This document shows, in pieces, positions 1 through 48,321 of a stretch of DNA of 48,321 nucleotides; position 1 is the stretch's first letter; each line of letters starts with the position of its first letter. This DNA comes from a virus, in IMG/VR virus record IMGVR_UViG_3300010296_001812, positions 1 through 48,321 of that record. One strand, 5' to 3'. The position numbers were made by a program, and so were the translations under genes. Under the pieces are notes generated by a model. The model had not been told where the DNA came from, made no database searches, and saw only the letters and a program-made list of their open reading frames with translations.

Positions 1-1300
1 CAATAACTGTATTTACATTATCCTGAATTGTGTTACGAGATAGTGTGGTCAAGTTTGGATTAAACTGGAAGAATACTCTTGTCTCAATAAATGTCTTTAC
101 AGGGTCATCAAATTTCAAACTGAATGATGCAACTGATAACTGTTTCGCAAGGTCTTGAATTGCGTCTTTTGTTGATTGTATCGTTGTCGCATCTACATCA
201 TCATTGAACAGAACCGACAAAAAGACCGTTCCGAATTCTGGTTCTAGTGCGTCTTCACCACCGAAAGATTTGATATCTTTGATGAGTGTAGAGAAATTTC
301 TCAAGACCAATGTAGAATAATCTACTGCGGTTACCATACGATTCTGTGATGCATATTGGAATGGTGCATTTTTACGGATTGACTCAATCGATTCTTTATC
401 ACCGCCGCCAACTGCCTTTGTTACCGTTGTTGCGTTGATATTAAATTGTTGACCTTCTACTGTAACCTTACTTTGCGGAGCAAATGTCGAAGCCGTATCA
501 GCATCATTACCCGATACTGCAAGATAGTCAACTGTAACTTTATTACCAGCCGCTGGCGCACGACCTAATGTTTTACCATTACCAAAAGAAAGTTCAAAGA
601 AACCGTTAGGCGCTTCTTTTAATATGAAGAGAGTCGAGTTTTCATTAATATTTGTAGCATTAACTATGTTAGTATATGTTTGAAAACTAGATGAAGTAGA
701 GGTTTCGTATACACGAACAACAACTGTGTCTAAGTCTAATGAGTCGTCTGGTATAATATAGTTTGCATTTTCGGTTGCATCCAACGCAATGAAAGTCTTT
801 GTTCTAGCAATTCCTTCGTGGATTGTGATATTTTGTTTAGCGTCAACGTTTGTAAAGAGATAAAGACCGTTACCATCATCGGTTGCGGAAATATCTTCTA
901 ACGTTTGAAATACATATTCAACTTCATCAACGGTTGCATTGAACTTAAATCCATCATTGATACTAATTTTGTTTGGTCTGGTTGCCAACCCTGACAGATT
1001 CATAGAAAGATTTACTACTGCTTTGGATGCAGTTTTTGAATCAGGGATATATCCAATACCTTCTGCAAGAGAAATGACTGACCCACGAAGTTGTGCCGTT
1101 CCAAGAAATGATTCATTCAAAGCAAAGTTTGCAATGAGACCATTATAATGAGTATTGTATGCAAGCACATCAAGGATGCTCGATAATCCAGATGCTTCAA
1201 AATTATAATCATCAAACTCTCCCCCTTGTTCAAGAAAGGTTTTTAGATTATTTTTGATTGCATCAAAGTCTAGTGAGGTTGATTTGATTGTTGTTCCCAT
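1..1300 (-). CDS. gp6: Baseplate wedge protein gp6, 3' end cut by window edge
   Basis: The reading frame starts at ATG 1300 (MGTTIKSTSLDFDAIKNN) and stays open to base 1, so about 433 codons are present and the C-terminus lies outside the window. The N-terminal pattern 'LDF..IK.nLk.fL..Q..F.dyNFegSgls.lLdvLAYNTHYN' is characteristic of T4 gp6, the wedge protein that forms the inner ring of the baseplate. It lies just downstream of gp25, separated by one base, as in other marine T4-type phages. No Shine-Dalgarno of note is visible, so translation is probably coupled to gp25. Family assignment is from sequence pattern only; it is strong because length, start and neighbours all agree. Confidence 0.9.
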   Translation of the reverse strand, partial: MGTTIKSTSLDFDAIKNNLKTFLEQGGEFDDYNFEASGLSSILDVLAYNTHYNGLIANFALNESFLGTAQLRGSVISLAEGIGYIPDSKTASKAVVNLSMNLSGLATRPNKISINDGFKFNATVDEVEYVFQTLEDISATDDGNGLYLFTNVDAKQNITIHEGIARTKTFIALDATENANYIIPDDSLDLDTVVVRVYETSTSSSFQTYTNIVNATNINENSTLFILKEAPNGFFELSFGNGKTLGRAPAAGNKVTVDYLAVSGNDADTASTFAPQSKVTVEGQQFNINATTVTKAVGGGDKESIESIRKNAPFQYASQNRMVTAVDYSTLVLRNFSTLIKDIKSFGGEDALEPEFGTVFLSVLFNDDVDATTIQSTKDAIQDLAKQLSVASFSLKFDDPVKTFIETRVFFQFNPNLTTLSRNTIQDNVNTVI

Positions 1301-1301
1301 T

Positions 1302-1748
1302 TTATCTTAACCTTGATAGTGTTGCAGTGAATTCTACTTGTTCTTCAGTATTCACCACTTTGAATTTTAGTGTTACACTTAAACTATTATAGTCACTCTG
1401 CAAATCTATTATCAAATCAAGAACTTCCGCTCGAGGTTCATAAAATTGAATAGCATTGATAATTCTATCGCGTAAGAGTGCATCTTTACCTTTATATGCT
1501 AGTTCAAAGAGTTGCGCTCGGACATCTCCTCCAAAATCAGGACGAAATGGTTTTTCCAATTTATTACACATCACCAACGTTTTGACTGACTGTTTCACAG
1601 CGGCTGCATCCGTCTTCTTGAATATTTCTCCAGAGGACGGTTTTGCCGTAAATGATAGGTCGATATCTGTATACTGCTTCGTTCTACTAGTCGTTACCGA
1701 AGCAGTATTGATATTATTATCTTCCTGTGCGAATGCTCTTCTTGCCAT
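1302..1748 (-). CDS. gp25: Baseplate wedge protein gp25
   Basis: This 148-residue protein matches the gp25 / GPW_gp25 lysozyme-like wedge family. Features seen are the 'KPFRPDFGGDVRAQLFEL' block near the middle (T4 equivalent 'PFnPnfGcglrslLFE') and the 'INAIQFYEPRAEVLDLII' helix-strand block. gp25 joins the gp6-gp7 heterotrimer to the sheath-initiating ring in contractile tails. The length is usual for the family. The gene sits between the spike genes and gp6. A perfect late octamer ends five bases before its ATG, so the transcript would begin at or next to the start codon. Confidence 0.93.
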   Translation of the reverse strand: MARRAFAQEDNNINTASVTTSRTKQYTDIDLSFTAKPSSGEIFKKTDAAAVKQSVKTLVMCNKLEKPFRPDFGGDVRAQLFELAYKGKDALLRDRIINAIQFYEPRAEVLDLIIDLQSDYNSLSVTLKFKVVNTEEQVEFTATLSRLR

Positions 1749-1753
1749 GATTC

Positions 1754-1761
1754 TATTTATA
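1754..1761 (-). promoter_or_regulatory. T4-type late promoter TATAAATA for gp25
   Basis: The perfect octamer TATAAATA on the minus strand is followed by five bases (GAATC) and then the gp25 ATG. In T4 the octamer spans about -13 to -6, which would put +1 on the start codon. It lies between the end of the upstream gene (1769) and gp25. Confidence 0.75.
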
Positions 1762-1768
1762 TGTTTTT

Positions 1769-2368
1769 TTAGTCAGTTTCTCTTATTTCTATCAATTCAT
1801 TTTTACTCATAAGTGTTCCATTATACCATGTTTGAATATCATTTGAAAAGGTCACATCAAAACTCTCAGGGACATCGTTGAATCGTAATCCAATCTGACC
1901 AGTCAATTTACCACTGGGGTCATAAGAATCATAGTCCAGATATAGTCTATCAAAGTTGATATAGTCTTTCCAATATTCAGCGATATCAAAGGTTTTCTCA
2001 AAGTCAATATTACCATCTTTGTCTATGACTTGATAATATACCAAGCGACCAAATCGTTTATCTTCAATCACTTCATCACCAATCAGAGATGCCCATATAT
2101 CTTTAGGTTGTAACAATCCTTCCGAAACAATCAGACGGATGTCATTGAACAATGGACTATCGTTGATTACTCTCATAGCTTCTGCATGAAGATATAGATT
2201 ACGAGCGATACGTCTACGATTGAACTCAAACTCGATATGATTAAACGGTGTTCGGTCACCATATGCACCCAAGAACTTTGCAATCGTGATGCCTGGCCCT
2301 AACTTAGTGGCAGAACTGATTGATACTTGGTTCTCTGGGTTGTATACTGGGTCTGCTAATATAATCAT
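1769..2368 (-). CDS. Conserved baseplate-cluster protein, function unknown
   Basis: This 199-residue protein has no family I can name. It starts at ATG 2368, overlaps the end of the spike gene by four bases (ATGA), and ends just before the gp25 late promoter. It is acidic and aromatic-rich, with an 'HIEFEFNRRRIARNLYLHAEAM' helix near residues 43-65 and a beta-rich C-terminal half (KLTGQIGLRFNDVPESF). No signal peptide or membrane segment is visible. Its place between hub/spike and gp25 suggests a virion structural or baseplate assembly role, but that is inferred from position only. Confidence 0.75.
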   Translation of the reverse strand: MIILADPVYNPENQVSISSATKLGPGITIAKFLGAYGDRTPFNHIEFEFNRRRIARNLYLHAEAMRVINDSPLFNDIRLIVSEGLLQPKDIWASLIGDEVIEDKRFGRLVYYQVIDKDGNIDFEKTFDIAEYWKDYINFDRLYLDYDSYDPSGKLTGQIGLRFNDVPESFDVTFSNDIQTWYNGTLMSKNELIEIRETD

Positions 2369-3834
2369 GGTCTAAATCTCTTTCCTCTGTTCTCAAGTGC
2401 ATTCCCGATAGGTTGATAACCAAATCGTGATGATGCAGACTTTTTCACAGTTCTACCAATTGCAGGCGGTGTTGGTATTTTGTATTGGGGGTTCAACAAA
2501 CCATCCGCAACCAGAATACTGCCTACTGCATCACCCACATACGAACTCTTTAGTGCAGAACGAACTTCTGCAATGGTCGGTATTTTATAGAAGTATCCTT
2601 CATATTTCTTTTCAAGTAATAGACTTGTTTTGAGTTTATCCTCTGCATCAATGACAACTGTTCGTATTGCATACGACCCATTGAGTGAATGGTCAACCAC
2701 AAGGTCTGGAGTAATAGGTGCATTCTGACCAGAAATATCTTCTTGTGATAATGAGTGTAATGTTGCAGTATCACCAACTGTGCTTCCTGATGTTGCCGCT
2801 TCTCCATATGATTGTGAGTGTGTAAGGTCTGATACTTCAGCAAATGCCGCTTTATCAGCATTGACAGAACGAATCGCTTCGGTTGCGACACCCTTGAATG
2901 TTCCCCAGAAGATTGCGTTTGAACCACCACCACCTGAAGCAACGCCTTCAACCTCACCCTTACTACCATGATAAGATTTACCTGTGTAGTCAACCTCTTT
3001 ACCACCGATAAGTCCTTTGTTACCAAAGACGGTGATTTGTTTCGCCCCTGTGATATTGGAGACCTTCGAAGTCACTGCAAACTGTTCCTTACCAGACACA
3101 AAGATTTTATCCTCTGATGCAATGTCGATGTTACCCTCAACAAGATTAGACTGATTTCCCTTGACAATCTGATTGTTGTCTGCTAACATAATGTCGGTGT
3201 GTGTTCCGACTGTCTTGGTCGTTCTGGTTTGTTTGGTGGTATATGTTGAGTTCCGAACAACTGTGGTTCTATGATTCTCTTGAATATCTTCTACCATATT
3301 ACCCGCAACATTGACATTATAGTTACCACCGACATCAATATTGAAATCACCTGTGACCTTGAGATTTAGATTACCATTGTAGATGAGATTACCCTCACCT
3401 TCAACGATAACTGTTTGGTCACCGCCCGTAACTTCCACTTTATTGTTTGTTGATGTGATAACAACAGTTCCATCTGCCCGCATCTCAACACCAGAACCCT
3501 TGCGGTGTTTGATTAGAACACGTTCACCGCCTGGTGTATCGTCATACTCAACGACATGACCCGATGGCGTTTCATTCACATCGTTGAATGGATACTGTGA
3601 CGGTCTCTGGGGAACAATGTTTAGTGACACCCCAACATCACCACCGCCTGTCGCAAGTTTATTCACTTGCGTTCCAACCGATGCTTTATTGAGACTTGGC
3701 CCGTAATGATAGTCTACTTTAGGAAACTGACCTGATGGGTCTTGCATTCCATTTTCAGGAACACCGACAGTCTGTTCTTGACCCTCGCCAAGTTTCGCTT
3801 CTCTCTGTGATATGTTGTCTAATTTAGTTGTCAT
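2365..3834 (-). CDS. Baseplate spike protein, gp5 C-terminal beta-helix type
   Basis: This 489-residue protein carries a long run of short hydrophilic strands at about residues 110-285, rich in the pattern 'G(N/D)xNxxVxGDxxxxVxGNxxxxV'. This is typical of the gp5 C-terminal / VgrG-like triple-stranded beta-helix needle. In T4 the needle is fused to an OB-fold and lysozyme; here it is a separate gene. The region before it (about 75-130, 'PSGHVVEYDDTPGGERVLIKH' followed by 'GSGVEMRADGTVVI') is the usual entry to the helix. The C-terminal 170 residues are unassigned. The gene overlaps the amidase gene upstream by one base (TAATG). It probably forms the membrane-piercing tip. Confidence 0.78.
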   Translation of the reverse strand: MTTKLDNISQREAKLGEGQEQTVGVPENGMQDPSGQFPKVDYHYGPSLNKASVGTQVNKLATGGGDVGVSLNIVPQRPSQYPFNDVNETPSGHVVEYDDTPGGERVLIKHRKGSGVEMRADGTVVITSTNNKVEVTGGDQTVIVEGEGNLIYNGNLNLKVTGDFNIDVGGNYNVNVAGNMVEDIQENHRTTVVRNSTYTTKQTRTTKTVGTHTDIMLADNNQIVKGNQSNLVEGNIDIASEDKIFVSGKEQFAVTSKVSNITGAKQITVFGNKGLIGGKEVDYTGKSYHGSKGEVEGVASGGGGSNAIFWGTFKGVATEAIRSVNADKAAFAEVSDLTHSQSYGEAATSGSTVGDTATLHSLSQEDISGQNAPITPDLVVDHSLNGSYAIRTVVIDAEDKLKTSLLLEKKYEGYFYKIPTIAEVRSALKSSYVGDAVGSILVADGLLNPQYKIPTPPAIGRTVKKSASSRFGYQPIGNALENRGKRFRP

Positions 3835-6101
3835 TAGATATCATCCAAACTTATATCTTCGCTTTCAAAAATCTCGCCATATAATCTTGTTTCAGTCGAA
3901 GGTTCATCATCTGTAGGATTATAATCACTCAAGTCTTCAACCTGTAACCACTCACCATCTTCTTCGTCCCACTCAAAATAGTGTCGAGTTCCATCTGGGT
4001 CTGTGCGAGGAACATCTTGACCGTCTGACCCCTTTGTTGGTGGAGCAGGTCTAGCAGTATCTTGCAATATTGCCTTTTCTTCTGGTGCTGGGTCTCCATC
4101 AGGTTCTATTACTTTTGTATTTCTAACCGCAGAACCACTAATAGACTCGTCACCACTTTCTAACAAAGAGGACACATCATTATACACAATTGTCCTACCT
4201 ACAGATTCTAGGTCTATAGATTTCACAACAAAATTGGGTTCTATTGATTGACTATTTAGTGTATCACCCACGACATTTTTCTTACGAAAGATTGCTTCCA
4301 CATAAGCAATAACATCAAAGTAGGGGTCGAGTTCATTTGCATCAACATCACTATGACCAAATACCTGACCGCCTGGGAACTGTCGATAAAAAGCACCTAA
4401 GAACTGTTCGAGTGTGGTATATTGTGCTCGAGTAAAAGAACCGGCACTTCTTTGAGCATCTTCCGAACCCACGGGTGAATCGATACCACCAACCATTACA
4501 ATACCAATTGAGTTCTTATCATGACCATTTGTGGGTGCATGTTCACCCTGTCTGTTCACGGGGCGACCACGTTGTAATCTACCATCTCGTCTTATCACAT
4601 AATGAAATCCAATACCGTCATGACCCAACTCTTTGTGTATATTATTGATTTCAATAGAACCAATGTTTTTGTTCGTAAAGGTTTCGGTTGCGTGGACAAT
4701 TACTTCTGTAATCACCCGATTAATATTTGACATCTCTGTGTCTAGTTCTTCTACAGAAGAGATGTAGGTAAAGACATCATCAGAACTTGTCCGTCCTGAC
4801 CATCTTTGGTTATTATCACTAATTGTCGGCGCATCACCAAACATATCCGCATCAACAACAAATGTGCCAGCGATTGTCGTGTCTATCTTATCAAGACCTG
4901 TTTCGACTGTTGCAACTTCATTGCTGTAATCACTTATTTCTTGTTCAGGAACACCTTGTCTTCTCGCTTCTTCTTCAACTTTAGTTTGTAATTCGATAGT
5001 TGTGGTAGCGGGTGTTGCTGCAGATATTTCCTTCATACGAGGACTTACATTAGATGATTTAGAAACAACTCTCTTTACCGCAGATGTTTTTTCTTTTGGA
5101 CTATCTGCGGTTAGTTCTTTGAATGTCTGTTTATATTCATTTCCGCTGAGAGATACACCACCTGGCACAATATTGGCAACAGATGCTTTTGCATTACCGC
5201 CGATTGTCTCACCAAGATTTTGAAGAAATCCACTCTGAAGTCCATTATCAAATTTCTTATTTGTATTACCGACAAAACTTGTCACAGCACTACCAAAATC
5301 ACTGACCGCAGAGGTGACATTACTGAGTCCTGATTTTATAACATTACCAACACCCTTAAAATTACTAAGAATACTTTTAGATTGAGGTGCCTTTGCAGTT
5401 AAAGCAGATATTCCTGTCGAATTATTTACATTATCTTTTACATCAGACAGTTTACCTGAAATATTACCCACAGGAGTAACATCCTTTACAGTGTCTTTGA
5501 GTGAACCAAAGTCAACACTTGGAATATTCATATTTGATTGTTCAGTTGTGTCTGCTATAGTGTTTGCAAATGATTGAACATCAAGTGCCGCCGCATTCTT
5601 CTTACTCTTTGCAACTTCGACTGATGATGCAATACTTTGGGGGCCAGTTGCACCAACCACCTCTATTGCCGATGATGCGGTATCTCCCGCTGTCTGTGCA
5701 GGCAGACCAGTCATTGAACCTAATGCAGACTTGGGTGTTTTAGTTCCCGTCAGTTTACCAACACCATCAGTCAGTTTACCCACTGAAGTGTTGAGTGTTG
5801 TTTCACTTGCTGTAATTGTATCTTTACCCAGACTCTTGACACCACCCAAAACTTCACCATCTTTACGACCAAGTTTAGTTGCATTTTTGACAAGAGTATC
5901 TTCTTGTGCCTTAGTTGCTTTTGCTGAAAGACTTGACGGACTTGCATCCTCCGTAACCTCTACCCTTTGAGTCAGGGTATATGAAAATCCTTCTGCGTCA
6001 ACACCTCTTGTTGTAACCACTTTATACTTTGAACTAGAGGATTTATTAATCTTCGCCTCGTTCTTTAGTGCAGTGTTAATATTGGACTTATCTAACGACA
6101 T
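3834..6101 (-). CDS. Tail-associated N-acetylmuramoyl-L-alanine amidase
   Basis: This 755-residue protein has a Ser/Thr/Ala/Lys-rich, low-complexity N-terminal part (about 1-410) and an Amidase_2/PGRP-type domain at about 460-605. Zinc ligands can be read as His470 (IVHATE), His583 (FGHSD) and Asp592 (LDPYFDV), with the family block 'GIGFHYVIRRDGRLQRGRP' at 496-513. The family cleaves the amide bond between MurNAc and L-Ala in peptidoglycan. The gene lies between the OB-fold hub protein and the spike, so it most likely supplies the tail-borne wall-cutting activity that the T4 gp5 lysozyme domain provides. The last 145 residues are acidic and unassigned. Confidence 0.85.
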   Translation of the reverse strand: MSLDKSNINTALKNEAKINKSSSSKYKVVTTRGVDAEGFSYTLTQRVEVTEDASPSSLSAKATKAQEDTLVKNATKLGRKDGEVLGGVKSLGKDTITASETTLNTSVGKLTDGVGKLTGTKTPKSALGSMTGLPAQTAGDTASSAIEVVGATGPQSIASSVEVAKSKKNAAALDVQSFANTIADTTEQSNMNIPSVDFGSLKDTVKDVTPVGNISGKLSDVKDNVNNSTGISALTAKAPQSKSILSNFKGVGNVIKSGLSNVTSAVSDFGSAVTSFVGNTNKKFDNGLQSGFLQNLGETIGGNAKASVANIVPGGVSLSGNEYKQTFKELTADSPKEKTSAVKRVVSKSSNVSPRMKEISAATPATTTIELQTKVEEEARRQGVPEQEISDYSNEVATVETGLDKIDTTIAGTFVVDADMFGDAPTISDNNQRWSGRTSSDDVFTYISSVEELDTEMSNINRVITEVIVHATETFTNKNIGSIEINNIHKELGHDGIGFHYVIRRDGRLQRGRPVNRQGEHAPTNGHDKNSIGIVMVGGIDSPVGSEDAQRSAGSFTRAQYTTLEQFLGAFYRQFPGGQVFGHSDVDANELDPYFDVIAYVEAIFRKKNVVGDTLNSQSIEPNFVVKSIDLESVGRTIVYNDVSSLLESGDESISGSAVRNTKVIEPDGDPAPEEKAILQDTARPAPPTKGSDGQDVPRTDPDGTRHYFEWDEEDGEWLQVEDLSDYNPTDDEPSTETRLYGEIFESEDISLDDI

Positions 6102-6103
6102 AA

Positions 6104-6970
6104 TTAAATCCTATCCTTCAATCTTCGAGCAGCAAGTTCAATCTGTTTGATAAATTTTGCGTTAACTTTCTTCGAATAAAAACGAGCAAATATCTCTACA
6201 GAACCATTTATCCCCTCTACGTTTTGGGTATCTAACAGTCTAATATTTGCTTGACTTTCTGTGGTTCTCAATTCATATACAACAAATTTTAATTGTTCAC
6301 TGAATTTCAAATAGTTGTTTGAGAACGCTTTCATTTGAACCCATCGTTTTGCTTCCCATGAGTTAATACCATTTCCCCCTTTTGGAATCTGATTTGTTCT
6401 CATGTTAGAAATAAAAGATAATGTTGCCGTCATGCCTATCGCTTGATTTAATGTATATCCAACGTTCAAGAAGAAACTTAATGCGAATCTTTCTCTATTG
6501 ATTACCACATGTCTCTGTGGGTCACCAAAGTTATCATCTTGAATATCTTTATCTGGTCTCACAAAATCAACAACCTTACCAAAAAAACTTCTAGGGTTTT
6601 GTATTCCCACATCTTCGTCTGGTTGTCCTAGTTGTATCTCTGATGCCATTTCGATGTGTGGTAAAGAACCTAATATGATAGGTGTCTGCGAGTTAACACC
6701 ATCAACAAAGAATCCAAATACCAACGCACTGGGTTGAAGTCTAGGAATACGTCCTAAACCAGAAACTCCACCCTCTGTGGTTGGCAGAACACACTGCGCC
6801 CACGGTAGGTCACTTTCAGGTATATCCACCTGAGAGTGACTATGGAGACCATGCACACGAATCTTGATACGACCTTCATAACCAACGGGTGGTTGATTAC
6901 TAATAACCGTTGCAATAAACCAACGACTATTGTCCCCGTAGTATTCAGATGGGATTGGCGTAGGTGTCAT
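6104..6970 (-). CDS. gp5: gp5-like hub protein: OB-fold plus degenerate tail-lysozyme domain
   Basis: In this 288-residue protein, residues about 15-103 form the gp5 N-terminal OB-fold ('YEGRIKIRVHGLHS', 'DLPWAQCVLPTTEGG', 'TPIILGSLP'), which mounts the spike on the hub. Residues about 158-270 resemble the phage tail lysozyme family (helical block 'AIGMTATLSFISNM', a Gly/Asn turn, 'SWEAKRW', 'EQLKFVVYELRTTE'). The expected catalytic glutamate (usual 'N(L/M)..ESG') is not evident; the equivalent stretch reads SNMRTNQ. It overlaps the gp27-like gene by four bases, which fits a gp27-gp5 pair. I infer that it is structural and that catalysis moved to the neighbouring amidase. Confidence 0.8.
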   Translation of the reverse strand: MTPTPIPSEYYGDNSRWFIATVISNQPPVGYEGRIKIRVHGLHSHSQVDIPESDLPWAQCVLPTTEGGVSGLGRIPRLQPSALVFGFFVDGVNSQTPIILGSLPHIEMASEIQLGQPDEDVGIQNPRSFFGKVVDFVRPDKDIQDDNFGDPQRHVVINRERFALSFFLNVGYTLNQAIGMTATLSFISNMRTNQIPKGGNGINSWEAKRWVQMKAFSNNYLKFSEQLKFVVYELRTTESQANIRLLDTQNVEGINGSVEIFARFYSKKVNAKFIKQIELAARRLKDRI

Positions 6971-8301
6971 GCGTTATCCCTCTCTAGTTTGCAAACATTC
7001 ATACTCACAGTGTGTTGAGTTCCTTGAAAAGTGTGCCTAGTATCATAGATGATAAACTTGCCAGATAATCTTTTATCTAACGCAATTGTCTCATCAATAT
7101 TTTTCTGTATCTCTGCATTGTCATTTATGATATTCATACGAACAACATCACCAACGGTTGCCTTCGCGACAATAAATCCCGCACCTTCAATAACGACATT
7201 CAACATATTTTTATACAGATGTCCTTTTAGTGACATGGACTCAATCTTTTTTCGAAACAACGGTTCTTGAAATTCATCATTATAACTTTGTGTATTGCCA
7301 TATATTCCCGAAGACGTTATAGTATGAAACCTTCTGGATTCATATAGGTCAGATTGTTGTTCTGATAAAAAGAAGTCTTTATCAAATACATTCTGATTCT
7401 TACCAATCACATTTCGATTTTCCATTCTCTCTAGTGTCTTGCGAATACTATATGGTTGATTGAATATCTGTGCTGTATTTAGATTTGTATTTGAATATTG
7501 AGAACTCACTAAACCCTGTTCAACGAGTTTGAGTGTGTTGGACATTTTTGCAGTCTTTACAGCCTTGATTATGAAAGTCTTCTCAAATTCACTCTGACTA
7601 TCTGCAAGACTTACATTAGATGGATTGTATGTATACGGTATCTTGTTATTCCACGGTGTTTGTTGTAACATAACCTCTAGATTACCAAGGCGAATATTCT
7701 CATCATGCATGGATGCATATGTAAAGAACGGAGAACCTGTGTCTGTGGTTGCTCTTGAAGTCAACCATTTCAATGCTTCAAGTATGGTTAGATTAGGAAT
7801 GATACCCTTGATACTTTGTTGTGCAAGAACTGACCCCTGCATATATGAAGTATCAATATTTTTACGCATTTCTTTACCGATAAGTTTAACAAGTGTATCA
7901 TCAATTTTACCGTTAAATGAACGACTAATTTTTTTCGCTCTTGCGAGATATGCATGTTCCTCAATCAAAGTAAAAACATTCAAACTTGATTTAGCATTAT
8001 TATTACTTTTTACACTTTTCTCAAGACTAGTCATGATGAAAGTTCGTTCAAAGACTGAATCTAAGTCATTTTCAACTGAAGCAATACGAATACTGAATCT
8101 CTCTGTCCCTTGAAAGTTCATTATATCAAACAGACTTTTATCATCGAGGATTGCAACCTGACCCGTAAGATAAGGTTTATCGAGACTCTCAAAAATATTA
8201 AACTCTGCAATACTCGATGTCACATCATAAATGTTACCAAGTCTATCTGCTTTGATAGACGCTTCGGTTATCTTGTATTGTTGGGACTGATTTTGTGCCA
8301 T
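6967..8301 (-). CDS. gp27: Baseplate hub protein, gp27-like
   Basis: This 444-residue protein lies directly upstream of the gp5 OB-fold gene. It has the make-up of a gp27/VgrG-N hub subunit: an N-terminal beta-rich domain describing a target path ('DVTSSIAEFNIFESLDKPYLTGQVAILDD'), a middle 'RIASVENDLDSVFERTFIMTSLEKS' strand set, a helical linker ending in 'ILEALKWLTSRA', and a second beta domain ending in 'GKFIIYDTRHTF'. That last block is common in phage late-control/hub proteins ('G.y.i..v.H.f'). T4 gp27 is 391 residues. The call rests on these patterns and on position; a different hub ring protein is possible. Confidence 0.7.
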   Translation of the reverse strand: MAQNQSQQYKITEASIKADRLGNIYDVTSSIAEFNIFESLDKPYLTGQVAILDDKSLFDIMNFQGTERFSIRIASVENDLDSVFERTFIMTSLEKSVKSNNNAKSSLNVFTLIEEHAYLARAKKISRSFNGKIDDTLVKLIGKEMRKNIDTSYMQGSVLAQQSIKGIIPNLTILEALKWLTSRATTDTGSPFFTYASMHDENIRLGNLEVMLQQTPWNNKIPYTYNPSNVSLADSQSEFEKTFIIKAVKTAKMSNTLKLVEQGLVSSQYSNTNLNTAQIFNQPYSIRKTLERMENRNVIGKNQNVFDKDFFLSEQQSDLYESRRFHTITSSGIYGNTQSYNDEFQEPLFRKKIESMSLKGHLYKNMLNVVIEGAGFIVAKATVGDVVRMNIINDNAEIQKNIDETIALDKRLSGKFIIYDTRHTFQGTQHTVSMNVCKLERDNA

Positions 8302-9060
8302 TTATATTCTAGTCTTCATAAATGTATTGAATTCAGAGACAACTTTAACAACAGCATCGGGTCTGATGACAATTATTTCTTTCAGAATATCATTACGTCT
8401 GTCAAGTCTGTCTCTATATGTAACTGGTAACCAACTAGGGTTAGGATTGTTAAAATCATAAAGTGTTAGGTCTTGATGAACGCCATTCGCGTCTTCATAG
8501 TGATGAATTCCATTATACTGTTCGGATTCTCTCACCAAAAATATCTCTTCAGTCTGTCCCTGATTATCAGTATATGATACACGTTCCGTTTGATTAAAGT
8601 TTGTAGTATTTGGTTTTACACCCGTATCAATAATCAATTGTCCCATTTCAGGAATCTTACGAATAATTGTTCCAACTGTGCCACTTATATTACCTGTCAC
8701 AGTCTGACCTACAGGAAAATTATTTGATATATTACTATTAGTTGTAACTATACGATACGGATATTTTACTTTGGCAATATCTAACATCTCGTAGGAAGGT
8801 TTAGGCCAACCTGATACACGAATATCATCATTCATAAGATAGAATGTCCAGTAATAATCAGTAGTTCCATATAATTTGTATGAGAGTGTATCAGGACGTT
8901 CCCCTGCTTGAATGGTATACTTGTTATAGAAAGAAGTATTGTTCTTTAGGTCATCAATCATATCCACATATTGAGATAGATTTTTGAAAAGAACGGGGTC
9001 TTCGCCGTTACCGAATTTGTAACCTATGTATTGAAAGTTTTCGAAATATTTGGTAGTCAT
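8302..9060 (-). CDS. gp53: Baseplate wedge protein gp53
   Basis: This 252-residue protein begins with the gp53 signature 'YFENFQYIGYKF' and a LysM-like segment at about 47-79 ('YTIQAGERPDTLSYKLYG', 'YYWTFYLMND'). gp53 clamps wedges together during baseplate assembly. Residues about 105-160 contain the beta-rich insertion seen in marine versions ('VGQTVTGNISGTVGTI'). The gene overlaps the gp48-like gene upstream by one base (TAATG) and touches the gp27-like gene downstream. It is longer than T4 gp53 (196 residues), as expected from the insertion. Confidence 0.9.
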   Translation of the reverse strand: MTTKYFENFQYIGYKFGNGEDPVLFKNLSQYVDMIDDLKNNTSFYNKYTIQAGERPDTLSYKLYGTTDYYWTFYLMNDDIRVSGWPKPSYEMLDIAKVKYPYRIVTTNSNISNNFPVGQTVTGNISGTVGTIIRKIPEMGQLIIDTGVKPNTTNFNQTERVSYTDNQGQTEEIFLVRESEQYNGIHHYEDANGVHQDLTLYDFNNPNPSWLPVTYRDRLDRRNDILKEIIVIRPDAVVKVVSEFNTFMKTRI

Positions 9061-10013
9061 TAGAATCCACCTTCTTCTACATCAGTTCTACTCAATGTTC
9101 TTGACTCTTGGAATGATAGTGTCATTTCAATATCGGTAAAGTTACCATCCTCGTGAAATGACATCGCTGTTGTGTTATAGTTTGTTGTAACATCACGCAG
9201 ATAGACTGGTTTGATTTTATTCGCAATAAAGTCACCGTCATACAAAACATCAATCTGAAATCTGTTGGGGAACTTATATCCAACTGATATTTTTGATGCT
9301 CCAACATCAAGAGTGATATCTTCAGGATAGAGTTCAGTTCGGAAAAACTTTACAATTTCTTTACATTCCTCTGCTTCTTTTGCAGATGTAGGAATGAATT
9401 TGAATGTGAATGAAAAGTCACGCAGACCCACTTGTTTGAACAAGACACGAGTGTTTGGATTTGTGGTAACTCGACCCGCAGACTTAAATGCACCAGCTAG
9501 TTCATCCGGCCCTTTTGATGCAAGTTTTACCGCACCTAGTTTTGCCATATCCGAACCACCCGAACCAGTAAGACCAGAAGATAAGGTTTTCATACCCGCA
9601 TCAATCATTTCGGATATTGCACCCGTTCCACTCTGTAGACCTCTCTCTGCAGCTGCACCCATTCCGCCCAAGTCCATGTTATCATATGCAACATTATCAC
9701 GGAATGCAAGTCCTACGGGAAGATAAATTGATACTTGTCTGTTTGTTAATTGTGGTTGTGCTGGCCCTGTGATTGGAAAGTTTTTCAGTTTACCAGATGC
9801 CTCATCCGCTGCTCTCTGTTGTTCTTCCTTTGATAGACTCAAGAATGACAAAGCACCTTCACCTAGTTCCGTGACGGTATCTGCTAAGTTTCCGAGGTCT
9901 GTTTGTGGTTCTTCAAGAACAGTAAATACAAGTCTACCCTTATAGTCATCTGGATTGTTTAGAGGATACTCTAAATCTACTCTTTTTCTTGCTTCATCTA
10001 CGCCTTGAGTCAT
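9060..10013 (-). CDS. gp48: Baseplate tail-tube cap / initiator protein (gp48 or gp54 type)
   Basis: This 317-residue protein has a Gly/Ala-rich variable middle and a conserved C-terminal tube-like beta domain at about 185-310. Key blocks are 'TRVLFKQVGLRDFSFTFKF', 'SAKEAEECKEIVKFFR' and 'PNRFQIDVLYDG', typical of gp48/gp54 proteins that cap the hub and start tail-tube polymerisation. It is the first gene of the left-hand baseplate run and has a late octamer 37 bases upstream of its ATG. gp48 and gp54 share this fold and I cannot separate them with certainty; gp48 is favoured because a shorter tube-fold protein is encoded at 12001. Confidence 0.72.
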   Translation of the reverse strand: MTQGVDEARKRVDLEYPLNNPDDYKGRLVFTVLEEPQTDLGNLADTVTELGEGALSFLSLSKEEQQRAADEASGKLKNFPITGPAQPQLTNRQVSIYLPVGLAFRDNVAYDNMDLGGMGAAAERGLQSGTGAISEMIDAGMKTLSSGLTGSGGSDMAKLGAVKLASKGPDELAGAFKSAGRVTTNPNTRVLFKQVGLRDFSFTFKFIPTSAKEAEECKEIVKFFRTELYPEDITLDVGASKISVGYKFPNRFQIDVLYDGDFIANKIKPVYLRDVTTNYNTTAMSFHEDGNFTDIEMTLSFQESRTLSRTDVEEGGF

Positions 10014-10048
10014 TGTCTACGATTCCGATAAATAGGTTATAACTGTTT

Positions 10049-10411
10049 CTATTTATAAGATTTTTCGTGATATATACCCGCAGACTCCAACAATTCTAAT
10101 GCAAATTCTTGTTTCTTATCTAACTCTTGATAATAGACATGAGTTATTCCTGACTGAATTATCAATTTCGCACAAGACACACACGGAGAAAGGGTTATAT
10201 AAATCTTATGTCCCTGTGTCGCAATACCTAATCTGGCTGATTCGGATATTATTCTAGCTTCTGCGTGTTGTGTCGTATCAGGATGTTCTCTTTCAGTTAG
10301 GTGTGTATTATGTGAAGAGATACCATTAGTGAGGTATGCGCCAACCTGATATCTCTTGTTTTTGGACAGTTCTTTTTGTTCGATTGCGAAATTCATGAAC
10401 GTATCGGTCAT
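10049..10411 (-). CDS. Cytidine / deoxycytidylate deaminase family protein
   Basis: This 120-residue protein has the zinc-deaminase core: His49-Ala-Glu51 ('QHAEARII') and Pro-Cys77-x-x-Cys80 ('SPCVSCAKLI'), after the family-typical start 'FMNFAIEQ...YQVGAYL'. The family hydrolyses the amino group of dCMP or cytidine; in T4-type phages the usual member converts dCMP to dUMP for dTMP supply. It is shorter than T4 Cd (193 residues) and lacks the extra zinc-binding insert, so substrate is uncertain. Its start overlaps the Toprim gene by 86 bases. A late octamer for gp48 lies over its stop codon. Confidence 0.82.
   Translation of the reverse strand: MTDTFMNFAIEQKELSKNKRYQVGAYLTNGISSHNTHLTEREHPDTTQHAEARIISESARLGIATQGHKIYITLSPCVSCAKLIIQSGITHVYYQELDKKQEFALELLESAGIYHEKSYK
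10050..10057 (-). promoter_or_regulatory. T4-type late promoter TATAAATA for gp48 and the baseplate run
   Basis: This is a perfect minus-strand octamer, 37 bases upstream of the ATG at 10013. It coincides with the stop region of the deaminase gene. It is positioned to drive the gp48-gp53-gp27-gp5-amidase-spike run. Confidence 0.72.
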
Positions 10412-10904
10412 ATCCGATTTCCTTTATTAATTCATAATTATCATTACAGTTTTTTATATCAAAGGTAAATGATTTATCACCCACAGTTTCCAAAATCCAA
10501 TTTGTCTGACTATATCCAGTAAAGTCATTATCAAACGCAGTAATGATTTTATCAAATGATTTAATATAATCTAATGATTCTTGTAACATCATAGTAGGAA
10601 TATTACTATGACATGTTGTTCCTACAATTGGTGGAATCATATTAGTCGTTCTGAGAAAAGCTTCCGCAACAACGAGAACTTCAATTTCACCCTCAACAAT
10701 TATCAGTTCTTCACCACCCCTATCGAATATACTACTTCCATATAATTGTAGTATTCTGTCTGCCTTGTGTCGCCATACTTTAGTATCATCTGATAAGTTT
10801 CTCTCTTGGGTAAAACCTTCTCCTATATAAGGCATATATAACTTATGAGAATCTGTATACGCACCATACTTGTCTAGAACTGTTTGGGATATTCCTCTAA
10901 TCAT
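10326..10904 (-). CDS. Truncated T7-type primase: Toprim-domain protein
   Basis: From ATG 10904 the protein is 192 residues. It begins 'MIRGISQTVLDKYGAY' and has Toprim catalytic residues Glu71 (IVEGEIE) and Asp125-Asn-Asp127 (AFDNDFTG). These blocks match the central part of T7 gp4-type primases ('RGIs..t...yG', 'TEGEiDalsv'). The N-terminal zinc-binding domain and the C-terminal helicase are both absent. Earlier in-frame codons exist, but a perfect late octamer ends five bases before ATG 10904, supporting this start. A fragment able to bind metal but without template recognition could be a relic or a partner of another primase. Its 3' end overlaps the deaminase gene. Confidence 0.72.
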   Translation of the reverse strand: MIRGISQTVLDKYGAYTDSHKLYMPYIGEGFTQERNLSDDTKVWRHKADRILQLYGSSIFDRGGEELIIVEGEIEVLVVAEAFLRTTNMIPPIVGTTCHSNIPTMMLQESLDYIKSFDKIITAFDNDFTGYSQTNWILETVGDKSFTFDIKNCNDNYELIKEIGYDRYVHEFRNRTKRTVQKQEISGWRIPH

Positions 10905-10909
10905 TTTTT

Positions 10910-10917
10910 TATTTATA
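10910..10917 (-). promoter_or_regulatory. T4-type late promoter TATAAATA for the Toprim gene
   Basis: This is a perfect octamer followed by AAAAA and ATG 10904, the same five-base spacing as at gp25 and at 11408. It lies in the 12-base gap between two divergent genes and touches the first base of gp4. Confidence 0.65.
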
Positions 10918-11393
10918 TGGCATATTCTGGTAGATATCGGGTAAAAAACCCAACGAAATATAAAGGTGACCACACCAATGTGGTCTACCGTTCCCTATGG
11001 GAGAAACATGCATTCAAGTGGTGTGATGATAATCCTAGTGTGGTTGAATGGTCATCCGAAGAAGTTGTAATACAATACTTATATGAAGTCGATAAGAGGT
11101 GGCATCGTTACTTTGTAGACCTAAAACTCAAGATGGAAAATGGAAAGACCTATCTGATTGAGATAAAACCAGATGCACAGACTCAACCCCCTACAGGTTC
11201 AAGGAGAACAAAAAGGTTTTTGAGTGAAAGTTTTACTTATGTCAAGAACATGAACAAATGGCAAGCAGCAAATGAGTTCGCAAAAGATAGAGGTTGGCAC
11301 TTCCAGATATGGACGGAGAAGAACGAACCATTGAAGAGTCTTATTCCCAAATCAACAAAACCATTAAAACCTTTCCAAAAACGTAAAAAATAA
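10917..11393 (+). CDS. gp4: Head completion protein gp4
   Basis: From ATG 10917 the protein is 158 residues and matches T4 gp4 nearly end to end: 'SGRYRVKNPTKYKGD', 'VVYRSLWEKHAFKWCDDNPSV', 'VEWSSEEV', 'RYFVDLKLKMENGKTYLIEIKP', 'QAANEFAKDRGWHFQIWTE'. gp4 closes the filled head before tail joining. It has a TnsA/PD-(D/E)XK-like nuclease fold, with the visible D-(x)n-E-x-K set in 'FVDLKLK...LIEIKP'. A TTG start further upstream (10884) is rejected because homologous sequence begins at this ATG. No good Shine-Dalgarno is seen. It starts the plus-strand structural run. Confidence 0.93.
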   Translation: MAYSGRYRVKNPTKYKGDHTNVVYRSLWEKHAFKWCDDNPSVVEWSSEEVVIQYLYEVDKRWHRYFVDLKLKMENGKTYLIEIKPDAQTQPPTGSRRTKRFLSESFTYVKNMNKWQAANEFAKDRGWHFQIWTEKNEPLKSLIPKSTKPLKPFQKRKK

Positions 11394-11394
11394 G

Positions 11395-11402
11395 TATAAA
11401 TA
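11395..11402 (+). promoter_or_regulatory. T4-type late promoter TATAAATA for the 11408 gene
   Basis: This is a perfect plus-strand octamer directly after the gp4 stop, followed by GAAAC and ATG 11408. The five-base spacing predicts an mRNA beginning at the start codon. Confidence 0.75.
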
Positions 11403-11407
11403 GAAAC

Positions 11408-12001
11408 ATGAGTAATATCTTCAACAGACTGGAACTACAGGCATTCCGCGCTGGGGTGACGCCACGCACCAAAGAAAGTCGTGATTGGTTTCGGAAGAAA
11501 GCATCGAATCTTCGTTCAATCAACCGTAATGAGTTGATGAAAGAAGAACCGCTCAAACGGAGAGCGCAACGTGGCGTGGTCGGTTCGATGCAGATGTTCT
11601 TCTATGACCCAAAGACCAAAGACAAACTACCATATTATGATGTATTTCCATTGGTTGTCGTAGTCGGGCCTGCGGAAGGTGGATTCTATGGATTGAACCT
11701 TCATTATCTCCCACCAATTCTTCGTGCAAAGATGTTAGACTCATTAATGGAAACCGCGACTAGTAAGACATCTGATGATGCAAAGTTCGCAATAACATAT
11801 AGTAAATTACAAAGTATTTCAAAGCTGAGATATTACAAACCATGTTTCAAACACTACTTGAATAAACACGTTTCGAGTAAATTTGCAGAAGTCCCTGCAC
11901 CCGAATGGGAGATTGCAACCTTTCTTCCAACCGCAGACTTCCGTAAGTCAAACTCACAAAAAGTATTCTACGATTCAAGACAGATGATAGGTAAAGGTTA
12001 A
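11408..12001 (+). CDS. Conserved structural-cluster protein, function unknown
   Basis: This is a 197-residue basic protein. Its N-terminal 65 residues are Arg/Lys-rich ('RTKESRDWFRKKASNL', 'LKRRAQRG'). A compact core follows with 'YDVFPLVVVV', 'GFYGLNLHYLPP' and 'RYYKPCFKHYLNKHV'. I recall the 'YDVFPL..GlNlHYLP' pattern from other large marine myophages, without a settled function. It lies between gp4 and a tail-tube-fold protein and overlaps the latter by one base (TAATG). A late octamer sits five bases before its ATG. A DNA-contacting or neck/tail role is possible but only inferred from charge and position. Confidence 0.8.
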   Translation: MSNIFNRLELQAFRAGVTPRTKESRDWFRKKASNLRSINRNELMKEEPLKRRAQRGVVGSMQMFFYDPKTKDKLPYYDVFPLVVVVGPAEGGFYGLNLHYLPPILRAKMLDSLMETATSKTSDDAKFAITYSKLQSISKLRYYKPCFKHYLNKHVSSKFAEVPAPEWEIATFLPTADFRKSNSQKVFYDSRQMIGKG

Positions 12002-12702
12002 TGACAACTCGTATCGATGATTTCAAATCACAGGTAGGTAAAGCTGGTGGTTTTGCAATGGGAAATCTTTATAAGATTTTCCTTCCGCCTATCTCTGGTG
12101 AAGCAAGAGAGATGAATTTATTGTGCAGAGCCGCATCAATGCCTGGCAGACAAGTCCTCTCCACAGAGAAACAGATTGGTTTACAGACAACCAAAGTCGC
12201 ATATGGATATGCGGTGGATGATATATCTCTATCCTTTCATGTCATGAATGACTATAAAGTCAGAACATACTTTGAGGCATGGCAAAATCTTGCAGTAAAT
12301 CAAGAGACACTAGAAGTAGGATACTACAATGACTATACACACCCTGTCGTGATTCAACAGATAAAAAAGGGTGTCGCATTTCCATTGAAAAAGAAAAAGA
12401 TTTTTGATTCAGGTAAACTACCAAGTTCTATCGCGAATCGTTTACCTCGTATTGGGCCTCTTGATTTGGCGCAAGGCGAGATTGACTTAAATCTACTTAC
12501 AGGTGATAAGATTGCTTATACTTGTATACTAGATAAAGCATACCCAACTACATTGAATGCAATTGAGTTGAGTGATGATGGCCAGAACCTTCAACTAGAT
12601 GTTCAGTTATCTTATAAGAACTGGAGAAGTGAAGGCGGCGATGCAGGCGGCGGCGGATTTATCGAAGGTCTTGCTGGTGAATTGATTAGGAAATTCTTAT
12701 AA
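12001..12702 (+). CDS. Tail-tube-fold protein, probably gp54-like tube initiator
   Basis: This 233-residue protein has the tail-tube (gp19-type) pattern: 'GNLYKIFLP', 'LLCRAASMPGRQV', 'DISLSFHVMNDYKVRTYFEAWQNLAVN', a basic loop, then C-terminal strands ending 'LDVQLSYKNWRSE'. Such proteins form the tube or the first ring on the baseplate. It is longer than T4 gp19 (163) because of a Lys-rich loop and a Gly-rich tail. With gp26/gp51/gp29 immediately downstream, an initiator role (gp54-like) fits best, but a true tube subunit cannot be ruled out because the gp18/gp19 region is not in this window. Confidence 0.72.
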   Translation: MTTRIDDFKSQVGKAGGFAMGNLYKIFLPPISGEAREMNLLCRAASMPGRQVLSTEKQIGLQTTKVAYGYAVDDISLSFHVMNDYKVRTYFEAWQNLAVNQETLEVGYYNDYTHPVVIQQIKKGVAFPLKKKKIFDSGKLPSSIANRLPRIGPLDLAQGEIDLNLLTGDKIAYTCILDKAYPTTLNAIELSDDGQNLQLDVQLSYKNWRSEGGDAGGGGFIEGLAGELIRKFL

Positions 12703-12716
12703 TTGTGGAGTAAATA

Positions 12717-13424
12717 ATGGCGTTACCTAAACTAAACGACAATCTAAAATATGAGATGGCGATTCCATCAACCGATAAGATTGTCACATTTAGACCATAC
12801 TTGGTCAAAGAGGAGAAAGTTCTTCTCTCTGCTTTTGAGTCGCAAGACCAAAAACAGGCAATGAGAGCGATGGTGGATACCGTTATCGCATGTGTGAATG
12901 ATGATATCAAATCAAGCGAACTATCAACATTTGATGTTGAGTATATGTTCACCCAGATTCGTAGTAAGTCTGTCGGTGAGACATCCACACTGATAATGAA
13001 GTGTGATGCAATAGACTGTGATAAGTCCGCCGAAGTTGTGGTTGATTTGACTACGGTAGAGATTGTGAAGACTGATACAGACCCCGTGATTCAGTTGACA
13101 GACGATATCTATGTTGAGATGAGATATCCAACCTATGACGGGTTTGTGAAAAACTTCCGTGAGGGTATTAGTGAAGCGGAGTTTGGGTTTCAAATGTTGG
13201 AAGATTGCATCGTAGCAATTATGACCGATGATGAGAAACACATGGTCAATGAAGTAAGTAAGAAAGAATTGAATGAGTTTATTGACTCCATGACCAACAG
13301 TCAGTTTGAAAAGATTGGTAAATTTCTTCAAACTGTTCCAGTCATGAAAAAAGAAGTCGAGTTCACTTGTGAGTGTGGTCATGAAAATAAAGTAACACTG
13401 GAGGGTCTTCAAGATTTTTTTTAG
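12717..13424 (+). CDS. gp26: Baseplate hub assembly protein gp26 (T4_baseplate family)
   Basis: This 235-residue protein matches the T4 base plate protein family at its N-terminus ('ALPKLNDNLKYEMAIPSTDK', 'FRPYLVKEEKVLL'). Its C-terminus is the family-typical 'CECGHENKVTLEGLQDFF'. Paired cysteines near 95-100 and 219-221 suggest a zinc ribbon. A Shine-Dalgarno (GTGGAG) precedes the ATG. The gene ends in a run of eight T and a TAG, the site of a probable -1 frameshift into gp51. gp26 acts in hub assembly in T4. Here, lying immediately before the tape measure, it occupies the place of a tail assembly chaperone. Confidence 0.9.
   Translation: MALPKLNDNLKYEMAIPSTDKIVTFRPYLVKEEKVLLSAFESQDQKQAMRAMVDTVIACVNDDIKSSELSTFDVEYMFTQIRSKSVGETSTLIMKCDAIDCDKSAEVVVDLTTVEIVKTDTDPVIQLTDDIYVEMRYPTYDGFVKNFREGISEAEFGFQMLEDCIVAIMTDDEKHMVNEVSKKELNEFIDSMTNSQFEKIGKFLQTVPVMKKEVEFTCECGHENKVTLEGLQDFF
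13400..13424 (+). promoter_or_regulatory. Probable programmed -1 ribosomal frameshift site
   Basis: GGAGGG (13400-13405) lies nine bases upstream of an eight-T run (13415-13422) that reads GAT TTT TTT TAG in the gp26 frame. A -1 slip on T TTT TTT avoids the TAG and continues into the gp51 frame. An internal Shine-Dalgarno at this distance is the known stimulator arrangement in dnaX. A weak hairpin (ATGC, loop CTCTC, GCAT) follows at 13426-13438. The gp51 frame has no ATG or GTG start before its conserved region. Confidence 0.75.
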
Positions 13425-13612
13425 TATGCCTCTCGCATGATAATTTGGTCAATCATTTCAAGACCAACTTCGCGCTGATGCAACATTTTAATTATTCATT
13501 ACATGATATTGAACATATGATGCCGTGGGAGAGGGAGATTTATCTGGTATTACTGGAAGAATGGCTAAAAGAACAAGAAGAAAAAATGAAAGAAAACAAT
13601 AACGGGTTCTAA
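13421..13612 (+). CDS. gp51: gp51 (hub assembly), probably made as a gp26-gp51 frameshift fusion
   Basis: The -1 frame after the gp26 T-run encodes 63 residues beginning LVCLSHDNLVNHFKTNFALM, then 'HFNYSLHDIEHMMPWEREIYLVLLEEWL' and a charged tail. This resembles the short gp51 proteins of marine T4-type phages. The only start-like codons are TTG 13445 and ATG 13478, both inside the conserved block and without a Shine-Dalgarno; ATG 13426 and 13437 lie in other frames that stop at once. Translation by -1 frameshift would give a fusion of about 298 residues. The stop lies two bases before the gp29 ATG. The coordinates mark the frame after the slip, not an independent start. Confidence 0.78.
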   Translation, partial: LVCLSHDNLVNHFKTNFALMQHFNYSLHDIEHMMPWEREIYLVLLEEWLKEQEEKMKENNNGF

Positions 13613-13614
13613 AA

Positions 13615-15243
13615 ATGGCAGAAGTAACCATAGCACACCTTACCGAAGCGGTTCAGACCGAAGGCGCAGAAAGTGAGAGAAGAGATAATAAACAGATTGA
13701 GCAACTCGCTAGTCTGAATAAATCCTTTGCACAATACTTCAAGGCGCAATCTGCTGATAAACTCGACAAACTCGAAGAAGCACGAGAGAAGGTATCTGGC
13801 CCCGCACCCACTAGAGAGAACTTTAGTGATGCGGCAAAGGGTGCGAAAGATGCATTAGGGTTTGGTCTTCTAGGGTTTCTAGGTATTGTTACTGCCGCAA
13901 TCTCTGGTCTTGCCACGGGTATCGCGGTAGGTCTAGGTAAATACCTCGCTGCACTTGGTAGAACCTTTGATAACTTGACTGGTAATAGAATTGGTAAGGC
14001 GATAACAAACCTTACACGACAAATTAGAGGTGGTGTGTTTAGACTCATAGGTCTGTTACCAAATGGAAAGTTAGACCCAGACTCATCAAAGTTTGCAAGA
14101 TTCTTGAGAGCGGTAAGAAGTCCGTTTGTTAGTGCCACGGGGTTTTTCAAGACTATTCAAGGTGGTATGTTTCGGTTATTTGGACTAGGTATTGATGGTA
14201 AACCAGTAACCACTACATCAAACTTTGTCAAGTCAATACTTAAATTTGGTAATCTCTTCAAACCAATTACAACTGTATTCGCTGAAAGTTTCAAAGAAGT
14301 TGGTTCTGCATTGAAAGGGATTGGTAATACTATCAAGAGTGGTATCAATTCTACCACCAAATTTTTCTCAACTATTGGAAAAACCTTTAGTGCATTGCGT
14401 GGCGCATTGTCTCCAGTATTTACAGTATTCAGGACACTAGGTCGAGTAATCTTTGCACCTCTTACTTTAATAATGAGTATTATCGATGGTATCAAAGGTG
14501 CAATTTCAGGGTATCAACAAGAGGGAGTTTTAGGTGGTATTCTTGGTGGAATCGGCGGTGTTCTAGCTGGACTGGTTGGTATGCCTCTTGACCTAGTAAA
14601 ATCTGCGATTGGATTTATTGCGGGTAAACTTGGGTTTGAAAATGTCCAAGCGGCATTATCTGGTTTCAGTTTTGCTGATATGATTAAAGATACATTCATG
14701 GGTGTTGCCCGTGTATTTAATGATGTTCTTAAAAATCTATTCAGTGGATTTGAGGATGGGTTTAGTGCTGGTCTGTCACAGATGTTTAAGTCAATGATGG
14801 TTTATGTAAAACGACTTTTATTATTCGGGCCAGCAGTTGTGGCGGGTGGTGCAGCAGCATTGGGTGCTGTTTTGCCTGGCGGTGATAGTCCAATCGAGGC
14901 ATTCCAGAAAACATTTAGTAAGGTATTGACTGCGGGTGAAGGTAGTTCTGCAACAACATTACCTACTGAACAAGGGGAGACAGGCGAAGAAGAACCTGAA
15001 CCTCCAATCGCTGCGCCACAAAATGTTGAGAGGGTTGTCCCTCAAAACGAACAGGTGAGAAGTAGACGAGCGAATATTGAAAGAATGCGGGCGAATAGAG
15101 AAGCGAATGATGCTAAAAAGGCTGCAATGGCAGTGAACACCGTGAACGCGCCGACAACTACTAATATGAGTAGTAACACCGCAGTCTTTACTGACCCGAC
15201 TCCCGCGACTGATGACCTAGACAGAGAAGCGGCATCTTTCTAA
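13615..15243 (+). CDS. gp29: Tape measure / baseplate hub protein gp29
   Basis: This 542-residue protein has a tape-measure layout. It has a helical charged N-terminus and three long hydrophobic Gly/Ala/Leu segments at about 81-112, 302-326 and 397-420. Many GxxF/IxxG-spaced repeats lie between them, and the C-terminus is polar and disordered, ending 'TAVFTDPTPATDDLDREAASF'. This matches T4 gp29 (590 residues), which sets tail length and is packed inside the tube. Its position directly after gp26/gp51 repeats the chaperone-tape-measure order of other tailed phages. The transcript ends in the bidirectional hairpin at 15251. Confidence 0.82.
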   Translation: MAEVTIAHLTEAVQTEGAESERRDNKQIEQLASLNKSFAQYFKAQSADKLDKLEEAREKVSGPAPTRENFSDAAKGAKDALGFGLLGFLGIVTAAISGLATGIAVGLGKYLAALGRTFDNLTGNRIGKAITNLTRQIRGGVFRLIGLLPNGKLDPDSSKFARFLRAVRSPFVSATGFFKTIQGGMFRLFGLGIDGKPVTTTSNFVKSILKFGNLFKPITTVFAESFKEVGSALKGIGNTIKSGINSTTKFFSTIGKTFSALRGALSPVFTVFRTLGRVIFAPLTLIMSIIDGIKGAISGYQQEGVLGGILGGIGGVLAGLVGMPLDLVKSAIGFIAGKLGFENVQAALSGFSFADMIKDTFMGVARVFNDVLKNLFSGFEDGFSAGLSQMFKSMMVYVKRLLLFGPAVVAGGAAALGAVLPGGDSPIEAFQKTFSKVLTAGEGSSATTLPTEQGETGEEEPEPPIAAPQNVERVVPQNEQVRSRRANIERMRANREANDAKKAAMAVNTVNAPTTTNMSSNTAVFTDPTPATDDLDREAASF

Positions 15244-15250
15244 TAAAAAA

Positions 15251-15268
15251 GGGAGACCGAAGTCTCCC
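15251..15268. terminator. Bidirectional rho-independent terminator
   Basis: A seven-base-pair stem GGGAGAC/GTCTCCC has the tight loop CGAA. It is flanked by CTTT on the plus side and by TTTTTTATT on the minus side. It lies between the convergent gp29 (plus) and gp32 (minus) genes and can end both transcripts. Confidence 0.85.
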
Positions 15269-15296
15269 CTTTCCATCATCCATAGGAGAATGAATC

Positions 15297-16223
15297 CTAG
15301 TCTTCTGCGGCAAGTTTCGCGAAGTATGATAGTGTATCATCCTCATCATCACTTGCAGTCTCAGTGACTACAGGTTCAGGCGCAGACGCAATCACTTGCG
15401 GTTCTTCTGCTTTTGGTGATACCGCCTCTGCGGTTTGTGCGAGAGACTCATTCTTTACAGTCGAACCAGCACCAGTTGACTGACCCAGAACAACTTCCAA
15501 ACGACTCTTCAACTCTTCATAAGACTTGTAAGTCTTGGGGTCAGTGAACTCACTGACATCATGTAGTTGGTTGTAGGTCGCTTCAAGTTTGGTCTCATCT
15601 GCTTCAAACAATGCGGAAGGTGATTTGAACTCTGACTTGTCGTAGTTACGATAACCCGCAACATTACGAATCTTCAACTGGAAGTCTGCACCAGTCCAGA
15701 AGTCAAACGGGTTGACTGGTTCTTCGCCTGGAAACTGTGGTTGCATCACATCCATAATCTTGTCAAAGATTTTCTTACCGAAGTCGTAGAGGAATACTTT
15801 ACCCTCGTTAGTCGGATTAGACGGGTCACTCACAACTAGAATGTTTGCGACATAATGCAAACGGCGTTTCTGTTTACGAGCAATCTCTTTGTCCTCATCA
15901 ATACCAGAGTTCCAAAGGCGCGAGTTGTGTTCACTCACAGGGTCATTGTTACCCAGAGTAGTCAAGGACTTCTCAACATACCATTGACCAGTCGGGCCTT
16001 TGAAGAAGTGGTCGAAGTAACGAACCCACGGAAGTTCTTGACCTTCAGCGGCAGGAAGGAAACGAACCTGTGCAAAACCATTCCCTGCTTCATCAACAGT
16101 AGGTTTCCAGAAACGTGTATCTTCATATTTGTTGGTGGTTTGTTTTTGACCAGAGATTTCCGCTGCTGCTTGTGCGAGTTTGGAAACGTCTGTTCGATTA
16201 GATTTTAGATTTGCAAAAGACAT
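15297..16223 (-). CDS. gp32: Single-stranded DNA-binding protein gp32
   Basis: This 308-residue protein has the gp32 core: 'RFWKPTVDEAGNGFAQVRFLP', 'ELPWVRYFDHFFKGPTGQWYVEKSLTT', 'ANILVVSDPSNPTNEGKVFLYDFGKKIFDKI' and 'NPFDFWTGADFQLKI'. A Ser/Glu/Ala-rich linker and an acidic C-terminus ('SDDEDDTLSYFAKLAAED') match the protein-interaction tail. The T4 zinc ligands (three Cys and a His) are not present; the equivalent stretch reads 'SLTTLGNNDPVSEHN'. gp32 coats ssDNA in replication, repair and recombination. The gene has a Shine-Dalgarno (GGAG) before ATG 16223. Both a strong sigma70 promoter and a late octamer lie upstream, so it can be made at all stages. Confidence 0.95.
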   Translation of the reverse strand: MSFANLKSNRTDVSKLAQAAAEISGQKQTTNKYEDTRFWKPTVDEAGNGFAQVRFLPAAEGQELPWVRYFDHFFKGPTGQWYVEKSLTTLGNNDPVSEHNSRLWNSGIDEDKEIARKQKRRLHYVANILVVSDPSNPTNEGKVFLYDFGKKIFDKIMDVMQPQFPGEEPVNPFDFWTGADFQLKIRNVAGYRNYDKSEFKSPSALFEADETKLEATYNQLHDVSEFTDPKTYKSYEELKSRLEVVLGQSTGAGSTVKNESLAQTAEAVSPKAEEPQVIASAPEPVVTETASDDEDDTLSYFAKLAAED

Positions 16224-16259
16224 ATGTATTCTCCGTATATTTGCGTATTGTGTGTATTA

Positions 16260-16288
16260 ATTGTATCATAATATAATAAGTTTGTCAA
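16260..16288 (-). promoter_or_regulatory. Sigma70-type early promoter for gp32
   Basis: TTGACA (16288-16283), 17-base spacer, TACAAT (16265-16260), on the minus strand. The spacer length equals that of the seven other early promoters in the window. The start site would lie about 30 bases upstream of the gp32 ATG. Confidence 0.8.
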
Positions 16289-16294
16289 TACCTT

Positions 16295-16302
16295 TATTTA
16301 TA
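16295..16302 (-). promoter_or_regulatory. T4-type late promoter TATAAATA upstream of gp32
   Basis: A perfect minus-strand octamer just after the gp33 stop and seven bases upstream of the -35 box of the sigma70 promoter. It would give late gp32 transcription with a leader of about 65 bases. Confidence 0.65.
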
Positions 16303-16303
16303 A

Positions 16304-16516
16304 TTACTCATTGGGTAAGGTTTCCCGTTTATCGAGATAATTAAGATTCATTGCTTCCATCTCAATTTTCTCTTTGATAGATGTCGCGATATATTTCTTA
16401 ACATCTTCAATCTCTAATTGATTGTCATCACATAGGTGGACAACCGCATCTATATATGTCAAGGACTTCTTTTTCACGGTGTCCTCAACCATACGAGTAA
16501 ATTTCTTTTTACTCAT
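16304..16516 (-). CDS. gp33: Late transcription coactivator gp33
   Basis: From ATG 16516 the protein is 70 residues: 'MSKKKFTRMVEDTV', 'LTYIDAVVHLCDDNQLEIEDVKKYI', 'SIKEKIEMEAMNLNYL'. This aligns by eye with the core of T4 gp33 (112 residues), which bridges RNA polymerase and the sliding clamp at TATAAATA promoters. The hydrophobic clamp-binding tail of T4 gp33 is missing; the protein ends 'KRETLPNE'. A longer form from TTG 16573 (89 residues) is possible. A hairpin GGATTCC/GGAATCC overlaps the Shine-Dalgarno GAGGAA before ATG 16516. The late promoters in this window are its expected targets. Confidence 0.82.
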   Translation of the reverse strand: MSKKKFTRMVEDTVKKKSLTYIDAVVHLCDDNQLEIEDVKKYIATSIKEKIEMEAMNLNYLDKRETLPNE

Positions 16517-16562
16517 GAAGTTGGATTCCTCTTCACTGGAATCCGTTCCACCGATAATTAAA

Positions 16563-17018
16563 TCAACTTTCAAATTCTTCTTTTAACTCCTGTGTCCACA
16601 TACCGACATCATCATACCAGACACCGACTGTGCGTTTCACTTCACCTTCTTTATCATATGCCTTTGCAAGACAACGATATTTGATTACACCCTCACGGTC
16701 TTCACCATAACGAAAATCCATCCAGACACCAGTAGTAAGATATTTCTTCATGTTGTAGATATAGACCTCAAGGTCTTTGTATTCCGCCCTCTCTCTCCAC
16801 GCTGTAGATTTCTTGAGATGACGTAGACCTTTAAGTTCCAACTCACAGGACTTAATCCATTGTTTTACTTTTTTCCAATGGAGATAATGGTCTTCGGAAT
16901 AATCACGAATACTCTCATGAACACCCATCCGACCATCATGACCACGAGCGGCTCTCGCTTTCGCAAGACGCTCGCTCGCCGCCTTTTTTTGTTCCGCAGT
17001 GAGTTTTCTTTTTGCCAT
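16563..17018 (-). CDS. Conserved T4-type phage protein beside gp33, unknown function
   Basis: This 151-residue protein has a strongly basic N-terminus ('AKRKLTAEQKKAASERLAKARAARG'), likely a nucleic-acid-binding helix. A mixed domain rich in Trp and Tyr follows ('DHYLHWKKVKQWIKSCE', 'LTTGVWMDFRYGEDREG', 'TVGVWYDDVGMWTQELKEEF'). No catalytic motif is recognised. A 14-base perfect palindrome lies over its start region. It lies between gp33 and a WYL_2-like gene in the same transcription direction, so a role in replication or transcription control is plausible but not shown. Confidence 0.8.
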   Translation of the reverse strand: MAKRKLTAEQKKAASERLAKARAARGHDGRMGVHESIRDYSEDHYLHWKKVKQWIKSCELELKGLRHLKKSTAWRERAEYKDLEVYIYNMKKYLTTGVWMDFRYGEDREGVIKYRCLAKAYDKEGEVKRTVGVWYDDVGMWTQELKEEFES

Positions 17019-17021
17019 ACA

Positions 17022-17291
17022 CTATATAGTGTCAAAAGTTTGCAAAGAATCTACACGAAAAGAACGCCAATCTTCGATGTCTAAATCATAGACCCGAACC
17101 GCAATCTGGTTCTTTTCGGTCTTTGCATTTGCATCAGTCTTGGGCATTTTTTCTTCGGGGATAAATTTACTATCCAGAGTTGCTCGCATGTTGCGAACCT
17201 GACCATCTTTCACTTTGATGAAAGACAGACGAACAATATTTTCCCGCAGTGTGCCTACCACACTGTCATAAGTATAATCAATTCCAGTCAT
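17022..17291 (-). CDS. Small Sm/SH3-like phage protein (WYL_2-type)
   Basis: This 89-residue protein, from ATG 17291 chosen for an AGGA seven bases upstream, has 'RLSFIKVKDGQVRNMRATLDSKFIPEEKMP' and 'IAVRVYDLDIEDWRSFRVDSL'. These blocks match a small T4-type phage family annotated as WYL_2, Sm-like SH3 beta-barrel. Its function is unknown; a nucleic-acid or ligand-binding regulatory role is the usual guess. It overlaps the upstream small gene by 14 bases. Confidence 0.78.
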   Translation of the reverse strand: MTGIDYTYDSVVGTLRENIVRLSFIKVKDGQVRNMRATLDSKFIPEEKMPKTDANAKTEKNQIAVRVYDLDIEDWRSFRVDSLQTFDTI

Positions 17292-17442
17292 TGTCATATC
17301 CTACTGTGTCTTGATAAGCATCGGTAACACCAATCTCATCGAAATAATCTTTTGTGTCATTCCAATACAGAACGTCACGGTTATCATAGTCACCTTCGAA
17401 CAGGTCTTCGGCAACTTTTTTCTTGCGGCGGTCAATCATCAT
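17278..17442 (-). CDS. Small acidic protein, unknown
   Basis: This 54-residue protein starts at ATG 17442, which overlaps the stop of the upstream gene (ATGATGA) and has GGAG before it. The sequence is basic at the start (DRRKKKVAEDLF) and then very acidic and aromatic ('YDNRDVLYWNDTKDYFDEIG'). No family is recognised. Tight coupling on both sides supports it as a real gene. Confidence 0.62.
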   Translation of the reverse strand: MMIDRRKKKVAEDLFEGDYDNRDVLYWNDTKDYFDEIGVTDAYQDTVGYDNDWN

Positions 17443-17978
17443 GCACACTCCTTCCACCAATCAGGTTTATCACGGTTTGTCCATTTAGCAAATGAACGTT
17501 TCTCATTTAGATAGTAGACACGATATGCATCTACAGGGTCTTCGCGTTTGCAATAGTCAGGCATTGCTTGTGCGAATTTTGTCAATCCCACTTTAGGGAT
17601 TTTTTTAGGTATGTTCAGTAGTATATCAGATAAACGAGTATCTGTCAAGTGATATTTTCCATACCTACGAGTATACTCTTTGCAACACTCACGGAAGTGA
17701 CGATACAACCAGAAGTAGTTCTCGTCTGACTCACGCACCCAAACGTTTGACGGGTGATTGACATGAGATGCCTTGTAAAGAGAACCATGATAATCAGGAT
17801 GCGCCCAACGTTTGATTTTGCGACCATTCGCAGTCTTGTCGATATACAAAGCACCATCAAGCACACGGTGTGCGGTTGACATCAGTTGAGCATACTCGAC
17901 AATCATCTTGACGATATGTTTGTCGCACATCATCTGTGCCGCCTTGATAGGGTCATTATCCAGATGGAAAATATTCAT
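17439..17978 (-). CDS. Conserved phage protein, unknown function
   Basis: This 179-residue protein starts 'MNIFHLDNDPIKAAQMMCDKHIVKMIVEYAQLMSTAHRVLDG' (split here from 42 residues of conserved N-terminus). Confidence 0.8.
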   Translation of the reverse strand: MNIFHLDNDPIKAAQMMCDKHIVKMIVEYAQLMSTAHRVLDGALYIDKTANGRKIKRWAHPDYHGSLYKASHVNHPSNVWVRESDENYFWLYRHFRECCKEYTRRYGKYHLTDTRLSDILLNIPKKIPKVGLTKFAQAMPDYCKREDPVDAYRVYYLNEKRSFAKWTNRDKPDWWKECA

Positions 17979-18211
17979 GCCAAACTCTCAATTTTTTTCA
18001 ATGTATCAGCAACTTCTTGAAAGGTCAAATAACCAATCACATCATCAGTAATAGGTGTATCATAACACAGTTCACCATCTTTGTCAAGCACTGCGACCTC
18101 GAAAAGTCCCATAGCGTTTCCATAACTCGTGGAATTGCAAATTACGGACGCACCATATCCATTGTTGAACTTATAGGTGTTTTGATAATTATTCTCACGC
18201 TCCGACTGCAT
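17975..18211 (-). CDS. Small conserved phage protein, unknown function
   Basis: This 78-residue protein starts at ATG 18211, chosen because GAGGGG lies upstream and the longer frame lacks conserved sequence. It reads 'YKFNNGYGASVICNSTSYG', then 'LFEVAVLDKDGELCYDTPIT' and 'DVIGYLTFQEVADTLKKIE'. I recognise this as a small conserved phage protein without a known function. It overlaps genes on both sides by a few bases, as in the rest of this early-gene run. Confidence 0.75.
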   Translation of the reverse strand: MQSERENNYQNTYKFNNGYGASVICNSTSYGNAMGLFEVAVLDKDGELCYDTPITDDVIGYLTFQEVADTLKKIESLA

Positions 18212-18443
18212 TGTAATACCCCTCTGCTTTGACACGGAACTTCGGTTCGTTGTCAAGTTGTGACACGACATAAAGTTCAGAACCAGTGAACCACGCACAC
18301 GCATCACGCATGTCATTCAGTTCGTTGATAGGAATGACCGTATCGATAGGCATCTTCCAGTTATCCATGCCTTCCGTGAGAGTGTCAAACTTCTCACGGA
18401 GAACATCGATACGTTCATCAGTAGCAAACGTCAATAACGCCAT
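18195..18443 (-). CDS. Small protein, unknown
   Basis: This 82-residue protein starts at ATG 18443, overlapping the preceding stop (TAATG). It is a soluble mixed helix/strand protein ('FATDERIDVLREKFDTL', 'SELYVVSQLDNEPKFRVKAEGYYN'). No family is recognised. It is the second gene after the early promoter at 18674. Confidence 0.68.
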   Translation of the reverse strand: MALLTFATDERIDVLREKFDTLTEGMDNWKMPIDTVIPINELNDMRDACAWFTGSELYVVSQLDNEPKFRVKAEGYYNAVGA

Positions 18444-18646
18444 TACAAAATTTCCTTTATCATCTTAATGAAGTTCTCAAGGGGCATATCAACTTCCCAG
18501 TCTTGCAAACCTTCGACTGTGCAGTAGTCACGGCGGTCAGCGCCAGGCCCATCAAGGACATCTACAAGTGTGACAACCTTGTCAACTATTTCTTGAGTCT
18601 TCAAGTCCAAATCTTCTACAATAAATGATTTACCAACTAATTCCAT
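18443..18646 (-). CDS. Small acidic protein, unknown, first gene of an early operon
   Basis: This 67-residue protein starts at ATG 18646 (MELVGKSFIVEDLDLKTQ) with AAAGGAGAAAG upstream. A longer frame to 18688 is rejected because it would run through the -10 box of the promoter at 18674. The content is acidic with 'VVTLVDVLDGPGADRRDYCTVEGL', perhaps a small beta-barrel. It is a probable early gene of unknown function. Confidence 0.7.
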   Translation of the reverse strand: MELVGKSFIVEDLDLKTQEIVDKVVTLVDVLDGPGADRRDYCTVEGLQDWEVDMPLENFIKMIKEIL

Positions 18647-18673
18647 AATCTTTCTCCTTTCGACTATATTAGT

Positions 18674-18702
18674 ATAATAACAAATCAATCAAGAATTGTC
18701 AA
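18674..18702 (-). promoter_or_regulatory. Sigma70-type early promoter
   Basis: TTGACA (18702-18697), 17-base spacer, TATTAT (18679-18674). It is preceded by GC and followed by the leader TATAGTCGAAAGGAG. The -35 box lies inside the last codons of the upstream 55-residue gene. Confidence 0.82.
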
Positions 18703-18856
18703 GCATTAATGACGCTCTTGCAATATCAAATTGTTCTTCCAAGAAACTTTTATTTTTCTGAACATACTGTTTGTATGTCAATGTTTCCTGTTTCCAAGCG
18801 AGACGTTCATCGAGATTCTTACGATACATCTCACGACAAAATTCTTCAAAAGTCAT
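18689..18856 (-). CDS. Small charged protein, unknown (55 aa)
   Basis: The frame encodes 55 residues starting 'MTFEEFCREMYRKNLDERLA' and continuing as a charged helix. Its ATG overlaps the stop of the upstream gene (ATGA). Its last codons contain the -35 box of the next early promoter. No family is recognised; it is likely an all-helical small protein. Confidence 0.6.
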   Translation of the reverse strand: MTFEEFCREMYRKNLDERLAWKQETLTYKQYVQKNKSFLEEQFDIARASLMLDNS

Positions 18857-19050
18857 CAGTTCAACTCCCGAAATTGATAGAGGAACATCTCTGCGTCACG
18901 CAAGTGCATGAACCCCTCGACATACGTTTCTTGTCCAGACGGATAGACCTTGACTTCCCAAAGACCATCTTTAGTCTGACCCAAAAATTCTGCCATAGTT
19001 TCATTATGCATTTTACTCTCCATTACTGCATCATCAATCCAACCACACAT
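18856..19050 (-). CDS. Small protein, unknown (64 aa)
   Basis: This 64-residue protein ('MCGWIDDAVMESKMHNETMAE' region, then 'DGLWEVKVYPSGQETYVEGFMHLRDAEMFL') overlaps its neighbours by one base upstream (TAATG) and four bases downstream (ATGA). It is likely a small alpha/beta protein. No family is recognised. Confidence 0.65.
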   Translation of the reverse strand: MCGWIDDAVMESKMHNETMAEFLGQTKDGLWEVKVYPSGQETYVEGFMHLRDAEMFLYQFRELN

Positions 19051-19292
19051 TAAGCGGCTTCCTTAATAAATAACTTACTCATACCTTCATACACAATATT
19101 GAAAGCGTTTACTTCATAAATGTATTGGTCATAGAAATCGTCTTCAGTCATATAATCATCCAAGACATCTTCCCAAATTATGTTCATGTTTTCCAGACCT
19201 TTAAGAAGGTCACCACAACCACAACCCGTCATGAGCGCAACCGCATCATCCCAAGACATATCCATTTTATAGTAATCAGAAATCTTAAACAT
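19050..19292 (-). CDS. Small acidic protein, unknown
   Basis: From ATG 19292 the protein is 80 residues (MFKISDYYKMDMSWDDAVAL, then GCGCGDLL). Other starts at 19319 or 19337 would overlap the upstream gene more. I prefer 19292 because it lies eight bases after the upstream stop. It is acidic and helical with a Cys-Gly-Cys-Gly turn. Function unknown. Confidence 0.62.
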   Translation of the reverse strand: MFKISDYYKMDMSWDDAVALMTGCGCGDLLKGLENMNIIWEDVLDDYMTEDDFYDQYIYEVNAFNIVYEGMSKLFIKEAA

Positions 19293-19299
19293 TACATTA

Positions 19300-19455
19300 T
19301 TACCGGCCAGTGACCGCATCCTCTCCAAATTCTTCAATCAAAGCATCATGTTCAGGCGTTCCCGCATAATACTCACAGAAACTATCAACACAGTGACCAC
19401 TGATGTCATTCTCTTCACCACAGAAATCACACTCTCCGTAATCAAATTCATCCAT
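19300..19455 (-). CDS. Small zinc-ribbon-like protein (51 aa)
   Basis: The frame encodes 51 residues beginning MDEFDYGECDFCGEENDISG, followed by 'HCVDSFCEYY'. Cys9-x2-Cys12 with Cys22 and Cys27 (and His21) could bind zinc. AAAGGAAAGATT precedes the ATG. It is the first gene after the early promoter at 19484. Function unknown; small phage zinc proteins often modify host transcription, but that is only a suggestion. Confidence 0.66.
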   Translation of the reverse strand: MDEFDYGECDFCGEENDISGHCVDSFCEYYAGTPEHDALIEEFGEDAVTGR

Positions 19456-19483
19456 AATCTTTCCTTTCAATCAACTATATCTT

Positions 19484-19512
19484 ACTATAACAACAAGAAC
19501 ATAATTTGTCAA
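19484..19512 (-). promoter_or_regulatory. Sigma70-type early promoter
   Basis: TTGACA (19512-19507), 17-base spacer, TATAGT (19489-19484). It is preceded by AAAAAAGTGC and followed by the conserved leader TATAGTTGATTGAAAGGA before ATG 19455. Confidence 0.85.
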
Positions 19513-19531
19513 GCACTTTTTTACCGATACT

Positions 19532-19798
19532 CTAAGCAGAACCTACTGAAGAAAGCTGCCACTGCTTAACACCTTCTTCCCAAAGAATTTTGGCACCATC
19601 ATCGGTTTCAAACCCTGAACCTTCGTCAGCAGCAAAATCCATACTAGAAGAAAAGAAGATATCATCAAAGTCAGGGTCGATATCAAACTTCTGTAAGTAG
19701 TAATTAAGAGTCTTAGCGGTTTTAATGTTGCTGACAAGCTGACCATTATCACCATTAAGTGTCAATCCACCATTTTCTGCAAAAACTGTAATCATCAT
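19532..19798 (-). CDS. Small acidic protein, unknown (88 aa)
   Basis: From ATG 19798 (AAAGGAACTCATT upstream) the protein reads 'MMITVFAENGGLTLNGDNGQ', 'TAKTLNYYLQKFDIDPDFDD', 'DFAADEGSGFETDDG'. A longer frame reaching 19846 is rejected because it crosses the -10 box of the promoter at 19828. It is soluble and acidic with no family recognised. It has its own early promoter. Confidence 0.68.
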   Translation of the reverse strand: MMITVFAENGGLTLNGDNGQLVSNIKTAKTLNYYLQKFDIDPDFDDIFFSSSMDFAADEGSGFETDDGAKILWEEGVKQWQLSSVGSA

Positions 19799-19827
19799 AA
19801 TGAGTTCCTTTCTCTCAACTATAATTA

Positions 19828-19856
19828 ACCGTAACATATAAAACATATAATGTCAA
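19828..19856 (-). promoter_or_regulatory. Sigma70-type early promoter
   Basis: TTGACA (19856-19851), 17-base spacer, TACGGT (19833-19828). It is preceded by AAAAAAGTGC and followed by TATAGTTGAGAGAAAGGA. The -10 is weak but spacing and flanks match the other copies. Confidence 0.75.
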
Positions 19857-19879
19857 GCACTTTTTTAATGTTTTTTTCT

Positions 19880-19887
19880 TATAAATA
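19880..19887 (+). promoter_or_regulatory. T4-type late promoter TATAAATA
   Basis: A perfect plus-strand octamer, 21 bases before ATG 19909, with a normal Shine-Dalgarno (ATAGGAGA) between. It lies back to back with the early promoter at 19828. Confidence 0.8.
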
Positions 19888-19908
19888 GAAGAAATATAGG
19901 AGACCAAT

Positions 19909-20178
19909 ATGGCAGACGATTTATTTGATTTTGGGTTTACCCTTGTAGATGAGAACGAACTGGAAGCAGTCCAGACCGCTACCGCACAGGTCGCATCAGT
20001 ATCCTCTAGTGCGGATGAAACTCAGGCAAAACTCGATAAATTATTTAACGCAATCCAACCATTGTTGAACAATCTTAAATTGAACCCTGAGAAGGAATAC
20101 ATTCTGTGGCCTAATCGCACAGAGAAGATTGAACAATTCGAAGACCACATTCAAGCAATCTATCAAGGCGATAAGTAA
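19909..20178 (+). CDS. Small conserved T4-type marine phage protein
   Basis: This 89-residue protein has an N-terminal 'DDLFDFGFTLVDENELEAVQ' and a C-terminal helix-turn block 'LDKLFNAIQPLLNNLKLNPEKEYILWPNR' followed by 'EKIEQFEDHI'. I recognise this pattern from other marine T4-type phages, where it is unassigned. It probably forms a coiled coil with a short structured end. It starts a plus-strand unit behind a late promoter and overlaps the next gene by one base (TAATG). Confidence 0.8.
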   Translation: MADDLFDFGFTLVDENELEAVQTATAQVASVSSSADETQAKLDKLFNAIQPLLNNLKLNPEKEYILWPNRTEKIEQFEDHIQAIYQGDK

Positions 20179-21056
20179 TGATTCTATACAGGTCACAACC
20201 CAGAAGTTATGATACTAATAACATTATCAACTTAGAAACTAAAAGAAATCTCGTTAACAGAATTTTAGAAACGGAATCTAAATTCAATGACCGTGGTTTA
20301 GTCAGAGACGATATTATTTCCATGATGAGTGATGCTACAGTCCTTGATGGATTGTTGTGTTTATCTGCGTATCAAACTATTCTTGTCGTGACCTCATTTA
20401 GTAAACATAACTACCCCGACAGAATGAGAGATACGATGTATCGTCCAATAAAAAGTGCGGGCGACCATATGTTACCTATAGTTCATGCGATGAATGAATC
20501 TTTATCTGAGATGTATGTAACCCAAGCAGATGACGTTGATAACTATTATACCAAACTTTATGATGAATTTGATATCCCCTATGTAACAGTTGATGATTAT
20601 TTTAGATTAGATAATGATTTCAAACCAAGAAAATTAATGAGAACTCGCCTTAAAAATGGAGAAAATTTTTCGGGAACTCGAACAGGTAAAGACGTTATCT
20701 TTGATGCTGTTGTTCTTCTAGGTTGCGAATCTATGTTGCGTGGAAAACATAAAGTAGAAGATATTAGAAAAAAGTTTCAACCATACTGCACCGACCATTT
20801 TGATTTAATTGACGTTTATCGAGGCGATTTTAGAAAAATTACGGGTAAATCTGCAAATATAGATACAATAGTAAATAAGTTTATTAATGTTGTCAACACA
20901 CCTAAAAAGGTATATGACAACAATTCTTTGTATGATACAAGACAATTTGACATACGTTATGTTGATGTTGTTAGAACAAAATATCAGTTGATGTATAAAA
21001 GACTCGGCGAAAATATAAAAAATGTAAATGATTATTTCAGAGTTTATAAATCATGA
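20178..21056 (+). CDS. Unknown protein, paralogue of the next gene
   Basis: This 292-residue protein of unknown family shares a block with its downstream neighbour: 'FDAVVLLGCE...EDIRKKFQPYCTDHFDLIDVYRGD' here against 'FDAVVLIGID...SDIKDDFASYCTSDFELMDIYHRGE' there. Possible beta strands in order (ILVVTSF, MYVTQADD, FDAVVLLG, FDLIDVY) suggest a Rossmann-like, perhaps methyltransferase-like, fold. No glycine-rich cofactor loop is visible. It is AT-richer than the structural genes and overlaps its neighbours. Late promoter control is implied by the octamer at 19880. Confidence 0.75.
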   Translation: MILYRSQPRSYDTNNIINLETKRNLVNRILETESKFNDRGLVRDDIISMMSDATVLDGLLCLSAYQTILVVTSFSKHNYPDRMRDTMYRPIKSAGDHMLPIVHAMNESLSEMYVTQADDVDNYYTKLYDEFDIPYVTVDDYFRLDNDFKPRKLMRTRLKNGENFSGTRTGKDVIFDAVVLLGCESMLRGKHKVEDIRKKFQPYCTDHFDLIDVYRGDFRKITGKSANIDTIVNKFINVVNTPKKVYDNNSLYDTRQFDIRYVDVVRTKYQLMYKRLGENIKNVNDYFRVYKS

Positions 21057-21910
21057 GTAACACAGATACCTATATTATCAGAAGTAGAAATAATGATGAA
21101 TTCAAACTTGAATTATTATTTCCTCTCGCCGTAAATCGTTTTACGAAAAACATTATAGAATACGCACAAGACCCAATACACGGTTGGCAACCATCGGAAG
21201 CTAGTGGTCAATTATCTTATGATAAGTGGGGACAGTTAGTTCAATATATTATAGTTGCATATAATTTAGTTACATATCAGGGATATGATAATGTTCTTAT
21301 CATACCAAACTTTACAAATGATAAGTATCCTCGTATTCAGAAAGAGAATGGAATTGTCGAAGACAACATATCTGGGAATATGATAGGTGTAGTAAACACT
21401 GCATTTAGTCTTTCTGATACAACGAACATTTATACCGCATTTCCTGAAGGTGATAACTTTGCAAAGTATTTATTGGAAATGTATGATTCCAGTAAAGTCC
21501 TAACATCAAATAAAATGTATGAAATGGGAGATGAGACATACGAGATAACTGTGCCTGAAGGAGTTAAGTTTGATGCAGTAGTTCTAATTGGTATTGATAT
21601 CAATGAAGGAGAATCATTCTCTGCATCAGATATCAAAGATGACTTTGCATCATATTGCACATCAGACTTTGAGTTGATGGACATATACCATAGAGGGGAG
21701 AGTGATGTTGAGGCTTTTAAACGTGATGATTATTTAGAAACTCTGTCACAAACAACTAGACTTACGGGTGATGAAAAAGATAATATTGCAATGTCTAACT
21801 TTATAAATAACTACAGTTATAGAAAAGATGGTTTCGGTGATACAGATTTTATTAATCACCTTTTACCAAAGTCTGCTGAGATAATAAGAAATAGTGTAAA
21901 AATTTACTAA
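21053..21910 (+). CDS. Unknown protein, paralogue of the preceding gene
   Basis: This 285-residue protein shares the FDAVV(L)IG...YCTxDFEL(M)D(I)Y block with the protein encoded at 20178 and a similar order of putative strands (VLIIPNF, IYTAFPEG, FDAVVLIG, FELMDIY). The rest is strongly diverged, so the duplication is old or the two were acquired as a pair. It overlaps the upstream gene by four bases (ATGA) and the kinase by one (TAATG). A TATAAATA octamer occurs inside it at 21802. Function unknown. Confidence 0.75.
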   Translation: MSNTDTYIIRSRNNDEFKLELLFPLAVNRFTKNIIEYAQDPIHGWQPSEASGQLSYDKWGQLVQYIIVAYNLVTYQGYDNVLIIPNFTNDKYPRIQKENGIVEDNISGNMIGVVNTAFSLSDTTNIYTAFPEGDNFAKYLLEMYDSSKVLTSNKMYEMGDETYEITVPEGVKFDAVVLIGIDINEGESFSASDIKDDFASYCTSDFELMDIYHRGESDVEAFKRDDYLETLSQTTRLTGDEKDNIAMSNFINNYSYRKDGFGDTDFINHLLPKSAEIIRNSVKIY

Positions 21911-22587
21911 TGATTAAATTTAAGACATTCATGAATGAGGGTGTAGATGACCCCGCAATCTTTAAGGCAGTGTTCCTTGCGGGTGGGCCTGGCTCTGGCA
22001 AATCATTTATCGTAGGTAAGACTGGTCTTCCCGCATTGGGTATGAAAGTTGTAAACTCTGACGATGCATTTGAAACCGCAATGAAAAAGGCGGGTAAGAA
22101 AATGACATCAGACGAAATCTTCTCTGACGAAGGTCAAGCAATTCGTGACCGTTCCAAAAGATTAACAGCAAAAAAACAAGCGATGTATATCACAGGTCGT
22201 TTAGGTTTGGTTATTGATGGAACTGGTAAAGACCCTGATAAGATTAAGAAACAAGCAAAAACATTACAAGACCTCGGATATGATACCATGATGATTCTTG
22301 TGAATACCACTCTCGAAGTTGCGATTGATAGAGATAAAGATAGAGATAGAACTCTAGGTGACAAAGAGGTTACAAAATATTGGACAACAGTTCAAAAGAA
22401 TATTGGAGCCTTACAACAGATATTTGGTAAGAAGAAGTTTATTATAGTTGACAACACTGATATAAAAAATACCGAAAAAGAAACTACTCGTGCATATCGA
22501 GATGTGAAAAAGTTTCTCGATAAAGAACCTGAAAATGCACTTGCGAAGAAGTGGATTAAACAGGAACGCGAGAAGAAGAAACGTTAG
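21910..22587 (+). CDS. P-loop kinase with capsid-targeting-like N-terminus
   Basis: This 225-residue P-loop protein has Walker A at 25-32 (GGPGSGKS), 'VVNSDDAFE' as a substrate-binding strand, 'LVIDGTGKDPDKIKKQ' and 'MILVNTTLEVAIDRDKDRDR', the pattern of zeta-toxin/polynucleotide-kinase-like small-molecule kinases. The substrate is unknown. The N-terminus 'MIKFKTFMNEGVDD' resembles the 'MKT(F/Y)xEFxxE' head-targeting peptides of T4 internal proteins, ending in a possible gp21 protease site (MNE|G). I infer that it could be packaged in the head. The C-terminus is very basic (KKWIKQEREKKKR). Confidence 0.8.
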   Translation: MIKFKTFMNEGVDDPAIFKAVFLAGGPGSGKSFIVGKTGLPALGMKVVNSDDAFETAMKKAGKKMTSDEIFSDEGQAIRDRSKRLTAKKQAMYITGRLGLVIDGTGKDPDKIKKQAKTLQDLGYDTMMILVNTTLEVAIDRDKDRDRTLGDKEVTKYWTTVQKNIGALQQIFGKKKFIIVDNTDIKNTEKETTRAYRDVKKFLDKEPENALAKKWIKQEREKKKR

Positions 22588-22708
22588 TTTCTAACTCTTT
22601 AACTTTCTCTTCAAGTTGTCGAACACGTTCCTCAAGAGTAGGATTTCTCCTCACACTCTCCTTATATTTACGATACATGTATCGGTCATATGATTCACGC
22701 TGCGTCAT
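22556..22708 (-). CDS. Small coiled-coil protein (50 aa)
   Basis: The frame encodes 50 residues beginning 'MTQRESYDRYMYRKYKESVR', followed by heptad-like 'LEERVRQLEEKVKELE'. It overlaps the upstream small gene by 14 bases and the convergent kinase gene by 32 bases at its 3' end. Function unknown; probably a helical, dimerising small protein. Confidence 0.58.
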   Translation of the reverse strand: MTQRESYDRYMYRKYKESVRRNPTLEERVRQLEEKVKELETNVSSSRVPV

Positions 22709-22868
22709 AGTCAACCCTTCCTAGTCGATGAAGGAGACTCGAAATCTTACGAGCCTCCTCATCATTTAGACTGTTACCGTAATTATGCATATACACTTGT
22801 AATGCTTTACGAATGACTGCATAGTCATCTGGAGCAAAGACCGCACGGGGACGATACTTTTCGGTCAT
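22695..22868 (-). CDS. Small protein, unknown (57 aa)
   Basis: The frame encodes 57 residues ('MTEKYRPRAVFAPDDYAVIR', then helical 'KALQVYMHNYGNSLNDEEAR', ending 'DYDAA'). It is coupled to the upstream membrane protein by a one-base overlap (TAATG). No family is recognised. Codon pattern and tight packing support it. Confidence 0.6.
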   Translation of the reverse strand: MTEKYRPRAVFAPDDYAVIRKALQVYMHNYGNSLNDEEARKISSLLHRLGRVDYDAA

Positions 22869-23059
22869 TAGTTAGCACGTTCCCAATATTGGATACCTTC
22901 TGCAACCATAAGAAATACGCCCGCGACCAGTCCAACAATACTGAAATCTATAAGACTGAGAGCGGTTAACGCTCCGCCAAGACCAATACCAACGATGTTC
23001 GATGTAGTCGTGCTGAAGAAATTCAACACTTGTTCTTTTGCATATAATACTTTATCCAT
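22868..23059 (-). CDS. Small membrane protein with two hydrophobic segments
   Basis: This 63-residue protein has a short soluble N-terminus (MDKVLYAKEQVLNFFSTTTS) and two adjoining hydrophobic stretches (IVGIGLGGALTALSL and IVGLVAGVFLMVAEGI), a likely membrane hairpin, then a short charged end (QYWERAN). Size and layout would suit a holin or an inner-membrane accessory protein, but no lysis gene is next to it, so the role stays open. It is co-directional with the tRNA-Arg unit. Confidence 0.72.
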   Translation of the reverse strand: MDKVLYAKEQVLNFFSTTTSNIVGIGLGGALTALSLIDFSIVGLVAGVFLMVAEGIQYWERAN

Positions 23060-23063
23060 AATA

Positions 23064-23276
23064 TTACTCCTCTATATAAATGATTTCTGAATTCTGAACG
23101 ACAACCAGTTTGTCGCCCTCTGTAAAACTATTTAGGTTTTTGTGATTTGTCAAATCACGTTCAGTCAACTTACCGAAGTTAAAACTTGGGTCAAGTTTGA
23201 AGAGACGATATGTGTTATCGTCTTCAGGAAGTTCAGGATACAAATCCTGAAGAATTTGAGATACAGTCACAGTCAT
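23064..23276 (-). CDS. Small protein, unknown (70 aa)
   Basis: From ATG 23276 (GGAG six bases upstream) the protein is 70 residues: 'MTVTVSQILQDLYPELPEDD', 'LFKLDPSFNFGKLTERDL', 'GDKLVVVQNSEIIYIEE'. The start at 23288 is less likely because GGAG would then lie inside the gene. It follows the tRNA 3' end by only a few bases and is probably co-transcribed and released when the tRNA is processed. No family recognised. Confidence 0.65.
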   Translation of the reverse strand: MTVTVSQILQDLYPELPEDDNTYRLFKLDPSFNFGKLTERDLTNHKNLNSFTEGDKLVVVQNSEIIYIEE

Positions 23277-23290
23277 TTTTTGCTCCATGT

Positions 23291-23367
23291 TGGTGAACGC
23301 ACAGGGACTTGAACCCCGAACCTACAGCTTAGAAGGCTGTTGCTCTATCCAGTTGAGCTATGCGTCC
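23291..23367 (-). tRNA. tRNA-Arg (anticodon TCT)
   Basis: A full cloverleaf can be drawn on the minus strand. The acceptor stem GGACGCA/TGCGTTC contains one G-T pair. The anticodon stem is ACAGC/GCTGT with loop CTTCTAA, so the anticodon is TCT (reads AGA/AGG). The T-arm contains GGTTCGGG...CAAGTCC. The 3' CCA is encoded. A sigma70 promoter lies 16 bases upstream. AGA is common in this AT-rich genome, so the tRNA probably supplements host supply. Confidence 0.95.
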
Positions 23368-23382
23368 TTGATTGTGATTTAC

Positions 23383-23411
23383 ATCATATCACAGTTACGG
23401 TCTAAAGTCAA
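23383..23411 (-). promoter_or_regulatory. Sigma70-type promoter for the tRNA-Arg unit
   Basis: TTGACT (23411-23406), 17-base spacer, TATGAT (23388-23383), preceded by an A-run. The stop codon of the upstream gene (TGA) is part of the -35 box. Confidence 0.75.
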
Positions 23412-24046
23412 GACTTTTTTTTGGTAACAACGTGTATTTTTACATTATCAGAGACAGGTATTTTAATGTTGTTATGAGAATGATAAAGGTTGAACTCTAC
23501 ATCAGGAAACTCTTTGAACATTTCTGTCCAGATGGGTCTCCAGTTATCTGCCAACCTTACTGTGTTTTGAGTGCTTCGGTCACTTTCCAGAATGAGGTCA
23601 GTAAAACTCTCTAGGTTCATATCAAAGATACTGTCAAACCCATAGATGTGAACTTCAGTCGCTTTCATCTTGTTACATGCATAATGCACCGCAAAGTGGC
23701 CGCAGTTAAAATTGGTTGCCGCTTGTCCAAGACTTTGGCCTGGTCGTGCAGCATATTCTGGAATGTGTTGATAGAAACCTTTGATGAGATGAGAATACTT
23801 TAGGTAGAATGACCCAGATGCTTCCATCCAGACACGAGGACGAGTTCCAAGAATCCAGTCATACATATCTAGTTGAATCTTACCCTCTTGAAGTGCCTTC
23901 ATCATTTTGAAGTCAACCATACAGGTTGCCCAAACTTCCTTGCGAGGGATTTCAAATGGAGGCATATTACATATCAGTAACTTGCCTGGCGAACCACGTT
24001 CAAATAATCCCGCATGGTCACCATTACCTAAAACATTAACTCTCAT
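23408..24046 (-). CDS. Conserved phage protein of the glycan cluster, unknown
   Basis: This 212-residue protein starts 'MRVNVLGNGDHAGLF', then 'WATCMVDFKMMKALQEG', 'DWILGTRPRVWMEAS', 'NFNCGHFAVHYACNKMKATEVHIYGFDS', 'LADNWRPIWTEMFKEF'. I recall related sequences in marine phages and in polysaccharide loci, but not a settled activity. The early 'LGNGDHAGL' followed by a 'HIYGFDS' strand recalls nucleotide-sugar or DUF115-like folds. Its first 37 bases are repeated exactly at 24805-24841. It is coupled to sulfotransferase A by ATGA and ends inside the -35 of the tRNA promoter. Confidence 0.72.
   Translation of the reverse strand: MRVNVLGNGDHAGLFERGSPGKLLICNMPPFEIPRKEVWATCMVDFKMMKALQEGKIQLDMYDWILGTRPRVWMEASGSFYLKYSHLIKGFYQHIPEYAARPGQSLGQAATNFNCGHFAVHYACNKMKATEVHIYGFDSIFDMNLESFTDLILESDRSTQNTVRLADNWRPIWTEMFKEFPDVEFNLYHSHNNIKIPVSDNVKIHVVTKKKS
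24010..24046. repeat. 37-bp perfect direct repeat, copy 1
   Basis: These bases encode the first twelve residues (MRVNVLGNGDHA) of the 23408-24046 protein. They are identical to 24805-24841 over 37 bases; the next base differs on both sides. Copies lie 795 bases apart and flank sulfotransferase A. Confidence 0.95.
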
Positions 24047-24744
24047 TCGTAGTCTCCATATCCAAACATCTCAATCTCATCATTATACTTCTCTGCAATC
24101 CATTTCTTCATGTGAGGTCTAATCAAATCGTTACTGTTTCTTATTCCCATCAGGTGCTTAAAACTTTTATTTCGATGAATACCCAAGTCAAGTTCGAACC
24201 CCAGATAATCATTTAGAATATGTATATCGTTTGTTAAGTTCTCAAACTTCATAATCGTGTCTGTCTCTTTGACCCATGTCGATAGAGGATGAACAAATAT
24301 GTGAGGCCATTGTTTATCGTGTTCGTCCTTCAACCAGTATTCAAAGTTGAAGTCATTCAGATAGTCTCCGTCCCTCTCCCACTCAGGCCCATCCTTCATC
24401 ACTCGATATAAAAATGCACCCATCAATCTATCCCACGGGTTTCGTATCACCGCAAAGATTTTGTAGTCACACCATTTCTCATTACGTTTCTCAAGAAGAT
24501 GCCTCTCAAGGTGATGAGGATACTGGGCGAGGTCATGGTTCTCCCGATGCGTTATCTTTTCAGAATGGAATGCAGGAGACCCGTCATTCTCACCCTTGAG
24601 ATTTCGTATTTGTTCTGCGACTGCCTTACCTCTACCGATATGATAGTCGTTGCCAAGAGTTCTTTCTAATTCACCCTTGATAGTTGTTCCCGCAGATTTG
24701 GGAACGTGGATGAACCCCATTTCCTTACTCGTTGAGAGAAACAT
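24043..24744 (-). CDS. Sulfotransferase A (Sulfotransfer_2-like)
   Basis: This 233-residue protein has the PAPS 5'-phosphosulfate loop 'HVPKSAGTT' at 13-21 and a 3'-phosphate block 'AVIRNPWDRLMGAFLY' near 98-113. The family moves sulfate from PAPS to hydroxyl groups, usually of carbohydrates. 'PLSTWVKETDTIMKFENLTNDI' matches the equivalent part of sulfotransferase B (PLSTWIRESDIILRYENLSNDI), showing that the two are paralogues. It overlaps the downstream gene by ATGA and starts inside the chimeric remnant ORF at 24725-24841. The acceptor is unknown. Confidence 0.85.
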   Translation of the reverse strand: MFLSTSKEMGFIHVPKSAGTTIKGELERTLGNDYHIGRGKAVAEQIRNLKGENDGSPAFHSEKITHRENHDLAQYPHHLERHLLEKRNEKWCDYKIFAVIRNPWDRLMGAFLYRVMKDGPEWERDGDYLNDFNFEYWLKDEHDKQWPHIFVHPLSTWVKETDTIMKFENLTNDIHILNDYLGFELDLGIHRNKSFKHLMGIRNSNDLIRPHMKKWIAEKYNDEIEMFGYGDYE

Positions 24745-24841
24745 GCTTTCTGTTCTCTAGGTGTTGTTCGGCAATCGCATCTTTAGACTGACCCATGTAA
24801 CGAACCGCATGGTCACCATTACCTAAAACATTAACTCTCAT
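24725..24841 (-). pseudogene. Chimeric remnant ORF: head of the 23408 gene joined to tail of a nuclease gene
   Basis: This 38-residue ORF reads MRVNVLGNGDHA, identical to the start of the 23408-24046 protein, then 'VRYMGQSKDAIAEQHLENR', which matches 'VRYFGQSKDLIEEQHVLNR' at the C-terminus of the thermonuclease (25418-25828). It is placed exactly like both parents: it overlaps the stop of sulfotransferase B at its start and the start of sulfotransferase A at its end. It looks like the join left by a tandem duplication of [nuclease end - sulfotransferase - start of the 23408 gene]. It may still be translated. Confidence 0.8.
24805..24841. repeat. 37-bp perfect direct repeat, copy 2
   Basis: These bases are identical to 24010-24046. 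They encode MRVNVLGNGDHA at the start of the chimeric remnant ORF, with the sulfotransferase B stop overlapping its ATG. Confidence 0.95.
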
Positions 24842-25421
24842 ATCCAAATCTTTCAAAGTCTTCTTTATAGGTCTCTTGTATATACTCTTTTATATCGGGA
24901 CGGATTATATCATTTCCTTTTGGATATTCATGACCAAAAAGTTCATGAATACCAACATTCTTTTTAAGTAATTTTATTTCAAATCCTAATACTTCTTCCA
25001 TCTTGATAATATCATTTGACAGATTTTCATATCGAAGAATAATATCACTTTCTCTAATCCATGTTGATAGTGGTAGTTTCATTACATGATTTTTACCTTT
25101 GAGCCAAGATTCAAAGTTAAATCCTTGAGGGTAATCACCTTCACCATAACCTCTGTCTCGAATCCAATGAAGAAATCCACTTACAAGTCTATCATAGGGA
25201 TGCCGACATACAGAAAATACAGGCAATGAAGACATGTATTTAGAAAAGTCTGCATTCATTTGTTCTCTTGGTAAATGACCACCATATACTCTATCATCTT
25301 TATATTGTTTTGCAACATCAATAATACTCTCGGCAAAACGATGACGAATAAACTCTGATATAGTTGTCCCTGCTGTTTTAGGAACATGAACAAAAACTAG
25401 ATGGTCAGGAACTATTATCAT
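24831..25421 (-). CDS. Sulfotransferase B (Sulfotransfer_2-like)
   Basis: This 196-residue protein has the PAPS loop 'HVPKTAGTT' at 12-20 and 'SVCRHPYDRLVSGFLHW' as the 3'-phosphate block. The 'LPLSTWIRESDIILRYENLSNDI' segment is shared with sulfotransferase A. The gene is AT-richer than A, and the pair is clearly diverged although flanked by near-identical sequence. It overlaps the nuclease gene by ATGA, and its stop overlaps the remnant ORF start. It probably sulfates a sugar; the acceptor is unknown. Confidence 0.85.
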   Translation of the reverse strand: MIIVPDHLVFVHVPKTAGTTISEFIRHRFAESIIDVAKQYKDDRVYGGHLPREQMNADFSKYMSSLPVFSVCRHPYDRLVSGFLHWIRDRGYGEGDYPQGFNFESWLKGKNHVMKLPLSTWIRESDIILRYENLSNDIIKMEEVLGFEIKLLKKNVGIHELFGHEYPKGNDIIRPDIKEYIQETYKEDFERFGYES

Positions 25422-25828
25422 AGTTTGACAAGTTCTCTATTCAATACATGTTGTTCTTCAATCAAGTCTTTTGATTGTCCGAAGTAACGAACCGCATGAT
25501 GTTTTTCACACATATACTCGTTGATTGACTGGTCTGCGAAATCACTAGTTCTCCATAACTCACCTAGAATACGACCAAACTTACCCTTACCGTCTTTATG
25601 TGTTTTCAAGACAATACCGTTTGGGTCATCTAATAAACCAGTCAGAAATGCCTTTGCAGCCAGACCATATTTTTTCTCTTCTTTGTCGCGTGTGCGTGAC
25701 TCAGGTGTATCAATACCATACATCCGAATGCGTTGTTTACGCATCCATACACCAAACCCTAAATCAATATCAACGTCAACCGTATCACCATCGATAATTT
25801 TGACGATATTACACCTGTATTCATACAT
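25418..25828 (-). CDS. Thermonuclease (staphylococcal nuclease homologue)
   Basis: This 136-residue SNase-family protein has the motif residues at almost the same numbers as the staphylococcal enzyme: 'IDGDTVDV' (Asp15), Arg35 and Asp40 in 'RIRMYGIDTPESR', Glu43, and Arg86 in 'KFGRILGE'. The family hydrolyses DNA and RNA using calcium. No signal peptide is visible, so it would act inside the host, for example in host DNA breakdown. The tail 'HHAVRYFGQSKDLIEEQHVLNR' recurs in the remnant ORF at 24725-24841. Confidence 0.9.
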   Translation of the reverse strand: MYEYRCNIVKIIDGDTVDVDIDLGFGVWMRKQRIRMYGIDTPESRTRDKEEKKYGLAAKAFLTGLLDDPNGIVLKTHKDGKGKFGRILGELWRTSDFADQSINEYMCEKHHAVRYFGQSKDLIEEQHVLNRELVKL

Positions 25829-25829
25829 G

Positions 25830-26051
25830 TTATTTGTGCCTTAAATCACTACCCGTTCCAAAGTGGTCTTTGATAACGTTAATTTTTTCTTCTGCGGTTG
25901 CAATACTCTCAACCTGTGTTTCAATTGCTTGCACCACTTCGGGATGTTCTCCGATACCAGTAGAATTTTCCATATAAACTCTGATGTTTGCTCTTGCGAT
26001 TGCAATCTCACCCTCAAGTTTTGTGACTAATGCTTCAAGTAAATAATTCAT
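25830..26051 (-). CDS. Small conserved marine-phage protein
   Basis: This 73-residue protein, 'LLEALVTKLEGEIAIARANI' then 'VYMENSTGIGEHPEVVQAIE' and 'VESIATAEEKINVIKDHFG', is a helical pattern I recall from many T4-type cyanophages and pelagiphages. It is probably a coiled-coil dimer. Function unknown. It overlaps the upstream glycosyltransferase by 17 bases. Confidence 0.8.
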   Translation of the reverse strand: MNYLLEALVTKLEGEIAIARANIRVYMENSTGIGEHPEVVQAIETQVESIATAEEKINVIKDHFGTGSDLRHK

Positions 26052-26703
26052 TTATCTGTCTCCTAATTGCGTCATTACCCTTTTTGCCCGTGTGATGGAC
26101 AATCTTTGGATTTTTCACATTGATTCCATCTATATAGTCCAACCTTAAAGTATTATATGTGTGAGGCAATGGATTGATGTATGTGAGTTTTTGAAGAGGG
26201 TCACCCTCCATCATCAGATACAATACCTCTTGGTCACCCTGCACAGGATTCCGAAGACATTCATCTGCCCACATCTTCACGATGTTTGGTGTGCCTTCAA
26301 TGAGAACGACACCAGAATTATACCATTCACCCAGTTCATTTCTACGTCTAGTCCACGGACGGTCTTCAACCATACCAAGACGATGTGGTTGTGATAGGTC
26401 AAAAATATGTTCGATGTTACCCTTGATTTCACAATCAGTATCAATCCAACATACCTTCGACACATCATCTAAACGAGATGCATCAAGTAATGCACGAGGT
26501 TTTTTGAACCACCCCTTCGCTTCACTCAACACTTCGAAGTGGTCATCAAAGTCATCATAGACTTGTTGCCACATATAATCACTCATACCAAAGTCAGCAA
26601 TTACGAGTTGCGCCTCTGGATTATGTTCACGGAATTTCTGAATGAACCACGGGAGTTGCCATTCAGTCTTCTCGTCACAACCTGTTACAAATATCTCACG
26701 CAT
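26035..26703 (-). CDS. Glycosyltransferase, GT8-like
   Basis: This 222-residue protein has a metal-binding 'CWIDTDCEIKG' (DxD), then 'EWYNSGVVLIEG', 'GDQEVLYLMM' and 'KIVHHTGKKG'. This is the GT8-type order DxD - N(S/T)Gv - DQ - HxxG(x)KP-like. Such enzymes move a sugar from an NDP-sugar with retention of configuration. The donor and acceptor cannot be told. No membrane segment is visible. It overlaps the GT25-like gene upstream by eight bases. Confidence 0.82.
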   Translation of the reverse strand: MREIFVTGCDEKTEWQLPWFIQKFREHNPEAQLVIADFGMSDYMWQQVYDDFDDHFEVLSEAKGWFKKPRALLDASRLDDVSKVCWIDTDCEIKGNIEHIFDLSQPHRLGMVEDRPWTRRRNELGEWYNSGVVLIEGTPNIVKMWADECLRNPVQGDQEVLYLMMEGDPLQKLTYINPLPHTYNTLRLDYIDGINVKNPKIVHHTGKKGNDAIRRQINELFT

Positions 26704-27343
26704 CGATTATATTGTATCCTCTCTTCCAGTTGTGTTTTGCAAGACAACCTTCTTCTACTTGAATTGTGGTAAAACTATCTTGCGCTTCTGCACAGAATGG
26801 ATAGTATTCCTGTAACCACGGGAAGTTATCTAGATTTAGATATATGTCTGTTGGTCGTGCAAGTTGAGGTGCGGCCTCTACAAGTTTTCTCGCGCCTGCG
26901 GGCGTGACCATGTATGCATGTGCGCCTGGGAAGTATCGTTTGGTGGTCAACTGGTTAATCCCTATCAATGTTGGTGTATTCCAATTACCATAAGAGGGAT
27001 GACCAATATTCATTACATAATGAAACGGTTGAGTTGGGAGAGGTGCGGTGATGACCGCATCGTGTTCAAAGATTGCATAGGTCTCTTTACCTGATGCACA
27101 CTCTTTCCACAATGAATAGTGTGACAGGAATGCAGAGATACAATTCAGACTACGAGAGTATCTCTCATCAAATGCATTCGGTGGAATGCCTTCACGTTCC
27201 AAAATCTCTAGGGGTTCATCGTTTGGAGTAATCGCACGGAAAATACCCACATCGACACCGTGTCTCTTACCCGATGCAACACATCGTTCTGCAACTTCAA
27301 TAGAATTTGGATTTTGAATCAGTGTAATTACTTTTGCTTTCAT
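26696..27343 (-). CDS. Glycosyltransferase, GT25-like (copy 1)
   Basis: From ATG 27343 (overlapping the preceding stop as ATGA) the protein is 215 residues. It has GT25 blocks: 'KVITLIQNPNSIEVAERCV', 'DVGIFRAITPND', 'AFLSHYSLWKECASGKETYAIFEHDA', 'PGAHAYMVTPAGARKLVE'. GT25 members act in LPS and glycan assembly. A longer frame starting at 27409 is rejected since it overlaps the upstream gene and lacks family sequence. Two further GT25-like genes lie at 27340 and 36262. Confidence 0.82.
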   Translation of the reverse strand: MKAKVITLIQNPNSIEVAERCVASGKRHGVDVGIFRAITPNDEPLEILEREGIPPNAFDERYSRSLNCISAFLSHYSLWKECASGKETYAIFEHDAVITAPLPTQPFHYVMNIGHPSYGNWNTPTLIGINQLTTKRYFPGAHAYMVTPAGARKLVEAAPQLARPTDIYLNLDNFPWLQEYYPFCAEAQDSFTTIQVEEGCLAKHNWKRGYNIIDA

Positions 27344-28044
27344 GATGTTGTGGTTGAGACCAACCCCCTCTGAATAGTTGTGTAGTAAGGATAGACCACT
27401 TGCATCCACGGAAAGAACTGTCTGTTCATGATTGCATCATTGGGCCACATTCCTATTTCCTTCACCTTCTTCAATACTTTCTTTGCACCTTTTGGTGTGA
27501 TTATATATGCAGAGTTTCCAGCGAGTCCGTGAGGATAGTTGTCCTCAAGGTCTGGAACTGGTTGCAACCCCATATGCGAACTGACCTTAGAATGAAACAG
27601 ACTCGCCTTTCGAGTTGCACCACGAGGGTCATTAAGTCCTACTATACCACCTTTGAACCCATCTGTCAAGTCCGAAAATCTAAACTTGCGAGTGAAGAGT
27701 GCATCATGTTCGAGAACCATAATCGGTTCATCAAGGTCGATTGACTTCTGCCACAGACGCATGTGACTGACCATACATGCAATACGATTCTGTAGGTTTG
27801 CGGTCTGATAGTGTTGAAGGTATAGTCCTGTCGCCATATCCATACCATCTTGACTTGCATTGGTAGGGAATGTCCAGTCAAGTTTCAACCACATATCTTC
27901 TTCGAGTGATTCGGGTGTGGTCGCACGGAAGATAATCGGTTCAAGGTCTGAACCTGTATCATCGATAGACTTGACCACGCGATTAGATGCATCACGCGAG
28001 TCACGGTCATCAAGAAGAGTAATTATAAATGCTTTCGTCAGCAT
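27340..28044 (-). CDS. Glycosyltransferase, GT25-like (copy 2)
   Basis: This 234-residue protein has 'KAFIITLLDDRDSRDASNRVV', 'EPIIFRATTPESLEEDMW', 'IACMVSHMRLWQKSIDLDEPIMVLEHDALFT' and 'AGNSAYIITPKGAKKVLKKV'. It shows the same blocks as the GT25-like protein next to it, so the two are paralogues. The acidic 'LEHDA' is the usual catalytic/metal region. The start overlaps the upstream gene by 35 bases. Confidence 0.8.
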   Translation of the reverse strand: MLTKAFIITLLDDRDSRDASNRVVKSIDDTGSDLEPIIFRATTPESLEEDMWLKLDWTFPTNASQDGMDMATGLYLQHYQTANLQNRIACMVSHMRLWQKSIDLDEPIMVLEHDALFTRKFRFSDLTDGFKGGIVGLNDPRGATRKASLFHSKVSSHMGLQPVPDLEDNYPHGLAGNSAYIITPKGAKKVLKKVKEIGMWPNDAIMNRQFFPWMQVVYPYYTTIQRGLVSTTTS

Positions 28045-28744
28045 CTTTCACTATTGCCTCATCTTTTATAGAATATGCTCCACCATGATAACACATATGA
28101 TAATGACCCTGAGACTCAGATAGGACTTGATACCATCCCTCTTCTGCCCCTTTTAATTTCTTCTTGTTATATAGATGATTCACATAATCCCATTCTAAAA
28201 CTTTCTTCGGATGAATTATTAGTGCATCGTTGATATAAAAACCAACTTCGGCTGCTCTCATCAAATCATGATGGAATTGATTTGCATCACCTTCAGTTCT
28301 TGTATTGAAACCAATAGGTATTTCTTCATCATAACATTTGTCAATCCACTCTTGCCAATCTATCTGATTTGATACAATCGTTTCAAATCTTGCTCTAATA
28401 ATGATATCTGTTTCTATTTGTTCACACATCCATGCGTGTAATAATATTTGTTTATGCCAATGTTCAGAAGCTTTTTTATATTTTCTATATTCTGGTAGAA
28501 TTTTATGTTCATCTCTTCCAAGAATATCTCTTCGACCTTCAGACTCTCTGTCTGGATATGGTTGTGTATCAAGTAGTGAATGATAAGTATTTTCTGGTTC
28601 ATCCATACGAAAATCTGGTTCAAACGGCATTTCGATACCAGTGTAGGTTGCAGTATAAAACTCATCATGTGGAATTCTTTCTCTCAAAAAATTCGTATAG
28701 TCTTCACCCGTCCACTTACCAGATACACATAATGCGACTCTCAT
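28010..28744 (-). CDS. Putative glycan-biosynthesis protein, unknown family
   Basis: From ATG 28744 (ATGA overlap with the upstream stop) the protein is 244 residues. It begins 'MRVALCVSGKWTGEDYTNF' and has 'QILLHAWMCEQIETDIIIRARFETIVSNQID' and 'FYINDALIIHPKKVLEWDYVNHLYN'. The opening 'ALCVSG' strand followed by 'D.iiRaR.D' resembles virus- and capsule-encoded WavE/DUF-type glycosyltransferases. I rate that as a suggestion only. It is noticeably AT-rich in its middle, unlike its neighbours, which may point to separate acquisition. Confidence 0.65.
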   Translation of the reverse strand: MRVALCVSGKWTGEDYTNFLRERIPHDEFYTATYTGIEMPFEPDFRMDEPENTYHSLLDTQPYPDRESEGRRDILGRDEHKILPEYRKYKKASEHWHKQILLHAWMCEQIETDIIIRARFETIVSNQIDWQEWIDKCYDEEIPIGFNTRTEGDANQFHHDLMRAAEVGFYINDALIIHPKKVLEWDYVNHLYNKKKLKGAEEGWYQVLSESQGHYHMCYHGGAYSIKDEAIVKDADESIYNYSS

Positions 28745-30069
28745 CAATTCTCTCTCAAGTATTGTTCAAGGTCTTCAGGAGTTCCTAGTCCCCACATCTC
28801 TTCAACCTCATATGTCTTAATACCTTTTCCTTCGCGTATCGCATTATTATATACAGGACAGACATAAAACTCACCATTTACTCTCTGGTCAAGCGCAATC
28901 ATGTCTTCACAGAAAGACACATAATCTCTACCACGTTTCCAGTAGTAAAACCCAACAGTCGCATTGTCACTGATTGGGTCTTTCTCCGCAACCTTCACGA
29001 CATTACCTAGACTATCTGTCTGTGCATATGACCACTTGGGATGTGTTGCTTTGAAAGTAACAATACCACCATCAACATCATGTTCCTTCATTTTATACAT
29101 GAAGTGTGATGAATCCCATTTTACATATTGGTCAGAGTTTGCAATAAACAGTGGTGAGTCATTGTTGATATATTCTTTTGCGAGTAGAGTTGTGCAAGCA
29201 GCACCTTCTGTCATACCTTCAATCTCCACAATCTTGCAGTTTGGTGCAATCATGTTCAACATCGAATCCAGATTGTATTTCTCTCGATGTGATTTTTGGA
29301 CAATGAAAATATAGTTTGCTTCAATCGCGATATTCTCTACAACTCTTTGAATCATTGGTTTCCCATTGACATCAATCAGTGGTTTAGGAAAAGTATATCC
29401 CGCATTTGAAAAACGACTACCCGCGCCTGCCATTGGTATGACTACGTTTAGTTTCTCATCTTTCCATCGAGGAGTTGGAGTTTGACCTTTGATTCTTTCT
29501 ATCAAACCAAGATTTACATCATCAGGACTGTTCACCCTAATTACATTTGCACTAGACCGATGCGCGGCCAACAGACCTACATGAGAGTCCTCAACAATCA
29601 ATGTCTCTTCAGGAAGAACACCCACAGTTGACATTGCTTTCCAATATATTTCTGGGTGTGGTTTCGGATTGACTACATCACCAGAACAGAGATAAAAATC
29701 ACATAGATGAGTAATACCAACTCTGGATAGGCACTTAACCACAGTCTTTTTAATTGCGTTAGAACAGATTCCAATTTCGTATCCTTCTTTCTTTAATTCT
29801 AAAAACAAGTCAATGATATCATCGTTACTTTCGATTGAGTCTAGTCTTCGATAAGTATACAGTTGTTTGTTATAAAATATTTTCTTAGATTCAGACTCAG
29901 AGAACCCCATGAGACGTAATTTGTTCATGGTGGTCATGCCATCATACAGGGACAAGTGTTGGTCACGAGTAACTGCACGTTCACCCAACGCCTCATTCAA
30001 TGCATCAAAATGTATATTTTTTGTATTGACCAGAACTCCATCTAGGTCAAACAATATAAGTTTTATCAT
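28744..30069 (-). CDS. Bifunctional HAD phosphatase - sugar nucleotidyltransferase
   Basis: This 441-residue fusion has two domains. Residues 1-195 are a HAD hydrolase of the beta-phosphoglucomutase type: 'LFDLDGVLVNT' (Asp8, Asp10), 'GICSNAIKKTV', 'KPHPEIY', 'LIVEDSHVGLLAAH'. Residues about 205-441 are an NTP_transferase domain: 'VVIPMAGAGSRFSNAG', 'FPKPLIDVNGKPMIQ', 'LFIANSDQYVKWD', 'YEVEEMWGLGTPEDLE'. The nucleotidyltransferase should activate a sugar phosphate (or related phosphate) as an NDP compound, and the HAD part could remove or shift a phosphate on a precursor. It probably makes the donor used by neighbouring transferases; substrate unknown. Confidence 0.85.
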   Translation of the reverse strand: MIKLILFDLDGVLVNTKNIHFDALNEALGERAVTRDQHLSLYDGMTTMNKLRLMGFSESESKKIFYNKQLYTYRRLDSIESNDDIIDLFLELKKEGYEIGICSNAIKKTVVKCLSRVGITHLCDFYLCSGDVVNPKPHPEIYWKAMSTVGVLPEETLIVEDSHVGLLAAHRSSANVIRVNSPDDVNLGLIERIKGQTPTPRWKDEKLNVVIPMAGAGSRFSNAGYTFPKPLIDVNGKPMIQRVVENIAIEANYIFIVQKSHREKYNLDSMLNMIAPNCKIVEIEGMTEGAACTTLLAKEYINNDSPLFIANSDQYVKWDSSHFMYKMKEHDVDGGIVTFKATHPKWSYAQTDSLGNVVKVAEKDPISDNATVGFYYWKRGRDYVSFCEDMIALDQRVNGEFYVCPVYNNAIREGKGIKTYEVEEMWGLGTPEDLEQYLREN

Positions 30070-30593
30070 TTCTTCTTACCGATGAAAACATGGTCTTTCC
30101 ATCTTGCAGACCGTTCTTCCCACGGCCCAAAATCAATATAATCTAACACAACTTTTAGACCACATTCCTCGGCAATTGCCTTGAAACTGTCATCCATAAA
30201 TCTCCAACAGTCAATACTATCATGTCGAGGGCCAGTAGATGGTGCAATTAAAATAATATGTGAACCCGTTTTCAAAACTCGTGTCATCTCAGTAACACTT
30301 CGAAAGGGATTCTTGACATGTTCAAGGGTTTGACCACTCACAACCAAATCGACAGACTCGTCCTCAAGGGGAATTGTATAAGGGCCAGGCATTGGTAAGT
30401 CAACATTCAATCCTGCCACAAGGTCTGCAATTAGATATTTCTCTGCGACATCTTCCCAGATTGGACGGTATGACCTATCCTTATCTGCTTTCAATGCACG
30501 ACCACCGACATCTAAAATTGTGATGTCTTTTCCGATAACTTCATTTAGGTGTTCTCTACACCTTTTCATATTTGCGATTGATGAGGGATGCAT
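30066..30593 (-). CDS. SAM-dependent methyltransferase (Methyltransf_11-like)
   Basis: This 175-residue class I methyltransferase has motif I 'ITILDVGGRAL', a motif II/III region 'SVDLVVSGQTLEHVKNPFRSVTEMTRVLKTGSHIILIAPS' (split blocks), and a C-terminal strand 'LKVVLDYIDFG'. It is short but holds the core fold. Such enzymes in capsule clusters O-methylate sugars; the acceptor is not known. It overlaps the HAD-nucleotidyltransferase by ATGA and follows a second methyltransferase by one base. Confidence 0.82.
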   Translation of the reverse strand: MHPSSIANMKRCREHLNEVIGKDITILDVGGRALKADKDRSYRPIWEDVAEKYLIADLVAGLNVDLPMPGPYTIPLEDESVDLVVSGQTLEHVKNPFRSVTEMTRVLKTGSHIILIAPSTGPRHDSIDCWRFMDDSFKAIAEECGLKVVLDYIDFGPWEERSARWKDHVFIGKKK

Positions 30594-30594
30594 A

Positions 30595-31191
30595 TTATAC
30601 CTTTATACTAAATTGAACTTGTCCATGTTGTTCTTTCAATAAACCGTTACTCTGACAAAACTCATTCACTGCTTGAGTGACACCAGCCTTACCAAACGCC
30701 GTGTCTGGCCATTTATAATCATCTCCAAGAATAAGACCGCCAACTCTGACAACCTTTAATGCATTGTTCAGGTCACGAAGACACCCTTCGTAGGAATGGT
30801 CACCGTCAACATAAATCCAATCAAGTTTCTTATTAAAACTATCAAACCACTCATTAGAGTTCATTCGATAAATGGTAACACGAGGGTCTGTTCCTATTGT
30901 TGACTTCACTGTTCTATAAACACTATCATAGTATTTTTGAAAATCTTTTTCGGTATTACCCCCACACATCTTGGAATATCTTTCTAGATAGTTTTCATAT
31001 GTGCCATGTTCTGTAGATTCTTTATATGGTTCAATACTCCATGCATCTACGAGATGAAGTTCTCTCACTCCTCGACCCAAGAATTTCTGTGAGGAGTTTC
31101 CAAACCAGACGCCTACTTCTGCGCCTATCGAGTTTGGTTCTATCAACCCCATAATATTTACGGAGTCTTTGTTTATCGGGCTTCCCATCAT
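30595..31191 (-). CDS. SAM-dependent methyltransferase (Methyltransf_24-like)
   Basis: From ATG 31191 the protein is 198 residues. It has 'SIGAEVGVWFGNSSQKFLG' as the SAM loop, 'LHLVDAWSIEPY', 'DWIYVDGDHSYEGCLRDLNNAL' and 'VGGLILGDDYKWP'. The 'iDGdHsYe' and 'GGli.gDDy' blocks are typical of Methyltransf_24 / macrocin-O-methyltransferase-like enzymes, which methylate sugar hydroxyls with metal help. It overlaps sulfotransferase C by ATGA. Confidence 0.85.
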   Translation of the reverse strand: MMGSPINKDSVNIMGLIEPNSIGAEVGVWFGNSSQKFLGRGVRELHLVDAWSIEPYKESTEHGTYENYLERYSKMCGGNTEKDFQKYYDSVYRTVKSTIGTDPRVTIYRMNSNEWFDSFNKKLDWIYVDGDHSYEGCLRDLNNALKVVRVGGLILGDDYKWPDTAFGKAGVTQAVNEFCQSNGLLKEQHGQVQFSIKV

Positions 31192-31877
31192 CTCCAATAG
31201 TTCCTTTGTGCAGCACTATCAAAGTCGAACCCCCAATAGTCAATATCTTTTTTATACCAATCAGCGACAATCTGAATTGTTTTATCGTTATAGTAGTCAG
31301 TATATGTAGACTGGTCATATCCCGTTACATTGCGGGGTTCGGGATTAAATAGAACTCCAAGATATGATTTTACGTCATCATCGTAGTGTTCAAACCTGAG
31401 AATATCACATCGAACTCTACCCTTCTCATCAGTCACATAATCTAATGCGGGATACCACCCACGGATTGCACGATGCCAGAAGAACTTTCTACCACCCCAT
31501 TCGTGTCGAGTTTCAAGGAATGCTTCAAACGAGGAACAGTCAATATAATCTGTTCTACCAAAATGGTCAGAACCATCTTCTTTATAGATTACCTTTTTTG
31601 CAAATTCAAATCGCGATACAACTCGACTCCACGGGTTACGAACAATTGCAAATGCACGATGATTTTCTCGAACCTGTTGATTCCAGTCTCTCCACCTTGC
31701 ATGTTCAAAACCGTGATGTTCGCGGTTTTCTTGCATAACGCGAAAAAGGTCTTCTGTATACTGACGATTAATATGATTTTCTGGTGTTGCGAGTAATACT
31801 TTTGGTCGCAGTTCAGGATTTCTCCTGATTGTCATCCCCCCGTTTTTGGGGATATGGACGAAGATTTTCTTTCCCAT
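31188..31877 (-). CDS. Sulfotransferase C
   Basis: This 229-residue protein has a PAPS loop variant 'HIPKNGGMTIRR' near residue 8 and the 3'-phosphate block 'AIVRNPWSRVVSRFEFAKK'. The 'CDILRFEHYDDDVKSYLGV' segment corresponds to the acceptor-side 'l.fEnl..d...l...Lg' of other sulfotransferases. It is diverged from A and B. It overlaps methyltransferase genes on both sides, so sulfation and methylation genes are made together. Confidence 0.82.
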   Translation of the reverse strand: MGKKIFVHIPKNGGMTIRRNPELRPKVLLATPENHINRQYTEDLFRVMQENREHHGFEHARWRDWNQQVRENHRAFAIVRNPWSRVVSRFEFAKKVIYKEDGSDHFGRTDYIDCSSFEAFLETRHEWGGRKFFWHRAIRGWYPALDYVTDEKGRVRCDILRFEHYDDDVKSYLGVLFNPEPRNVTGYDQSTYTDYYNDKTIQIVADWYKKDIDYWGFDFDSAAQRNYWR

Positions 31878-32401
31878 TTCACATACATCCTATTATTATC
31901 AGGCATAAATTCCGTAACTTTGAAACCTGTATTTTGTGTCAACATGATATGATGATTTATATTCCAATTAAAGAAGGGAACTTGGTTGACTAATTCATTC
32001 TCATGGTCACGATGGCCTGGATTACATCTCCAATAAATTCGACATTCATCTTTTAGACACCTTCGTGTCAGTGAATTGATTTGTTCTACTACTTCAGACC
32101 AGCCGCCAAAATTAATAGAGCCGAGACAAAAAGCAACATCAAATTTAGTTTCTGGTTTATAGTCCTCGATTGCGACTTGTTCGTCACTCCCAATGTCTGT
32201 AATGTCGATTCCATGTAATCCTTTAATATGTCTCTTAAACGGATTAACCCCGCAACCGACATCCAAGACGGTTTCTCCTTCTTGTATTTCATCTATCAAT
32301 CTCCATCCTGTCCAATAATAATCATCCAATCCCGCAGTGCGTGAACTGGGCCAATGGTAAGTAAAGTAGTCTTTTAACCATTCTCTGTCTTTGGCGTCCA
32401 T
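31832..32401 (-). CDS. SAM-dependent methyltransferase
   Basis: This 189-residue protein has motif I 'TVLDVGCGVNPFKRHI', an acidic motif II 'GLHGIDITDIGSDEQ', and 'FDVAFCLGSINFGGW' as the motif III/IV strand. A C-terminal 'NTGFKVTEFMPDNNRMYVKWER' completes the fold. It is probably an O-methyltransferase of a small molecule or sugar. It overlaps sulfotransferase C by 46 bases, which is long for this run, but both frames carry conserved motifs. Confidence 0.8.
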   Translation of the reverse strand: MDAKDREWLKDYFTYHWPSSRTAGLDDYYWTGWRLIDEIQEGETVLDVGCGVNPFKRHIKGLHGIDITDIGSDEQVAIEDYKPETKFDVAFCLGSINFGGWSEVVEQINSLTRRCLKDECRIYWRCNPGHRDHENELVNQVPFFNWNINHHIMLTQNTGFKVTEFMPDNNRMYVKWERKSSSISPKTGG

Positions 32402-32910
32402 ATGTAATAATCTCTTTTTCCGTCATTATGTTTTTCAAGACCTTCTTCTTCAACAAATTCTTTGATAAGAAGGTTCTGCATTTGTATCTGTTCTATCATA
32501 TTGTCATCGTCTCGATACCATTTATAGTCGGGATACTTGATATTCCAACCACCACATTCGTGCCACCAATCAAAACACTCTTGGTTAGTTCTATATACCA
32601 GATGAATAGGACAGTTCCATCTCATCAACCAATATAGATGATAAGCAAATGTATGAGACTTGATTATGCGAATACCTTCACCACTAAATGGTTTATCCCA
32701 ATATTTCTCATCATTTCGAAACTCCATGCCAGGGTCAAAGTATGCACCTCTATGCACTAAGTCTCTACAACCATCACGACCATGCCAATACTCTCGTTCA
32801 GGTGACCTATCGGTCTTGTCTATATCGTCACGAATGTATAGGTGGTCTTCTACATAACCACTCCATCGTGAGCCAGGCGCACCAGTAACAAAGATGTAAT
32901 TACCGTTCAT
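32374..32910 (-). CDS. Putative P-loop sulfotransferase-like protein D
   Basis: This 178-residue protein starts 'NYIFVTGAPGSRWSGYVEDHL' (P-loop-like), with 'GIRIIKSHTFAYHLYWLMRWNCPIHLVYRTNQECFDWWHE' as a sulfotransferase-like central part (split blocks) and an acidic C-terminus. The phosphosulfate loop is not canonical and the 3'-phosphate serine/arginine pair (usually R..D...S) reads 'VYRTNQECFDWW'. It is best seen as a divergent PAPS-dependent or related P-loop transferase. Its start overlaps the upstream P-loop gene. Confidence 0.62.
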   Translation of the reverse strand: MNGNYIFVTGAPGSRWSGYVEDHLYIRDDIDKTDRSPEREYWHGRDGCRDLVHRGAYFDPGMEFRNDEKYWDKPFSGEGIRIIKSHTFAYHLYWLMRWNCPIHLVYRTNQECFDWWHECGGWNIKYPDYKWYRDDDNMIEQIQMQNLLIKEFVEEEGLEKHNDGKRDYYIWTPKTENG

Positions 32911-33538
32911 TCTTTGGTCTTATCCCTTGCCATACTTGTTCATCCAACCAGTGAGAGTCAACAGGCTCCACATATTTTGCATTTTGGTCTTTTGCAATAT
33001 CGTTTATTATTCGTTCATCATTATATGCAATCGGAAAGTCAAGAACCTTTGATAACCACTTCAGATATGCACCACCATACAAATACAATGACTCATGAGA
33101 AAGGAACTGTAAGTCAGCATGTAGTTTGTAATAATATCCCAATGCTTTTGGCATTGTAAATTCTTTTCTAACCCTAAACTGTTGTTCCATATTTATATTA
33201 CGGTCTCGAACCACAATACAGACCTTCACATCATACCCTGCGTCTTGTGCCTCGTTCATAACTTCCTGTATCTTTGGCATCTGTTTCACTCCATCATACA
33301 CAAAGGGGACGCTGACATTTGCGACCATGTATGGGTCAGTCAACATACTCTTTGTCTTTGACGGGTCAACCCAACACTCTGCAAAGGGTTCTTCGTCACT
33401 GGGTATCCAATACTTGTCACCAAAGTCCCATCCCTGCACTTCAGAATGATAACCAAACACCTTACTGAATAGATGGTTGCCAGACCCCTGTGGGCCTGTT
33501 ATGATGATTAGTTTTTTAGACTCGTTGTTGTCCGACAT
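32900..33538 (-). CDS. Putative P-loop sulfotransferase/kinase-like protein E
   Basis: This 212-residue protein begins with 'KLIIITGPQGSGNHLFSKVFG', a P-loop where the usual GK(S/T) is GN(H), a form seen in some sulfotransferase-like proteins. It has 'YDVKVCIVVRDRNINMEQQF' as the second binding block and 'YLKWLSKVLDFPIAYND' near the end. The lysine normally needed for ATP hydrolysis is absent, which favours PAPS binding or a non-hydrolytic role. It overlaps the cupin and P-loop D genes. Confidence 0.6.
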   Translation of the reverse strand: MSDNNESKKLIIITGPQGSGNHLFSKVFGYHSEVQGWDFGDKYWIPSDEEPFAECWVDPSKTKSMLTDPYMVANVSVPFVYDGVKQMPKIQEVMNEAQDAGYDVKVCIVVRDRNINMEQQFRVRKEFTMPKALGYYYKLHADLQFLSHESLYLYGGAYLKWLSKVLDFPIAYNDERIINDIAKDQNAKYVEPVDSHWLDEQVWQGIRPKNER

Positions 33539-34196
33539 AGGTTCTCACTTTCAATGGGTTGACTTCATCTGTTGGCCCTGTTGCGGAGTCAGGACTGAAT
33601 ACAAATAGTGTAACATCCTCACCCTTATTACACATAAAATTGTGCAAAACATTTCTTTCCATAACCCAACAATCCCCTGCCTTGATAGGAAACATCACAT
33701 CATTATCAAGTTCAATCTCACCCTTACCAGACAGAACTAATCCGATGCGTTGACTTGGGTGGGTGTGTAGGGTTTGTTTCATCCCTGCGGGGAAGTGGAC
33801 ATAGTTGATGACGGGGAGTCCAAGACGGCCAGGATTGACTGCGGTGGTGTTCGTGCCACCATCCATGTAAGACAGGTTGCCTTTTGGATTATCATGTGGT
33901 ATAAACATGCGGTCATCGTTGAGGTGTAGACCATAGAACTTGATATGAGCAAATACAGATGTATCATTGTGTGTCTCAACCGTGAACTCATTGTCCGTCT
34001 GTCCCGCGAAACTATTTGTCTCAACCGACCAACCATTCTTCATATGGACACTACAATCTTTACCCATAATGTAACTCGTTCCCAGAGACTCGTGGTTATT
34101 GATATAAGTTGTATTGACACCCCTTATAACTTGGATATCATAATTCCAAATATCGGTAACCTGATAGGTCTCTGCATTATCAATCTGTTTCATCAT
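33516..34196 (-). CDS. Cupin-domain protein
   Basis: This 226-residue protein has a C-terminal cupin at about 127-205: 'INYVHFPAGMKQTLHTHPSQRIGLVLSGKGEIEL', then 'IKAGDCWVMERNVLHNFM'. The metal ligands should be His144, His146 and His185. The N-terminal half may be a second, eroded beta barrel. Cupins in such clusters include sugar epimerases, isomerases and metal-dependent oxygenases. It overlaps the amidotransferase by ATGA, so it is probably made with the diiron protein and amidotransferase behind the late promoter at 35478. Confidence 0.82.
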   Translation of the reverse strand: MMKQIDNAETYQVTDIWNYDIQVIRGVNTTYINNHESLGTSYIMGKDCSVHMKNGWSVETNSFAGQTDNEFTVETHNDTSVFAHIKFYGLHLNDDRMFIPHDNPKGNLSYMDGGTNTTAVNPGRLGLPVINYVHFPAGMKQTLHTHPSQRIGLVLSGKGEIELDNDVMFPIKAGDCWVMERNVLHNFMCNKGEDVTLFVFSPDSATGPTDEVNPLKVRTYVGQQRV

Positions 34197-34744
34197 AATC
34201 CTGTCACCATCCGTATCTCATCAGGTATGAAAGGTCTGGTCATTCTTTCAGGATGCCAGACAATTGCACATATGTTGTCCTTTATCCAAGACTCAATGTT
34301 ACCATTCTCATCAATATATAAGTATACACCATTTGGGGGCTGTTTGTCAATAGAAATATTATGAAAACTGTTCACACGGGTGTAAATAGGTGCATCTCCA
34401 TACACAAGGTGTTCAGTATCGTAGTGACCTTCGATTTCCTTTGTGCTACCGCCAAGCATCTCTGTCAGGAGAAATGCACCATGACAGATACCAAGAATGG
34501 GTTTCTCCAGTCTTGACATTTCAGTTATAAGAGATACTTCTGTGAGAATACGAGTCTGTTCATTGTCTCCACCTGTCACGATGAGAAGGTCAAGAGACTC
34601 CGCAAGGGATTCATAATCTAAGTCTTCACGATTTGGAATGGGGATGAGTTCATGACCCTTCAACAACTGATACCAGTTGCGGTCTAAAGAGTCATAAACT
34701 TGTCCGTTGTGCGTGAGGACTCTTTGTGTGAGCCCTACTTTCAT
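34193..34744 (-). CDS. Class I glutamine amidotransferase-like hydrolase
   Basis: This 183-residue protein has the class I GATase triad: Cys87 in 'ILGICHGAF', with His164 and Glu166 in 'IVWHPER'. It also has 'LLIVTGGDNEQ' and 'VNSFHNISI', seen in peptidase C26 / gamma-glutamyl hydrolase types. It is a free-standing domain with no synthetase partner in the window. Capsule loci can carry similar enzymes; one studied example, Campylobacter Cj1417, splits a gamma-glutamyl phosphoramidate intermediate. Whether this one does so is unknown. It is adjacent to the diiron gene and overlaps the cupin. Confidence 0.85.
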   Translation of the reverse strand: MKVGLTQRVLTHNGQVYDSLDRNWYQLLKGHELIPIPNREDLDYESLAESLDLLIVTGGDNEQTRILTEVSLITEMSRLEKPILGICHGAFLLTEMLGGSTKEIEGHYDTEHLVYGDAPIYTRVNSFHNISIDKQPPNGVYLYIDENGNIESWIKDNICAIVWHPERMTRPFIPDEIRMVTGL

Positions 34745-35443
34745 TTACCAACCGTAGGCTGCGTTCACCAGTTCGCGTGAACCTTTTGCTTCGACTGTGT
34801 TTGCACAAGAGATTTCAAACAGGTCTTTACGCATTGCTTCGATGATACGAAGAACACGACTCTGTGTTTTCTCATCGGTTGCAACTTTGCGTAACTTGTA
34901 TGCACCGATACCACTGTGGAAACCTTCGTCCTTTGCAATCTCGCGATAACGACCAGAGATGAAACTATCTTCGATAGTATCTGCCATCTGATTCCATACT
35001 GCTTCTGCACGACCTTCCGCAACCAACTGATATGCGGCGAGGACTGCTTCGTCATTCTCTGCGTCATACTTTTCTAACAGAGATGCACCTTTGGCAGTAT
35101 CCATTTCGCGTTCTTTTGCAATCGCGCTGGCAGCATCTACTTCTTCACCAGTGATATGTTCAATAACTTCCTTGACCATACGGTAGTGTTTTGCTTCGTC
35201 TGCTGCTTGTTTTGAAAGTAATTCTAATTCTCTTGGGTCTGCATCATCTTCTGCACTTGCGATTTGTGCGGAGATTTCAGACATGTTCATACGTTCATTG
35301 ACCATGCGGCCGATGAAGTGGTCAACCATTTCCTCTTTAGGAAGGTCACCTTCGAAGTATGCCTTGACGTTCATCTTAGATGCTTCGAATAATGCTTGAT
35401 TTTCGTTGCGAATTTTCTTCACAAACTCGTTTGGATTTAACAT
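34745..35443 (-). CDS. Ferritin-like diiron oxygenase-type protein
   Basis: This 232-residue all-helical protein has two ExxH motifs, Glu83-His86 (ADEAKHYRMV) and Glu173-His176 (KDEGFHSGIG). Matching single glutamates lie in helices 1 and 3 (about Glu50/56 and Glu143/147). That is the ligand set of a four-helix diiron site. Proteins of this type oxidise small molecules, hydroxylate tRNA bases, or oxygenate amines. It has a late octamer 35 bases before its ATG and is followed by the amidotransferase and cupin genes. Substrate unknown; a step in making the modified sugar or acyl group is an inference. Confidence 0.78.
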   Translation of the reverse strand: MLNPNEFVKKIRNENQALFEASKMNVKAYFEGDLPKEEMVDHFIGRMVNERMNMSEISAQIASAEDDADPRELELLSKQAADEAKHYRMVKEVIEHITGEEVDAASAIAKEREMDTAKGASLLEKYDAENDEAVLAAYQLVAEGRAEAVWNQMADTIEDSFISGRYREIAKDEGFHSGIGAYKLRKVATDEKTQSRVLRIIEAMRKDLFEISCANTVEAKGSRELVNAAYGW

Positions 35444-35477
35444 GTTAGTTCCTTATTCACTCTATTAACAATAACAT

Positions 35478-35485
35478 TATTTATA
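35478..35485 (-). promoter_or_regulatory. T4-type late promoter TATAAATA for the diiron-amidotransferase-cupin run
   Basis: A perfect minus-strand octamer overlapping the end of the 35481 gene, 35 bases before ATG 35443. AAGGAACTAAC provides a Shine-Dalgarno. Confidence 0.7.
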
Positions 35486-36260
35486 CAATTTGTTCCATTA
35501 ACTCATCAACATTCTCACCCTTGTTTGGGAGTTTATCCTTGAGAAAGAAATGAATGAAGTGACAGTCCTTCAAATTATCGACTGCACTATACAGACCATT
35601 CCATTTACCGTCCATATGTTTGGTTGGAATTTTGTATCTCTTGAGGAAGTAGTTCAGTAGTGTCTGGTCGGTAGACCACTTCCATGCACCTACACCATCA
35701 ACAAAGTCCTTAAACTCCATACGCATTAGGAAGTCGTGTGGGGTTTGACCCTTGAGATAGGGTTTGAAGAGTTTACTGTTTAACAGAATGAGACCCATGT
35801 TGAAGAACTCAAACCCCAGATTATTTGGTTTGAAATCAAGAGTATTCCGATGAAGCGGATTGTATTGCATACGCGAGTAGTTGATAATCTTGTTTTTATA
35901 CCAATCCTGAATACTCATCTCGCGTTCACATACCGCACCAAACGCATGTTCTGTTCCAAAGTCTTCAAAGATATTTGGTGCGTCTGGTCGGATATAGATG
36001 TCTGCATCTACGATTGCAATCTGGTCATAGTCATCCAGATATTCAAACGCATTCTCCTTCTCATAGATAGGCAGATATCCCCCATACTTCATATAGGATT
36101 CTTCACTTCGTCCACTGGTAAAGATGTCGGGTTTGATACGCAGTTTGGGTTGGGTCAATACGACATGTTTAATATCATACTTCTCACAGTATTGTGCAAC
36201 ACTCTCAATGCAGTGTTCATATAGTTTGGACGGTTTACCTACCGCCACTTGGAAAATCAT
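35481..36260 (-). CDS. Glycosyltransferase, GT8-like
   Basis: From ATG 36260 the protein is 259 residues. It has 'MIFQVAVGKPSKLYEHCIES', 'YDQIAIVDADIYIRPDAPN' (DxD), 'GFEFFNMGLILLNSKLF', 'WSTDQTLLNYFLK' and 'CHFIHFFLKDKLP'. This order matches NDP-sugar-dependent GT8-like enzymes. It follows a GT25-like gene by one base. The donor and acceptor are unknown. Confidence 0.82.
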   Translation of the reverse strand: MIFQVAVGKPSKLYEHCIESVAQYCEKYDIKHVVLTQPKLRIKPDIFTSGRSEESYMKYGGYLPIYEKENAFEYLDDYDQIAIVDADIYIRPDAPNIFEDFGTEHAFGAVCEREMSIQDWYKNKIINYSRMQYNPLHRNTLDFKPNNLGFEFFNMGLILLNSKLFKPYLKGQTPHDFLMRMEFKDFVDGVGAWKWSTDQTLLNYFLKRYKIPTKHMDGKWNGLYSAVDNLKDCHFIHFFLKDKLPNKGENVDELMEQIV

Positions 36261-36261
36261 T

Positions 36262-36867
36262 CTAGTGGGCAACTGTGCCTCCTATCTTTGCATCATATAC
36301 GGGTCTGCAATATTTTGTTATAAGATTCAAATCTTTATTCAGTTTATCAAACATGATATCATCTATGTATCTAGTGTGAACTTCAGTCACACATTCCAAG
36401 AGCAACTCTTCTGCAATTTGTGGTTCGATATAGTATGCAGATGTGATAGGACAGAGCTTTAAGTGCCACCAGTATGGATGACCTCTGAACCTATCACAAT
36501 AGTTGTAAAACTCATCATCGTTTTGAAAGTTACAGATTGAAAAATATGGCGCGATGACAGGCATATCTGATGTCAGACATTCAGTGTCATGTTCTGTGAT
36601 TATCATGGGACGGTCTTCTTCAACACACTTCTCCCAGAGGAGATAGTGACTATACCAACAACCCATCTCTGATGGACTGAAGTCGCGGTGACCGTGATAC
36701 TTGTCAATCTTGATATCATCATACAGATGTAGGGTATCAGGTGTTACCGCATCGAATAGATTTACATCAAATCCGTGTTTTTTCCATGAAGGTAATACCT
36801 GATTTACATAGTATTGTGATACCTCATCGTGAGGCATCTGTATCATCCAAACGTTATCGGAAATCAT
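36262..36867 (-). CDS. Glycosyltransferase, GT25-like (copy 3)
   Basis: From ATG 36867 the protein is 201 residues, with 'NVWMIQMPHDEVSQYYVN', 'VNLFDAVTPDTLH', 'EMGCWYSHYLLWEKCVEEDRPMIITEHDTE' and 'CPITSAYYIEPQIAEELL'. The 'mgC..SH..LW.......p..i.EhD' block is the GT25 core. It overlaps the radical SAM gene by 14 bases; an earlier ATG (36888) is also possible. It is the third GT25-like gene of the window. Confidence 0.8.
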   Translation of the reverse strand: MISDNVWMIQMPHDEVSQYYVNQVLPSWKKHGFDVNLFDAVTPDTLHLYDDIKIDKYHGHRDFSPSEMGCWYSHYLLWEKCVEEDRPMIITEHDTECLTSDMPVIAPYFSICNFQNDDEFYNYCDRFRGHPYWWHLKLCPITSAYYIEPQIAEELLLECVTEVHTRYIDDIMFDKLNKDLNLITKYCRPVYDAKIGGTVAH

Positions 36868-37813
36868 TGAGGTCAAACTCCGTGCCATACATGTGGTGGA
36901 GGTCGCGATTGTGATTTGTATAAATTAGAACTTCGGGGTCATCGAGAAGAAAGTCGCACCCACGGCAGTAATCAGGATAATTTCCAGTAGTATGGTCATC
37001 ACGGAGTTGACTATACGCATCACCGAACCAGATTTCTTCAATTGTGTTTTCAGATGTGTGACCGAGAACTGCTTCCTCGTCTCTACCCAAGACTTGGCAA
37101 CAAGGAGCGACAGCACCTCTTTTACCATCAAGACCACCAACACGAATAACAACGTCAGGACTAAAAGGTCTCCCACAGGTCTTTACCTCACCTTCGCGTT
37201 TATAAGACGGGTCATACACACCACTCCAGTTATGTAGTTTCCAAATCTCTGTTCTGACGCCTAGGTCTTCGACCAATGCTTTGTATTCGTCTAGTTCATT
37301 CTGTAGATTGTCATTGTCAGTAATCAGATGATATGTCGCAACTACACATTTTGATTCGGTCTCTTCTACATACGCCTTCATTTCGCGGATGTTCTGAATA
37401 ATTTTTTCGTATGTCCCACCGACTTTATTATACATCCACTCATCGTATTTATCACGGTTTGACCCAATGAATGAGAACCGATAGAAGTCAAGACCCGCAT
37501 CAACACAGTCCTTCATGTATTGACCATGCATCTTGAACCCATTAGAGAAGATAACAGCCTGTGCATTATATTTCTTGACAATCCTGATATAATCGGGTAG
37601 GTTATTGACTGCGGTTGCCTCACCACTACCATCAAGGTTTACGACCCGTAGACCATGTTGAGCACAATCTGCTACGTTCTGTTCAAACTCTTCAAGAGTC
37701 ATCTTACCCTTGAATCGTTTATCCCGACCACCTGTTCGCATGTCTTGAGGACACATACTACACGAGTAGTTACATCCACCATAGACTTCGATTACTGCTC
37801 TATCAATATTCAT
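36854..37813 (-). CDS. Radical SAM / SPASM-domain protein
   Basis: This 319-residue protein has the radical SAM cluster motif Cys14-x3-Cys18-x2-Cys21 ('GGCNYSCSMCPQD'), 'VVNLDGSGEATAV' for SAM binding, and a C-terminal SPASM-like cysteine set: Cys in 'VKTCGRPFS', 'APCCQVLGR' and 'YCRGCDFL'. Such enzymes use one or two extra Fe-S clusters to modify peptides, sugars or cofactors by radical chemistry. No short precursor peptide is evident next to it. Its neighbours are GT25 and GT9-like transferases, so a sugar-modifying step is possible. The substrate cannot be told from sequence. Confidence 0.88.
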   Translation of the reverse strand: MNIDRAVIEVYGGCNYSCSMCPQDMRTGGRDKRFKGKMTLEEFEQNVADCAQHGLRVVNLDGSGEATAVNNLPDYIRIVKKYNAQAVIFSNGFKMHGQYMKDCVDAGLDFYRFSFIGSNRDKYDEWMYNKVGGTYEKIIQNIREMKAYVEETESKCVVATYHLITDNDNLQNELDEYKALVEDLGVRTEIWKLHNWSGVYDPSYKREGEVKTCGRPFSPDVVIRVGGLDGKRGAVAPCCQVLGRDEEAVLGHTSENTIEEIWFGDAYSQLRDDHTTGNYPDYCRGCDFLLDDPEVLIYTNHNRDLHHMYGTEFDLNDFR

Positions 37814-38642
37814 GATATTTTCTTAACTCGTTCAAATAAACTTTTGCTTTTATTTTCATTTTAGTAAGATTAGGTTCAAACTTTTTATTACCATCACCAA
37901 AAAATTTCTTAACATCCTTGCGACCAACAGCGGTTGCACCAATGGGATTGTCCTTATATTTAGATAAATCTAAAATAGGTCTTCTTATTGCCTGTGGTGT
38001 GTTGTATTCGGTGATGCCTTCCCAAGATGGTATGAACATAGGTTTACCAAAATTCCTTGCAATCAAATGCCACATACCGTCATAACATACAATAAAATCT
38101 GCCTCTGATATTTGTTTGAATGCATCCTTTATAGGAGTTCGATAAGTTAATTCTATGAGTATCCAACCCTCCCAAGAAAGTAGCTTAATTATATCATACC
38201 AATCATCACTTGTCAAGAAGTTTTTCCAAGTTCTTGGTGCTTGACTATTGTATGTGGGTGTCCAGATAACTATCTTTTTTCTTTTGGGAACAAATGACTC
38301 TGGTTTGAATATCCAGTCATTTCTTGGAGATGTGACAGACTTGTCATCAAAATAACATCGGGTTTTATTGTTTGATGCATCAAGGTTATTATACGGAAAA
38401 AGTTCAGAGTTGAAAACATGTGTGACTGTCACATCATCTTGTCGATGATATTGTGTGTGTAACCAATCCATTCTTTGAATGATTGTTTCGGGGTCTTTGG
38501 GATGATGAAGGTAGTCTTCACCATGTCGCCAGTGCATTTCAAGATTTACTGTTGTCTTATTTTTGAAACAATAATTATGAGAGGCGTTGAGTGCTTGCAT
38601 GAAGTCACCAACACCCCAAGTTCCACGCCACTTTATCTTCAT
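37803..38642 (-). CDS. Putative glycosyltransferase, GT9/heptosyltransferase-like
   Basis: From ATG 38642 (TAATG with the preceding stop) the protein is 279 residues. It starts 'MKIKWRGTWGVGDFMQALNA' and ends with a domain holding 'EADFIVCYDGMWHLIARNFGKPMFIPSW' and 'GRKDVKKFFGDG'. This two-part layout and 'c.Dg..Hla..fgkP' recall GT9 enzymes, which add heptose to LPS. The frame upstream of 38642 is rejected because it antisenses nothing conserved and overlaps the EF-hand gene. Call made with moderate certainty only. Confidence 0.65.
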   Translation of the reverse strand: MKIKWRGTWGVGDFMQALNASHNYCFKNKTTVNLEMHWRHGEDYLHHPKDPETIIQRMDWLHTQYHRQDDVTVTHVFNSELFPYNNLDASNNKTRCYFDDKSVTSPRNDWIFKPESFVPKRKKIVIWTPTYNSQAPRTWKNFLTSDDWYDIIKLLSWEGWILIELTYRTPIKDAFKQISEADFIVCYDGMWHLIARNFGKPMFIPSWEGITEYNTPQAIRRPILDLSKYKDNPIGATAVGRKDVKKFFGDGNKKFEPNLTKMKIKAKVYLNELRKYHEY

Positions 38643-38971
38643 TACTTTTTGTTCAGTGCAGATGCCCCGAAGAATGCTGCAACGATTGCTGCAACTGATA
38701 CGAAGTAGACCGAAGCAATCTCGCCGATGATAACGGCTGCCTTGTCTAAACCAAATAGACTGGTCATGAAGATACCAGCAGGATATAACAACATACCCAA
38801 GAGGGCAAACCATGCCATCTTGCGTTGTGCATCTGCCTTCTCATCTTCATTCTCAAATCTACGCATCTCTTCAGCTCGTGCGAGTTCTTCATCTGTCACT
38901 GTTCCATCCCCATCTAAATCATACTTATCATAAATTGATTGTTCTTGTAATTGTTTTTGTTTTCTTGCCAT
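38642..38971 (-). CDS. EF-hand membrane protein
   Basis: This 109-residue protein has one canonical EF-hand loop, Asp18 to Glu29 ('DLDGDGTVTDEE'), then an acidic helix and two hydrophobic segments (WFALLGMLLYPAGIFMTSLF and VSVAAIVAAFFGASAL). The pattern is familiar from marine T4-type phages, where its role is unknown. It likely sits in the inner membrane with the calcium-binding part in the cytoplasm. It is coupled to genes on both sides by one-base overlaps. Confidence 0.85.
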   Translation of the reverse strand: MARKQKQLQEQSIYDKYDLDGDGTVTDEELARAEEMRRFENEDEKADAQRKMAWFALLGMLLYPAGIFMTSLFGLDKAAVIIGEIASVYFVSVAAIVAAFFGASALNKK

Positions 38972-40482
38972 TAGAATACTCTTACTTTATATTTATTTTC
39001 CCATTCTATAGCGTCTTCAATAGTATTTACCATAGGTTTATTTCTTATGTTCAAAGAAGTATTTAGTAACATTGGAACTTGTGTAAGTTCATAATATTCC
39101 TCTAATATCTGTCTAAGAACAGATTTACAGTCGGGTTTTACTACTTGCACCCGTGCAGTCCCGTCAACATGTGTCACCGATTTGTAATCATGTTTTGCCT
39201 TTGCGGTAAACTGCATGTATTCGTTCATCGGGCCATCGAAGTATTCATCCGCATACTCTGAAAGAATTGCGGGGCCAAAAGGTCTGAACTTGTGTCTCCG
39301 TTTTATTTCATTAACGGTATCCTTGACATCATAACGAACATCTGCAATCAGAGACCGATTACCCAATGCACGAGGGCCATACTCTGCTCGACCATTCGCA
39401 ATACCACAGACTCGATTTTCAACGAGATACTTTGCAACTTCTTTTGCATTGATATCACGGTCAATATCATGACCCAAATATGGAGACCAGTCTAGATGTG
39501 TTCCCCCCGTGTTTTTATGCCATGTGTATGATGCACACCCTAGAGCATTACCCGAATCATTAGGTGCGATTGCAATATGCATGTCATCAAAGAGTTCTCG
39601 TATCATAGAATTAGCAAGAACATTTTGGGCACAACCACCACCATAGACCAGTTTAGACCCATACTTTCTTGCTTCCTTCATAATTTTAAGAACTTCGACC
39701 TCAAAGAATTTTTGAACAGTTGCAGCGGCATCCTCCATCGATATCCCCTTGCACCTATTTTTTATTCTTGTTTCATATACAACAAATTTAGCACTTAGGG
39801 AACTTTCTGCGATTGAAGTTTGTTCAAAATCTACAATCATTTTCTCGTATAATCCCTGTTCACTTTCAAACCAATAATAACACTTATGTAATATTTCGTA
39901 AAGTTTTTTATCAACCTCACCATAGGAAGAAAGTCCCATGACGATATATTCATCTCTAAGAGATTTCAAACCTATCGCTGTAGTCACAGTCCCGTATAAC
40001 ATTCCAAGAGATTGTGGCCACATAACTTTTTTTATGGGTTTTAGATTGTGGTCATGAATCGCAACCGATTCAAGTTCACCCGAACCATCTACTGAAACAC
40101 AAACCGTGTCCTCTTTTGATTGCCATGGTCGAGTGAAAAATGCCAGAGCACAATGACTTTCATGATGTAGATTAAAATCATCATACAGGTATGAATTACT
40201 AATTGGCGCTATTTGTTCTTCTTCTTCGTTTCTAAATCCGATAGCCGCAGCAGAACCAAATGTGCGATAACCGCCCATCATTTTTTTACGCAAATTTATA
40301 TCTTCATAAAAAGTAACGTGGTCATCATCATTGACAAGATTCCACATCTCAGGGAATATCAATGCATCGTTTTTTGTTTTACTATAACGTTCTGATTGTG
40401 ACGCATATGCGACTGTGCCATCGGGATTGACGATAGCTAATCCCGCATCATGAAAATATTCCGAATAACCAACATATCTCAT
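38971..40482 (-). CDS. NodU/CmcH-family carbamoyltransferase
   Basis: This 503-residue protein has the O-carbamoyltransferase pattern throughout: 'GYSEYFHDAGLAIV' with the metal-site His11, 'HHESHCALAFF', 'CVSVDGSGELES', 'VYGGGCAQNVLANS', 'RAEYGPRALGNRSLIADVR', 'RPFGPAILSEYADEYF'. The family transfers the carbamoyl group of carbamoyl phosphate, through a carbamoyl-adenylate, to a hydroxyl on a sugar or antibiotic. Related genes occur in other marine myophages. It lies in the same run as the glycosyltransferases, so a carbamoylated sugar is likely. Confidence 0.93.
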   Translation of the reverse strand: MRYVGYSEYFHDAGLAIVNPDGTVAYASQSERYSKTKNDALIFPEMWNLVNDDDHVTFYEDINLRKKMMGGYRTFGSAAAIGFRNEEEEQIAPISNSYLYDDFNLHHESHCALAFFTRPWQSKEDTVCVSVDGSGELESVAIHDHNLKPIKKVMWPQSLGMLYGTVTTAIGLKSLRDEYIVMGLSSYGEVDKKLYEILHKCYYWFESEQGLYEKMIVDFEQTSIAESSLSAKFVVYETRIKNRCKGISMEDAAATVQKFFEVEVLKIMKEARKYGSKLVYGGGCAQNVLANSMIRELFDDMHIAIAPNDSGNALGCASYTWHKNTGGTHLDWSPYLGHDIDRDINAKEVAKYLVENRVCGIANGRAEYGPRALGNRSLIADVRYDVKDTVNEIKRRHKFRPFGPAILSEYADEYFDGPMNEYMQFTAKAKHDYKSVTHVDGTARVQVVKPDCKSVLRQILEEYYELTQVPMLLNTSLNIRNKPMVNTIEDAIEWENKYKVRVF

Positions 40483-40493
40483 GTGAGTATATA

Positions 40494-41069
40494 TCAGGTT
40501 AAATATTCATAGATATCTTTCCAGTTTTTCATCAGGGGAAACTCTGTGTTATTCATGTTGAAACTGTGTTCCATGAGAACAGAGTCGAGACCAAAGTTTG
40601 CACCACACTGGGCATTCTCAACCTTGTCTTCAACCCAGACATAATCCTTACCTTCATATTGACTTAACTCTTGGTCTTTGTCAGCACCAGTGTCAAGGTA
40701 GATAAACTTCTCAAACACAGTTTCACCAAACAACTTCTGAAGGTTCTGTGTCCGAAGTTTCTGTGCGTTAGGGTCTTTACTCAAACTTGTGATTGCGTGA
40801 AAGACATACCCATGTTCTTCATGGAGTTTCTTAATATAGTGCATCGCATCACGGAGAGGTGGTAGAAAACCAATCGCAGCACTTTCGTTGAACAACCGAA
40901 CCATTTCTTTTGATTCAGAAGGTTCAAGTCCATAGACCTTACCTACATCATAGGAATCAGGGTCTTTTACGACATAACCTTTTTCTTGCATCCAGATATC
41001 AAAGGCATATCCCCAGTTGAGGACAACACCATCAATGTCGGTAAGAACTACTTTGTGATATTTTTTCAT
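40494..41069 (-). CDS. HAD-family phosphatase
   Basis: From ATG 41069 (AAGGAATGTTT upstream) the protein is 191 residues. It has 'VVLTDIDGVVLNWG' as HAD motif I, 'HAITSLSKDPNAQ' (motif II-like Ser/Thr) and 'DYVWVEDKVENAQCG' as motif IV. This resembles 5'-nucleotidase or NagD-like phosphatases. A small-molecule phosphate monoester is the likely substrate. It has its own early promoter, unlike the carbamoyltransferase gene downstream. Confidence 0.8.
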   Translation of the reverse strand: MKKYHKVVLTDIDGVVLNWGYAFDIWMQEKGYVVKDPDSYDVGKVYGLEPSESKEMVRLFNESAAIGFLPPLRDAMHYIKKLHEEHGYVFHAITSLSKDPNAQKLRTQNLQKLFGETVFEKFIYLDTGADKDQELSQYEGKDYVWVEDKVENAQCGANFGLDSVLMEHSFNMNNTEFPLMKNWKDIYEYLT

Positions 41070-41092
41070 AAACATTCCTTTCTTATATTATT

Positions 41093-41121
41093 AATATACA
41101 AGAAAGGGCATAGTTTGTCAA
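41093..41121 (-). promoter_or_regulatory. Sigma70-type early promoter for the HAD phosphatase
   Basis: TTGACA (41121-41116), 17-base spacer, TATATT (41098-41093). It is preceded by AAAAAGC. It lies just after the stop of the 41127 glycosyltransferase and about 23 bases before the ATG. Confidence 0.82.
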
Positions 41122-41126
41122 GCTTT

Positions 41127-41972
41127 TTATGCTTTTACATACTTGAATTTTTTTAAGTATTTGAATTTATTATTTGTATAATCATCAAGCATGGTGACTT
41201 TGTTACCACCGCCCGTGTAGTGCAGAAAGTTCATATCATACCCACGGTCATCTTCCCAATGGGTAGGCGTATCATTCCAAGTCTGGTCAATACCCTTGAT
41301 GTCAAATCCGTGTTTGGTCAATTGACCAGAGATAAAGAACTGGTCATTGTTTACCCAAAACGCATCCTTACCCTCTCCTGCCATCATGTATTCATACCAG
41401 TCATCAAAACACTCTCGTGCTTTGAGTCGTGCATCTCTTGACCAAACCATGACACCAGTATTGAAACAGGTTATACTTGATGGTTCTTTACCCCATCGGT
41501 TCTCAACAATAGGGACACCCGTTCTATTAAATCTTGTTGCGACTTCTTGATATCTTTCTTGACTATAATCCCAACTATTGTATCCACCCCCTTTATTTGT
41601 CCGAATATCAGACTCGAATACACCATAAACATCACAGTCTTCTACATCGAAAATGTTCTCTTCGGTATTTGCAATAATATCCGTATCAACAAACAATAAC
41701 TTATCAAAGTCATCATAGAGAGGGTCATAAACTAATCGCAGAACTTCAAACAAAGGAACGGTAGGCCCAGACTTACCTTTAGTAAATACCTTATTATTTG
41801 TATAATGGTGTAGTGCGCCTATCTTATTTGCATAGGTGCGAAATGATTCCGCAGAAAGGTCTGCGGTTTTTTGATATAGTTCTGCACGAGTGCCTTGAGG
41901 ATACTGAGGAACTTTACCTCGTTTGTTAGTATCTTCATCAATTATCATATATTGATAGATGATATTTTTCAT
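41127..41972 (-). CDS. Glycosyltransferase, GT8-like
   Basis: This 281-residue protein has 'PLFEVLRLVYDPLYDDFDKLLFVDTDIIANTEEN' with the DxD, 'SITCFNTGVMVWSRDAR', 'FWVNNDQFFISGQLTKHG' and a terminal 'MNFLHYTGGGNKV'. The order DxD - NtGv - DQ - HytGggnK fits GT8-type transferases and is similar to the protein encoded at 26035. It overlaps the endolysin by ATGA, which suggests that this sugar-adding gene was inserted next to a lysis gene. Confidence 0.82.
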   Translation of the reverse strand: MKNIIYQYMIIDEDTNKRGKVPQYPQGTRAELYQKTADLSAESFRTYANKIGALHHYTNNKVFTKGKSGPTVPLFEVLRLVYDPLYDDFDKLLFVDTDIIANTEENIFDVEDCDVYGVFESDIRTNKGGGYNSWDYSQERYQEVATRFNRTGVPIVENRWGKEPSSITCFNTGVMVWSRDARLKARECFDDWYEYMMAGEGKDAFWVNNDQFFISGQLTKHGFDIKGIDQTWNDTPTHWEDDRGYDMNFLHYTGGGNKVTMLDDYTNNKFKYLKKFKYVKA

Positions 41973-42430
41973 TCAATTAGTCCAGTCTTATAGACTGTCT
42001 TACCATCTTCTCTCATTGCGGTCAATACTGATTTACGATTACCTTCCACCTTATACGACACATGAACCCAACCAGAGTCAGGAATGCCAGGCGTATAGAA
42101 CTCAAGGATGAGTTGGTCAAAGTCCAGATTGTCTTCAATCCACTTTGCGACTTCGTAGTTAGATGTGCCTGGACATTCGATGTCCACTGCCTCACCCTTA
42201 CAATGTTGGGACTTCGATGAACCACCAACCGCTTCATTCAATGCAGGCCCACGATATCCAGAGTTGATTACGGTGACACCGAAGTTGTCTCGAACAGGTT
42301 GAACGACCATCAGGAACAACGCCTGTGCCGCAACCAAGTGTTCTTCATTCGGTGTGTTGTCGATACCTTGTCGCAGAGCAGTCTGGGACTTGGTAAATTC
42401 ACTCAAGGTGAAGTTTGGTGATAGTCTCAA
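41969..42430 (-). CDS. Peptidase M15 endolysin, TTG start
   Basis: The protein is 153 residues if started at TTG 42430, which overlaps the phoH stop (TTGA) and has GAGG upstream. It carries the M15 zinc site: His76 and Asp83 in 'SSKSQHCKGEAVDIE', and His123 in 'SGWVHVSYK'. The N-terminus 'NFTLSEFTKSQTALRQGIDN' is family-typical. The family cuts peptide cross-bridges (L-Ala-D-Glu or D-Ala-D-Ala type). It has no signal peptide, so it would need a holin. The only ATG in frame lies 78 bases upstream inside phoH and adds no family sequence. Confidence 0.85.
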   Translation of the reverse strand: MRLSPNFTLSEFTKSQTALRQGIDNTPNEEHLVAAQALFLMVVQPVRDNFGVTVINSGYRGPALNEAVGGSSKSQHCKGEAVDIECPGTSNYEVAKWIEDNLDFDQLILEFYTPGIPDSGWVHVSYKVEGNRKSVLTAMREDGKTVYKTGLIE

Positions 42431-43113
42431 TTTAGTTTTCCTCTTTCGACCATTTCTTTGGTCATGATATAATCTCTTACAAAGTCTGACCTTACAATAT
42501 CTGCCCATCCGAATTCTACGGTTGTAAAGTTGTTCATGACTTCCATGATGTTCATGAAGTCCAGAATACCGTTCTTGTCAGTCTCTTTATTTAGGTCTGA
42601 TTGATAGTAGTCTCCACTGAAGATGATGCGTGTATTGCGTCCCACACGAGTGATAATACTATCCAGTTCGTGGTATGTAAGGTTTTGCATCTCATCAACC
42701 AGAATGATTGCATCATCGATTGTCTGTCCCCGAATGAATGAAGTGGACATAAACGAGATTGCACCCTGTGTCTCAAGCATGTCATATGCGAGTTTCTCAT
42801 TGAATAGTTCGGTTGCGATTGACCGATAAGGTGCGGTATATGCATCAACCTTCTCCTCGATTGAGCCAGGGAGATACCCCATCTCCCGTGTCGGAACAAC
42901 GCTCCTTACGATAACAAGTTTATCTTGTTCATACGACTTATCCAGAATATCCGCGAGTGCGAGATACATTCCAATAAAGGTCTTGCCCGTTCCTGCCGAA
43001 CCACAGAGAACCAGATGGTCTCCGTCATCCCACGAATCGTATGCTATTCTTTGATTTTGTGTGATTGCTTCGTAGGTTAACAGGTGGTCTATCTTGAGAC
43101 GTTTCATAGTCAT
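42427..43113 (-). CDS. phoH: PhoH-family ATPase
   Basis: This 228-residue protein has Walker A at 38-45 (GSAGTGKT), 'VIVRSVVPTREMGYLPGS', the PhoH-typical 'ISFMSTSFIRGQTIDDAIILVDEMQNLTYHEL' with Walker B Asp-Glu, and 'RIIFSGDYYQSD'. PhoH proteins are ATPases, some with RNA helicase activity, and are very common in marine phages. The role in infection is unsettled. It overlaps the upstream small gene by ATGA and the endolysin by TTGA. Confidence 0.95.
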   Translation of the reverse strand: MTMKRLKIDHLLTYEAITQNQRIAYDSWDDGDHLVLCGSAGTGKTFIGMYLALADILDKSYEQDKLVIVRSVVPTREMGYLPGSIEEKVDAYTAPYRSIATELFNEKLAYDMLETQGAISFMSTSFIRGQTIDDAIILVDEMQNLTYHELDSIITRVGRNTRIIFSGDYYQSDLNKETDKNGILDFMNIMEVMNNFTTVEFGWADIVRSDFVRDYIMTKEMVERGKLN

Positions 43114-43343
43114 GTCTTGATAGTATTCCCTTTACCCGAACCCTTTTTGATATTCTTCATCAGGTCTTTCCAGTCACCCGATGTCTGATTAATCACATTG
43201 CCCGTGTGAGTGACAATGTTAGGAGCTGTGACCACCTTGCTCCAATCTGGATTTTCTTTCAGATATTTTTCAAGGTCAGAATAAGAACAGAAGATGTCTT
43301 TCTCTTCTTCTGTCTTTTTGTGCATTACTGTATATGTCGGCAT
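43110..43343 (-). CDS. Small FmdB-like phage protein
   Basis: This 77-residue protein starts 'MPTYTVMHKKTEEEKDIFCSYSDLEKYLKENPDW' (FmdB-like opening) and has 'VVTAPNIVTHTG' and 'DWKDLMKNIKKGSGKG'. The FmdB zinc cysteines are missing, as in the T4-type phage versions I recall. Function unknown. CTTGGAGATAAC precedes the ATG, and an 11-base-pair hairpin lies just upstream of that. Confidence 0.78.
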   Translation of the reverse strand: MPTYTVMHKKTEEEKDIFCSYSDLEKYLKENPDWSKVVTAPNIVTHTGNVINQTSGDWKDLMKNIKKGSGKGNTIKT

Positions 43344-43358
43344 GTTATCTCCAAGTAA

Positions 43359-43385
43359 CGTTGAGGGTGACCAGCACCCCCAACG
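43359..43385 (-). promoter_or_regulatory. Leader hairpin upstream of the FmdB-like gene and phoH
   Basis: An 11-base-pair stem with one A-C mismatch (CGTTGAGGGTG against CACCCCCAACG) has the loop ACCAG. There is no T-run on either side, so it is not a normal terminator. It sits 10 bases upstream of the Shine-Dalgarno of 43343 and may be an mRNA processing or stability element. Confidence 0.55.
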
Positions 43386-43405
43386 AGATACTTGACCACC
43401 TACCT

Positions 43406-43573
43406 TTATGCTAGAATTGAACTTTCGTATTCGGCAATAGTCTGATTGAGAAAACTTTGTTTCTTCGATAACCTGTGAGCAAGGTTGTCTCTTCCCTTTT
43501 TCTTGAGACGGTGGATATAGTTATCGAGTTCTCTACTGTCGTTTTTCAATCTCTCTATTTGCGTTCTTGGCAT
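43406..43573 (-). CDS. Small basic coiled-coil protein (55 aa)
   Basis: The frame encodes 55 residues: 'MPRTQIERLKNDSRELDNYI', then basic 'HRLKKKGRDNLAHRLSKKQS' and 'FLNQTIAEYESSILA'. It has AAGGAGC upstream of the ATG. It is helical with a high positive charge and could bind nucleic acid or membrane. No family recognised. It lies in the same direction as the genes on both sides. Confidence 0.62.
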   Translation of the reverse strand: MPRTQIERLKNDSRELDNYIHRLKKKGRDNLAHRLSKKQSFLNQTIAEYESSILA

Positions 43574-43617
43574 AATTGCTCCTTGTTGTTAGAGTTGAAA
43601 GAAAACATAACGAAAAG

Positions 43618-44037
43618 TTAAGATATCAGATTCGGGAATGCCTCCTCTGCAATCTTTTTAGTCAAACCTTTTACTGGTGACTTCTTGTTCACCATGTCCA
43701 GAACGATGAGTGCATCTTCTGGATGAATTGCTTCTAACATTTGAATGAATTGTTTTTCGATTTGGAACTGTTTCAATTGTGCAGAACGAGCACCCTTCAC
43801 ATAGTCGCCAAACTCACGGTGTTTCTTTCTCAAAGTTGAGGGAACACTCTCTGGTCGATTAGGGGTGTATGGGGGTTTGCCTGCGGGCAGGACGAATTCT
43901 AGTCGGTCATCAAACGCACCGCGAATGACATCCTTGACTGCGGGGATATTGCCTTTTTCTTTTAGAAAAGCAATCTTATCTTTTCGAGTTTTCAATTGCG
44001 AAAACTGGTGAAAAATTTCAAAAACTTCAAGTTCCAT
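43618..44037 (-). CDS. Conserved T4-type phage protein (DUF6433-like)
   Basis: This 139-residue protein has 'FDDRLEFVLPAGKPPYTPNRPESVPSTL', 'RSAQLKQFQIEKQFIQMLEAIHPEDALIVLDMVNKK' (split blocks) and 'GLTKKIAEEAFPNLI'. I recognise this set from marine T4-type phages as the DUF6433 family. Function unknown; proteins of this type often lie near recombination or replication genes. An AT-rich stretch with a TATAAT box precedes it, but the -35 is weak. Confidence 0.82.
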   Translation of the reverse strand: MELEVFEIFHQFSQLKTRKDKIAFLKEKGNIPAVKDVIRGAFDDRLEFVLPAGKPPYTPNRPESVPSTLRKKHREFGDYVKGARSAQLKQFQIEKQFIQMLEAIHPEDALIVLDMVNKKSPVKGLTKKIAEEAFPNLIS

Positions 44038-44075
44038 TATTTCTCCGTATATATTATATAGTGTTTTAAGGTTCT

Positions 44076-44264
44076 CTACAGACCGTAATATTCATCAAAT
44101 TCTTCTAACATTGTCTGATATTCACCTACAAGATATGTATAAGTTGCCACAGATTCTTTGTTTCCACAACTCTGTGCCTTCTCTAGGTCATTCTCAGCCA
44201 ACTCTAGAAAACCTTTGATTGCATACCTCTTCTGCAAGATTTCTGGGTCAAGATTTAGTTTCAT
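44076..44264 (-). CDS. Small acidic helical protein, unknown (62 aa)
   Basis: This 62-residue protein ('LDPEILQKRYAIKGFLELAE', 'ATYTYLVGEYQTMLEEFDEYYG') looks fully helical. It is directly behind an early promoter and has GGAAGGAATATT before the ATG. No family recognised. Confidence 0.66.
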   Translation of the reverse strand: MKLNLDPEILQKRYAIKGFLELAENDLEKAQSCGNKESVATYTYLVGEYQTMLEEFDEYYGL

Positions 44265-44288
44265 AACAATATTCCTTCCATCATATGT

Positions 44289-44317
44289 ATACTAACATAT
44301 TATCCAACTTTTGTCAA
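44289..44317 (-). promoter_or_regulatory. Sigma70-type early promoter
   Basis: TTGACA (44317-44312), 17-base spacer, TAGTAT (44294-44289). It is preceded by TTTTGTGC and lies directly after the terminator of the upstream gene. Confidence 0.82.
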
Positions 44318-44330
44318 GCACAAAATAAAA

Positions 44331-44351
44331 GGGGCAGTCTGACGCCGCCCC
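44331..44351 (-). terminator. Rho-independent terminator after the LPD29-like gene
   Basis: On the minus strand GGGGCGG and CTGCCCC form a seven-base-pair stem (one G-T pair) around CGTCAGA, followed by TTTTATTTT. It ends the transcript of the 44422 gene just before the next early promoter. Confidence 0.85.
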
Positions 44352-44374
44352 CTCTACCCTACTCCCTACTCCGC

Positions 44375-44419
44375 AGAGATAGGTTTCGCACTTATAACGG
44401 GGATATACCCCGTATCTCT
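44375..44419 (-). other. Structured 3' UTR element
   Basis: Just after the stop of the 44422 gene, AGAGAT/ATCTCT encloses an inner hairpin ACGGGG/CCCCGT with a five-base loop. A purine-rich stretch with four G-runs follows (44351-44373) and then the terminator. Together this is a folded tail of about 90 bases. It could stabilise the mRNA or be a small RNA; nothing in it codes. Confidence 0.5.
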
Positions 44420-44421
44420 AT

Positions 44422-44853
44422 TTATGCGGCGATAGGCGCCGCGCCGGAAATGTAAACGTAACCTTTGTCAAACTTACCTACATTGACGTTTACATAGTAT
44501 GCGATGTCAAAGTAGTCAGTCATGATATCGGTCTTGTCATACCACTCACCACGACTCGTTACACCTTTCATGGCGGCAACCAACTCATTCAAAAAGTCAG
44601 CAGTCTCTCCAGTGTAAAACTTATCAATGTGGTATGTATTGACTTGACTGTGCATATTGCCATCAGTCGCAAGGTAGTAAATATCATTACCCCGATAATC
44701 AACACCTTTAAAACTCAAAGGCCCTTGTTGTAGGGTCACAACCAAAGAACTATGATTGTTGATACTGATAGAACCTTTCATACCATACTTCTTGAGAACC
44801 GCCTTGATGCCAGGCGCCAACTCTTTTTTCATCTCTTGCGTTATAAATGCCAT
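44422..44853 (-). CDS. LPD29-domain-like protein
   Basis: This 143-residue protein has 'MAFITQEMKKELAPGIKAVLKKYGMKGSISINNHSSLVVTLQQGP' (conserved opening, split here), 'FLNELVAAMK' and 'DIMTDYFDIAYYVNVNVGK'. The blocks match the LPD29-type domain found in phage and mobile-element proteins. Function unknown. It has a strong early promoter, the conserved leader TATAGTTGAG and GGAG before the ATG, and its own terminator, so it is a one-gene early unit. Confidence 0.8.
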   Translation of the reverse strand: MAFITQEMKKELAPGIKAVLKKYGMKGSISINNHSSLVVTLQQGPLSFKGVDYRGNDIYYLATDGNMHSQVNTYHIDKFYTGETADFLNELVAAMKGVTSRGEWYDKTDIMTDYFDIAYYVNVNVGKFDKGYVYISGAAPIAA

Positions 44854-44883
44854 AGTCTGTCTCCTTTTCTCAACTATAATATT

Positions 44884-44912
44884 ATATTATCAAAACAAGC
44901 AAAGAATGTCAA
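44884..44912 (-). promoter_or_regulatory. Sigma70-type early promoter
   Basis: TTGACA (44912-44907), 17-base spacer, TAATAT (44889-44884), preceded by AAAAAAACGC. The TGA stop of the upstream ANL-like gene is part of the -35 box. Confidence 0.85.
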
Positions 44913-45868
44913 GCGTTTTTTTCAAAAATAATATTTTTTTCTGCCTCCCAATAATCGTGGAATTCTCCTCTTTCTTCGGTAATTATAATCCTGATAGTCT
45001 CAAGAAAGTCATCATCTCCCATTATTTCAAACAAATTACTCATACTATCAGGCCCATCCGTATACATCGCATTGACACCGTATCGTTTCATTTTGCGTGT
45101 TGTTCTACGAAGAAACACTTTCACTCTCTCACCATATAATTTAGGAGACGGAGTGAACAGATACACCAATCTTTTTGAGTTCATCAATGCGGGTAGGATA
45201 CCTTTTTGTAGAATGTCACGGTGGTGAAGTGATGTGCTGAATCCAAACACCTCATCCTTCGGAAAGTCTCTCAATCCAGATAGAAGTTCTTGATGGGTAA
45301 CATCTTTGAATTTAGGTTCGTCCGAATCCAGATTATAGTTCACCACGATTGCAACATCTTCTTTACTGACCCACCACGGTTGGATATCATCTGTCGGCAT
45401 ACCCTTGACACCCTCATACGAATGTCTAAATCCAGTCTCCCTGAGAGCATCCATTGCCTTTGCCCAGTAAGGAAACAACTCATAGTTTAGGTCTTCATCA
45501 AATATCGTATGTTGAATGAAATGACGATTGGTATTAAATTTAGATGTCCAGTTGGTGATATTGTCAATGACCCTATCACTTCTCTTTACAAAATCTTTCG
45601 CGCCGCCATGTATGTGTTCGTCATTTGTGATATCCCAAAGAAAGTCATCCCATATGAATAGTGGTAGTCCCAGTTCAAGACATGCGATATAGGATGCAAT
45701 ATATGATACACCATCAGGCGGAAGGTTGAGACATACGACATCACCCTTCTCCATACCCTTTGACAGAAAGAAACGTTTGTGTTGGTTGATAGAAAGACAT
45801 AGATTCTCATAATCGACATCATCGATTAGGAGGTCTTTCCGAATAATCTCACGACTTATTGCGTTCAT
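44909..45868 (-). CDS. Degenerate ANL (AMP-binding) protein
   Basis: This 319-residue protein keeps the ANL N-terminal subdomain pattern 'LSKGMEKGDVVCLNLPPDGVSYIASYIACLELGLPLFIWD'. The place of the ATP loop (usual TSGTTG.PK) reads 'VNYNLDSDEPKFKDVTHQELL'. 'FGFSTSLHHRDILQKGILPALM' matches the next core strand of its neighbour ('SRNLHHASAMLTSLIPSLM'). Later motifs and the C-terminal domain are absent. It is therefore a paralogue of the 45849 protein that has probably lost adenylation and may act as a partner. It overlaps that gene by 20 bases. Confidence 0.75.
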   Translation of the reverse strand: MNAISREIIRKDLLIDDVDYENLCLSINQHKRFFLSKGMEKGDVVCLNLPPDGVSYIASYIACLELGLPLFIWDDFLWDITNDEHIHGGAKDFVKRSDRVIDNITNWTSKFNTNRHFIQHTIFDEDLNYELFPYWAKAMDALRETGFRHSYEGVKGMPTDDIQPWWVSKEDVAIVVNYNLDSDEPKFKDVTHQELLSGLRDFPKDEVFGFSTSLHHRDILQKGILPALMNSKRLVYLFTPSPKLYGERVKVFLRRTTRKMKRYGVNAMYTDGPDSMSNLFEIMGDDDFLETIRIIITEERGEFHDYWEAEKNIIFEKNA

Positions 45869-47117
45869 TTAGATATCCACGAAGTTGTTCGAAGTTTATC
45901 TTCGTATCTTGAAAGAAGGGTTCTAGGTCAACATCATCTGGAACTTCGGGTAGTTCTCTTGGTTCGATAAAGAAATGACCGTCAATCAGATATAACGTGT
46001 CCTCGATATATCGTGGTTCGTCCCAGAGTTCACACCAAATCTCTTTACCATCGAACTGATAGAAGTCATCTGCCAACACACCCAGACCATTTTCTTTGAC
46101 CACACTATCCTCGTCAACAAAGTTTATCAGTAAAGGGATTGCAGTATCAATAGACCCATAGTGAGAATGAAACTTCACATTATATTCTCGTGCGAGGTCT
46201 ACGAAAGTCTCATTAAGGGTGAACCCACACATATTAATGTTTAGGGGTTTCTTGAATGGTTTATCAAATTTATCGAGAAATAGTTTCAACGATTTTTCGT
46301 TTGCTATCATAACATGAGTAAACTCGTCATTATGAATCATCTGCCATGAACTCTCATTTGCACCATTCACATCTAGATTTGTATCATGACTTATTGGAAG
46401 AGTCAGATGTCTATTTGCAACCATCAGAGATGGAATGAGAGATGTCAACATTGCGGAAGCGTGGTGTAGGTTTCTTGAGTGAACAACCTTTGAGTTCTCA
46501 TCAAACTTAAATATATCTACATTCCTACGAGAGATTGTCATAACTTCTCGATGAGAGAAGTAAACTGGTCTAGATGGTTTAGTTGTTCCAGAAGTAGAAC
46601 TCATCAATAGAGGGTCATCAGGAGAAATTTCATAATCAAATAATGTATCTTCAGTTGACATTTCTGGCAGTTTTACCGCATCTATCGATTGTCCCCCATA
46701 TCGTCTCATCATCTCACCGTGGAGACCACCATACACACCATCACCCTCATGACCAAAATGTAGATAAAAATCAGATGGCCCATGTAACGCAAGTTTGGTG
46801 TAAGGAAGAGATTCTTCTGTCGCGGGACTGTCTAACAATATAATCTTGAGACCCATCTCTGCACATGCGATGATTGCAGAGACATGCATAGTATCAACAC
46901 TTAGGAGTGAAATTGTTACGAGATTGCCTTTTACTACACCACTAAGTTCTAATAGATGTTTCCATCTATTGATTAGTCGAATAAAATATTCGCGTGATTC
47001 TCTAGGTTCTGGTTGGTTTTGATGGTCAGACCACCAAATCTCTCTATTGATTATATCACGATTTAAGATGTCTTGAGTGTATTTTACACCCAATGAATTC
47101 ATTGTAGTAGTCATCAT
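45849..47117 (-). CDS. ANL-superfamily adenylating enzyme (AMP-binding)
   Basis: This 422-residue protein has ANL motifs: 'VVKGNLVTISLLSVDTMHVSAIIACAEMGLKIILLD', the ATP loop 'MSSTSGTTKPSRPV' at about 172-185, 'FKFDENSKVVHSRNLHHASAML', and 'CGFTLNETFVDLAREYNVKFHSHYGSIDTA' as the A5 region. The C-terminal subdomain with the A10 lysine seems missing (usual length over 500). The family activates carboxylic acids as AMP esters for transfer to CoA, a carrier or an amine. No carrier protein is visible here. The start may be 47117 or 47102; both overlap the GIY-YIG-like gene. Confidence 0.83.
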   Translation of the reverse strand: MMTTTMNSLGVKYTQDILNRDIINREIWWSDHQNQPEPRESREYFIRLINRWKHLLELSGVVKGNLVTISLLSVDTMHVSAIIACAEMGLKIILLDSPATEESLPYTKLALHGPSDFYLHFGHEGDGVYGGLHGEMMRRYGGQSIDAVKLPEMSTEDTLFDYEISPDDPLLMSSTSGTTKPSRPVYFSHREVMTISRRNVDIFKFDENSKVVHSRNLHHASAMLTSLIPSLMVANRHLTLPISHDTNLDVNGANESSWQMIHNDEFTHVMIANEKSLKLFLDKFDKPFKKPLNINMCGFTLNETFVDLAREYNVKFHSHYGSIDTAIPLLINFVDEDSVVKENGLGVLADDFYQFDGKEIWCELWDEPRYIEDTLYLIDGHFFIEPRELPEVPDDVDLEPFFQDTKINFEQLRGYLNERNKS

Positions 47118-47460
47118 TTAACAATACGTCATTTTCAAATTGCAGTTTTGCTTCATAGTAAGAACATTCACCTTTAGTCTTACAAAGTCGTAGTATCTCT
47201 CGATTGAAGGAAACACCCTGTTCTAATAGGTCTAGAACGGCGCCAGAAGACCCGTGGTAACTTTGCCAGTCAGACTGGACTCTTGTCCTCACTTTTCTTT
47301 TTCTGGTTTTTGTCTTGGGTAATACTTTGGGTTTCCAGAAAAACTTTTTACCAATATACTTTTTACCGTTTTGTAGATTTGTAATACAGTAGACGAACCC
47401 CTGATATTCTTCAAGGAATTCGTCTTCTGGTTCAAATACGTTATTTTCATACATCCACAT
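47056..47460 (-). CDS. GIY-YIG-like phage protein
   Basis: From ATG 47460 the protein is 134 residues. It has 'GFVYCITNLQNGKKYIGKKF' (GIY-YIG-like first strands), a basic loop 'KTKTRKRKVRTRVQSDW', 'SYHGSSGAVLDLLEQG' and 'ECSYYEAKLQFENDVLL'. T4-type phages carry close relatives annotated as putative endonucleases of this fold. It has no DNA-binding tail, so it is probably not a mobile homing enzyme. CATATATA stands five bases before the ATG, a weak match to the late promoter spacing seen elsewhere. Confidence 0.78.
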   Translation of the reverse strand: MWMYENNVFEPEDEFLEEYQGFVYCITNLQNGKKYIGKKFFWKPKVLPKTKTRKRKVRTRVQSDWQSYHGSSGAVLDLLEQGVSFNREILRLCKTKGECSYYEAKLQFENDVLLNDDYYNEFIGCKIHSRHLKS

Positions 47461-47474
47461 GAATGTATATATGG

Positions 47475-47591
47475 TTATGATATTGGCGTTCCACACATGG
47501 GACAGAATGAGGGTTCTTCCTCACTATCATAGACTAGGACTTCAGTTCGATGGTCACAAACTTCACACTCAAGTTCATACGATTCGTCCAT
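47475..47591 (-). CDS. Small zinc-ribbon protein (38 aa)
   Basis: The frame encodes 38 residues with Cys9-x2-Cys12 ('ECEVCDH') and Cys30-x2-Cys33 ('FCPMCGTPIS'), a complete zinc ribbon. It overlaps the nrdB stop by one base (TAATG). Similar tiny proteins sit next to nrdB in marine phages as I recall. Function unknown. Confidence 0.75.
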   Translation of the reverse strand: MDESYELECEVCDHRTEVLVYDSEEEPSFCPMCGTPIS

Positions 47592-48321
47592 TATGCTGCA
47601 ACTTCGTCCCAGCCCCAGTCACCTTCCATACCATTCACGGAATATTCTGTCACACGTTTCTCAAAGAAGTTATCGTGTGATGCACCATTCAGAACCCAGT
47701 CCAACCACGGTAGTGGATTGTCCTTGACACCAAACTTTGCTTTCATACCAAGTTGTAACAGACGGCGGTCTGCAATGTGACGGATATACTGTTTGACATC
47801 TTCTTCGGTCAAACCTTCCATTTCCATACCATCAAATGCAAGTTTAATGAATCGGTCTTCAAGTTTGACCACATCTCTTGCCATCTGATAGATTTTAGAT
47901 TTCAGTTCATCATTCACAATGCGCGGATGTTCTTCACAGAACTCACGGAATAGTTTCGCGTTACCCTGAACATGCAGGGTCTCGTCACGAATAGACCACT
48001 CAACAATTGTTCCCATACCCTTCATCTTACCGAAGCGTTGGAAGTTCAACAACATTACAAACGATGCGAACACTGACAGACCCTCGTTGAATACAGACTG
48101 TGCGAGGGACAATGCGAGACCAGTATGACTGTTGATGTCACCCTGTCTCATGAAGTCAATCTTGTCGGACATCTCTTTGTATTCAAGGAACATATGGAAG
48201 TCCTCATCAGGCAAACCGAGCGTGTCATTCAACAACGCATAGGCGCGTTGGTGGACTGCTTCCCGACCCGCAAACGATGACAACATGTTACGGACTTCAT
48301 TGTTCTTGAATTTAGGTATCA
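47591..48321 (-). CDS. nrdB: Class Ia ribonucleotide reductase beta subunit, 5' end outside window
   Basis: The frame is open to the right edge, so the N-terminus is missing; about 243 codons are present. It has 'SSFAGREAVHQRAYALLNDTLG', 'GLSVFASFVMLLNF', the diiron ligands in 'SIRDETLHVQGN' (ExxH), and ends 'ASHDNFFEKRVTEYSVNG' followed by an acidic tail. NrdB holds the diiron-tyrosyl radical that lets NrdA make deoxynucleotides for phage DNA. The Tyr122 region lies outside the window. Downstream genes are coupled by overlaps. Confidence 0.95.
   Translation of the reverse strand, partial: IPKFKNNEVRNMLSSFAGREAVHQRAYALLNDTLGLPDEDFHMFLEYKEMSDKIDFMRQGDINSHTGLALSLAQSVFNEGLSVFASFVMLLNFQRFGKMKGMGTIVEWSIRDETLHVQGNAKLFREFCEEHPRIVNDELKSKIYQMARDVVKLEDRFIKLAFDGMEMEGLTEEDVKQYIRHIADRRLLQLGMKAKFGVKDNPLPWLDWVLNGASHDNFFEKRVTEYSVNGMEGDWGWDEVAA

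What the first reader, a model, noticed from the sequence alone, without database searches (positions are those of the whole stretch)
13391..13612. Probable -1 frameshift joins gp26 and gp51 just upstream of the tape measure
gp26 ends GAT TTT TTT TAG. The conserved gp51 sequence (SHDNLVNHFKTNF...MMPWEREIY) continues in the -1 frame with no ATG or GTG start before it and no Shine-Dalgarno of its own. GGAGGG lies nine bases before the eight-T run, as the stimulator does in dnaX. The product would be a 235-residue gp26 and a gp26-gp51 fusion of about 298 residues, directly before gp29. This is the layout of the G/GT tail assembly chaperones of siphophages, suggesting that T4-type gp26/gp51 are the equivalent system.
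Basis: partly seen in the sequence, partly recalled or inferred. Interest (0 to 1): 0.88.

Follow-up and report, generated by a model that had tools for sequence, protein, structure and literature searches.

The report
Phage tail-chaperone programmed frameshift
A marine T4-type virus appears to make a short and a long form of one tail-assembly helper protein by having the ribosome slip back one letter at a run of T's; the site is real and widely conserved, but this arrangement in T4-like phages was described in 2022, so it is a new example and not a new system.

Summary
gp26 (12717-13424) ends GAT TTT TTT TAG. The gp51 sequence continues in the -1 frame with no ATG/GTG at its start, and GGAGGG lies nine bases upstream. 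The predicted fusion is 298 aa.

It is more than chance. In 139 of 191 gp26 loci the gene ends in the slippery heptamer T TTT TTN. On a tree the residue before it (D/S/N) changed at least 21 times, while its last base stayed T in 97 of 97. An SD-like element upstream and RNA structure just downstream both exceed synonymous-codon controls. T4-type phages with a separate gp51 (37 loci) lack the heptamer; their full-length gp51 aligns end to end with the fusion (E 1.1e-21). The top two PDB matches of the gp26 model are the HK97 tail assembly chaperone, but with E of only 0.26-0.28.

It is not new: Vladimirov, Gautam and Davidson (Virology 2022) identified the T4-like tail assembly chaperone genes, and later papers cite them for poly-T slip sites in T4-like TAC-N genes and for separate short and long genes elsewhere. 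What may be added here is the evidence for both stimulators and the exceptions. There is no expression evidence.

The parts
12717..13424 (+). gp26, short form (TAC-N / G-like), 235 aa
   Evidence: PF12322 1.5e-54, phrog_150 6e-59; AlphaFold model pLDDT 94.9
13400..13405 (+). SD-like element GGAGGG, 9 bases before the slip run (inferred 5' stimulator)
   Evidence: anti-SD duplex energy -6.45 vs -5.59 kcal/mol for synonymous shuffles over 106 loci, 0/100 shuffles reach it; no excess in four control windows
13415..13421 (+). slippery heptamer T TTT TTT (T-run 13415-13422), followed by the TAG stop 13422-13424
13424..13484 (+). RNA stem-loop just 3' of the slip site (inferred 3' stimulator)
   Evidence: -14.7 kcal/mol, z -1.93 for the window alone; family-wide z about -1.6 (se 0.17) at this position, near 0 elsewhere
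13421..13612 (+). gp51 tail (TAC-C / T-like) read in the -1 frame; the gp26-gp51 fusion is 298 aa
   Evidence: phrog_634 9.4e-26
13615..15243 (+). tape-measure-like ORF (542 aa) directly downstream (context)
   Evidence: phrog_1272 2.7e-10 and other tail length tape measure families, weak matches
12001..12702 (+). tail-tube-family protein directly upstream (context)
   Evidence: phrog_45 3.3e-31

Best explanation
gp26 and gp51 of this T4-type phage are the tail assembly chaperones that work with the tape measure protein. Most ribosomes end at UAG and give 235-aa gp26 (short form, like lambda gpG). A minority, held up by a GGAGGG-anti-SD contact upstream and an RNA stem-loop downstream, slip back one base on U UUU UUU and give a 298-aa gp26-gp51 fusion (long form, like gpGT). 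The shared N-terminal domain would bind the tape measure and the C-terminal tail would recruit tail tube subunits. T4 and close relatives make the same two forms from two separate genes, 26 and 51. Shown here: slip site, frame, conservation of both stimulators, homology of T4 gp51 to the whole fusion. Inferred: that slippage occurs, at what rate, and the protein functions.
For: Slip heptamer and -1 offset in 139 loci; the residue before the slip changes at least 21 times, its third base never, in 97 loci; SD-like element beyond synonymous expectation; 3' RNA structure z -1.57, se 0.17, versus synonymous codons, six control windows -0.39 to 0.05; T4-type gp51 aligns end to end with the fusion, E 5.7e-18 and 1.1e-21, while T4-type gp26 aligns only up to the slip site; 13 complete slip-lineage phage records show no separate full-length gp51, while T4, Aes012 and UTK0003 have one; T4-type gp26 keeps the Phe-Phe without the heptamer; top two PDB fold matches are HK97 tail assembly chaperone 2ob9; location between a tail-tube-family gene and a tape-measure-like ORF; T4 gp26 and gp51 are listed as hub assembly chaperones and gp51 is absent from the particle (PMC3004832).
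Against: No expression, ribosome profiling or mass-spectrometry evidence. The fold match to 2ob9 is not significant by E-value (0.26-0.28), and the T4-type gp51 model shows no such match. The 3' structure has no single consensus across the family (RNAalifold empty). Ackermannviridae-like relatives and D494 lack the heptamer and could start gp51 separately. The window's own hairpin is only moderately stable against shuffles (z -1.93).
Confidence: 0.93

Rival explanations
1. gp51 is a separate small protein started by translational coupling at or near the gp26 stop, not fused.
For: 22 of 139 slip loci have a TAATG/TGATG overlap in the same -1 frame; Ackermannviridae-like L015/L100 and D494 have TAATG and no slip site; GenBank records annotate separate gp51 CDSs.
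Against: The window and most relatives have no ATG/GTG at the junction (64 of 94 lack both in the first 12 -1-frame codons); annotated starts differ between records; it does not explain the invariant heptamer, nor T4 gp51 being a fusion-length protein; the SD-like element sits 9-10 bases before the slip, not at start-codon spacing.
Confidence: 0.05
2. The shift is made by RNA polymerase slipping on the T-run (transcriptional slippage), not by the ribosome.
For: The window has eight T's, about the length at which polymerase slippage begins to matter (general knowledge).
Against: 53 of 106 dereplicated loci have exactly six T's because the heptamer ends in C, A or G; the conserved SD-like element and 3' structure are features of ribosomal frameshifting.
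Confidence: 0.03
3. The T-run only reflects conserved Asp-Phe-Phe residues and phage codon bias.
For: GLxDFF is conserved and the genomes favour T-ending codons (GAT 0.75, TTT 0.74).
Against: T in 97 of 97 versus T followed by TTT in 66 of 146 other D/S/N-Phe pairs; kept across Asp, Ser (AGT and TCT) and Asn, and with a Leu second codon; T4-type gp26 keeps FF mostly as TTC TTT; gp51 is in the -1 frame.
Confidence: 0.01

Closest known systems
Tail assembly chaperones of T4-like phages (TAC-N/TAC-NC; T4 genes 26 and 51), Vladimirov, Gautam and Davidson, Virology 2022, 566:9-15
   Same: Same genes and same two-form logic; citing papers state that T4-like TAC-N genes have poly-T -1 slip signals and that some T4-like phages use separate short and long genes (PMC12846349, PMC10885494).
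   Different: The paper itself could not be read here, so what it says of stimulators or Ackermannviridae is not known to me. The window is a further, uncultivated example.
Lambda gpG/gpGT and HK97-type frameshift chaperones (Xu, Hendrix and Duda 2004)
   Same: -1 slip near the end of the short form, long form with an extra C-terminal domain, directly before the tape measure gene (PMC5009743).
   Different: No sequence match found; only a weak fold match of gp26 to HK97 2ob9. Lambda's slip sequence differs (from memory).
T4 gene 26 and gene 51 proteins
   Same: T4 gp26 aligns with the short form, T4 gp51 with the whole fusion.
   Different: Two separate divergent genes, no slip heptamer.
E. 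coli dnaX -1 frameshift
   Same: SD-like element upstream and stem-loop downstream of the slip site (recalled, not tested).
   Different: Unrelated gene; A-rich slip site.

Membership tests
PF12322 / phrog_150 (T4 gp26/gp51 family) | profile match over the family model | tested here: met
   PF12322 1.5e-54, 3-218 of 219; phrog_150 6e-59
Programmed -1 frameshift | X XXY YYZ slippery heptamer in frame, with an overlapping -1 ORF | tested here: met
   T TTT TTT at 13415-13421, -1 ORF to 13612
Programmed -1 frameshift | stimulatory elements (SD-like 5', RNA structure 3') | tested here: met
   conservation tests; effect on slippage not measured
Programmed -1 frameshift | fusion product detected | not testable with these tools
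   needs proteomics or a reporter
Tail assembly chaperone TAC-N/TAC-NC | short form and C-terminally extended long form | tested here: met
   fusion predicted from sequence; encoded as one full-length gene in T4-type phages
Tail assembly chaperone TAC-N/TAC-NC | gene position between tail tube and tape measure genes | tested here: met
   the tape measure assignment rests on weak profile matches
Tail assembly chaperone TAC-N/TAC-NC | fold shared with known TACs | tested here: inconclusive
   2ob9 ranks first and second, prob 0.85-0.93 but E 0.26-0.28; no such match for the gp51 model
Tail assembly chaperone TAC-N/TAC-NC | binds tape measure and tail tube proteins, absent from virion | not testable with these tools
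   for T4, gp51 is required for assembly but absent from the particle (PMC3004832)

The most novel reading that the evidence does not exclude
T4-type phages use three routes to the long-form function: frameshift fusion, a duplicated full-length gene, and, in Ackermannviridae-like phages and D494, a split chaperone whose C-terminal part is made as a free protein from a start overlapping the gp26 stop. Lineages with both slip site and stop/ATG overlap would make three products.
Probability: 0.25. Interest if true: 0.5.

Novelty: new member of a known kind. Interest (0 to 1): 0.32.

Why it matters
The two-form tail chaperone is a widespread device in tail length control, and T4 was long listed as the exception: a 2016 review says G-T frameshifting is widely conserved 'except T4' (PMC5009743). 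The comparison here agrees with the 2022 resolution and shows both solutions within Straboviridae: slip site in KVP40-like phages and phiAS5, separate genes in T4. It gives a well-defined cassette (SD-like element, slip, hairpin) to test, and suggests that many public gp51 annotations have arbitrary starts.

Tried and rejected
Rfam search of the site: only sub-threshold chance matches. One consensus RNA structure: RNAalifold gave none; hairpins differ in place between lineages. A second full-length gp51 elsewhere in slip-lineage genomes: not found. PDB sequence search with gp26 and gp51 profiles: nothing credible. Fold search with the T4-type gp51 model: nothing credible. Locus L189 has the gp51 frame at +1 and not -1; it lies at a contig edge and may be a sequence error. 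Codon bias or residue conservation, and polymerase slippage, as sole causes: rejected. Novelty of the G/GT equivalence: dropped after the 2022 paper turned up.

Full report
OBSERVATION. The sequence is as described. gp26 runs 12717-13424 and ends GAT TTT TTT TAG; the T-run is 13415-13422, the heptamer T TTT TTT 13415-13421, and GGAGGG 13400-13405 lies nine bases upstream. The -1 frame carries the gp51 sequence from 13421 to a stop ending at 13612 (63 residues; 298-aa fusion). There is no ATG or GTG at its start; the only candidate is a TTG at 13445 that would cut off conserved residues. gp26 matches PF12322 (1.5e-54) and phrog_150, the tail phrog_634 (9.4e-26). The next ORF (13615-15243) matches tape-measure families weakly; the ORF upstream matches a tail tube family.

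CONSERVATION. I collected 191 gp26 loci from phage records and IMG/VR contigs (table). 139 end in T TTT TTN, with gp51 in the -1 frame where the contig reaches it. The 52 without it are 37 T4-type genomes with a separate gp51, 13 Ackermannviridae-like loci, Vibrio phage D494 and one contig-edge locus (L189). The first IMG/VR scan was ranked by a fusion query, which could favour loci with gp51; the second used gp26 only, and all 37 of its non-Ackermannviridae-like loci have the heptamer. Many loci are related, so counts are not independent. For that reason I used a tree that leaves out the slip codons: the residue before the heptamer (Asp, Ser or Asn) changes at least 21 times, while the third base of its codon is T in 97 of 97. 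At other D/S/N-Phe pairs in the same genes only 66 of 146 have T followed by TTT. The stop lies zero or one codon after the slip in 90 of 94 loci.

STIMULATORS. In 106 dereplicated loci, pairing of the region upstream of the slip with the anti-SD averages -6.45 kcal/mol against -5.59 for synonymous shuffles (none of 100 as low); four control windows upstream show no excess. Sixty-base windows starting 2-8 bases after the slip are more structured than dinucleotide shuffles (mean z -1.4 to -1.6, se below 0.2), with values between -0.6 and 0.2 in windows 30 or more bases away. Against synonymous shuffles the 3' window gives z -1.57 (se 0.17, -3.8 kcal/mol) and six control windows -0.39 to 0.05. 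Hairpins differ between lineages and there is no single consensus. The window's own is -14.7 kcal/mol, z -1.93.

THE T4 COMPARISON. In T4 gene 26 and gene 51 are separate and divergent, and gp51 is 249 aa. A profile of T4-type gp51 aligns end to end with the fusion profile (E 5.7e-18 with three sequences, 1.1e-21 with 25). T4-type gp26 aligns with the gp26 part and ends at the slip site (E 1.4e-22). gp51's N-terminal domain is a gp26 relative; Pfam and PHROGs already place T4-type gp51 in the gp26 family. T4-type gp26 mostly ends in Phe-Phe encoded TTC TTT, and none of the 37 loci has the heptamer. In 13 phage records with the slip site a full-length gp51 profile finds no separate gene, only pieces at this locus or nothing. 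In a tree T4-type gp26 and the gp51 N-domain together form one side of a well supported branch (100/99) against gp26 of the other loci. That fits a duplication in the T4 branch, but the tree is unrooted and some rows have long branches. Within Straboviridae, KVP40-like phages (L008, L190, L191) and phiAS5 (L192) have the slip site, T4-type phages the two genes.

STRUCTURE. The gp26 model is confident (pLDDT 94.9). Its two best matches among 350,542 PDB chains are both HK97 tail assembly chaperone 2ob9 (prob 0.85 and 0.93), but E is 0.26-0.28, so this is suggestive only. The T4-type gp51 model (pLDDT 90.6) has a similar order of elements plus three C-terminal helices and no credible PDB match.

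MECHANISM. Most likely: normal termination gives gp26; a minority of ribosomes shift -1 on U UUU UUU and give the fusion; the two forms act on the tape measure as gpG/gpGT do in lambda. The sequence evidence makes the frameshift very likely; its rate and the protein functions are inferred. Three rivals were weighed. A separately started gp51 is possible in some lineages (stop/ATG overlap in 22 of 139 slip loci; Ackermannviridae-like and D494 have no slip site) but unsupported in the window. Polymerase slippage does not suit the half of loci with only six T's. Residue conservation or codon bias alone is contradicted.

PRIOR ART. A 2016 review lists T4 as the exception to conserved G-T frameshifting (PMC5009743). 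Vladimirov, Gautam and Davidson (Virology 2022, 566:9-15) identified the T4-like tail assembly chaperone genes. I could not read the paper. It is cited for poly-T -1 slip signals in TAC-N genes of T4-like phages (PMC12846349) and for some T4-like phages carrying separate short and long genes (PMC10885494). From memory, its abstract names T4 genes 26 and 51 and says frameshifting is kept in several T4-like groups. I found no earlier account of the stimulator statistics or the Ackermannviridae exception in the papers searchable here, but cannot exclude one.

Noticed in passing
L015, L100-L110, L188, L193 (Ackermannviridae and look-alikes); L016 (Vibrio phage D494): gp26 ends ATT TTC AT(T/C) TAA (D494: CTT TTC AAG TAA) with no slippery heptamer although the gp51 tail is still in the -1 frame; some have TAATG at the stop, others TAATT with no ATG.
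   Followed up: partly
L008, L010, L011, L012, L013, L014, L182, L186, L187, L190, L191: Loci with both the slip heptamer and a stop/ATG overlap (TAATG or TGATG) in the same -1 frame, so fused and free gp51 could both be made.
   Followed up: partly
L189:13-585: gp51 frame appears at +1 relative to gp26 (GCC TTT TTT CGT); contig edge, perhaps a sequence error or a different shift.
   Followed up: no
L009, L175, L177 (Aeromonas Tulanevirus type) and L194 (Klebsiella KP27): gp26 of these T4-type lineages is very diverged (long branches; the Aes012 type has lost the terminal FF), and in KP27 genes 51 and 26 lie side by side on one strand.
   Followed up: no
window 10049-10411 (-) and 10326-10973 (-): A dCMP-deaminase-family ORF (phrog_174 1.4e-23) overlaps a 215-aa ORF matching only residues 114-320 of an 801-residue primase/helicase family.
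   Followed up: no
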